Made by a program: the position numbers and the translations under genes. Shown here in pieces: positions 1 to 36,521 of a DNA stretch of 36,521 nucleotides. Location: positions 1-36,521 of the forward strand of contig CALDEP010000015.1 of the NCBI GenBank assembly GCA_937942475.1, in the 5' to 3' direction. Source of the DNA: an uncultured Aureispira sp. (lineage in GTDB: Bacteria > Bacteroidota > Bacteroidia > Chitinophagales > Saprospiraceae). Within the stretch, counting starts at the first letter, position 1; each line of letters starts with the position of its first letter. Under the pieces are notes generated by a model. The model was given only the letters and a program-made list of their open reading frames with translations, did no database searches and was not told the DNA's origin.

Positions 1-39
1 TAATCAAATATGAAATCACTTTTTGCCCTACTCTGCGTT

Positions 40-79
40 GGATTTTCGTCAAATAGCTACGGCTATTCTCCTCAAATCC
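40..79. other. Nested hairpin upstream of the OmpA-domain gene
   Basis: GGATTT (40-45) pairs with AAATCC (74-79), and inside it AATAGC (52-57) pairs with GCTATT (62-67) around a TACG loop; the internal bulges are six bases on each side. The block looks less AT-rich than the rest of the 235-bp leader. An ATG at 10 opens a 26-codon frame (10-90) across it that begins like a signal peptide, but nothing else supports a gene. It could be a dispersed repeat, a 3' end of a gene to the left, or a transcript structure. The remainder of 91-235 is AT-rich with nothing recognised. Confidence 0.3.
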
Positions 80-235
80 GCCTTAATTAGGATCAAAAAT
101 TGTACTCATATTTAAAAAAGACGCAATTCTAAACAACTTCAGTAGAATGATTTTTTCTATTAGAAATGAATGGATCATTTTTAATAGAATTTCATCTTCA
201 ATATTGCTTCAAAAAATTCTAACAAAATAAAGAAT

Positions 236-2557
236 ATGAACCTACCTAAAGGAATTTTATTTTTGATGTTTAGCCTGTTTGTTGTCAATTTGTTTGCTCA
301 GAATAGTCCTTCTAATTCTATGTTGGAAAGGGAGGCAATGACTACCGTGTATTTTGCTACAAATAAGTATGAGTTGGATCTTTCAGCACAAGCAATTATA
401 AATGATTTTATAATAAATAAAGAGGCTTCAACATCGTTTGAGTTGCGTTTAAGGGGCTTTACAGACGATATAGGAAATCGGTCTAGTAATGAAACCTTAG
501 CCTTAAATCGTGCTATGGAGGTGAAAAAATATTTAGAAAGGGCAGGCATTCCTACAAAAAATATAAAAATACTGGATTGTAAAGAGCTGACTTTGGATAG
601 TAATAATAATCTAGCAGAACAACGTCGAGAAAATAGGAGGGTAGCACTTGAATATTGGACAGAAGGGAAAGCGGCTCTTTCTTCTGTAGAGTTCGAGCAT
701 AGAGAACTCAATGCTTTTTTTGTTAATAATAGAAAAGAAGCACAACAAGCCTATTCTTTTGAGGCAGCAGAAAGCTTCCTTTTAAGAGCAGATAAAGGCA
801 CTTTGATAAAAATTCCTGCCAATTGTTTTGTAGATCAAAGGGGAGATTCAGCAAAGGGTACCATTACTTTTATGGTTCAGGAAGTCTATAGTTATAAAGA
901 TATGATTCTTCAAAATTTGGCAACAACCTCTAATGAACAACAATTAGAAACGGGTGGCATGCTTTATTTAGAAGCAAAAGATGCACAAGGAAATATCTTG
1001 TCTATCCGAGAAGGCAAGAATATTTCAGCAACAATGGCTAGTCAGAATGCGACCTTAACAGGGATGCAAACTTTTGAGGGCAAAGGGAGCGGAAATGGTC
1101 TGTCAATTAATTGGGAAGCGACGGAAGATACGGTACAAAGGGGAGCCAACCAAAGGGCTTCGGGCAGTACTTTTTCTTATTATGGTAATTCGTATAGAAA
1201 GGGTAATTTGGATTCTTTAATGCTCAATTTTGCTGCATTGGAGGTTTGGAATGAAAGAATGCCTACCCAATCTTTTAGCAAACCCTCTTTTAAGCTTCGT
1301 AAACCTAGAGCCCCAAGGTTAAGAAAAGTATATAAGGAAACGAAGGAAACGCTTCGAGAAAAATACCCAAAAGGAAAGAAAGAAAAAAAGGAAAGCTATC
1401 GCAAACGTATTTGGTCTAAGTATTTTGCCTTAAAAAAGAAGGATAGAAAAAATCATTCAAAAAATAAGCAGCTTGTGAAGGAATACAAAAAGGACAGCAC
1501 CAAATATGCTGTTGGGGCAAAAGAATATGAAGCAAATAGGATGGCTTATGAGGAAAATCAAACTCGAATGAAAACAGTTTTGCATGAAACTTACCTTAGT
1601 GTAGATCACTTTAGTTTAGATACGTATACAAAGTCTTATCATGCTGTAAATGATTTTTCAAATAAGGTTTTTAATCAAGAAGCAGAACTAAGTTTCTATA
1701 AGCAGGAGTTACAAAATCAATTGAGTGCTTCAGATACCATTGGGGAGGATTTATTGGTGCAGCTGAATGCGATTTCAACGGAGGATTTATTGGGTAAAAA
1801 TAAAGAAGCTATGAAAGAAATTTCTGCCTCAATAACGCTTGATAGAATCGCACAAAAGTTTTATAAAAGAAAAGAGAGTCAAAGAAAAAGCCTAGAATCG
1901 TATACCGATGAACTTCAACGATTTTGGACTTATATAAAGGATAAAAAACAGCTAAGTACTTATGATTTAGCAAAAATTAGAAGCAAACGAAAAGAAATTG
2001 CCAAGCAATATGATTATACTGCTTTAACAAGGTTACATCAGACCAAAGAAGCTAGTATGGAAAAAATAAAGCCTGTTGTAAGCGAATTTTTAAAGGTGGA
2101 AAATCAACTCTTGGCTATACAGGAAGCATATGATTCCTTGAGTCTCAAATACAATTTATCCAAACCAGAATCTCTGTACACGAATTATGAAACAGATTAT
2201 AGAGCTAATGTTTTGAAAGTTAGTAATATGGGCTGGATTAATTGTGACCGATTTTATAAGACCAAAGAACCTTTAATGGCACGCATGAAAATAGATGTTA
2301 AACCCACTAATAATACTTATTTTTATGTTGTTTTTAAAGAAATAAAATCTGTCATGCCTGCTTCCTTTGCTAAGGATCATTTTGGAATTATGCGAGTACC
2401 TTCAAATGCAGCAGTGCAAATTATTGGCTTGAGAAAAAATGGAGAAAACATAGAATTGTCTTTAAATGAAGGTATTTTAAAAGAATTGAATGGGCTTAAA
2501 CCAGTGTTTGAGAAGAAGACAACAGAAGAAATGAATACTATTTTAGCCACCTTATAG
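236..2557 (+). CDS. Secreted OmpA-domain protein with long charged C-terminal region
   Basis: A signal peptide occupies residues 1-22, ending LFAQ. Residues about 36-140 form an OmpA-like peptidoglycan-binding domain: VYFATNKYEL, then GFTDDIG with the conserved Asp, NRAMEVKKYLERAGI, and the closing RRENRRV. This domain normally binds diaminopimelate in peptidoglycan. The other 630 residues are not recognised: a beta-rich stretch (about 165-300) is followed by a very Lys/Arg-rich, probably helical segment (about 350-425) and further helical, coiled-coil-like sequence to about 650. The order is unusual, since OmpA domains are generally C-terminal. I infer a periplasmic or envelope protein linking peptidoglycan to another structure. 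No T9SS tail is visible. The gene stands alone and ends before a hairpin shared with the convergent gene on its right. OmpA call firm; overall role unknown. Confidence 0.75.
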   Translation: MNLPKGILFLMFSLFVVNLFAQNSPSNSMLEREAMTTVYFATNKYELDLSAQAIINDFIINKEASTSFELRLRGFTDDIGNRSSNETLALNRAMEVKKYLERAGIPTKNIKILDCKELTLDSNNNLAEQRRENRRVALEYWTEGKAALSSVEFEHRELNAFFVNNRKEAQQAYSFEAAESFLLRADKGTLIKIPANCFVDQRGDSAKGTITFMVQEVYSYKDMILQNLATTSNEQQLETGGMLYLEAKDAQGNILSIREGKNISATMASQNATLTGMQTFEGKGSGNGLSINWEATEDTVQRGANQRASGSTFSYYGNSYRKGNLDSLMLNFAALEVWNERMPTQSFSKPSFKLRKPRAPRLRKVYKETKETLREKYPKGKKEKKESYRKRIWSKYFALKKKDRKNHSKNKQLVKEYKKDSTKYAVGAKEYEANRMAYEENQTRMKTVLHETYLSVDHFSLDTYTKSYHAVNDFSNKVFNQEAELSFYKQELQNQLSASDTIGEDLLVQLNAISTEDLLGKNKEAMKEISASITLDRIAQKFYKRKESQRKSLESYTDELQRFWTYIKDKKQLSTYDLAKIRSKRKEIAKQYDYTALTRLHQTKEASMEKIKPVVSEFLKVENQLLAIQEAYDSLSLKYNLSKPESLYTNYETDYRANVLKVSNMGWINCDRFYKTKEPLMARMKIDVKPTNNTYFYVVFKEIKSVMPASFAKDHFGIMRVPSNAAVQIIGLRKNGENIELSLNEGILKELNGLKPVFEKKTTEEMNTILATL

Positions 2558-2581
2558 TATTTTACAGAACGTCAATACAGC

Positions 2582-2638
2582 TATGTGAAGGTTTGAATAG
2601 AATGCATTAAACTAGTCTTTAAACCTTCACATACGCTA
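2582..2638. terminator. Hairpin between convergent genes
   Basis: TATGTGAAGGTTT (2582-2594) is perfectly complementary to AAACCTTCACATA (2621-2633), a 13-bp stem with a 26-base loop. It lies between the stop of the OmpA-domain gene and the stop of the minus-strand methyltransferase gene, so it probably ends transcription from both sides. The U-tract is weak on the plus side (TAATTTTTATTTT a few bases later). Confidence 0.55.
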
Positions 2639-2642
2639 ATTT

Positions 2643-3488
2643 TTATTTTGTAATTTCCACATTCTCCAACTGTCCTTTCTCCCAGCCAATCATAGAAGTT
2701 TTACGAGTTTTGTTCCATTTGTATTCACTAATTGCGCCAACAGAACGAATCACCCGATGGCAAGGAATCAGATAGCCAATATGATTTTGACCAATGGCAG
2801 AACCAACGGCACGGCTTGCTTTTGGGTTTCCAATAGCAGCTGCTATTTGTTGATAAGATTGTACGTAAGCAAATGGAATTTTGAGCAAGGCTTCCCAAAC
2901 TTTGATCTGAAAAGGCGTTCCTGATAATAAAAGAGGAATGGGCTGCTTAGAATTTGGCCTAAAAATTTGATGCGCTAGAACACTTGTTTTAGCCTTGTCT
3001 TCCACAAAAATTGCCGAACTAAAGCGTTTTTGTATAGCGGTTAATGCTGCCCCTTTATCCTCTTCCAAAAAATCTAAGGCACAGATACCTCGTTCTGTCA
3101 TTGCCAAAAAACAAGTCCCAAAAGGACTAGAATGAGAACCATAAGAAATCGTCAATCCTTTTCCCTTTTGTTTGAATTCACCAGGCGTAAGGGCTTCTAT
3201 ATTCACAAACAAATCATAGGCTCTAGAGGGCGCAGATAAACCAACGGTCTCCGACAAGGCTAGAATATTGGGCGCATGGTCTATTTCTTTTTTGAGATTT
3301 TTTAAGGTTAAATACTGCAAGAATTTTTTAGGTGAAATACCTGCCCAAGCTTTAAATATCCGTTGGAAATGAGGTTTACTTAGCTGTACGTGCGCTGCAA
3401 TATCGTCTACTTTTGGTTGTGCCTCCAAGTTTTGTGCGATGTATTGCAATGCCGCTTCTATCCTTTGATAATTAATGCTTTCTTTCAT
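2643..3488 (-). CDS. AraC-type HTH / methylated-DNA-protein-cysteine S-methyltransferase fusion (Ada-like)
   Basis: Residues 1-108 form an AraC/XylS-type double helix-turn-helix (KVDDIAAHVQLSKPHFQRIF, ending TPGEFKQKGKG). Residues about 115-270 are an O6-alkylguanine-DNA methyltransferase with the active-site motif PCHRV (Cys243), preceded by the RAVGSAIGQN arginine-finger region. The Cys accepts the methyl group from O6-methylguanine in a suicide reaction. E. coli Ada has an N-terminal zinc methylphosphotriester-sensing domain before the HTH; here the protein starts directly with the HTH, so the classic activating switch is absent. Fusions of this shape are known in many bacteria. Function is confident; whether it also regulates transcription is inference. 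A TTG...TAGATTTG promoter-like pair (20-base spacing) lies so close to the ATG that the message would be almost leaderless. Confidence 0.9.
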   Translation of the reverse strand: MKESINYQRIEAALQYIAQNLEAQPKVDDIAAHVQLSKPHFQRIFKAWAGISPKKFLQYLTLKNLKKEIDHAPNILALSETVGLSAPSRAYDLFVNIEALTPGEFKQKGKGLTISYGSHSSPFGTCFLAMTERGICALDFLEEDKGAALTAIQKRFSSAIFVEDKAKTSVLAHQIFRPNSKQPIPLLLSGTPFQIKVWEALLKIPFAYVQSYQQIAAAIGNPKASRAVGSAIGQNHIGYLIPCHRVIRSVGAISEYKWNKTRKTSMIGWEKGQLENVEITK

Positions 3489-3605
3489 AAAACAAATCTA
3501 AGAGATCCTTTTGATAATGACAACCCGAAACGTGCTATTTTATAAGAAACAGCTTTTTAAAAAAGCTATTAAGCCACTTTCTTTAATCAAAACAGACGAT
3601 AGAAT

Positions 3606-3722
3606 GGTGTCAGGGCGATGTCCTTAGGTGGTGTCAGGGCGCTGCCCTTAGGTGGTGTCAGGGCGCTGCCCTTATAGGTGGTGTCAGGGCGCTGCCCTTA
3701 TAGGTGGTGTCAGGGCGCTGCC
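3606..3722. repeat. Array of five palindromic 21-bp repeats (GGTGTCAGGGC type)
   Basis: Five units start at 3606, 3630, 3654, 3680 and 3706, a period of 24, 24, 26 and 26 bases. The unit is GGTGTC followed by a small hairpin AGGGC-GCT-GCCCT and TTA. Unit 1 has GAT as loop and GTCCT as right arm, keeping a G-U pair. Unit 5 has lost one C and runs into TTTTTT. Two related units with a changed but still complementary stem lie at 36475-36521. The flanks (3489-3605 and 3723-3875) show nothing else recognised. Confidence 0.9.
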
Positions 3723-3875
3723 TTTTTTAAGAAGGTTAGACTCAGTTCTAAAGAAAAAACACATTATTAAAAATCGTAAAGTCTGAATAACTTCTCTATT
3801 ATAATTGGTGGGCGATCAATCTTTTTAGTATTTTTATAAGTTATTTAATAATTCTTAACAAGCAAACGGTTCCTT

Positions 3876-6620
3876 ATGCTTAGATTTTTTTACACGACAC
3901 TTTTATGTTGCTTAATGTTTGAATCGCTTACGGCACAATTATTTCAAGATGATTTTGGGTCTGGCTTTCAAAGTATTAGTACAACAAACTGGCCATCTGC
4001 TTGTCGAGGAGGATCGCCCAGTAGCTTCAATACCTCCTCTGCTCCTTGTGGTTCAGCAAGTGAACGGGCTTATTTGTTGAGTGGTTTTGGCGCATACATT
4101 ACCAGTTCTGCGATCAACATTCCAGCAACAGGCTATGCACTCACCTTTGAGTATTCTTTTAGCAATGCCTTTAGTTTTCCAACGATTGAAATTCGTACAG
4201 GGGGAACCTGTGGTACAACACTAGCCAATACAACGACTTTGACCAATACCAGCGGTTCCTGCACAACAGAAAGCATTGATTTGTCTGCATTTGCAGGGCA
4301 AACTATTTTTATTCGTTTTCGTTCCAACACCTCTTCTGCAACCTTTTATTTGGATGAAGCAGTGGTTGATGTAGCAAGTGGTGGTGGCGGAGGCGGAAGT
4401 TGTCTCTTGAGTGATGATTTTGGGACGGCTTTTCAGAGTATAAATGCTGTAAATTGGCCATCTGCTTGTCGAGGAGGATCGCCCAGCGGCTTTAACACCT
4501 CGTCTGCGCCTTGTGGAACAACAACCGAACGTGGCTACTCCTTAAGTGGCTTTGGAGCGTACATTACTTCGATGCCTTTGACGATTCCTAGCACAGGTTA
4601 TAACCTTGATTTTGAGTATTCTTTTAGTAATGCCTTTAGTTTTCCAACGATTGAGATTCGTACAGGCGGAACTTGCGGGACGAGTTTGGCAAGTTCTACT
4701 ACATTGAGCAATACAGGGGGCGTTTGTACGCCACAAAGCATTAATTTGGATGCATTTGCAGGACAAACGATCTTTATTCGCTTTCGCTCGAATACTTCTT
4801 CAGCTACTTTTTTCTTGGACGAAGTGCAAGTTTGTGGTGGCGGTGGAGCAAGTAGTGGCGATTTTAAATTTGCTGATAATTTTAATGACAATGACTTGAT
4901 TCCTAATTTTGCAGGAAATGACGGTGACGAAGCTTGTACAGGTTGTGGAAATTGGACTTTGAATGGAGGAGCGACCTTAGAACTCGTCCCTGCCAGTGGT
5001 TGGAACGGCAATAGCAATGAAACAGAGGCCTTTCCTGACGGGATGGCAAATGTGCGTTATGTCAAATTAGATCGTAACGAGTACATCGAATCGCCTACCT
5101 TGGATTTGTCTGGACAGACAGGCTTAAAAATTAGCTTTTATGCAAAATCGTCTTCTCCAGGATCGGGTGGTGGAGATAATTGGTCGTCTTTTGGAGAGCA
5201 TTTGCGCTTGCAAATTTGGGACGGTTCCGCTTGGATTACCGTAAAGGACATCACGGAAGGTACTTCTGTGGAAGAAAATAAAATTTTGCCAGCTTTGCCG
5301 CTCAATTATTTCTGTTTCACGGCTTACAACGATGCTGCTGCTCCTGGCAATTATTACTACAATAATACCCCCAATGTAAATCCTGCTTATTTTCATGCGG
5401 ATTTCAAATTTCGAGTCGTTTTTGAAGGCGGCTTTTCGGGAGCACCTTTTGCTTGGGTCGATGATTTTACCTTTCGTGCAGATGCAGATGGCTATTCTAC
5501 CATGATTCCATGTGGCCTCTCTTTTTGGAATCAACCCGCAGCGACTTCCTATGGTCAAGACCTCGGAACTAGTGGCAACAACAATGCAGAAAAAGGCGTT
5601 GAGTTGGAATTAGATAACACGATTAATTTTCCACCCAATTGGAACACAGAAGCAAATGATGGCGATGTTGTCGACCAAGTTTTTGGAAGTGGAGAAAGCG
5701 AACGCGTTGTTTTTTGTGTGCTTTCTGAACAAGAAATTAATTTCACCTTTCCTAGAGTCAGCTATTCTTCTCCTTCGATTGGTAACCAAAGTACCGTTCT
5801 ATCTATTGATAATACCTATACTGGTCCTGGATGGAGATATTATGCGGTCGAATATATTAGTTGTGATTTAGCAAGCGCTACTATCAGCGAGCCAACTGAC
5901 CAGTTTGTGTACCATTATGTTTTTGAATATGGGAATGAATTTGTGCCGACGTTCTATCAATTAAACACCTCTGGAATTGAAACAGGTGGGGGCGTAACCA
6001 GTAGTTTTGAGCGTTTTAGTGCGCCCGATCTTACTTCTACGGATAATTGTGGACTGCTTTTGTCTTCTGAATTAATTCGTTTTACAGGGATTTATGAACA
6101 TCAACAAGTGTTATTGGAATGGGAAACGGAAGCAGAATTAGATCATGCAAGTTTTGAAATTGAGCGAAGTTTTGATGGGCTTCAATTTGATGTAATTGCT
6201 TCACAAGCAGCTTTAGGTGAAAATGGTTTGGGAGCTTATTATAACTACATAGATGCAGACTTGGATAAGAGTAAAAAATACGTGTATTATCGACTCAAAC
6301 AAATGGACCAAGATGGCTCCTTTGAGTACACCAACACCATCGTTATTGAGTTGGAACATCAGACACTAGATTTTCAAATTCAGCCCAACCCAAGTGCTAC
6401 AGAAGCTTATTTGATCCTTCCCAAAATGAAGGAATCTTATGATTTAGAATTGCTTATTTATAATAATTTGGGGCAGGTTTTGATACAAAAAAAATACAAG
6501 GATTTACAACATCAAAATCACTTGAAGATTGACAGTTATTCTTTAGCCAAAGGGATTTATACGATACATATAAAAGTCAACGAAACCTACAGTCAGAATA
6601 AACGCTTTATAAAACAATAG
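3876..6620 (+). CDS. T9SS-exported surface protein with duplicated N-terminal domain
   Basis: A signal peptide (1-21, ending TAQ) is followed by two tandem copies of a roughly 145-residue beta-rich domain (about 22-167 and 176-320). Both carry WPSACRGGSPS, FNTSSAPCG, FEYSFSNAFSFPTIEIRTGG and FAGQTIFIRFRSNTSSATF, and they are joined and followed by Gly-rich linkers. A third, related jelly-roll-like segment (about 330-535, FADNFNDND to FAWVDDFTFRAD) is longer. Residues about 730-825 resemble the FN3-like domain usual before T9SS tails (VLLEWETEAELDHASFEIER). The last 80 residues are a Por_Secre_tail-type sorting domain (QPNPS, NNLGQVL, LAKGIYTIHI). The tail directs export by the type IX system and attachment or release at the surface. 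The repeated domains look like carbohydrate- or adhesion-type lectin folds, which is inference. No catalytic motif was seen. Confidence 0.85.
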   Translation: MLRFFYTTLLCCLMFESLTAQLFQDDFGSGFQSISTTNWPSACRGGSPSSFNTSSAPCGSASERAYLLSGFGAYITSSAINIPATGYALTFEYSFSNAFSFPTIEIRTGGTCGTTLANTTTLTNTSGSCTTESIDLSAFAGQTIFIRFRSNTSSATFYLDEAVVDVASGGGGGGSCLLSDDFGTAFQSINAVNWPSACRGGSPSGFNTSSAPCGTTTERGYSLSGFGAYITSMPLTIPSTGYNLDFEYSFSNAFSFPTIEIRTGGTCGTSLASSTTLSNTGGVCTPQSINLDAFAGQTIFIRFRSNTSSATFFLDEVQVCGGGGASSGDFKFADNFNDNDLIPNFAGNDGDEACTGCGNWTLNGGATLELVPASGWNGNSNETEAFPDGMANVRYVKLDRNEYIESPTLDLSGQTGLKISFYAKSSSPGSGGGDNWSSFGEHLRLQIWDGSAWITVKDITEGTSVEENKILPALPLNYFCFTAYNDAAAPGNYYYNNTPNVNPAYFHADFKFRVVFEGGFSGAPFAWVDDFTFRADADGYSTMIPCGLSFWNQPAATSYGQDLGTSGNNNAEKGVELELDNTINFPPNWNTEANDGDVVDQVFGSGESERVVFCVLSEQEINFTFPRVSYSSPSIGNQSTVLSIDNTYTGPGWRYYAVEYISCDLASATISEPTDQFVYHYVFEYGNEFVPTFYQLNTSGIETGGGVTSSFERFSAPDLTSTDNCGLLLSSELIRFTGIYEHQQVLLEWETEAELDHASFEIERSFDGLQFDVIASQAALGENGLGAYYNYIDADLDKSKKYVYYRLKQMDQDGSFEYTNTIVIELEHQTLDFQIQPNPSATEAYLILPKMKESYDLELLIYNNLGQVLIQKKYKDLQHQNHLKIDSYSLAKGIYTIHIKVNETYSQNKRFIKQ

Positions 6621-6641
6621 TCTAAAACAGGCTATTCAAGA

Positions 6642-6680
6642 AGAAAAGACCATCCAGCACGGATGGTCTTTTCTCTTTTT
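6642..6680. terminator. Bidirectional rho-independent terminator
   Basis: A perfect 14-bp stem, AGAAAAGACCATCC (6642-6655) with GGATGGTCTTTTCT (6661-6674), has a five-base loop AGCAC and is followed by CTTTTT. It separates the convergent T9SS gene and the minus-strand gene ending at 6679, and A/T-rich outer arms let it work in both directions. Confidence 0.9.
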
Positions 6681-7407
6681 ACTTGGATAGGAATTCTTTT
6701 AAGAAGACTGGTAACTGATTTGGGTCTTTTAAATGACATTTAAAAACTTGGTAAGCGTCATTTTTTCTAATTTGTATTTCAAGTCCCTTTCCTTTTTTTA
6801 ATTTTCGGACTTCTTTTTCAAAGGATAACAAAGCTTCAAGCTTGATTTTAGGTGATTTTTTAGACCTTGATTTTTTGGTGTTTAAACAAATAAATTCAGT
6901 TGCATTTAATGCTTTGAAAGTAACATTGTAAAACCCATTGTATGGAGGACAATCGTAATAATTATAGGTGAACGAAATTTTATCCCCAGCTTTTAGATCC
7001 TTTAAGAGTAGCGATTCAGGGGAGTGTTTTTTATAATAATGGTCTGATAATTCATTGAGATCAATAAAGGTATCATGGACAAGATTTACATCTAAAAATA
7101 GCGTGTCAAAGGTATATGAATTGACAAAAAAGTAATGATAATTATGCTGTTTTAGTAGTAATTCATAGTGCGTACAATTTCCTTTTTCAGAGGTTTGATA
7201 ATCAAAAATTCTATAGGGCTTCTTAGACCTTTGTTCTAAGGATTCAAAATGAAAACCATCTAATAATAAGAGTGTATCCAGTCCAAGGTTTCCTGTATTT
7301 TCATAGGCACAATAGCTTAGTTTTAAGTAGCTATGCTGCTTCTTAGGAACTTGACTTTGAACTTGGAAGTTAGTTAATATTAGGAATAATAATAACAAGT
7401 ATTGCAT
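6679..7407 (-). CDS. Secreted protein of unknown function
   Basis: 242 residues with a clear signal peptide (about 1-19, LLLLFLILTNFQVQSQ) and no other membrane segment. The mature part is rich in Lys, Tyr and Asp/Asn, with a pattern of short strands (for example GDKISFTYNYYDCPPYNGFY). I recognise no domain. It starts 30 bases after the stop of the polytopic membrane protein gene and is the last gene of a probable three-gene unit, ending at the strong terminator just beyond its stop. It may act in the periplasm with that membrane protein; this rests only on position. Confidence 0.65.
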   Translation of the reverse strand: MQYLLLLFLILTNFQVQSQVPKKQHSYLKLSYCAYENTGNLGLDTLLLLDGFHFESLEQRSKKPYRIFDYQTSEKGNCTHYELLLKQHNYHYFFVNSYTFDTLFLDVNLVHDTFIDLNELSDHYYKKHSPESLLLKDLKAGDKISFTYNYYDCPPYNGFYNVTFKALNATEFICLNTKKSRSKKSPKIKLEALLSFEKEVRKLKKGKGLEIQIRKNDAYQVFKCHLKDPNQLPVFLKEFLSK

Positions 7408-7437
7408 GCTAGGAGCTTGTTTTAGAATAGTCTTTAC

Positions 7438-8646
7438 TTACAAATTAAGAAACCTCAAATGCTCCATAATCATGGGCAAATTGGTTTTAATAAAATAACC
7501 TGTTCCAGCCAACAATGCCGCCAAAATCAAACCTGCCCAAACAAAATCAACCTTTTTGTAGACAAACCAATAATACTTGTCAGACGAAAACCAGATGGTA
7601 AACAAGAATCCAATCCAAAACATATTTCCGATACCATAAACTAAGGCAATCGTTAGGACGCTCAAGGCGGCAAGTAAAGCAAGGCTTTCGGTCACTATCT
7701 TTTTAATAGGATTTTTCTTGAAGCGGTAAATATAATTGATGTAAAATAAGCCCAAAAAAGCAACCATTGGAATCAAGGAAGTCATGCCCACTTCAAAGAC
7801 TCGAAGCGGTGGTTTTAGCGCACTCAAAAGGGGAATGTAGTTGGTATAAAAGATTAACCAAGATAGGATGGTAAGGGTGAAGGTAATAAGGGTTAGTCGC
7901 AAGACAAAAGGTGTGTTGTCCTTCTTGAATCCAATCATAATTAAGCCAGAATCCATGTAAAAGGCAAATCCAATACTTGAAATAAAGGAACTAACGGCTA
8001 GAAACCCAACAAAGCTGTTGTCATAAAAATAAGCAATCCCTCCCCATAAAATAGTCAAAATCCAAGAACCAATCGTACTATATACAATTGCCTTCGTTTT
8101 TCCTTTTCGATGATAAATACTATAAGAAACTAAGGAACCTAAGGCAAAAGAAGCAACTAGAACCGAATATTCATTGGGAACAAAATACAGCAACAGAAAT
8201 AGACTAATATAGGCGATTGCCTCCCAGGTTTTTTTAATAAAAATACGGATGGCTCTTAAAACTATTTTAACGATTTTGTGATCTATAAGAACTCTAAAAA
8301 GCTTCACAATAGGTCTTAACAGTAGGGTCAATAAAGGTCCTAGAATAGCTAATAACAACAAGGCGGAAATAACGTAAAAAGCAGAGCCAATCCAATCAAT
8401 TCGCTGGGCAGGAACAATTTGTTGGAGTTCTAAGCCTTCAATGTCTACCTTGAATTTTTCAGTGGCTAATCCTTTTAAATAAGTCGTTTTTTCTTCAAAA
8501 ATGGCTTCTGAAATACTCTCCTCATTTCGTAAATCAATCAATAAATTATATTGAGCCTGTAATTCAGTCACATCTTTTGGCTCGTAATTGTCTGCAAAAA
8601 GCGCAAAGGAACTACATGAAAAAAGGAATAGAAATAGGTATTTCAT
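7438..8646 (-). CDS. Polytopic membrane protein with periplasmic N-terminal segment
   Basis: 402 residues. A signal sequence (about 1-18, ending ALFA) precedes a charged stretch of about 65 residues (NYEPKDVTELQAQYNLLIDL...), then from residue about 86 onward roughly nine hydrophobic segments separated by short loops rich in Lys (for example YHRKGKTKAI, RFKKNPIKKI). No transporter signature or catalytic motif was recognised. The N-terminal segment has the look of a SHOCT-like or short coiled-coil module, but this is not certain. It lies 19 bases after the QueC-like gene and 30 bases before the secreted-protein gene, so the three are likely one transcript. Confidence 0.65.
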   Translation of the reverse strand: MKYLFLFLFSCSSFALFADNYEPKDVTELQAQYNLLIDLRNEESISEAIFEEKTTYLKGLATEKFKVDIEGLELQQIVPAQRIDWIGSAFYVISALLLLAILGPLLTLLLRPIVKLFRVLIDHKIVKIVLRAIRIFIKKTWEAIAYISLFLLLYFVPNEYSVLVASFALGSLVSYSIYHRKGKTKAIVYSTIGSWILTILWGGIAYFYDNSFVGFLAVSSFISSIGFAFYMDSGLIMIGFKKDNTPFVLRLTLITFTLTILSWLIFYTNYIPLLSALKPPLRVFEVGMTSLIPMVAFLGLFYINYIYRFKKNPIKKIVTESLALLAALSVLTIALVYGIGNMFWIGFLFTIWFSSDKYYWFVYKKVDFVWAGLILAALLAGTGYFIKTNLPMIMEHLRFLNL

Positions 8647-8665
8647 AGTGGGAATTTTGGTAGTG

Positions 8666-9316
8666 TTAGAGCCAGCTTTCTTTCAAAAAGTTGAACTCAT
8701 TGGGGTGCTTTTCTAGCACTTGATCTATGGTCTCGCAAGTAGAACACTTATGACAGCGTTTTAATTCCCAATTGGCAGCGCCTTCTGGATAACGGCAAGA
8801 CCAAGTGAGTTTTAGAATGTCGGGAGGCATGGCTTTCATGACCTCATATTTTAGCATGTTTTTTAGTGGAAACACAATTTTTAAATCTTCTTTGCTGCGC
8901 TTGCTGACTAAATATAAGATTTTTTCGATTTGATCCAATCGTTCTTGAAAACCTTCTTGCAAATAATCGTCTGCAATGGCTCCTTCTACCATTTCTGAAA
9001 TTTCGGGATGCGCTCTAAGGCAAGTGGCGGCGGCAAAGTTAACCGCCTCACTATCCCAAATAGGAGGCGAGCCTAATTGCGAATAATCAAAAGACAAACG
9101 CTTGAAGGTGAAATTTTGAATACCCATACGTCTCAATGCATCCAAAATGTTGTTGACAGCTTGTTCTTCCTTGACCGTACGACTGGCACATTCTCCATTG
9201 ATCAAATTGACTTTAAAGACTAAAAAATGTTGATCGGGATTTTGTGTCAAGGTTAAATACAATCCAGCAGTACTATCAATCCCTCCAGAAAAGGGAATCA
9301 AAGCTTTATAATTCAT
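8666..9316 (-). CDS. QueC-like PP-loop ATPase (atypical 7-cyano-7-deazaguanine synthase family)
   Basis: Residues 10-15 are SGGIDS, the PP-loop that binds and activates with ATP. Near the C-terminus Cys174, Cys188, Cys191 and Cys194 (CHKCSTC) match the zinc site of QueC, which turns 7-carboxy-7-deazaguanine into preQ0. The protein differs from ordinary QueC: the spacing between the first and second Cys is 13 residues, the middle of the chain lacks the usual PVRN-like stretch, and no queD, queE or folE gene is nearby. QueC relatives also act in DNA base modification, defence (QatC) and protein conjugation, so the substrate is open. It heads a probable three-gene unit with a membrane and a secreted protein; a short mobile-looking element sits directly upstream. 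Confidence 0.7.
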   Translation of the reverse strand: MNYKALIPFSGGIDSTAGLYLTLTQNPDQHFLVFKVNLINGECASRTVKEEQAVNNILDALRRMGIQNFTFKRLSFDYSQLGSPPIWDSEAVNFAAATCLRAHPEISEMVEGAIADDYLQEGFQERLDQIEKILYLVSKRSKEDLKIVFPLKNMLKYEVMKAMPPDILKLTWSCRYPEGAANWELKRCHKCSTCETIDQVLEKHPNEFNFLKESWL

Positions 9317-9337
9317 TGTTTTGTTAGATTTTAGATC

Positions 9338-9582
9338 ATTAACTGATTTTACGCAAGAACCTTTTTCTTAGTATTAAAACTCATTGTTACTTATTCAAGG
9401 ACTGTTTAAATGTTGAATTCTTAATGCTAAATTTTTAATGTTTATTGTGCTATAAGGCATTTAACATTAAAAATTCAGCATTCAACATTAAAAAGAAGTT
9501 GATAGATTAATTCTGATATTTTACTTCGTGAGCCTTCGGGTTATCAGCATAATTATTTTTTTGCGTAACATGAGTCATTAAT
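9338..9582. repeat. MITE-like element A (dispersed inverted-repeat family)
   Basis: The ends are inverted copies: ATTAACTGATTTTACGCAA (9338-9356) and TTGCGTAACATGAGTCATTA (9561-9580). Inside lies an imperfect palindrome, 9409-9442 against 9463-9489, built on AATGTTGAATGC and ATTTTTAATGTT. There is no reading frame. Related copies are at about 12591-12706, 20218-20360 and 29798-30019. It fills the whole gap between the QueC-like and the GNAT/decarboxylase genes. Confidence 0.8.
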
Positions 9583-9617
9583 TAGCAAGATAACAGAAGC
9601 ACTTCTTTTTAACTTTT

Positions 9618-11423
9618 TTATTCACAAATAACATACTCTTTAAAGTCGCCTCTCATGCAATGGTTGGAACTGGTAGAAGCACCATAGCCACCACTATTAA
9701 GCAAGGCTAGGTAGTCGCCTTCTTCGATCAGCGGCAACAACTTATCTTCAGAAAAAAGGTCAATTGGCTCGTTGATGTTTCCCGAAAGCGTTGCTTTAAA
9801 TGTTTGTTCGTCTTTGGGTTCTAGAAGCGGTACGGCCTCTAGATTCATTTTATAATAAGCATATTCATAATTCATATTCATGCCGGTATCAATGCCAACA
9901 AAGTACTTTCCTTTTTTTTCTTCAATGGTATTCACTTGTGTAATTAAAAGGCCTGCATCTTTTACCAAATAATCTCCAGGCTCGAAGGCTAATTTTAAGC
10001 CTTTTCTATTGGCATAAGTACAAATAATGGCTGCCCATTCTTTTAGATCCAAAATTTGATCTCCTTGGTTTTGTGGCACGCCTAATCCACCTCCTAAATT
10101 TAAAGTTTTAACGGTAGGAAACAAAGCTATAAAATTATCAATCACCTCAAAAATAGAAGGCAATCGCTCTAGTTGATGCGTCAAAAAACCAGAGCCAGAA
10201 TGACAATGTACCCTTGTGATGATTATATTAGAATGGTTGATCAGGGTTTTTAAGGCAGCCCACTGTTCTTGATAGATTCCAAATTTTACAATCTCGTTAC
10301 CAGAGTATTCCAAATCTTGCCTGTAAGCCATGCCGATATTGGGATTGATGCGAATGCCAATTTCTCGTGTTTGATTGGAATTAAGTTGGATAAAACGTCG
10401 AATTGAACTGATGGCATCAAAGTTAATTTGAATGTTTGGGTGTTGGACTAGAATTTTTAAGTCTTGTTGTGATAAGGAAGTTCCTGTGTAAGTGATTTCT
10501 TTTTCTTGGAATCCATATTGAATCGCTCGATCCAATTCGTTGGGCGAACAAACATCAATGCCGATGTTTGTTTTTGCTTTTAGATGGCTTAAAATTGCGG
10601 CATGGCGATTGGCTTTCATCGCATAATAGACCTTATAATCAGGTGTATATTGCTCTAAAGCGGTTGAGAGTTGCGTATATTTATCGAGGATGCGTTGAAT
10701 GTTATAAACATAAAAAGGCGTTGGCTTATTTTGAACAAAATCGTGAAGATTGCTTGCTGCAAACGTTAGGTGATTTTGTGTATAGTTCAAGTCCTTGCGT
10801 TCCCACCAGTAGTTTTTCTTTTTGATAGAGGCTAATTTATTTAAGTTATTATCAAAAAAACGAGCATAAATAACAGCAGAGCATTCACAAGGAGGTGCGC
10901 CACAAAAGCCACATTGATAATTCTGTTCAACACTTTCTGTTGTCCAAAAATGCGGGACTTCTTTGAGTGCTTGACAGCCATTTCGTTCCAAAATAGACCC
11001 AATGTGCGTGTGTTCCGATTTCCAAGCGTCGCAAACAACCACGTCTACTTTACCCGACAAAAAATCCAAGCCTTGTTTGACCAAAAAACTAGCCACTCCT
11101 TTGCCTTCAAATTCCTTGCTGACTGCGGTTAAAGAGCGATATCCAATGTTATCATAAGCCAAAAAATAGTCTAGAAACCATTGTTCTGCTTGTTTCATTT
11201 TTTGTGCAATTTGAGCACGAGGTGAAATTTCCATTAAGGAAAACCCAATCACTTGTTGATCCAACAAAACGACCTGGCAATATTTAGAAGGATGGTCTAA
11301 ATAAGAGGCTAATAAGTCAGGGTCTAAAAAGCCCTTGCCCAATTGTTCTTCACAGATTTTTAGAATAGAAGAAAGGTGTTTTTTTTTGATAAAACTTAAA
11401 GAATAAGATAGTATTTGGGGCAT
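9618..11423 (-). CDS. Fusion of GNAT acetyltransferase, Cys4 motif and DAP/ornithine decarboxylase-like PLP domain
   Basis: Residues 1-165 are a GNAT N-acetyltransferase (acetyl-CoA loop FEGKGVASFLVKQG, about 105-118). A four-Cys cluster CGFCGAPPCEC (Cys171, 174, 179, 181) follows, likely binding zinc. Residues about 230-601 are a fold-III PLP enzyme of the LysA/ornithine decarboxylase family: YYAMKAN with the PLP Lys270, HCHSGSG (406-412), GGGLG (444-448), EPGDYLV (481-487). In normal family members a later GPxCESxD-type motif carries the catalytic Cys; here it reads GNINEPID (548-555), with Asn551 in the Cys position while Glu and Asp remain. Substrate and even decarboxylase activity are therefore uncertain; an amino-acid epimerase or altered decarboxylase is possible. 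A fused acetyltransferase suggests that the amine product or substrate is acetylated. It is probably upstream of the QueC-like gene on the same strand, with element A between. Confidence 0.8.
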   Translation of the reverse strand: MPQILSYSLSFIKKKHLSSILKICEEQLGKGFLDPDLLASYLDHPSKYCQVVLLDQQVIGFSLMEISPRAQIAQKMKQAEQWFLDYFLAYDNIGYRSLTAVSKEFEGKGVASFLVKQGLDFLSGKVDVVVCDAWKSEHTHIGSILERNGCQALKEVPHFWTTESVEQNYQCGFCGAPPCECSAVIYARFFDNNLNKLASIKKKNYWWERKDLNYTQNHLTFAASNLHDFVQNKPTPFYVYNIQRILDKYTQLSTALEQYTPDYKVYYAMKANRHAAILSHLKAKTNIGIDVCSPNELDRAIQYGFQEKEITYTGTSLSQQDLKILVQHPNIQINFDAISSIRRFIQLNSNQTREIGIRINPNIGMAYRQDLEYSGNEIVKFGIYQEQWAALKTLINHSNIIITRVHCHSGSGFLTHQLERLPSIFEVIDNFIALFPTVKTLNLGGGLGVPQNQGDQILDLKEWAAIICTYANRKGLKLAFEPGDYLVKDAGLLITQVNTIEEKKGKYFVGIDTGMNMNYEYAYYKMNLEAVPLLEPKDEQTFKATLSGNINEPIDLFSEDKLLPLIEEGDYLALLNSGGYGASTSSNHCMRGDFKEYVICE

Positions 11424-11475
11424 AAATCAACTATTTTAATAAAAAGCTTTTGGGCAGCTAAACAGTAATAAAATC

Positions 11476-11672
11476 GTTCTTTGACAAATTGTGTGATAAT
11501 ATTCTAAGGACTACTTTTGTTAAACTATATGAGTAGAAAGTTTTAAGTAGAAAGGCGTAAGTTTTATTTTGATAATAAAGGACTTACGCCTTTCTATTTA
11601 AAGCTTATATCCTGATTCTAGACTGGATAAAGTATTCTATATTTTAAAACTCCACACGATTTGTCAAAGAAC
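11476..11672. repeat. 197-bp inverted-repeat element with central hairpin
   Basis: The ends are GTTCTTTGACAAATTGTGTG (11476-11495) and CACACGATTTGTCAAAGAAC (11653-11672), complementary at 19 of 20 positions. In the middle, 11538-11562 pairs with 11582-11606 (23 of 25 bases; core TAGAAAGGCGTAAGT / ACTTACGCCTTTCTA is perfect) around a 19-base loop. No reading frame. It lies between divergent genes, so it may be a non-autonomous mobile element or a regulatory cruciform. The rest of the 385-bp gap (11424-11808) holds the mazG promoter region. Confidence 0.8.
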
Positions 11673-11753
11673 CATAAAAATAAGTGCAAAGCAAATATAA
11701 AAATAAATAGCACGAATTCAGAACGACGTTTCGTAATTCAACGAACTTATTTA

Positions 11754-11761
11754 TACCTTTG
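11754..11761 (+). promoter_or_regulatory. Candidate -7 promoter box (TAnnTTTG) for mazG
   Basis: TACCTTTG fits the Bacteroidota sigma factor -7 consensus TAnnTTTG and sits 47 bases before the mazG ATG. The -33 partner is only approximate: TTTC at 11729-11732 with 21-base spacing instead of TTTG or TTG. Confidence 0.4.
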
Positions 11762-11808
11762 GGTTGTCACAGGGTACTAGCGTAAATTAAGAATATAATA
11801 GCACAATA

Positions 11809-12582
11809 ATGGATGTAAGATTAAAGGCATTTGAGCGACTGCTCAACATAATGGACGACCTAAGAGAAAAATGCCCTTGGGATAAGAAACAGACTTTGGA
11901 AAGTTTGAGTTTATTAACCATAGAAGAAACCTACGAATTGGTCGATGCCATTCAAGAAGGGGACATGGAGGAGTTGAAAGGAGAGATTGGTGACTTGATG
12001 TTGCATTTAGTGTTTTATTCTAAGATAGCTAGTGAGAAAAAAGCCTTTGATATTACGGGGGTTTTGAATGGCGTTTGTGAAAAACTCATTCACAGACATC
12101 CTCATATTTATGGCGATGTGGTTGCAGATGATGAGGAAACTGTTCTGAAAAATTGGGAGCAATTAAAATTACAAGAAAAAGGAAAAACATCTATCTTACA
12201 AGGCGTACCCAAATCTTTGCCTTCGATGGTGAAAGCGTACCGAATTCAAGAAAAAGTAAAGCAAGTTGGCTTTGAATGGGATGATATCGAAGATGTTTGG
12301 GACAAAGTGGAAGAGGAACTCGGAGAGTTGCAAGTGACGATTGACGATAGAGAAAGTTCTGAACGGATTGCAGATGAATTTGGCGATGTTATTTTTGCTT
12401 TAATCAATTATGCCCGTTATCTCAAAATTGATCCAGAAGCTGCTCTTGGGAAAACCAACAAGAAATTCATGCGCCGCTTTAAATATATAGAAGATCATGC
12501 AACGAGACCTTTGATCGATTTGTCTTTAGAAGAAATGGACGAATTGTGGGACAAAGCAAAGCGTTTGGAAAAAGGACAATAG
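11809..12582 (+). CDS. mazG: Nucleoside triphosphate pyrophosphohydrolase MazG
   Basis: 257 residues, the usual length of two-domain MazG. The N-terminal domain opens with the signature LREKCPWDKKQTLESLSLL and has the metal-binding EETYEL / GEIGDLMLHLVFYS pattern; IHRHPHIYGD follows. The second domain repeats the pattern (GFEWDDIEDVWDKVEEELGEL, ERIADEFGDVIFALINYARY). MazG hydrolyses (d)NTPs to the monophosphate and pyrophosphate, removing abnormal nucleotides and affecting the stringent response through (p)ppGpp levels; it is cytoplasmic. All key acidic residues appear present. A promoter-like box precedes it. The next gene on the strand, an aminotransferase, is 245 bases away and separated by a partial repeat element, so co-transcription is uncertain. 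Confidence 0.95.
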   Translation: MDVRLKAFERLLNIMDDLREKCPWDKKQTLESLSLLTIEETYELVDAIQEGDMEELKGEIGDLMLHLVFYSKIASEKKAFDITGVLNGVCEKLIHRHPHIYGDVVADDEETVLKNWEQLKLQEKGKTSILQGVPKSLPSMVKAYRIQEKVKQVGFEWDDIEDVWDKVEEELGELQVTIDDRESSERIADEFGDVIFALINYARYLKIDPEAALGKTNKKFMRRFKYIEDHATRPLIDLSLEEMDELWDKAKRLEKGQ

Positions 12583-12590
12583 CATATACT

Positions 12591-12706
12591 AACTCATATT
12601 ACGCACGGAAAATAAGTATACTGATAATAAAAGACCAAGATTCATGTATGATTTGATCTGAATTTTTAATGTTAAATGCTTTATAGCAGAACAAACATTA
12701 AAAATT
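12591..12706. repeat. MITE-like element B (partial)
   Basis: The left end AACTCATATTACGCAC (12591-12606) resembles the AACTGATGTTACGCAA end of elements A and D. The inner stem AATTTTTAATGTT (12661-12673) pairs perfectly with AACATTAAAAATT (12694-12706). A clear right end was not found before the aminotransferase gene, so the copy seems decayed. Confidence 0.6.
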
Positions 12707-12827
12707 TAGCTTTAAAACAGTGCCTATATAAGCAACAATCAGCTTTAATAGCAACATAAAAAAAGTTATTGCATATTTAAAGAACTTCAATTAATACTAA
12801 TTAATAAACATAAAAATACCACTAACA

Positions 12828-14021
12828 ATGTACGTTTCTGACCGTTTAAAAAATATGGCAGAATCTGCCACCATCAAAATGGCTCAACTGGCTAGAGAGT
12901 TAAAATCTGAAGGACATGAAGTCATTAGTCTTAGTTTGGGCGAACCTGATTTTGATACGCCTGAGCACATCAAAAAGGCAGCCAATAAAGCATTACAGGA
13001 TGGATATACAAAGTATACGCCTGTGCCTGGATTGGTCGAATTGCGAGAGGCAATTGTGACCAAATTTAAGCGAGATAATAACTTGGAGTTTGATAAGAAT
13101 CAAATTGTAGTTTCTAATGGTGCGAAACAGAGCTTGGCAAATTTATCCTTGTCTTTATTGAATGAGGGGGATGAAGTCATTGTTTTTGCTCCATATTGGG
13201 TTTCTTACAAGCAAATTATCGAATTAAGTGGTGCAAAGCCTGTGTTTGTCGATGCTACGATTGAGAATGATTTTAAAGTAACAGCCAGCCAATTAGAAGG
13301 GGCTATTACAGACAAAACACGTATGATTTTGTTCTCGTCTCCTTGTAATCCAACAGGAACGGTTTATTCGAAAGAAGACTTTGAACCTTTGGTAAAGGTG
13401 CTAGAAAAGTATCCTAAATTGTTGATTGCTTCAGATGAAATTTATGAGTACATTAATTTCTTAGAAGGCGGTCATTTTAGTATTGCTAATTTTGAATCTA
13501 TCAAAGAGCGTTGCATTATTATTAATGGTTTTTCCAAAGGCTTTTCGATGACAGGCTGGCGTTTGGGCTATATGGCTGCACCAACTTGGGTGGCAGATGC
13601 TTGTTCTAAAATGCAAAGTCAATTCACTTCAGGAGCGAATGCCTTTGGGCAAAAAGCAGGGGCAGAAGCCTTGTTGGCAGATATGACGCCTACGCATGAG
13701 ATGAACAAAGCGTTTAGAAAACGTCGTGATTTAATACTTGGTTTGTTAAAAGATATTAATGGCTTTAAGGTTAATTTCCCTAAAGGAGCGTTTTATGTTT
13801 TTCCAAATATCAGTGCTCTTTATGGCAAATCTATAGATGGAAAAGTGATTAATAATTCGTCTGATTTCTGTGAATATATTTTATATACGGCACACGTGGC
13901 GATCGTTGCTGGAGAAGCTTTTGGCGCAGATAATTGCGTGCGTATTGCTTACTCTGCTTCAGAAGATCAATTGGAAGAAGCGGTGCGTAGAATTAAAAAG
14001 GCTGTAGACGCTTTGGTGTAG
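12828..14021 (+). CDS. PLP-dependent aminotransferase, aspartate aminotransferase type (class I, subgroup Ib)
   Basis: 397 residues, typical for the family. SLGEPDFDTP (about 36-45), the NPTGT motif (174-178), SDEIYEY with the PLP-binding Asp203 and Tyr206, the Schiff-base lysine in GFSKGFSMTGWRLGY (Lys237) and RIAYS near the C-terminus with the carboxylate-binding Arg are all there. It most likely moves the amino group between aspartate and 2-oxoglutarate in the cytoplasm; related Ib enzymes also accept prephenate or aromatic acids, and the sequence alone does not separate these. A strong terminator follows the stop codon, so the gene is probably transcribed alone. Confidence 0.92.
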   Translation: MYVSDRLKNMAESATIKMAQLARELKSEGHEVISLSLGEPDFDTPEHIKKAANKALQDGYTKYTPVPGLVELREAIVTKFKRDNNLEFDKNQIVVSNGAKQSLANLSLSLLNEGDEVIVFAPYWVSYKQIIELSGAKPVFVDATIENDFKVTASQLEGAITDKTRMILFSSPCNPTGTVYSKEDFEPLVKVLEKYPKLLIASDEIYEYINFLEGGHFSIANFESIKERCIIINGFSKGFSMTGWRLGYMAAPTWVADACSKMQSQFTSGANAFGQKAGAEALLADMTPTHEMNKAFRKRRDLILGLLKDINGFKVNFPKGAFYVFPNISALYGKSIDGKVINNSSDFCEYILYTAHVAIVAGEAFGADNCVRIAYSASEDQLEEAVRRIKKAVDALV

Positions 14022-14043
14022 TTTTTAATTTGAAGATTTGAAG

Positions 14044-14097
14044 ATTGGGTCATTTGAAATTAAGGTTTCTCCTTGTTTTAAATGACCCAATTTTTGT
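14044..14097 (+). terminator. Rho-independent terminator of the aminotransferase gene
   Basis: ATTGGGTCATTT (14044-14055) pairs perfectly with AAATGACCCAAT (14080-14091), a 12-bp stem with a 24-base loop, followed by TTTTGTTTT. It lies 23 bases after the stop codon. Confidence 0.85.
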
Positions 14098-14150
14098 TTT
14101 AGCACTCTTGTGGTAGGCTTAGGGTTATAAGATTATCCAACTTTTTTCTT

Positions 14151-14660
14151 CTAATAAGGTGATTTTAAGGTATAAATAGCCGCTTCTATTTCATACAAAT
14201 GGACTGTCTTTTCATAGCGCATCCCGATCTTTGTCAACATGTTTTTAGAGGCATGATGTTGGCGGTCAACTAAGGCAGCGATGCTTTCTAATTGCAAGTG
14301 TTCAAAAGCATAATCTCTGACTGCTGTTAAAACTTCTGTGGCGTAGCCTTTGCCCCAAGCAGCTCGTGCTAAATGTGCGCCTAGGTGTGTTAATTGAAGG
14401 GATTCTTGAACGTTTAAATTGGTTGTGCCAATAAATTCTGCGGTATCTTTCGTTCGAATTGTCCAAAGACCATGCCCTTGAGGGTGGTTGTTTTTGGCTG
14501 CTTTTTTTTGTAATAATGCCTGATATTCTTCTACGCTCTTGTTTTGTAATGGCGGGACAAATTTATTAGAATCAGGCTCTAAATACATTAGAATAATGTC
14601 TTTGAAATCATTCTCTTCTAAAGGACTTAAAATGGTGCGTTCTGTCTGTAACGTTAGCAT
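14151..14660 (-). CDS. GNAT N-acetyltransferase, RimJ/RimL (Acetyltransf_3) type
   Basis: 169 residues. The start LQTERTILSPLEENDFKDI matches the N-terminal pattern of RimJ/RimL-like enzymes, and the acetyl-CoA site reads LARAAWGKGYATEVLTAVRDY (about 93-113), followed by NMLTKIGMRYEKT, which corresponds to the usual SxxxLEKxGF stretch. Such proteins acetylate the alpha-amino group of ribosomal proteins or small amines and antibiotics; the substrate cannot be read from sequence. No partner gene is close: the next minus-strand gene is 137 bases upstream. Confidence 0.88.
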   Translation of the reverse strand: MLTLQTERTILSPLEENDFKDIILMYLEPDSNKFVPPLQNKSVEEYQALLQKKAAKNNHPQGHGLWTIRTKDTAEFIGTTNLNVQESLQLTHLGAHLARAAWGKGYATEVLTAVRDYAFEHLQLESIAALVDRQHHASKNMLTKIGMRYEKTVHLYEIEAAIYTLKSPY

Positions 14661-14756
14661 ACTCTAGAGAGGTATTTGATTATTTGGCTTTGGGATTAGC
14701 AAGTTTTGATGAGCCAACTTATCATGAATTGGCAGAAGAGAAATGACAGATTATAT

Positions 14757-14789
14757 AAGTAAACGCCAGTTTTAATGGCGTTTACTTTT
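14757..14789. terminator. Hairpin downstream of the 17-residue-repeat protein gene
   Basis: AAGTAAACGCCA (14757-14768) pairs perfectly with TGGCGTTTACTT (14776-14787) around a 7-base loop, 11 bases past the stop codon of the minus-strand gene. The following T-tract on the minus strand is poor, so the termination strength is uncertain. It may also protect the 3' end of the message. Confidence 0.6.
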
Positions 14790-14797
14790 GGATATAC

Positions 14798-15178
14798 TTA
14801 TCTTATAAGTCCTAAAGAAATAAGCACAGCTGCTAATTCAACGTCGCTTAAAGAACCGTCTCTAACGTTGTAAATAACAGAAGAACCAGATCCTGAACAA
14901 ATATTATTGCCTCTAATGTTGTAAGCAACAGAAGAACCAGATCCTTCACAAATATTATCGCCTCTCATGTTGTAAGCAACAGAAGAACCAGATCCTTTAC
15001 AGATATTATTGCTTCTAATGTTGTAAGCAACAGAAGAACCAGACCCTTCACAGAGATTATTGCCTCTAATATTGTAAATAACAGAAGAACCAGATCCTTT
15101 ACAGATGTCTTGTGCTATACCGGAATTGCAAATGAAAAATAATACTGGGATTATTAAAAGCAGCTTTAGTTTGGTCAT
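14798..15178 (-). CDS. Small secreted protein of five 17-residue tandem repeats
   Basis: 126 residues. A signal peptide (1-23, ending GIAQ) is followed by five repeats of the form N-I-C-K-G-S-G-S-S-V-A-Y-N-I-R-G-N (residues 24-40, 41-57, 58-74, 75-91, 92-108), each with one Cys at position 3, invariant GSGSSV and YN, and a variable Lys/Glu/Ser at position 4. The last 18 residues (SLSDVELAAVLISLGLIR) are hydrophobic. No known domain is recognised. The alternating short strands and Gly/Ser turns would suit a beta-solenoid or amyloid-like fibre, in the manner of curlin repeats but with a different, shorter unit. The DNA repeats are 51 bp and nearly identical, so expansion or contraction is likely. 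A palindrome at 15204-15225 sits just upstream. Confidence 0.8.
   Translation of the reverse strand: MTKLKLLLIIPVLFFICNSGIAQDICKGSGSSVIYNIRGNNLCEGSGSSVAYNIRSNNICKGSGSSVAYNMRGDNICEGSGSSVAYNIRGNNICSGSGSSVIYNVRDGSLSDVELAAVLISLGLIR
14855..15109 (-). repeat. Five 51-bp coding tandem repeats
   Basis: These are the DNA units behind the 17-residue repeats. They differ mainly at the first codons of each unit (AAA, GAA or AGT at position 4) and at a few synonymous sites, which indicates recent duplication or homogenisation within the gene. Confidence 0.9.
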
Positions 15179-15203
15179 AATTTTATATTAAATGTGCTGT
15201 TTA

Positions 15204-15225
15204 TATAACAGGAAATTCTGTTATA
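15204..15225. promoter_or_regulatory. Operator-like palindrome upstream of the repeat-protein gene
   Basis: TATAACAG (15204-15211) and CTGTTATA (15218-15225) form a perfect 8-bp inverted repeat with a 6-base spacer, 25 bases upstream of the start codon at 15178. The size and spacing would suit a dimeric repressor site or a leader hairpin. The rest of 15179-15346 is AT-rich with nothing else recognised. Confidence 0.4.
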
Positions 15226-15346
15226 GGTTTAATTTTTTTATCTCTTACAAGATCTAAATTATCTAATCAATAAACAAGTTTTGAGATGTTTATTATCATC
15301 TTAGGAAGATTAGGTTTTCTAAGAGGAGCTTTAACACAAGCTTGTT

Positions 15347-16729
15347 TTATTTACTTTTCCTTGCACTTAACAAGAAGGTATAGTGTGCTGTTTGTAATAA
15401 AATAGAATCACTTGGAGGTACTTCATAAGGTTGCTTAACTAAGGCATAATGCGCTGCTGAAAGGTTCTTTTGTACGGAATTTCGATTTGTAAACAAACGC
15501 AAAGCTCTTGGTTTGTGAAAGACAATTAAGGCATCTTTGGGCGTTTTGGCTTGAATGTATTGATAAATTTGCTGCATTTCAGAAGAGTAGGCTTCATTGG
15601 TATCTGTATTCCAATAATAATAACTGATAAACAGACTTTGTACCAAGCTAGTCAAAATTAATCCCAGCACTAAAAAACGTCGTACGTTGAAGGAAATAGG
15701 AAGCGCTTTTATGCCTTCAATTATAAAATAAACCAAAAAAGGAAGGATGGAAAATAAGAAACGCATCCCTTGAAAACTAATCCAAATAAAATAAATTCCG
15801 ATGGTAGCACTAAAATAAATGAAAAGCGCTGGTTGTTCCCTTCCTTTTTTATACATTCCAAATAAGAGTAGACTGACAAAAACGCCTGAAACAAGCCATT
15901 GAATTCCCAAAGGAATGCCTTTGAAAATGAAAAAATAATTGCCAATTAATAAACTATAATAATAGGCGTTATTAAGGATAATTTCAAGAGAAGTTTCTGA
16001 AAGTAAACTCAACTGTTTGCTAGGGGTAGAAGGACTGGAGTACCAACGAATTATCCATAGAGAAATAAAGGCAAAATAGGGAAGGAGCAGCATGAAAAAA
16101 GAAGGCTTTTTATCCTTTTTATAAGCTTGCCATTGATAGATAAACAGGCAGGGCAACAGGGTAATCCCAATGTCTCTAATATTATAACTAAAAAAGATAA
16201 GAAGGCCTAGAAGAACTGCTTTTATAGGGTTTTGAAAATTTGCTTTTTGAATTTGATAATAACTGAATAAACTAAAAAACAGAAAGGGTAAGTCTGATAA
16301 AACGTGGTCGGAGAATCGAATGAAATGATAGTTAAAGGCAACTAAAAGGGTGATGGAAAGCGCTTGGTTGGTAGAACAATTGAGTTGTTTGAAAATTCGA
16401 TAAATCAAAGGAAGACTTGCCACAAAAAATAGCAGACAATACACTTTTAAAGCCCAAAAGTTGAGACCAAAAAGCGCATAAATGGGCAGCAATAAAATTG
16501 GAAAACCACTAGGGTACAAATAAGGACCAACATGGGCATAAGAATGCTCCATTGCAAAGTAATTTGCACGTAACAAATCGGTGGTATTTCCCTCTAATAG
16601 AGCTTGAGTTTGGCTAAGGTAAAGCGCAAAATCGTCAGACCAATTGTGTCCTGAATCAATGCAACACAAGCCCAATATAAAGACAAGGAAAGAACTACAA
16701 AGTAGAATAATATTGGGCTTGATTTGCAT
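15347..16729 (-). CDS. Membrane glycosyltransferase-like protein, GT-C (PMT/ArnT) type
   Basis: 460 residues with about ten hydrophobic segments. The first periplasmic loop holds HNWSDDFALYLSQ with two adjacent Asp (32, 33), the position of the catalytic acid in GT-C enzymes such as ArnT and protein O-mannosyltransferases; YLYPSGFPILLLPIYALFG continues the family pattern. These enzymes use polyprenyl-phosphate sugars on the outer face of the inner membrane. A soluble tail of about 85 residues follows the last segment. Its start is two bases after the stop of the small secreted protein gene, so the two are translated from the same message. The sugar and acceptor are unknown. Confidence 0.7.
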   Translation of the reverse strand: MQIKPNIILLCSSFLVFILGLCCIDSGHNWSDDFALYLSQTQALLEGNTTDLLRANYFAMEHSYAHVGPYLYPSGFPILLLPIYALFGLNFWALKVYCLLFFVASLPLIYRIFKQLNCSTNQALSITLLVAFNYHFIRFSDHVLSDLPFLFFSLFSYYQIQKANFQNPIKAVLLGLLIFFSYNIRDIGITLLPCLFIYQWQAYKKDKKPSFFMLLLPYFAFISLWIIRWYSSPSTPSKQLSLLSETSLEIILNNAYYYSLLIGNYFFIFKGIPLGIQWLVSGVFVSLLLFGMYKKGREQPALFIYFSATIGIYFIWISFQGMRFLFSILPFLVYFIIEGIKALPISFNVRRFLVLGLILTSLVQSLFISYYYWNTDTNEAYSSEMQQIYQYIQAKTPKDALIVFHKPRALRLFTNRNSVQKNLSAAHYALVKQPYEVPPSDSILLQTAHYTFLLSARKSK

Positions 16730-16731
16730 GT

Positions 16732-17106
16732 CTATCGTTTGCTCAAGGCTTCCAAGATAGAACCAAGAATAAGGCCTGTTCCAATTGCTGCAACATCAAA
16801 AACTAGTTGCTGTTGCATGGGGCGTACCTGAATCATTTTCCAGCCATTTGATTGATTGAAACAGAACGAATTTGCACGGTGATTGTTGTAATAACTAAGC
16901 GTTTCAGGATGGTGTTTCCAAATGATATCAGGGGTTTTGGATAGTTGTAGTGTGGGGCTTTTTCTTGCTTGTCTTACATCAATGACGAGTGCTTGTTGGC
17001 GGTAGGTTTTTTCAAAAGATTTAGTGCTTAATTTTAGAGAATTGTCTTGTGCATAAATCGTGCAAGTAAGACCTAATAAAGCAAAGATTAGAATAAGTAG
17101 TTTCAT
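16732..17106 (-). CDS. Small exported protein of unknown function
   Basis: 124 residues with a signal peptide (1-20, ending TIYAQ), a short Arg/Lys/Ser-rich mature part (FEKTYRQQALVIDVRQARKS), and a hydrophobic stretch near the C-terminus (VAAIGTGLILGSILEAL) that could be a membrane helix. No domain is recognised. It lies 24 bases after the ATP-grasp gene and two bases before the GT-C gene, in a tightly packed operon; it could be a small membrane partner of the transferase, by position only. Confidence 0.6.
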   Translation of the reverse strand: MKLLILIFALLGLTCTIYAQDNSLKLSTKSFEKTYRQQALVIDVRQARKSPTLQLSKTPDIIWKHHPETLSYYNNHRANSFCFNQSNGWKMIQVRPMQQQLVFDVAAIGTGLILGSILEALSKR

Positions 17107-17130
17107 ACTAATTGGTTTTTAATCTAGGAA

Positions 17131-18024
17131 TTATAAAAGGAATAAACGTTCATAAAAAGCAGCTTTATCTGCATTATCAGGCAAACCAGAAACTTGCCCA
17201 TCGCCTAATTCTACAATGATCCATTGACCGTCTTTTTGTTGTGCAATATCCACACTAAAAAAGTTACTCTTTATAAGAGGAATAACGGAATCTAAGAAGC
17301 TAAGGTTGGGTGAAATAGCTTCATAATCGCCCTCGTCCCAATAATTAAAGGCTTGAATGATTTTACCATCTTTGACTAAAATTCTAAATTCTTTGGTCAA
17401 AGGCATTCCACTAAGAGAATGTTCTGTCAAGTGTTCTAAGGCTACAAAAGCACGATAAACAAGACCAATATTCAAATCTACATCTTGTAATTCTATGAAA
17501 CGGCGAGTAATTTTTTCGACAGTTTCCAAATCACTAGCATCTGGAATAAAGCAGGCTTCTTTCCAATAATGCTTTTGTGACTTGACATAGTCTTTGACAA
17601 TAATTGCCTGCTTGCCAAAGGTTTTTAAATCTTCTCTAAAATCTTCAATATCAAAGGGTTTTTCTAAAGGCTTAAAAATACTCTTTGGCGTGAAATCTTG
17701 AATGGTTTCATAAGAATTGGGGAAATAATGACAAAAAGCATATTCCTCAGGGCTGTTGATTAATTGAATGTTCTTAGCCAATAAAGCCTCGTATAACAAT
17801 TCATATTGATCTTTGGACAGCATCCAACCTCTATAAATGGCAGTCTCTTTTTCAGTCACAGAGCGAACAAGTTTAAGCGCTGTTTCTAAGTGCCCTTTTT
17901 TCAAGGCTTCAAAACTAATTAAGGAACAAGGAATAGAAGCCGCCTTGGCAGCCTCGTATTCTTCCTGATACATATAGTCTACTTCCTTGGGACTAAATCC
18001 GCTGTCACAAAATAGAATTCTCAT
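17131..18024 (-). CDS. ATP-grasp protein, R2K clade (DUF4343-like)
   Basis: About 297 residues from the chosen start. MRILFCDSGFSPKEVDYMY at the N-terminus, AIYRGWMLSKDQYELLYEAL, LINSPEEYAFCHYFPNSYE, the IIVKDYVKSQKH nucleotide-binding strand and the ending VDIAQQKDGQWIIVELGDGQVSGLP, with the metal-binding Glu, fit the R2K ATP-grasp family, which joins a carboxylate to an amine via an acyl-phosphate. Substrates of most members are unknown; some modify peptides or proteins. An upstream ATG at 18060 is in frame, but family members begin close to MRILFC, so the start at 18024 is preferred. The gene follows a SEC-C protein and precedes a small secreted protein in the same operon. Family fairly sure; role unknown. 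Confidence 0.75.
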   Translation of the reverse strand: MRILFCDSGFSPKEVDYMYQEEYEAAKAASIPCSLISFEALKKGHLETALKLVRSVTEKETAIYRGWMLSKDQYELLYEALLAKNIQLINSPEEYAFCHYFPNSYETIQDFTPKSIFKPLEKPFDIEDFREDLKTFGKQAIIVKDYVKSQKHYWKEACFIPDASDLETVEKITRRFIELQDVDLNIGLVYRAFVALEHLTEHSLSGMPLTKEFRILVKDGKIIQAFNYWDEGDYEAISPNLSFLDSVIPLIKSNFFSVDIAQQKDGQWIIVELGDGQVSGLPDNADKAAFYERLFLL

Positions 18025-18069
18025 AGGCTTTGTAATGCTTATGATTCTTTGAGTTATCAAAGAGCCATT

Positions 18070-18945
18070 TTATTTATTTTTGAGGCAACACTTTTTATAT
18101 TTCTTACCAGAACCACAAGGACAAGGCTCGTTTCTCCCTACTTTTTGTACGTTTTTGACCGTTCCTACATCTTCTGGAATGTGTTCTTCAAAGTAGGCTG
18201 CCTGCTCTTGATAATACTTTTTCCAGGTACTTCTTTGTTTAAAATAAGGCAGCGCATCATTAGGTTCCTTTAACTTCCCCGCTTCTAATTGCTTAATAAT
18301 AGACTTCAAATCAGGTAAAAGAAAATCAGCTTCAAAAAGACGATCTTTAGGCGTTTTGTTCTTTACTTGAACGAGCTTTTTTAATTCGGGAATAAAGGTA
18401 TTGAACCCCGTATAACAAATCGTAATGGCAAAAGGAGTCGCATATTGATTGCTCGGATGTTTTAAAATGTGACCAATCACCTCTTTATGCTTCGCAATAT
18501 CGGCATAAAATAGAATGTCAAACAAATACAAAAAAGGGTTATCTTTTTTGCTTTTATCTTCCAAGGCTTTTTCTATAGCAGAAAGCGTTTTTTCTACCGC
18601 TATCGCCTCATATTTTTGCCCAATTAAACCAATTAAAACACTCACCTGTTCATCCAAAAAATCGGAGCCAGCAGATGCTTGCGTGACCAGATTTATAATA
18701 GCATCTAAGAATTTGATGTCCAAATGATTTTCGGCTACAATCGCATACCAAAGGGCTGTATTGTTGTTATTGGCTACTTCCTCTGTAGCATAACTGCTAG
18801 GGACATTGTCAAAAGCAGCTTGTATTTTTTGGACAATCTCTTCATCGGCAGGATGCTGGTACAAAAACTCAATGGCATCAAAAGGAATACCATATTGGTG
18901 CTTATCCAAAGCCTGGAATGCTTGTTCTTTTGTTGTAATTTTCAT
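18070..18945 (-). CDS. DUF1186-like protein with C-terminal SEC-C zinc motif
   Basis: 291 residues, mostly helical and repeat-like ([32 protein letters not shown]). The end, [18 protein letters not shown], is a textbook SEC-C motif (Cys-x-Cys then Cys-Cys), which binds zinc and in SecA contacts SecB and the ribosome. The helical body resembles DUF1186 proteins; this is a by-eye assignment. It is cytoplasmic, 25 bases downstream of the rRNA methyltransferase gene and just upstream of the ATP-grasp gene. A link to ribosomes would fit both the SEC-C motif and the neighbour, but is not shown. Confidence 0.8.
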
Positions 18946-18970
18946 GATAATACTTATTTTTCACAGCTAC

Positions 18971-20170
18971 CTAAACACGCTCTAATAAAGCCATGTAAAA
19001 ACCATCAAACCCTTCGTCAGGCAAAATTTGTTTGTCCTTTAGTAATTTAAAATTAGCGCCTGCTTCACTTGCTAAAAACGTCTTCACTTGTTCTTGGTTT
19101 TCAGCAGGTAAAATACTACAAGTAGCGTAAACTAGCTTGCCGCCTTTTTTACAAATAGGGCTGTAGTCTTGTAGAATATGTTGCTGTGTCGCCTTAATTT
19201 CTTCTAAAAATTCAGGGGTCAATCGCCATTTGATGTGCGGGCTGCGCTTCAAGGTTCCCAAACCAGAACAGGGCACATCCAACAACAAACGATCTGCTGT
19301 ATCGTAGAATTCTCTAACAACAGAAGGATCGGTAATGGTTTTGGTTTTGATAATAGAAATAGCCGCACGTTTAGCACGTTTGTACATCTGATCTAATTTC
19401 TCATCCTCGATATCCAAACCTGTAATCGCTCCTTTATTGTCCATCAAAGCAGCGATGTGCAAACTTTTTCCTCCAGCACCAGCACAAGCATCTACAACCG
19501 TCATGCCTGGTTCAAGGTCCAAAAATGGAGCAACTTGTTGAGAAGAAGCATCTTGAATTTCAAAATAACCTCTTTCATAACTGGCAAAAGACGTTAATTT
19601 CTGACGTTTTGGAACAATAACAGCGTCAGGCAATTCCATTTCATGCGCTAAGACACCTTTTTTATCTAGATTAAGGAGTAGTTCTTCCGTCGTTGTTTTT
19701 AAGCTATTGGCACGAAGAACCAATTCAGCAGGCTCGTTGGAAGCTTCCATACAAGAAGCCCATTTCTCGCCCAAAGCTTCACTGCCCAAATCATCCAACC
19801 AGTCCGGAATAGATGTTTTTATCTTTAGAACAGCATTAAATGCTTCTTTCTTATCTTGTATTTCCTGGACATTTAAGCCCTCAAAAGTCTCCCAATCAGG
19901 TAATTCTACCCCTTGCAGAATCCACATGATTCCCAAGGCTTTCCACCAGTCCTCTTTGCTTTCAGGTTCTTGACCTAATATTTCATAATGAAGTCGGTAC
20001 CAGCGGACTGCATCGTAAATTGTTGCTGCCAAAAAACGACGATCTTTCGAACCCCATTTTTTATTGGAGCGCAAGGTCGTTTGAACCACACGGTCAGCCA
20101 ACTGATTTTCGGTGAAAATTTTTCCCAATGCCTTTATAGACGCTTCTACTAAATTTCGATATAGTCTCAA
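18971..20170 (-). CDS. RNA 5-methylcytosine methyltransferase, RsmB/NOP2 family
   Basis: 399 residues. The N-terminal region (1-130) is helical and resembles the NusB-like part of RsmB. The SAM-binding motif DACAGAGGKS (227-236), GLDIEDEKLD, the PCSG motif (Cys301, LLLDVPCSGLGTLKRSPHIKW) and YATCS with the catalytic Cys351 are complete. These enzymes methylate cytosine-5 in 16S rRNA (C967 in E. coli for RsmB); other family members act at different sites, so the exact position is not certain. It is the first gene of a five-gene minus-strand run down to 15347, with gaps of 25, 45, 24 and 2 bases. Confidence 0.93.
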   Translation of the reverse strand: MRLYRNLVEASIKALGKIFTENQLADRVVQTTLRSNKKWGSKDRRFLAATIYDAVRWYRLHYEILGQEPESKEDWWKALGIMWILQGVELPDWETFEGLNVQEIQDKKEAFNAVLKIKTSIPDWLDDLGSEALGEKWASCMEASNEPAELVLRANSLKTTTEELLLNLDKKGVLAHEMELPDAVIVPKRQKLTSFASYERGYFEIQDASSQQVAPFLDLEPGMTVVDACAGAGGKSLHIAALMDNKGAITGLDIEDEKLDQMYKRAKRAAISIIKTKTITDPSVVREFYDTADRLLLDVPCSGLGTLKRSPHIKWRLTPEFLEEIKATQQHILQDYSPICKKGGKLVYATCSILPAENQEQVKTFLASEAGANFKLLKDKQILPDEGFDGFYMALLERV

Positions 20171-20217
20171 GTTTTTTGTATTTTTGTGGTATTGTTAGTA
20201 ATCGTTAAAATGTTGCG

Positions 20218-20360
20218 TGTTGAATTTTTAATTTTTAAGGTTGAATTGTATATAGTTCAATAACATTAAAAATTCAACATTAGGAAACGCTTTAATAATC
20301 AACAATAAGTTTAATAAAACCTTAAAAGGTTTTTGTGTAAGATGAGTTTGATAATTAATC
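20218..20360. repeat. MITE-like element C (partial)
   Basis: TGTTGAATTTTTAAT (20218-20232) pairs perfectly with ATTAAAAATTCAACA (20265-20279), with a second small stem TTGAA/TTCAA inside. The right end TTTTGTGTAAGATGAG (20331-20346) and the following ATTAAT match the TTTTGCGTAACATGAG end of element A with few changes. A matching left end is not clear. The element occupies most of the gap between the divergent rsmB-like and rocD genes. Confidence 0.6.
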
Positions 20361-20417
20361 TAACAAATTTATAAAGAATAAAGCAGTTTTAGCTAAAAAT
20401 CTAAAATTATAATCAAT

Positions 20418-21674
20418 ATGGAAACGACAAGAAATAAAACATTAAGCTCTCAAGAATTAATGGAGCTAGAGAATAAGCATGGAGCGCACAACTATCATCC
20501 TCTTGGCGTAGTACTAGCCAAAGGAGAAGGCGTTTATGTGTGGGATGTAGAAGGAAAGCAATATTTTGATTTTTTATCGGCTTATTCTGCTGTTAATCAA
20601 GGGCATTGTCATCCAAGGTTGGTTGCTGCAATTACAGAACAAGCTTCTGTGTTGAACTTAACTTCTAGAGCATTTTATAATGACAAACTAGGAGTATTTG
20701 AAAAATTTGCAACAGAATACTTTGGTTATGAGAAATTGTTGCCAATGAACACGGGAGCAGAAGGCGTTGAAACGGCGATTAAGATTTGTAGAAAATGGGG
20801 TTATGAGAAAAAAGGAATTCCAGCAAACAAAGCAAAAATTATTGTTTGTGGCGAAAACTTTCACGGACGTACGGTAACCATCATCTCTTTTTCTAGTGAT
20901 CCTGATGCTAAAGGAAGTTTTGGACCTTATACACCAGGTTTTGAATCGGTTCCTTATAATGATTTGGATGCATTGAAAGCTGTTTTAGAAGCTGATTCAG
21001 CAAATATTGCAGGTTTTTTAGTAGAGCCAATCCAAGGAGAAGCAGGTGTAAATGTTCCTGATGATGGTTTCTTGTTTGTAGCGCATAAGTTGTGTAAAGA
21101 GCACAATGTCTTGTTTATTGGAGATGAAATCCAAACAGGAATTGCTCGTACAGGTCGTTTGTTGGCTTGTGATTATGATAATGTGCGTCCTGATATTCTA
21201 ATTTTAGGAAAAGCAGTTTCTGGTGGAATGTATCCTGTATCTGCTGTTTTGGCAGACAATTACATCATGGATGTGATCCACCCAGGACAACATGGGTCTA
21301 CTTATGGTGGTAATCCAATGGCTTGTGTCGTTGCTATGGAAGCTTTGAAAATTGTGGTAGAAGAGGATTTGGCTAAAAATGCCTATCATTTGGGCGTTTT
21401 ATTCCGTAATCGCATGAAAAAATTAGCAGAAAAATCAAATCTAGTTTCTAGCGTAAGAGGAAAAGGTTTGTTGAATGCTGTTTTGGTTAACGATACGCCT
21501 GATAGCTCTACGGCAATGGATATTTGTATTGCTTTATCTAAAAATGGTCTGTTGGCAAAACCAACACATGGAAACATTATTCGTTTTGCACCACCATTGG
21601 TAATGACAGAAGAGCAATTGGATGCTTGTTGTACGATTATTGAGGATACCATTCTAAAATTCAAAAAAGGATAA
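20418..21674 (+). CDS. rocD: Ornithine--oxo-acid transaminase
   Basis: 418 residues. HGAHNYHPLGVVLAKGEG at the N-terminus is characteristic of ornithine aminotransferase, as are FLSAYSAVNQGHCHPRL, NTGAEGVETAIKICRKWGY (the PLP phosphate loop, 111-129), GDEIQTGIARTG (Asp236) and the Schiff-base lysine in LGKAVSGGMYPVSAV (Lys265). It converts ornithine and 2-oxoglutarate to glutamate semialdehyde and glutamate, linking arginine and proline metabolism in the cytoplasm. The gene is complete, monocistronic, and closed by a good terminator. Confidence 0.95.
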   Translation: METTRNKTLSSQELMELENKHGAHNYHPLGVVLAKGEGVYVWDVEGKQYFDFLSAYSAVNQGHCHPRLVAAITEQASVLNLTSRAFYNDKLGVFEKFATEYFGYEKLLPMNTGAEGVETAIKICRKWGYEKKGIPANKAKIIVCGENFHGRTVTIISFSSDPDAKGSFGPYTPGFESVPYNDLDALKAVLEADSANIAGFLVEPIQGEAGVNVPDDGFLFVAHKLCKEHNVLFIGDEIQTGIARTGRLLACDYDNVRPDILILGKAVSGGMYPVSAVLADNYIMDVIHPGQHGSTYGGNPMACVVAMEALKIVVEEDLAKNAYHLGVLFRNRMKKLAEKSNLVSSVRGKGLLNAVLVNDTPDSSTAMDICIALSKNGLLAKPTHGNIIRFAPPLVMTEEQLDACCTIIEDTILKFKKG

Positions 21675-21726
21675 GTACATAAGTGCTTTGTTTTTAACAG
21701 AGTATTATAAGTAAATTATAAATAAG

Positions 21727-21763
21727 AACAGATTTATCCTAATTGGATGAATCTGTTTTTTTA
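21727..21763 (+). terminator. Rho-independent terminator of rocD
   Basis: AACAGATTTATCC (21727-21739) pairs with GGATGAATCTGTT (21745-21757), 13 bp with one G-U pair and a five-base loop, followed by a run of Ts. Confidence 0.9.
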
Positions 21764-22055
21764 TATTTTATGCTTTTATTTATTGGGAAATAGTACTTGA
21801 AACTTAGGTTTTAAAAAGTTTATTATTATTAATAGTTAGAGAAATGTTAAATACTGTTCTTGGTATCAGTATCAAATTCAATTAATATTGTAAGTATAAG
21901 ATTTGGTCAGCTTTGCAACAAAGGGCGCAGCAAAGAAGGCAATACAAATTTTGAAAATCTCAATCAATTGTTACTCAATAAAAGAATCAATACTTCGTAA
22001 GTTTTTAGGGCAATTTTAAAATAAAACTTACGACGTATTTAACAAAAGCACTACT
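21764..22055. other. Gene-free leader of the paralog cluster, with a hairpin
   Basis: No gene was seen here. CGTAAGTTTT (21996-22005) pairs with AAAACTTACG (22023-22032), ending 23 bases before the first paralog's start codon, so it could affect its translation or transcription. A weaker CTTTGC/GCAAAG pair lies at 21911-21935. No convincing TAnnTTTG promoter was found. Confidence 0.4.
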
Positions 22056-24560
22056 ATGAAAAAACAACTAATCTTAGCCGCTATATTGGTGGCCAGTTGC
22101 TACAGCAACGTTATCAAAGGACAAAATTGTGTAGAATCTATCGCACAAGAATACATACAAAATTCGGACATGAAAATCATGATTCGAAATGCTGGCGACA
22201 TGTTTTGGGATGGCATACAAGCTCAATATGCCGTACCTTATACATACAGTCAAAACCCTCAAGTACATGCCGCTTTTGCTGTGGGAACATGGATGGGAGG
22301 TTATGATACAGGAGGGAATTTATTATTAGCAGCACAGACCTATCGTTCTAATGGAAACGATTATTGGGCAGGACCATTAGATCCTGCTACAGGAGAAGCT
22401 TCTAGATGCGATGATTTTGATAAGATATGGAAAGTAGAACGTTGGGCAGTAGAACAGCATATTGCAGATTATAATGATAATGGAATTATTGATGGACCAA
22501 CCAATTTGAGCATATTGGAGTGGCCAGGAAGAAACAATCCTAACTTTGCCGCTCAAATGGGTTTTTCATTACCTGTCAACCAAGATTTAGCCCCATTTTA
22601 CGATAGAAATAGCGATGGGATTTATAATCACTTCGATGGGGATTATCCTGTGTTTGAGCACGGGAATGTAAATGCAATTGCAGAAGAGGTTTTGTGGTCG
22701 GTCTTTAATGACCATGGCAATTTACACACCCAAACTGGGGGACTGCCTTTGAAGGTAGAAGTGCAACAAACGGCTTATTTGTTTTCTTGTAGTAACGATC
22801 CTTTACTAAATAAAACCTTGTTTGTCAAACATAAAGTAATTAGTAGATCTGCTTTGCCTGTTTATGATTATTACTATGGGGTTTGGGCTGATTTTGATAT
22901 GGGTTGTAGTAATGATGATTATGTAGGAACGATTCCTAGTAAGAATACAATGTATGCCTATAATGCAGACAACCATGATGATAATCCTTGTGGGACAATG
23001 GGTCAAGCAGGTTATGGCGTGAATCCACCAGTACAGGCAATGACTATTTTGAATCATTCTTTGGCAAATTCGATTTACCATACCAATAGTTCTAGTAGTC
23101 CAACAGGAGATCCTGCTTCAGCTATTCAGTATTATCGTTTATTAAGTGGAGTATTTCCAAACAACACCCCTTTAACAACTGGAGGAACGGGCTATAACCC
23201 AAATGATCCAAATGCTGTATCTACTAATTATATGTTTCCTGATAATCCTAATGACCCTTCAGGTTGGTCTATGTATACTGAAGGCTTATCTGGTTTAGAT
23301 CAGCGTGTTCTAGGTACGATACACAAGGATAGCTTATTGCCAGGAGAGGTATTTACGGTTGATTTGGCTTATTCTTATCATAGAGACCTTGATAGCTCTC
23401 ATATTCAGAATGTGAATTTGATGTATCAGGAAGTAGACATCATACAGCAATATTATGATAATAACTTTAATTTGATCGCTTGTACGCCATCAACTTATTG
23501 TACCACAAATTGTGTGTATCCTGGAGATGCCAATAACAATGGAATTGACAATGATTTTGATATCTTGGAAATGGGCTTAAAATATGGTGCTTCTGCGATT
23601 GCTCGTACTCAAATAGGCGATCACTGGATGCCACATACACCACCAAGTCCCATTACCAATGCTTATGTAGATGCCAATGGTGATAATGTCATAGATGCCT
23701 TGGATTTGATGGTAAATAAAGATAACTGGCAAGAAACGCACAGTTTGTATACAGGAGCCGTAGAAGGCTTTAATACCCTAGGGACAGATTTAACATTTGA
23801 ACGTTTTTATGTCAACTCAGGACTTCCTGTTTTTCCAATAACAGACACTATTGTAGAGTTAGATGGTTATGTAGTATTGGATGTAAATTTTGCCGATACC
23901 TTGCAACATATTGCAGATGTACATGGCGTAACGTTTAGAGTGAATTATGATGAGAGTGTCTTAATTTTAGATCAAAGAAGTACTCCTATTTTGGGGCTAG
24001 GAAATACAGCATTGGCGAATGGCTGGTTAGACGATGATGGAGCAGCTGTTCACAGTCGAATGACGATAGAAGATGGGCGAGTACATTATGTCGGAACGCG
24101 TCTGAATCAAGTCAACTATACTGGTGGTGGAAATATGGGGCGGTTGATTTTTAAGGTTGATCCTAACACACCAATAAATGCCAGTACCCTGTCTACACAA
24201 GTTTGTTTTGAAGACTTTAAAGCGATTCGTGCCGATGGAAGTACGATTTCTATAGGAGCGGAATGTGCGACTATTTTATATCAAGATCCAAACTATACGA
24301 GTATCAGCAGCATTCAAACGATGGCTCCTGCCATTAGTATTTATCCAAATCCTACGAATTATCAACTAAATATAGATTTGGGAGCAGAACGTGCGAAGTC
24401 CATCCAGTTATTTAATGTACTGGGCATGGAAGTTCAAAGCCTAGAAAATGCTAGTGGAATTGTAGAAATACAGAAAGGTAAATTAGCACAAGGAGTTTAT
24501 ACCGTAGTGGTACATTTTGAGAATGGCACCCATTCTAGCCACAAAGTTTTGTTTAATTAG
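22056..24560 (+). CDS. T9SS surface protein with calcium-loop, dockerin-like and cohesin-like modules, paralog 1
   Basis: 834 residues. A signal peptide (about 1-23, ending KGQ) precedes a roughly 460-residue conserved region rich in Tyr, Trp, Asn and Asp (NAGDMFWDGIQAQY, GTWMGGYD, YYYGVWADFDMGC). Four calcium-loop-like motifs are visible: DYNDNGIID (138-146), DRNSDGIYNHFD (183-194), DANNNGIDNDFD (491-502) and DANGDNVIDALD (539-550). The last two form a dockerin-like pair introduced by CVYPGDAN. Residues about 595-745 look like a cohesin fold (GVTFRVNYDESVLILD, GRLIFKVDPNTP, FKAIRADGSTISI). Residues 757-834 are a T9SS sorting tail (YPNPTNYQLNI, NVLGMEV, LAQGVYTVVV). It is probably exported to the cell surface. 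The N-terminal domain has no recognised function. Cohesin-like and dockerin-like calls rest on pattern only. Confidence 0.85.
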   Translation: MKKQLILAAILVASCYSNVIKGQNCVESIAQEYIQNSDMKIMIRNAGDMFWDGIQAQYAVPYTYSQNPQVHAAFAVGTWMGGYDTGGNLLLAAQTYRSNGNDYWAGPLDPATGEASRCDDFDKIWKVERWAVEQHIADYNDNGIIDGPTNLSILEWPGRNNPNFAAQMGFSLPVNQDLAPFYDRNSDGIYNHFDGDYPVFEHGNVNAIAEEVLWSVFNDHGNLHTQTGGLPLKVEVQQTAYLFSCSNDPLLNKTLFVKHKVISRSALPVYDYYYGVWADFDMGCSNDDYVGTIPSKNTMYAYNADNHDDNPCGTMGQAGYGVNPPVQAMTILNHSLANSIYHTNSSSSPTGDPASAIQYYRLLSGVFPNNTPLTTGGTGYNPNDPNAVSTNYMFPDNPNDPSGWSMYTEGLSGLDQRVLGTIHKDSLLPGEVFTVDLAYSYHRDLDSSHIQNVNLMYQEVDIIQQYYDNNFNLIACTPSTYCTTNCVYPGDANNNGIDNDFDILEMGLKYGASAIARTQIGDHWMPHTPPSPITNAYVDANGDNVIDALDLMVNKDNWQETHSLYTGAVEGFNTLGTDLTFERFYVNSGLPVFPITDTIVELDGYVVLDVNFADTLQHIADVHGVTFRVNYDESVLILDQRSTPILGLGNTALANGWLDDDGAAVHSRMTIEDGRVHYVGTRLNQVNYTGGGNMGRLIFKVDPNTPINASTLSTQVCFEDFKAIRADGSTISIGAECATILYQDPNYTSISSIQTMAPAISIYPNPTNYQLNIDLGAERAKSIQLFNVLGMEVQSLENASGIVEIQKGKLAQGVYTVVVHFENGTHSSHKVLFN

Positions 24561-24589
24561 AATTTTAAAATTAATTGTTAAGCGTTTGA

Positions 24590-24635
24590 CAGTTTGTGGG
24601 TACATGTAACATGTATTTGCAAACTGTTTTATTTT
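24590..24635 (+). terminator. Intercistronic hairpin between paralogs 1 and 2
   Basis: CAGTTTG (24590-24596) pairs with CAAACTG (24620-24626), enclosing TACATGT/ACATGTA (24601-24607, 24609-24615), then TTTTATTTT. It ends about 20 bases before the next start codon, so some read-through may supply the downstream gene. The same structure recurs before paralog 3. Confidence 0.75.
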
Positions 24636-24654
24636 CAGAAAAAGAAAGCAACCA

Positions 24655-27150
24655 ATGAGATTAAAAAGCTATATACACCTACTATTAACCAGTTTATTTT
24701 GTACTACTATCCAAGCACAAAATTGTGTCGAATCTACAGCAAAGGAGTACATACAAAATTCAGACATGAAAATCATGTTCCGAAATGCAGGGGATATGTT
24801 TTGGGATGGCATCCAAGCACAGTATGCTGTACCCTATATCTACAATCAGGCAAGTCAAGCACATGCGACTTTTGCAGGAGCAACATGGATGGGCGGTTAT
24901 GATGCAGGCGGAAATTTATTATTAGCGGCACAAACCTATCGTTCTTATGGAGATGACTATTGGGCAGGACCAATAGATCCTGCGCTTGGTGTTCCTTTTG
25001 ATTGTGAAAATTTTGATCATATTTGGAAAGCACAACGTTGGGCAGTAGAGCAGCATATTGCAGATTATAATGATAATGGAATAATTGATGGACCAACCGA
25101 TTTGAGCTTATTGGAATGGCCAGGAAGAAACAATCCTCATTTTGCCGCTCAGATGAATTTTCAATTGCCTGCCAATCAAGATTTGGCGCCTTTTTATGAT
25201 AGAAATAGTGATGATATTTATGATCCCTTGGATGGGGATTATCCAGTGTTTGAACATGGCAATCAGAATGCGATTGCAGAAGAAGTTTTATGGTCGGTTT
25301 TTAATGATAATGGTGGTATACATACCGAAACTGGGGGACTACCTCTGAAAGTAGAAGTACAGCAAACGGCTTATTTGTTTTCTTGTAGTAATGATCCTTT
25401 ATTAAGTAAAACCTTGTTTGTCAAGCACAAAGTCATCAGTAGGTCTCAAAGCCCTATTTATGATTATTATTATGGAGTTTGGGCTGATTTTGATATGGGC
25501 TGTAATAATGATGATTATGTGGGAACGATTCCTAGTAAGAATACGATTTATGCCTATAATATAGATAACAATGATGATAATCCTTGTGGAAATTATTTGT
25601 CAGGATATGGAGTGAATCCACCAGTACAAGCAATGACTATTTTGAACCATTCTATGGCACATTCTACCTACTATATCAATGGTTTTAGTCCAACTGGAAA
25701 TGTGCAGAATGCTACGGAATATTACAATTTGTTAAGTGGGAAATTTTCTAGTGGCGCAGCTATGACAAGAGGCGGATCGGGCTATAATCCAAACGATCCC
25801 AATGCGATCCCATCCGATTATATGTTTCCAGACAATCCAAACAATCCTTCAGGTTGGTCTATGTACTATGCTAATTTATCGGGTTTGGATCAGCGCACGA
25901 TGGGTTCTATACACAAAGATAGCTTAATGCCAGGAGAAATTTTGACGATAGATTTAGCCTATTCTTATCACCGACACCCAGATAGTTCAAATACTCAAAA
26001 CGTGAATTTGATGTATCAGGAAATAGACTTAGTACAGCAGTATTATGATAATAACTTTAACTCGGTTGCTTGCATACAACCCACCTATTGTACCACAAAT
26101 TGTGTGTATCCTGGAGATGCAAATAACAATGGCATAGACAATGATTTTGATATCTTAGAAATGGGCTTAAAATATGGTGCTTCTGCGCTCACTCGTAGCC
26201 AAATAGGCGATCATTGGATGCCACATACGCCACCAAGTCCAATTACAAATGCCTATGTAGATGCCAATGGTGATAATACCATAGATACCTTAGATTTGGT
26301 TGTCAATAGAGACAATTGGCTAGAGACGCATAGTTTGTATACTGGCGTCGCCGAAGGGTTTAATACAGTAGGAACAGATTTAACTTTTGAGCGTTTTTAT
26401 AGTACTCTAACGATCCCTTTTTATTCACCAACAGATACGATTGCAAATTTGGGTCGTTATGTAGCATTGGATATAAACTTTGGAGATTCTTTACAAAATA
26501 TAACAGATGTACATGGCGTAACGTTTAGGGTTAATTACGACGAGACTGTCTTAGTTTTGAATCAAGGATTTACGGGTGTTTTGGGAGTAGGACGTACAAA
26601 ATTAACGAATGGATGGTTAGATGACGATGGCGCTCCTGTTCATAGTCGAACGATGACAGAAGAGGGAAAGATCCATTATGTGGGAACGCGTCTAAATCAA
26701 GTTAACTATACTGGTGGTGGAACGCTAGGACGTTTGATTTTCTGGATAGACTCTAACACGCTCATAAATGCCGATACGATGTCCACACAAGTTTGTTTTG
26801 AAGATTTTAAAGCGGTTCGTGCCGATGGAAGTACCATTTCTATTGGAGCTACTTGTGCGACCATTTTATATAGAGATGCAAATTATACAAGCATTAGAAC
26901 GATTCAAGCAACAGCACCTGCTATTCGTATTTATCCAAATCCTACGAATTATCAACTAAATATAGATTTGGGAGCAGAACGGGCAAAATCCATCCAATTG
27001 TTTAATATATTGGGAATGGAAGTGCAAGGTCTAGAAAATGCTAGTGGAATTGTGGAAATAGAGAAAGGTAAATTAGCACAAGGGATGTATACGGTGGTCG
27101 TTCAGTTTGAAAATGGCACTCGATCTAGCCACAAAGTTTTGTTTAATTAA
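24655..27150 (+). CDS. T9SS surface protein with calcium-loop, dockerin-like and cohesin-like modules, paralog 2
   Basis: 831 residues and the same module order as its left neighbour, to which it is very similar along nearly the whole mature protein. The signal peptide (MRLKSYIHLLLTSLFCTTIQ, cleavage after AQ) instead matches paralog 3. The calcium-loop motifs are kept: DYNDNGIID, DRNSDDIYDPLD (Asp in place of the usual loop Gly), DANNNGIDNDFD and DANGDNTIDTLD. The cohesin-like part (GVTFRVNYDETVLVLN, FKAVRADGSTISIG) and the T9SS tail are intact. Differences concentrate in the region corresponding to residues 310-400 and around 580-650, which may be exposed loops. Expression likely depends on an own promoter or on read-through of the hairpin just upstream. 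Confidence 0.85.
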   Translation: MRLKSYIHLLLTSLFCTTIQAQNCVESTAKEYIQNSDMKIMFRNAGDMFWDGIQAQYAVPYIYNQASQAHATFAGATWMGGYDAGGNLLLAAQTYRSYGDDYWAGPIDPALGVPFDCENFDHIWKAQRWAVEQHIADYNDNGIIDGPTDLSLLEWPGRNNPHFAAQMNFQLPANQDLAPFYDRNSDDIYDPLDGDYPVFEHGNQNAIAEEVLWSVFNDNGGIHTETGGLPLKVEVQQTAYLFSCSNDPLLSKTLFVKHKVISRSQSPIYDYYYGVWADFDMGCNNDDYVGTIPSKNTIYAYNIDNNDDNPCGNYLSGYGVNPPVQAMTILNHSMAHSTYYINGFSPTGNVQNATEYYNLLSGKFSSGAAMTRGGSGYNPNDPNAIPSDYMFPDNPNNPSGWSMYYANLSGLDQRTMGSIHKDSLMPGEILTIDLAYSYHRHPDSSNTQNVNLMYQEIDLVQQYYDNNFNSVACIQPTYCTTNCVYPGDANNNGIDNDFDILEMGLKYGASALTRSQIGDHWMPHTPPSPITNAYVDANGDNTIDTLDLVVNRDNWLETHSLYTGVAEGFNTVGTDLTFERFYSTLTIPFYSPTDTIANLGRYVALDINFGDSLQNITDVHGVTFRVNYDETVLVLNQGFTGVLGVGRTKLTNGWLDDDGAPVHSRTMTEEGKIHYVGTRLNQVNYTGGGTLGRLIFWIDSNTLINADTMSTQVCFEDFKAVRADGSTISIGATCATILYRDANYTSIRTIQATAPAIRIYPNPTNYQLNIDLGAERAKSIQLFNILGMEVQGLENASGIVEIEKGKLAQGMYTVVVQFENGTRSSHKVLFN

Positions 27151-27179
27151 GACCCCAAAAGGGATTCTTAAACATTTTC

Positions 27180-27225
27180 CAGTTTGTAAATGCCTATAAA
27201 TGCATTTGCAAACTGTTTTATTTTT
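27180..27225 (+). terminator. Intercistronic hairpin between paralogs 2 and 3
   Basis: 27180-27193 (CAGTTTGTAAATGC) pairs with 27202-27215 (GCATTTGCAAACTG) with one G-U pair and an 8-base loop, followed by TTTTATTTTT. Outer arms, T-run and the following AGAAAAAGAAAnCAACCAATGAG match the corresponding stretch before paralog 2, while the inner stem differs in sequence but still pairs. Confidence 0.8.
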
Positions 27226-27243
27226 AGAAAAAGAAAACAACCA

Positions 27244-29718
27244 ATGAGATTACAACAAAGCTATATATCTGTACTGTTAATCAGCTTATTTTATACTACT
27301 GTCCAAGCACAAAATAACTGTGTAGAATCGACAGCACAAGAGTACATTCAGAATTCAGAGATGAAAATTTTATTTCGAAATGGGGGCGACCGATTTTGGG
27401 ATGGGAGTACTGCCAAATACGAAGTTCCCCATGTTTATGGACAGGCGGCAACAAATACCATTTTTGCAGGCGCAACATGGATGGGCGGCTATGATAACGG
27501 AGGAAGTTTATACGTGGCAGCACAAACGTACCGCTCTGGTGGAAATGATTATTGGGCTGGACCGATAGATGTTTCGTCTGGAACGCCTATGGTTAATTCT
27601 TGTGCCGATTTTGATAAAATATGGAAGGTTAGGCGTTGGGCGATTGATCAGCATATTGCAGATTATAATGATAATGGTATCATTGATGGACCAAGTGATT
27701 TGAGCCTTTTGAAATGGCCAGGAAGGGGAAATCCTCAATTCGCTGCACAAATGGGTTTTTCTTTACCTGCTAATCAAGATTTAGCGCCATTTTACGACCG
27801 AAATGGAGATGGTAATTATCAGCCTTTGGCAGGTGATTATCCTGTTTTTGAACATGGAAATGCAAACGCCCTTGCAGAAGAAATTCTGTGGTCGGTTTTT
27901 AATGACATGGGAAATCTACATACCCAAACCAATGGGCAAGCAATGAAAATAGAGGTGCAACAAACGGCTTATTTGTTTTCTTGTGCAAATGATCCACTAT
28001 TGAACAAAACCTTATTTGTGAAGCATAAAGTCATTAATAAAAGTGGTCGAGATTACCACAATTACTATTATGGCGTGTGGACAGATTTTGACTTAGGTTG
28101 TAGCAGCGATGATTATATCGGAACAGATTCTAGCAGGAATACAATGTATGCCTATAATGCAGATAATAATGATGACCTTAATTGCCCCTATGGAGCAGGT
28201 TATGGAGTAGATCCTCCAGTGCAAGCAATTACTATTTTGAATCACCCTTTGGCGCATTCGATGTACTATGTAAATTCTCCTGGTCCACAGGGTGACCCTG
28301 TCAGTCTACTTAATTATTATAGACCACTGGATGGTCAATGGATGAATGGCACTCCACTTACTTCTGGAGGAAATGGGTACAATACAGGAGGTGGAATTGC
28401 AGCAAATTATGTTTTTCCAGACAATCCAAATAATCCTTCAGGCTGGTCGATGCACACCGCAAATTTGACAGGTTTAGATGTAAGAATGCTTGGTTCTGTT
28501 TATAAAGACACCCTTAAAGATGGAGACGTCTTTACAATAGATATTGCACATTCTTATCATAGAGATCCAGATAGTAATTATCTTCAGAATGTAAATTTGA
28601 TGGAACAAGAAGTGGACCTTGTACAACAATATTACGATAATAATTTTTCAACTATAGGCTGTGTACTACCAACCTATTGTGCGACCAATTGTGTGTATCC
28701 AGGAGATGCTAATAATAATGGGATTGACAACGATTTTGATGTATTGGAAATGGGCTTAAACTATGGTGCTACTGCTGTCACTCGTTCTATTGTGGGCGAT
28801 CAATGGTTTCCGCACGAACCGCCAGTTCCAGCAACAAATGCCTATGTAGATGCCAATGGAGATAATGTTGTAGACAGTTTAGATTTTATGGTCAATACAG
28901 AAAACTGGCAAGAGACCCATGCTTTGTATAACAACAGCTCAGAAGGAGTAACGGTAGCAGGAACGGACTTGTTTTTTGAACGCTTTTATGTGCCGCCTCC
29001 ATTTAATCTTTTGGATACAATTGTAGACGCTTATCAGTCAGCGGTTTTAGATATTAATCTAGGAGATAGTTTACAAGACATAACGGATTTATATGGAATC
29101 ACTTTTCGGGTTCGTTATGATGATAATATTTTTTGGATGATGAATACTTCTAATAGTTTTTTTAGTGCTGAATTTAGCCCTTGGCTGGGAGATGATGGAG
29201 CGGGGATTTATGCTAGACAAACGAATGAACCTGGAAAAATTCATTATGTAACAACTCGTTTGGATCAAAGCAATTATACTGGAGGTGGCAAGATGGGACA
29301 GATTGTTTTGAGAGTAAAACCAACGGCTCCTGTATCTGTAATTAGTACGCCTACAGAGATTTGCTTTGAGGACTTTAAAGCGATTCGTGCCGATGGATCA
29401 ACGATTTCTATTGGAGCAGAATGTATCACTGTTTTGTACAAAAATCTGAATTTTAATTCAGTGGATAAGATCAGTCCTATAGCACCTGAAATTAAGCTTT
29501 ATCCAAATCCAGTAAATTATCAACTCAATATAGATTTGGGAGAAGAGCGTGCAGCGTCTATTCAATTGTTTAATATGCTAGGCGAGGAGGTAAGAAGTCT
29601 TACGAATGCTAGTGGAATTGTTGAAATGCAGAAAAATAATTTAGCACAAGGAATGTATACGGTGGTCGTTCATTTTGAGAATGGCACTCGATCTAGTCAT
29701 AAGGTTTTGTTTAACTAA
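27244..29718 (+). CDS. T9SS surface protein with calcium-loop, dockerin-like and cohesin-like modules, paralog 3
   Basis: 824 residues from the chosen start. An in-frame ATG at 27190 lies inside the upstream hairpin and would put 18 polar residues before the signal peptide, so the ATG at 27244, at the same place as in paralog 2, is preferred. The mature protein keeps the whole layout but is the most diverged of the three: loop 2 reads DRNGDGNYQPLA, losing the last acidic ligand, and the dockerin-like pair reads DANNNGIDNDFD and DANGDNVVDSLD. The cohesin-like part (GITFRVRYDDNIFWM) and T9SS tail (YPNPVNYQLNIDLG, LAQGMYTVVVHFENG) remain. A strong terminator closes the cluster. Confidence 0.85.
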   Translation: MRLQQSYISVLLISLFYTTVQAQNNCVESTAQEYIQNSEMKILFRNGGDRFWDGSTAKYEVPHVYGQAATNTIFAGATWMGGYDNGGSLYVAAQTYRSGGNDYWAGPIDVSSGTPMVNSCADFDKIWKVRRWAIDQHIADYNDNGIIDGPSDLSLLKWPGRGNPQFAAQMGFSLPANQDLAPFYDRNGDGNYQPLAGDYPVFEHGNANALAEEILWSVFNDMGNLHTQTNGQAMKIEVQQTAYLFSCANDPLLNKTLFVKHKVINKSGRDYHNYYYGVWTDFDLGCSSDDYIGTDSSRNTMYAYNADNNDDLNCPYGAGYGVDPPVQAITILNHPLAHSMYYVNSPGPQGDPVSLLNYYRPLDGQWMNGTPLTSGGNGYNTGGGIAANYVFPDNPNNPSGWSMHTANLTGLDVRMLGSVYKDTLKDGDVFTIDIAHSYHRDPDSNYLQNVNLMEQEVDLVQQYYDNNFSTIGCVLPTYCATNCVYPGDANNNGIDNDFDVLEMGLNYGATAVTRSIVGDQWFPHEPPVPATNAYVDANGDNVVDSLDFMVNTENWQETHALYNNSSEGVTVAGTDLFFERFYVPPPFNLLDTIVDAYQSAVLDINLGDSLQDITDLYGITFRVRYDDNIFWMMNTSNSFFSAEFSPWLGDDGAGIYARQTNEPGKIHYVTTRLDQSNYTGGGKMGQIVLRVKPTAPVSVISTPTEICFEDFKAIRADGSTISIGAECITVLYKNLNFNSVDKISPIAPEIKLYPNPVNYQLNIDLGEERAASIQLFNMLGEEVRSLTNASGIVEMQKNNLAQGMYTVVVHFENGTRSSHKVLFN

Positions 29719-29745
29719 TAGCGTTAATTTTAGCTATAAAAAAAG

Positions 29746-29783
29746 AAGGCTTGAAAAGGAATATTCCTTTTCAAGCCTTTTGT
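29746..29783 (+). terminator. Terminator at the end of the paralog cluster
   Basis: A perfect 34-base palindrome: AAGGCTTGAAAAGGAAT (29746-29762) followed directly by its complement (29763-29779), then TTG. It folds into a stem of about 15 bp with a small loop. It lies 27 bases after the stop codon. Confidence 0.8.
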
Positions 29784-29797
29784 ACTAATGTTTGATT

Positions 29798-30019
29798 ATT
29801 AACTGATGTTACGCAAAAAAAATAAGGAGATAAAAAATTAATATTCCTGTATAAACTTGTTCTGAATGTTGAAGGCTTAATTTTTAATGTTGAATGCTTT
29901 ATAATAAAATTAGCATTAAAAATTAAGCATTCAACATTAAAAATTAAAACAAGGGTTCAAGAAGCAAATTTCGGGTTCTCAATAGGAATAAAAAAAATTG
30001 CGTAACATCAGTTTTTAAT
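29798..30019. repeat. MITE-like element D (best preserved copy)
   Basis: The ends AACTGATGTTACGCAA (29801-29816) and TTGCGTAACATCAGTT (29998-30013) are perfect 16-bp inverted repeats. The inner palindrome pairs 29865-29889 with 29914-29938 at 24 of 25 bases around a 24-base loop. No reading frame of note. It fills the space between the paralog cluster and the convergent TlpA-like gene. Confidence 0.85.
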
Positions 30020-30039
30020 ATAAAAGCAAGAAAAAAAGC

Positions 30040-31092
30040 TTAGATAATTTCATCCAACAAGGTTCTCAATTTATCGTCACTAGGTCTTGGAGCGCTAGGA
30101 TTAATAATATTACCTTCGGTATCCAATAAAATAAAACGAGGAATACTATTGATTTGAAAGGCTCTAATAAATGGACTTTCCCATCCTTCAGGAGCAAAAA
30201 GCTGAATGCCACCTAATTCTTTCTCTTTTACCATGGCTCTCCATTTTTCATTCGCCACCTCCCAAGAACCTTGATGCGCTTGAGGATCATCAATAGATAA
30301 ACTTACAAAAGCAATGTTTTTTCCTTCATAATCGTGCTCTAATGTTTTCAAGGCAGGAATTTCTGCTTTACAAGGACCACACCAGGTTGCCCAAATATCA
30401 ATGTATACATTTTTACCTTTCAAATCAGCCAAAGATGTTTTTGTTCCATCATAATTCTCATAATCAGCAAAAGTAGGAGAAGCACTACCTTTAGGCATTT
30501 CATCTTTCAATCGAGTAATTTCTGAGTAATAATTTTTTAGTGATTTGGCGATCATGTCCAAATCAGCTTTATTGTCGTTGATTAATAAGGTATCAATCTC
30601 TGTTTTTAAATTGATGAAATTCAAAGCTTTTTCCATAAGTTTTTGAATCGCACTATCTAAATCTGTTGCCGTTAAGTGAGATAAATCTTGATCGAATAGA
30701 TCAGCCTCAAAATTGGCTTTTTCTACTAAATAGTTGTTTTCTTTAGCCCCTTCTCCAGTAAATTTCGAAGAAGTATTAAACGCTTTAGCATCAATATCTA
30801 GTACGAGATCATAACCATTTTTCAAGAAAACGACCATTCCATTTTCTTTCGTTGTAAAATAATAAGTACCAGGTTCTAGACTAAAGGTATCCTTAAAACT
30901 ACCGTCTTCATTAACGGAGATTATTCTGGAAAATTCACGAGATAGAATAGCGACTGAATCTGCTGTATTATTGGTGATTTTTCCAGAAAAAGTAACATAA
31001 TCTTTCGGTACTTCAACTACTTCAGGTTTGCTTGTATCTTCACAAGAAAAAAGGACAAGTAGAGATGATAATAATAAAGCGAGCTTATACAT
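30040..31092 (-). CDS. TlpA-like thioredoxin-fold lipoprotein
   Basis: 350 residues. A lipoprotein signal peptide ends at LLVLFSC (Cys17). Residues about 30-105 form a beta-rich domain of the DUF4369 kind (FSGKITNNTADSVAIL, GTYYFTTKENG). A helical linker follows, and residues about 205-350 are a TlpA/ResA thioredoxin domain with the redox motif WCGPC (Cys238, Cys241), then SLSIDDPQ and the cis-proline region INSIPRFILLD. Such proteins reduce disulfides in the periplasm, for example for cytochrome c maturation or oxidative protection. Anchored to the inner or outer membrane; which is unknown. It is 46 bases downstream of the TPR gene and probably co-transcribed. Confidence 0.9.
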   Translation of the reverse strand: MYKLALLLSSLLVLFSCEDTSKPEVVEVPKDYVTFSGKITNNTADSVAILSREFSRIISVNEDGSFKDTFSLEPGTYYFTTKENGMVVFLKNGYDLVLDIDAKAFNTSSKFTGEGAKENNYLVEKANFEADLFDQDLSHLTATDLDSAIQKLMEKALNFINLKTEIDTLLINDNKADLDMIAKSLKNYYSEITRLKDEMPKGSASPTFADYENYDGTKTSLADLKGKNVYIDIWATWCGPCKAEIPALKTLEHDYEGKNIAFVSLSIDDPQAHQGSWEVANEKWRAMVKEKELGGIQLFAPEGWESPFIRAFQINSIPRFILLDTEGNIINPSAPRPSDDKLRTLLDEII

Positions 31093-31138
31093 GTGTTTGA
31101 TTTTAAATCAATTAATTGAAATAGATGGATCTGATTGT

Positions 31139-31894
31139 TTAGGATTCTAATAGAAAACGAATATGATCAATCATCTCTTTAGTATCTTTACTTTGGGGAT
31201 GTTTTTTATAATAACTGTTGTAATATCCAAGTGCTAAGACTAAATTATTTCGATTGTTAGGACCTGGATCTGCTTGATATAATTTGGTATGCAATAAGCC
31301 TAGAGAACTTAAGGCTACGTCTTTATAAGCAGGATAATCTAGTAGTTTTTTGAATAGATCAATACTCTTTCGACTGTTGATATCTATATAGATCGTAGCC
31401 AATTGGTGCAACACATCAATACTTTTAGAATCTAGTTCTAAGGCTTGATTGAGCGCTTTTATGACCGCAGCATTATTGTTTAATTTTTGGTACAACTCCA
31501 CACGGTGGAGTATGATCGACTTGCTGATTTTATATCGAAGTTCTGCTTTGTTGAGCATTTGTAAACCATCGTTATACAGGCGTTGTTTTTTTGCTAATTG
31601 GGCGTAAGTAAGGTAGACTTCCAAGGGAAGGGAATATTCCAGCCCTTCTAATTGCCCAATCGTACGCTTAAATGTGGTTAAATCACGTTTTTCTATGGCA
31701 ACGCTCATTTGCCTCAAATAAGCTTCTTTCTCATTTGGAGCTAATTGTATGGCTTTTGTATAAAATTGAATGGCTTGTGCATATTGGCGGCTTGCCTGCG
31801 CATTTTCGCCCAAGGTCATCGCTTGATAATAAGCATCTGTTTGTGCAAACAAAGTAAACGGAAGAAGGATGAAAATGCATAAAACTTTTGGCAT
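31139..31894 (-). CDS. Secreted tetratricopeptide-repeat protein
   Basis: 251 residues with a signal peptide (1-18, ending LFAQ). TPR-type helix pairs follow: AQASRQYAQAIQFYTKAIQL and APNEKEAYLRQ, then NDGLQMLNKAE, NNAAVIKALNQALELD, and IDVLHQLATIYIDINSRK. TPR proteins mediate protein contacts and have no activity of their own. Likely periplasmic and first gene of a two-gene unit with the TlpA-like lipoprotein. Confidence 0.85.
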   Translation of the reverse strand: MPKVLCIFILLPFTLFAQTDAYYQAMTLGENAQASRQYAQAIQFYTKAIQLAPNEKEAYLRQMSVAIEKRDLTTFKRTIGQLEGLEYSLPLEVYLTYAQLAKKQRLYNDGLQMLNKAELRYKISKSIILHRVELYQKLNNNAAVIKALNQALELDSKSIDVLHQLATIYIDINSRKSIDLFKKLLDYPAYKDVALSSLGLLHTKLYQADPGPNNRNNLVLALGYYNSYYKKHPQSKDTKEMIDHIRFLLES

Positions 31895-32138
31895 ATGGAT
31901 TGATTTTTATACTAATTTTGAGGAACAAAGGCACTCGTTTATTACAATACCCCGTGTAGAACCCGAAGGTCTTGGTGATTTTAATAAAGATATCTAATCT
32001 ATTTTATTATGAAGCTAGATTCTACAAAAATAGTAAATTTAGAACTAGTTTTTCCAAAAAAATAACGTTCTTGTTAACAATAATTTTGATTATTCGGTGA
32101 ACATTGATTAGAAAGTAAAGGGACTCAATCAAGATAGA

Positions 32139-32252
32139 ATGGACATAGCTACGTATTTAGAACGACTTCATTATCAAAAAAAAATAACGATTTCTAAAGC
32201 AGTACTTTGGGAACTCCAGAAAGCATCCAACGTACTTAAAAACATATTTTAA
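32139..32252 (+). pseudogene. Possible 5' remnant of an arylamine N-acetyltransferase gene
   Basis: A 37-codon frame begins MDIATYLERLHYQKK and continues ...WELQKASNVLKNIF before a stop. The start resembles the N-terminus of arylamine N-acetyltransferases (typical form MDIxxYLxRIxYxG...LxxLxxAH). The Cys-His-Asp part of such an enzyme is absent, and nothing downstream continues it. It is therefore probably a decayed gene, though a real small protein cannot be excluded. The rest of 31895-32281 is AT-rich with no other feature recognised. Confidence 0.4.
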
Positions 32253-32281
32253 TATTACATTATAAACTTAGGTTCAAAATC

Positions 32282-32683
32282 ATGAATTATAAAAGTATGA
32301 AATCAATACTTACCTTAGTAACCGTATTATTGCTGTTTGTGGCTTGTAAAACAACAAACAATTCAGGTTCCAAAAAAGAAACCTTAAATTTAGATTGGTT
32401 TCATGGACTTTGGAACGTAACTGCTTTTCGATTTCACGATGGGCGTGTTATGCCTGGTTCGTACATGGGAAATCCACAGTATGCTTTTGATAAAGAAGGC
32501 AAACGTATAAAAACATTGAATGAAGATCCTGCGCCTCCACCAGAAACGGTCGATTATGTTCTGGGAAAAGATAGCATGGTTTCTTATCCAAATAATAACT
32601 TTCCAGCAATGAAGGTGGTTTATTTATCTCAAGATTCAATGATTTTGAGCAATGACAAATTAAATTGGTATTTACACAAATAA
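32282..32683 (+). CDS. Small lipoprotein, lipocalin-like pattern
   Basis: 133 residues. The lipobox is LLFVACK (Cys22); an alternative start at 32297 (MKSIL) gives a more ordinary signal peptide length and is quite possible. The mature part begins WFHGLWNVTAFRFHDGRVMPG, and ends with short strands such as MKVVYLSQDSMILSNDKLNWYLHK, which recalls the GxW start and strand order of small lipocalin-like proteins in this phylum. No function can be assigned. A similar small exported gene follows 174 bases downstream, so they may be related in role. Confidence 0.65.
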   Translation: MNYKSMKSILTLVTVLLLFVACKTTNNSGSKKETLNLDWFHGLWNVTAFRFHDGRVMPGSYMGNPQYAFDKEGKRIKTLNEDPAPPPETVDYVLGKDSMVSYPNNNFPAMKVVYLSQDSMILSNDKLNWYLHK

Positions 32684-32857
32684 TTTTGTACACTTTGTCG
32701 TTGAAAATCAATATTTTGTTTGCTAACAAAATATTAACAAAGAGAAAGTTGAATTTTAGATTTTTGGTATAAAAATAGAATAGAAGTAGTTAAGCACCTG
32801 TCGTTAAGGTGTACTAAAAACCAAAAAAAACGTTGTTTTAAACGAAAAATTAATGTT

Positions 32858-33358
32858 ATGCAAAGAACTTTTCATGTAAGTGTATTAATTAGCCTAATGC
32901 TGCTGTTATTAAGTGTACAGCAATCATTTGCTCAAGATAAAGAAGATAAAAAAGCCGCCAAAGTAATTGCCAAAGTTGGTATGTGGGAGTGTAAAAAACT
33001 TCAAAAAGACGGTCGAGAAATCAATATCAAAGGTATTGCAGGAACGGTGACGATGAAGTTTACGATTCGAAAAGAAAAGAAAACAGAGAAATTTACGAAT
33101 GGGAAAGGAGAGGAGAAAAAGAAGAAAGTGACAGAAATTGTCAATGTATTTAAGATGGATATGGGAGGAAATGACCGTATTTTTAATTACCATGTTAATA
33201 ATGATTCCATTCAATTTGTCGGTCTAAATGGATGGAATGATTACCGTATTGTACGAGTGGAAAAAGACGAAATGGTCTTAGAACATGACCTTGATGATAA
33301 TAGTATTTATCGTTGGACAATGATTCCTTCTCCTAAAGAAAAACCTAGAAAGAAATAA
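32858..33358 (+). CDS. Small secreted Lys-rich protein, lipocalin-like pattern
   Basis: 166 residues with a signal peptide (1-26, ending QSFAQ). The mature part has VGMWECKKLQKDGREINIKG, a very Lys/Glu-rich stretch (IRKEKKTEKFTNGKGEEKKK), then strand-like repeats GLNGWNDYRIVRVEKDEMVLE. The layout (W near the start, a series of strands, closing YRWTMI) parallels the preceding lipoprotein and suggests a small beta-barrel; this is inference. A strong bidirectional terminator lies after its stop. Confidence 0.65.
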   Translation: MQRTFHVSVLISLMLLLLSVQQSFAQDKEDKKAAKVIAKVGMWECKKLQKDGREINIKGIAGTVTMKFTIRKEKKTEKFTNGKGEEKKKKVTEIVNVFKMDMGGNDRIFNYHVNNDSIQFVGLNGWNDYRIVRVEKDEMVLEHDLDDNSIYRWTMIPSPKEKPRKK

Positions 33359-33393
33359 GTTTTTTACGGATAATAAGGTTTAATGTAGCATAC

Positions 33394-33432
33394 AAAAAAG
33401 AGCCAACTAAATTTTTTAGTTGGCTCTTTTTT
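33394..33432. terminator. Strong bidirectional terminator
   Basis: 33394-33411 (AAAAAAGAGCCAACTAAA) pairs perfectly with 33415-33432, an 18-bp stem with a three-base loop, carrying A-runs on one arm and T-runs on the other. It lies between convergent genes ending at 33358 and 33436. Confidence 0.93.
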
Positions 33433-33435
33433 GTA

Positions 33436-34041
33436 CTAGAAAAAGAAATTTTTGATTCCTGTTAAGATACTTTGTACGGCATAAGCGGCTAATATTAAGC
33501 CCATAATTTTACTTATGACAATGATACCATAAGAGCCAATTTTCTCTTGGACCGCATTTGCTGCCAATAAAATCAAGCAGGTTAAGCCGATGACTGCTAA
33601 AACAATAAAGGTTGTAATGACTTGTTGTTGAATCGTATATAAGTGATTGTCTGTCATTAGGACAACCGCCATGATGGCACCAGGAGAAGCAATAGAAGGT
33701 ATTGCTACAGGAAAAATAGTGACGTGTTTATAATCGGTTATTCGGTTGATTTCCTCCTCAGGTTTACTATCTCCAAAAATCATACTGAGGGCAAATAGAA
33801 ATAAAATCACCCCTCCTGAAATCTGAAAGGCATCTAAGGAAACCTCCATTCCTTCTAAGATTAGTTGTCCTATAATTATAAAAAACAATAGAATACAAAA
33901 GGCAACTCCTGAAGCACGAATGGCAATTTTTTGTTGGTGGAATTTGTCAAATTCTTTTGTTGCCTCTAAATAAACAGGGACAGAACCCAGTGGATCTATG
34001 ACGGCAATTAAAAAGAAAAAGGTAGCAATAAACTCAGACAT
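33436..34041 (-). CDS. MarC family (UPF0056) inner membrane protein
   Basis: 201 residues with six hydrophobic segments. The opening FFFLIAVIDPLGSVPVYLEAT and the FQISGGVILFLFALSMIFG stretch are typical of MarC/UPF0056 proteins, as is PVAIPSIASPGAIMAVVLM. Their function is not settled; early links to multiple antibiotic resistance in E. coli were not confirmed. The gene begins five bases after the stop of the DUF3124 lipoprotein gene, so they form a two-gene unit. Confidence 0.93.
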   Translation of the reverse strand: MSEFIATFFFLIAVIDPLGSVPVYLEATKEFDKFHQQKIAIRASGVAFCILLFFIIIGQLILEGMEVSLDAFQISGGVILFLFALSMIFGDSKPEEEINRITDYKHVTIFPVAIPSIASPGAIMAVVLMTDNHLYTIQQQVITTFIVLAVIGLTCLILLAANAVQEKIGSYGIIVISKIMGLILAAYAVQSILTGIKNFFF

Positions 34042-34046
34042 AGTAT

Positions 34047-34556
34047 TTATTTGATTCGTTTTGCTTGTGTTGAGAAAGATAGTCCTTGTTGCCCTTTTGT
34101 AGAATTCATAATCCCTTCAAATAAAGGTTCTGGACAGCCTATAGGCGTTTTCCATTCAAATAAAAAATTAGAACCTGTGCCTCCACTAACATCTGTTAGG
34201 TTAATAATAATCTCTGTCGTTTCCATTGGAGCAAGAAAAACGGGCTTGTCAAAATACGTTCGAACTAAAGAGCCGTAAGTATCATAATAAGTTGCTTTTA
34301 ATAAGTAAATGGTATCCAAATCACTTGTGTTTCTCAAACTAACCATAGCGGTCAGATTTGTAATTCGCTTATCATCTGCACTATAAATTTGAGAATAGAC
34401 AGATAGATATGATTTTCCATGTTCTAAGGAATCTAAATGACTAATATCCACAAATTTTTCAGACCAGTCTTGACTAGGAATGGATTCCTGTTTTTCGGGT
34501 TCATTACAAGCCAACAAAAGCAATGAAATGCTTATTAAAAGTAAGTGTTTTTTCAT
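34047..34556 (-). CDS. DUF3124 lipoprotein
   Basis: 169 residues with a lipobox LLLLAC (Cys17). The mature part, VSLRNTSDLDTIYLLKATYYDTYGSLVRTY with DKPVFLAPMETTEIIINL and SGGTGSNFLFEW, fits DUF3124, a family of small lipoproteins with an immunoglobulin-like pattern and no known activity. Followed after five bases by the MarC-type gene. The family assignment is from memory of its conserved motifs. Confidence 0.8.
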   Translation of the reverse strand: MKKHLLLISISLLLLACNEPEKQESIPSQDWSEKFVDISHLDSLEHGKSYLSVYSQIYSADDKRITNLTAMVSLRNTSDLDTIYLLKATYYDTYGSLVRTYFDKPVFLAPMETTEIIINLTDVSGGTGSNFLFEWKTPIGCPEPLFEGIMNSTKGQQGLSFSTQAKRIK

Positions 34557-34675
34557 TTGTGTCTAGATGATTTTGAATAGAATAACTTATTCGGAAGCGA
34601 AATGGTTCCTAAAGCCTCAAAAGTAATCTTTTTATTTTAGTGAAAGTAAAATAAGTAAGTTTGGCGCTGATTGTT

Positions 34676-35260
34676 TTATTTATTCAAATCTGCTCTTCGT
34701 TGGTTGCGCAATCTAGAGAGTGAAACAGGTGTGACCCCCAAGAAGGAGGCAAGGTGTTTTTGTTGTACTCGTTGTATTAAACCAGGATCTGTATCCATAA
34801 GCCACTGGTAGCGTTCTTGGGCAGAATAAAGCAAAAAAGTTTCTAAACGCTCTTGCAAACGAATGACAAATTGTTCAAAAAAATACTCTTTTAACCGCTT
34901 CACCCTAGTATTCTGATGGGCTAAATCTTCAATGGCTTTATAATCAAAAACAAAAATGGTACTTGGTTCTAAGAACTCAATGTTTTGTCGAGAAGGTTGA
35001 TTGTAAAAGATAGAATCGTGGCAAGCAACCGCTTCGCCTTCTTTTCTAAATTTCATAGAAATTTCATCCCCTTTGCTGTTAATGGCATAGGCTCTAGTCA
35101 ATCCATTCAAGAGGATGCCCAACTTTCGTTGCGTGGTTCCAGCGTGAATGAAGAAAGCGCCTTTTTTATATCGTTTTTCTTCGCCAATGGCTTGTATTTC
35201 TATTAAATCTTTTGTTGTTAAGAATGGAAATTGCCCAAAATAGTCTTTTAGTGTTTTCAT
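34676..35260 (-). CDS. Crp/Fnr-family transcription regulator
   Basis: 194 residues. Residues about 1-115 form a cyclic-nucleotide-binding type beta-roll (KKGAFFIHAGTTQRKLGILLNGL, ISMKFRKEGEAVACHDSIFY), then the dimer helix and a C-terminal helix-turn-helix with recognition helix LASFLGVTPVSLSRLRNQR. The effector is unclear: the usual cAMP-contacting residues are not obvious. Such regulators in this phylum often control neighbouring genes of stress or lipid metabolism; the desaturase gene is immediately upstream on the same strand (80-base gap), which makes a shared control possible. Confidence 0.9.
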   Translation of the reverse strand: MKTLKDYFGQFPFLTTKDLIEIQAIGEEKRYKKGAFFIHAGTTQRKLGILLNGLTRAYAINSKGDEISMKFRKEGEAVACHDSIFYNQPSRQNIEFLEPSTIFVFDYKAIEDLAHQNTRVKRLKEYFFEQFVIRLQERLETFLLYSAQERYQWLMDTDPGLIQRVQQKHLASFLGVTPVSLSRLRNQRRADLNK

Positions 35261-35340
35261 GTAAATTAGTAGGTACTAATGTTTGCTTTTTAGGCTTTAA
35301 TAAGATGATCTCTAAAATACAAAGTACACAATATTTGGAT

Positions 35341-36360
35341 TTATTTGTACAATTCTCGATACGTTTTTTGGCGAATGTAGTTTTTCATATCTTTAAAAAA
35401 ATCAGATCGAGTTCGAACTAGTCTTGAAGACAAGCCCATGTCTTTTCGCATAATAAATTGCCATAAAACATTGGTCCAAGATTGATGAGAGGTCAAGGAT
35501 TGGTACTCTTCTTCTAAGATATTTTTTAAGGCTGGTAATTTACTGCCTGGTATGTTCATAAAGTCATGGTGTTCATTGTGATAACCAACATTGTAACTCA
35601 CTTTGTTTAGAGGTCCATAATAACTGTAGGTTTCTTGTACGCCATCAAATAAATAATGTTCATGGATAAAATGTGCTGCAACAGGATGTGGTCCCATTCC
35701 AAAATAAGTGGACAATAATAAGTAGCTAATGCCTGTCCATCCCCAAGCATAAAAAATAAATAGATTAACGATTCCTATAAAAATGACGTTGATCATTTCC
35801 CAACGATTGGTTGCTGTAGCATTCAATACGCCTCTAACAAGATAGAAAATAGGATTAAAAAGCCACCAGAAAAATTTTCGTGGACGTGATTTTCCAATTA
35901 AATTCACTTCAAAATCTTGTGGCAAATCGGCATCTATATCATCTACTCCCAAAAAGGTATGATGTCTAGGATGGTACTTGTGAAAGGTCATTGCCATTGG
36001 GAATGGTATCGAAATGTTTGCAAAAATTGCCAAGTATCTATTTTGCCATTTTTCCTTAAAAACAGCGTAGTGGCTCGTTTCATGAATCGCCATTGCCAAC
36101 CAATGCATTAATATAGAACCTATGAAATAGCTAAATAAAAACATCGTTCCCCAGTATAGAAGGGAATGTTCGGGATTATAATTATGATAAAAACAAGCCG
36201 AAAAAAACAGTTGTAAAGGAACAATAATGAAAACAGGAATTGCTTGCTTGGGATCGTAACCCATTAATTGTTTGATTTCTGGATGCTTTTGTAGGAGTGT
36301 TTTTCTTCGTTTGGCATGTGGCTCGCCATATTCTACGTAATTAAAATTGCGCTTTGACAT
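35341..36360 (-). CDS. DES1-like sphingolipid (dihydroceramide) delta-4 desaturase
   Basis: 339 residues, close to the length of eukaryotic DES1. It has the N-terminal Lipid_DES-like stretch (EPHAKRRKTLLQKHPEIKQL, matching the HADRRREILAKYPEIK pattern of animal DEGS1), the three histidine boxes of membrane desaturases (HETSH 93-97, HPRHH 130-134, HNEHH 261-265) and the family signature ETYSYYGPLN plus NVGYHNEHHDF. Several membrane helices are visible (about 40-60, 68-90, 188-220). The enzyme is a di-iron oxidase that puts a trans C4-C5 double bond into dihydroceramide. The resemblance to DES1 is much closer than to ordinary bacterial fatty acid desaturases. That the cell makes sphingolipids is an inference. 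No serine palmitoyltransferase gene is in the window. Confidence 0.9.
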   Translation of the reverse strand: MSKRNFNYVEYGEPHAKRRKTLLQKHPEIKQLMGYDPKQAIPVFIIVPLQLFFSACFYHNYNPEHSLLYWGTMFLFSYFIGSILMHWLAMAIHETSHYAVFKEKWQNRYLAIFANISIPFPMAMTFHKYHPRHHTFLGVDDIDADLPQDFEVNLIGKSRPRKFFWWLFNPIFYLVRGVLNATATNRWEMINVIFIGIVNLFIFYAWGWTGISYLLLSTYFGMGPHPVAAHFIHEHYLFDGVQETYSYYGPLNKVSYNVGYHNEHHDFMNIPGSKLPALKNILEEEYQSLTSHQSWTNVLWQFIMRKDMGLSSRLVRTRSDFFKDMKNYIRQKTYRELYK

Positions 36361-36474
36361 AAGTATATTTTTTTGTTTGAATGATTGTTCAAATTTATTT
36401 CAAATATTCTTAGGGTCAATTATCATTTGATAACTAATGGTTAAAGGGTGCCTCATTTTTTTTCTCTGAAAAAT

Positions 36475-36521
36475 GGTGTCGGAGCGCTGCTCCTAGAGAT
36501 GGTGTCGGAGCGATGCTCCTA
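36475..36521. repeat. Two palindromic 21-bp repeats (GGTGTCGGAGC type)
   Basis: Units at 36475-36495 and 36501-36521 read GGTGTC then GGAGC-GCT-GCTCC (or GAT loop) and TA, with a period of 26 bases. They share GGTGTC, loop and spacing with the array at 3606-3722, while the stem changes from AGGGC/GCCCT to GGAGC/GCTCC. The array may continue past the right edge of the window. Confidence 0.85.

Follow-up and report, generated by a model that had tools for sequence, protein, structure and literature searches.

Tandem genes for predicted type IX secretion cargo with an adjoining dockerin and cohesin in an uncultured Aureispira

The three genes and their sorting tails

The window, i.e., the whole stretch of 36,521 nucleotides analysed here, is one contig of a 494-contig assembly that is 88.5% complete, and its source is a marine bacterium related to the prey-catching Aureispira. 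In a genome scan the nearest named relatives of the window were Aureispira (Saprospiraceae), including Aureispira sp. CCB-QB1, the genome of which holds two tandem orthologs (locus L047). Three adjacent open reading frames on the forward strand represent tandem paralogs with one common architecture (Table 1). Their signal peptides were read from the sequence, and the third gene probably starts at 27244 (MRLQQSYISVLL...), with a putative signal peptide resembling that of paralog 2. The gaps between the genes are short (94 bases between paralogs 1 and 2, and 93 or 39 bases between paralogs 2 and 3, according to the start chosen), and therefore the three genes could share one transcript. The gene preceding the trio encodes a class III aminotransferase, and the one after it, on the opposite strand, encodes by the look of its sequence a thioredoxin-like lipoprotein. 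Phage records gave no match, and a viral-contig scan returned 24 pattern matches, none of which was a relative by tblastn.

Table 1. Features of the three paralogous genes (positions in the window)
Feature	Paralog 1	Paralog 2	Paralog 3	Strand	Remarks
Gene	22056-24560	24655-27150	27244-29718 (likely start)	+	834, 831 and probably 824 aa; open reading frame of paralog 3 at 27190-29718, 842 aa; predicted T9SS cargo: signal peptide, NTD, dockerin, cohesin, tail
N-terminal domain (NTD)	22125-23480	24721-26070	27316-28659	+	Predicted beta-supersandwich
First calcium-loop-like motif of NTD	22467-22514			+	DYNDNGIIDGPTNLSI; motif scan, putative
Second calcium-loop-like motif of NTD	from 22602			+	DRNSDGIYNHFDGDYP; motif scan, putative
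Dockerin region	23493-23780	26083-26370	28672-28959	+	Loops of paralog 1 start at 23526 and 23670
Cohesin region	23781-24281	26371-26871	28960-29439	+	
T9SS type A sorting tail	24327-24557	26917-27147	29485-29715	+	PF18962 and TIGR04183 above cut-off

Pairwise identity between the paralogs was 67-78% in the NTD, 70-89% in the dockerin, 50-72% in the cohesin and 79-91% in the tail, the cohesin being the least conserved domain, signal peptide and linker aside. A sequence-only reading of this DNA had described a tandem trio with dockerin-like loops and a cohesin-like domain, each protein ending in a tail for the type IX secretion system (T9SS), and all three proteins agreed with it in both respects. 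The tail scored 38.4, 37.7 and 40.1 bits with PF18962 (Por_Secre tail; cut-off 27) and 37.6, 35.8 and 40.6 bits with TIGR04183 (cut-off 23) in paralogs 1, 2 and 3, respectively. Judged from these sequence features, the paralogs would leave the cell through the type IX secretion system and stay at the cell surface.

The tail was the sole domain above a curated cut-off when the window proteins were compared with Pfam and NCBIfam, and own profiles were therefore built for the other parts. Dockerin_1 (PF00404) reached 15.6, 11.0 and 11.6 bits in the three paralogs, all below its cut-off of 22.9, and Cohesin (PF00963) reached 13.5 and 13.5 bits in two of them, against a cut-off of 24.1, and was unlisted for paralog 1. 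Pfam alone thus establishes neither module in the window, and the domain names needed other support. A search of PDB sequences with one window protein also gave nothing useful (best E 0.026).

The head domain, the dockerin and the cohesin

The NTD, about 450 residues long, belongs to no named family. When 32 NTDs were compared with Pfam and NCBIfam, the best E values were 0.0068 and 0.31, each from one member only, and an NTD profile had no match among PDB sequences at E ≤ 10. A new N-terminal family had been suspected from the letters alone, and by these searches it is indeed unnamed. In an AlphaFold2 model of mature paralog 1 (41 rows, mean pLDDT 80.2), pLDDT was at least 85 in 38 of the 45 ten-residue blocks of the NTD, and the domain is predicted to fold like the beta-supersandwich N-domains of GH94, GH15-type and GH116 enzymes (9ju0, 1ug9, 3qde and 5bvu; Z 16.7-18.7). 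The best match in the VIA fold search was 9ju0_CCC (Z 18.7, rmsd 3.5 Å, 257 residues), and others were glucodextranase 1ug9 (Z 17.4), cellobiose phosphorylases (Z of about 17) and GH116 (about 16.8). Such a fold is not proof of sugar binding, because a copper amine oxidase (1avk, Z 11.0) was also among the matches. The NTD differs from the enzymes in having no sequence match in the PDB, in carrying internal calcium-loop-like motifs and in lacking the catalytic (alpha/alpha)6 barrel, as the dockerin, the cohesin and the tail come next. The head probably serves for binding or as a structural part; a common fold by itself does not tell the function.

A scan of named genomes confirmed 67 of 110 pattern stretches, at 66 loci, as relatives of the NTD in Bacteroidetes, Zixibacteria, Eisenbacteria, GN15 and Calditrichaeota, and the own genome of the window has three further copies, in frames of 1241, 1397 and 802 aa, the last of them truncated at a contig end. 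The predicted supersandwich head would thus represent a domain family that has no name yet and extends over several FCB phyla. Four calcium-loop-like motifs had been claimed for every paralog. The two dockerin loops are present in all three proteins, but the second NTD motif is degenerate in paralog 3, in which Gln and Ala were read at loop positions 9 and 12.

For a comparison of the dockerin loops, 61 cassettes were reduced to 37 non-redundant ones, the loops of the window among them. Every one of the 37 has Asp at positions 1 and 12 in each loop. Asn or Asp is found at positions 3, 5 and 9 in 37, 37 and 34 of the 37 for loop 1, and in 36, 34 and 32 for loop 2. In the segment between the loops one Arg is invariant and one Trp nearly so in the same 37 cassettes, and to our knowledge such an extra segment is not a feature of textbook dockerins. 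Dockerin_1 was matched at E ≤ 0.1 by 23 of the 37 (best 1.2e-5), and several relatives found with the own profile pass its cut-off of 22.9 (L399 29.5, L400 25.3, L401 29.8 and L394 24.1 bits). The cassette profile matched the dockerin 2y3n_B in the PDB at E 2.5e-5, and also ordinary EF-hand proteins (calexcitin, E of about 0.015). A helix is predicted behind each dockerin loop with low to moderate confidence (blocks of pLDDT 45-81 in a cassette model of paralog 2), and in the monomer model of paralog 1 every dockerin block has a pLDDT below 60. No dockerin chain appeared in the fold-search lists, and the listed matches of the cassette model cover the cohesin only. This is not evidence against a dockerin, because cohesins and matches to the head filled those lists.

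The cohesin was matched by PF00963 in 20 of the 37 non-redundant cassettes at E ≤ 0.1 (best 5.5e-7), and in one relative (L390) three cohesin stretches gave 100.4 bits against the cut-off of 24.1. A cohesin profile of 25 rows matched eight PDB sequences at E ≤ 1, all of them cohesins (best 8.5e-4). When the model of paralog 1 was compared with the PDB by Foldseek, the first four matches listed were cohesins (2w1n, a cohesin with FN3, at E 2.1e-10), and further cohesins were 2vo8 (TM 0.77 by target) and 2xdh of Archaeoglobus. A second model, of the dockerin-cohesin piece of paralog 2 (11 rows, mean pLDDT 69.8, pTM 0.72), had cohesins as the first 47 of the 50 VIA matches listed, the best being 4dh2_C (Z 14.0, rmsd 3.0 Å, 144 residues; pLDDT of the model 47-89 by ten-residue block).

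Both modules named from the sequence alone were accordingly upheld, the dockerin by its loops and by relatives above the PF00404 cut-off, and the cohesin by its predicted fold and by profile matches to solved cohesins. Structure prediction had been proposed as the means of refutation; in its fold part, concerned with the lack of a cohesin fold or of EF-hand-like loops, it left these domain calls standing. The Pfam check proposed with it came out divided, as PF00404 and PF00963 stay under their cut-offs in the window proteins themselves, but the relatives gathered by profile match both families.

The cassette among relatives and in comparison with known systems

In all three proteins of the window the dockerin stands directly before the cohesin and is followed by the T9SS tail. 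The two modules together form a cassette, usually placed just before such a tail, and this cassette is not special to the trio, since its profile matched 277 of the 298 genomes of the family Saprospiraceae, on different heads (e.g., Kazal-like in L007 and, as read from the sequence, repeat-rich in L008). This makes it a widespread component of T9SS proteins in the family. Wider matches were found in 175 of 298 genomes in the order and 55 of 395 in the phylum, many of them covering one module only. Among 60 relatives the whole-cassette profile matched 53, the dockerin profile 51 and the cohesin profile 53. A T9SS tail was present behind the cassette in most loci of one set, and none was found in L130 (cut by a contig end), L133 and L135.

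The pairing of the modules is nearly constant in the genus. In nine genomes, a cohesin match immediately follows the dockerin match in 28 of 29 cases, and the unpaired dockerin (G005:C302:6-254) lies at a contig end. Conversely, 28 of 30 cohesin matches are paired; one of the others is near a contig end (G005:C157) and one lies outside the matches listed. One departure from this rule was found beyond the genus, i.e., a protein of 247 aa in G048 (L408), away from a contig end, which consists of a cohesin and a tail without a dockerin. Searched with the cassette profiles, the own genome gave five dockerins and five cohesins, making five pairs in the same places, and no free dockerin or cohesin; as this genome is 88.5% complete, the absence of free modules is not certain. 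With Pfam at E ≤ 1 the cassettes were recovered together with a weak PF00404 match at C266 (15.1 bits) and a weak PF00963 match at C131 (11.9 bits), and neither family had a match in the own genome at E ≤ 0.001. Across the family, PF00963 exceeded its cut-off in 277 and PF00404 in 282 of the 298 genomes, often many times per genome. Saprospiraceae therefore use both folds widely, and the own genome is lean, with the cassette only.

Outside the family the modules separate or change their order, with COH-DOC-COH chains in the wider Bacteroidota (L391-L394 and L396-L398), three cohesins in one protein, and single cohesins. In L390 a protein of 1253 aa with three cohesins adjoins a dockerin protein, and in L401 a dockerin protein adjoins a lipoprotein-like protein of 185 aa with a weak cohesin match, for which Pfam gave no match.

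The likeness to the clostridial and ruminal cellulosome pairs (4dh2, 2y3n and 5lxv) lies in the predicted cohesin fold, the dockerin loops with a helix predicted behind each and the profile matches. The proteins studied here differ in that both modules are neighbours in a single chain ahead of a T9SS tail, with no enzyme domain seen, and in the longer segment between the loops with its conserved Arg and Trp. No cellulosome set, i.e., a multi-cohesin scaffoldin with dockerin-bearing enzymes, was found in the own genome at its 88.5% completeness. Dockerins and cohesins have also been reported from organisms without a tie to cellulose, namely Archaeoglobus fulgidus (2xdh), ANME archaea (PMC9012536) and Ca. 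Stygibacter (PMC8542988). According to these papers, a dockerin and several cohesins may occur together in one ANME protein, and a scaffoldin-like protein of Ca. Stygibacter (Cloacimonadota) is described as having a C-terminal domain that attaches it to the surface of the cell. The architecture described here is a variant of this non-cellulosomal kind, from which it differs in the fixed pair of one dockerin and one cohesin throughout most of a family and in the variable heads. The signal peptide and the Por_Secre tail are those of T9SS type A cargo, whereas the cassette before the tail is the new part. The accessible text of the literature on Bacteroidetes, T9SS and Saprospiraceae dockerins, including PMC8542988, PMC5831590, PMC6851124, PMC8547425 and PMC9012536, contains no description of a dockerin-cohesin cassette.

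Contact between the modules and its possible role

Covariation was analysed by pseudo-likelihood in 243 cassettes and 230 columns (effective number 226 at 80%), with rows filtered beforehand by coverage and 95% identity and columns of at least 30% gaps dropped; covariation is here at the limit of what such a number of rows permits. A first run with 213 rows had gap-rich columns on top and was redone with the 243, in which a few gap-rich pairs still ranked highest. Strong couplings occurred within the dockerin, some within the cohesin, and a set between the domains. Four of the six strongest between-domain couplings join dockerin positions 17, 21 and 72 to cohesin positions 165, 178 and 180 (z 7.66, 7.02, 6.11 and 5.86), and the remaining two (40-149 and 7-220) are outside this cluster. 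The dockerin positions are helix positions (position 13 in either repeat, and also position 17 in the first), and those of the cohesin are probably on neighbouring strands. For example, where position 21 of the dockerin is Ala instead of Gly, position 180 of the cohesin tends to be small (Ala-Ala seen six times, 0.5 expected).

Between-domain maxima were 3.1-4.6 in three full shuffles and 4.0-5.7 in nine within-clade shuffles, the weakest clustered coupling (5.86) being hardly above the largest of them (5.70), and the shuffles leave some kinship, since the clades are coarse and one holds 118 of the 243 rows. A test for the clustering, devised after the pairs were known, gave P 0.00035. Judged by profile alignment to 4uyp_A and by cellulosome structures, the coupled cohesin positions presumably belong to the dockerin-binding face, the beta5/beta6 face being the one that receives the dockerin in cellulosomes. 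The couplings suggest that the dockerin helices may pack on one face of the cohesin. Covariation itself is blind to whether such packing takes place in cis or in trans.

The architecture, the T9SS tail, the homology of dockerin and cohesin, the predicted folds of head and cohesin and the fixed cassette are supported by computation; calcium dependence and a ligand of the head, like export, location at the surface and pairing in cis, are what we infer in addition. The reading tentatively preferred, at somewhat short of an even chance, is that the paralogs are T9SS surface proteins which carry a supersandwich head on a calcium-dependent dockerin-cohesin stem, with the pairing perhaps in cis. The type IX secretion system would export each paralog, and the tail would hold it at the cell surface. 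The head would have a binding or structural role, and between head and tail there would be a composite stem of two domains, first the dockerin and then the cohesin. Calcium would fold both dockerin loops, and the dockerin helices would pack onto the beta5/beta6 face of the cohesin. The near-constant order and adjacency of the modules, together with a linker of about 18 residues in the model, suit a pair closing on itself. We consider pairing within one chain, giving a calcium-stiffened stem, somewhat more likely than pairing between chains, giving a layer or polymer. A composite unit accounts for the fixed adjacency no less well than a head-to-tail polymer would.

In cellulosomes, dockerins and cohesins normally pair across chains. 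If this also took place here, the dockerin of one molecule would bind the cohesin of the next, and the proteins could polymerise with calcium, as proposed from the sequence alone, into a chain, a layer or a matrix on the filament; this appears rather unlikely. The partner could be the same paralog, another paralog or any cassette protein, since the dockerins are similar enough among the paralogs for cross-binding to be plausible and little paralog specificity would be expected. PMC9012536 also has cellulosome pairing running between chains, and the modules are separable in the wider Bacteroidota (L390, L391-L394, L396-L398 and L401), although the small protein of L401 is the one without a Pfam match. 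However, a polymer does not require the cohesin to be directly behind the dockerin, as it is in nearly every member of the family, and the cassette profiles found no free module in the own genome. Cells of Aureispira sp. CCB-QB1, the strain with two tandem orthologs, aggregate in 7 mM CaCl2 (PMC8868019), which would suit pairing in trans, but for aggregates that include kaolin and algae the authors of that paper discuss a neutralisation of charge.

It is possible, yet unlikely, that the dockerin and the cohesin are stalk domains that do not bind each other, in which calcium would serve for the stability of the loops only and the cohesin would be a beta-sandwich spacer. The lower conservation of the cohesin between the paralogs is in line with this, as is the lack of enrichment of between-domain pairs, which make up 41 of the top 100 couplings as compared with 50% of all pairs. 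The runs of cohesins in very long Saprospiraceae frames (at least seven in a 2434 aa frame of G092:C1 and at least six in a 2904 aa frame of G067:C170) also look stalk-like. The conservation of the loops and of the pairing argues against such non-binding domains, as do the couplings clustered on a single face of the cohesin.

A broader role is conceivable, but improbable, in which the shared cassette acts as a calcium glue of the Saprospiraceae that cross-links varied T9SS heads into a mixed surface network, and in which the trio aids aggregation in Aureispira and the sticking of prey in ixotrophy. A link of the trio to the calcium-dependent aggregation of Aureispira is put forward here as a hypothesis. 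Prey capture in ixotrophy involves a heptameric hook of a T9SS-secreted protein, as stated, with the genus unnamed, in a review (PMC11205867); this hook is not equated here with the paralogs of the window.

A cellulosome-like system, in which enzymes on other proteins would dock to the cassette proteins, is very improbable. In its favour are the homology of the modules, the abundance of both Pfam families in the Saprospiraceae and a CHAP domain in one COH-DOC-COH protein outside the family (L394). Against it, Pfam shows no enzyme domain in any of the own genome's five cassette proteins, and in this genome, at 88.5% completeness, dockerins and cohesins are confined to these cassettes and the two weak places at C266 and C131. 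The recurring pair may be an unrecognised means of building or stiffening the outer coat. If it binds with calcium, it could account at the molecular level, and in a way open to testing, for the calcium-dependent aggregation of Aureispira, and might supply new binding pairs for protein engineering.

Head domain at the start of long proteins

The head domain, the N-terminal domain of about 450 aa carried by the trio of tandem paralogs in the window, also opens long proteins at three other loci (L004, L005 and L006); in relatives these proteins are ~1350 aa in length. This arrangement looks like a conserved locus. In L004 the frame immediately preceding the head-domain protein is presumably the last part of an outer-membrane-barrel-like protein; the corresponding frame in L005 is what we take to be a PorV-like protein.

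Positions of features in the window and at other loci
Feature	Locus	Positions	Strand	Remark
Trio-type head domain, start of long protein	L004	1501-2811		
Trio-type head domain, start of long protein	L005	1501-2790		
Trio-type head domain, start of long protein	L006	1176-2465		
Cassette protein, Kazal-type inhibitor-like match	L007	1477-3996	-	same genome as window
Cohesin and T9SS tail only, 247 aa	L408	1002-1742	-	away from contig ends
Additional T9SS-tail protein	window	3876-6620	+	tail 31.5 bits
Ornithine/arginine-type decarboxylase	window	9618-11423	-	near trio
R2K clade ATP-grasp protein	window	17131-18060	-	113.7 bits
Class III aminotransferase	window	20418-21674	+	near trio

Cohesins and dockerins within and outside the cassette

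The Kazal-type inhibitor-like match in the cassette (dockerin directly followed by cohesin) protein of L007 scored 25.1 bits, above the cut-off of 21. The L408 protein is a free cohesin outside the genus.

L401 is a row of three genes encoding a beta-propeller protein with a dockerin (29.8 bits) and a T9SS tail, a lipoprotein-like protein of 185 aa, in which a weak cohesin match (1e-3) but no Pfam match was found, and a head-domain protein. Other Saprospiraceae contain very long frames in which Pfam cohesins occur many times (L410, L411, L412 and L414). In L410 and L414 these frames are adjoined by a 263 aa protein that has a single cohesin and ends in a tail-like stretch, and by what is presumably a LuxR-type regulator; a gene we assume to be PorP/SprF-like also lies beside them in L414.

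Other genes in the window

The decarboxylase and the aminotransferase have no obvious connection to the trio. The additional T9SS-tail protein contains a CBM_6-like match below the cut-off.
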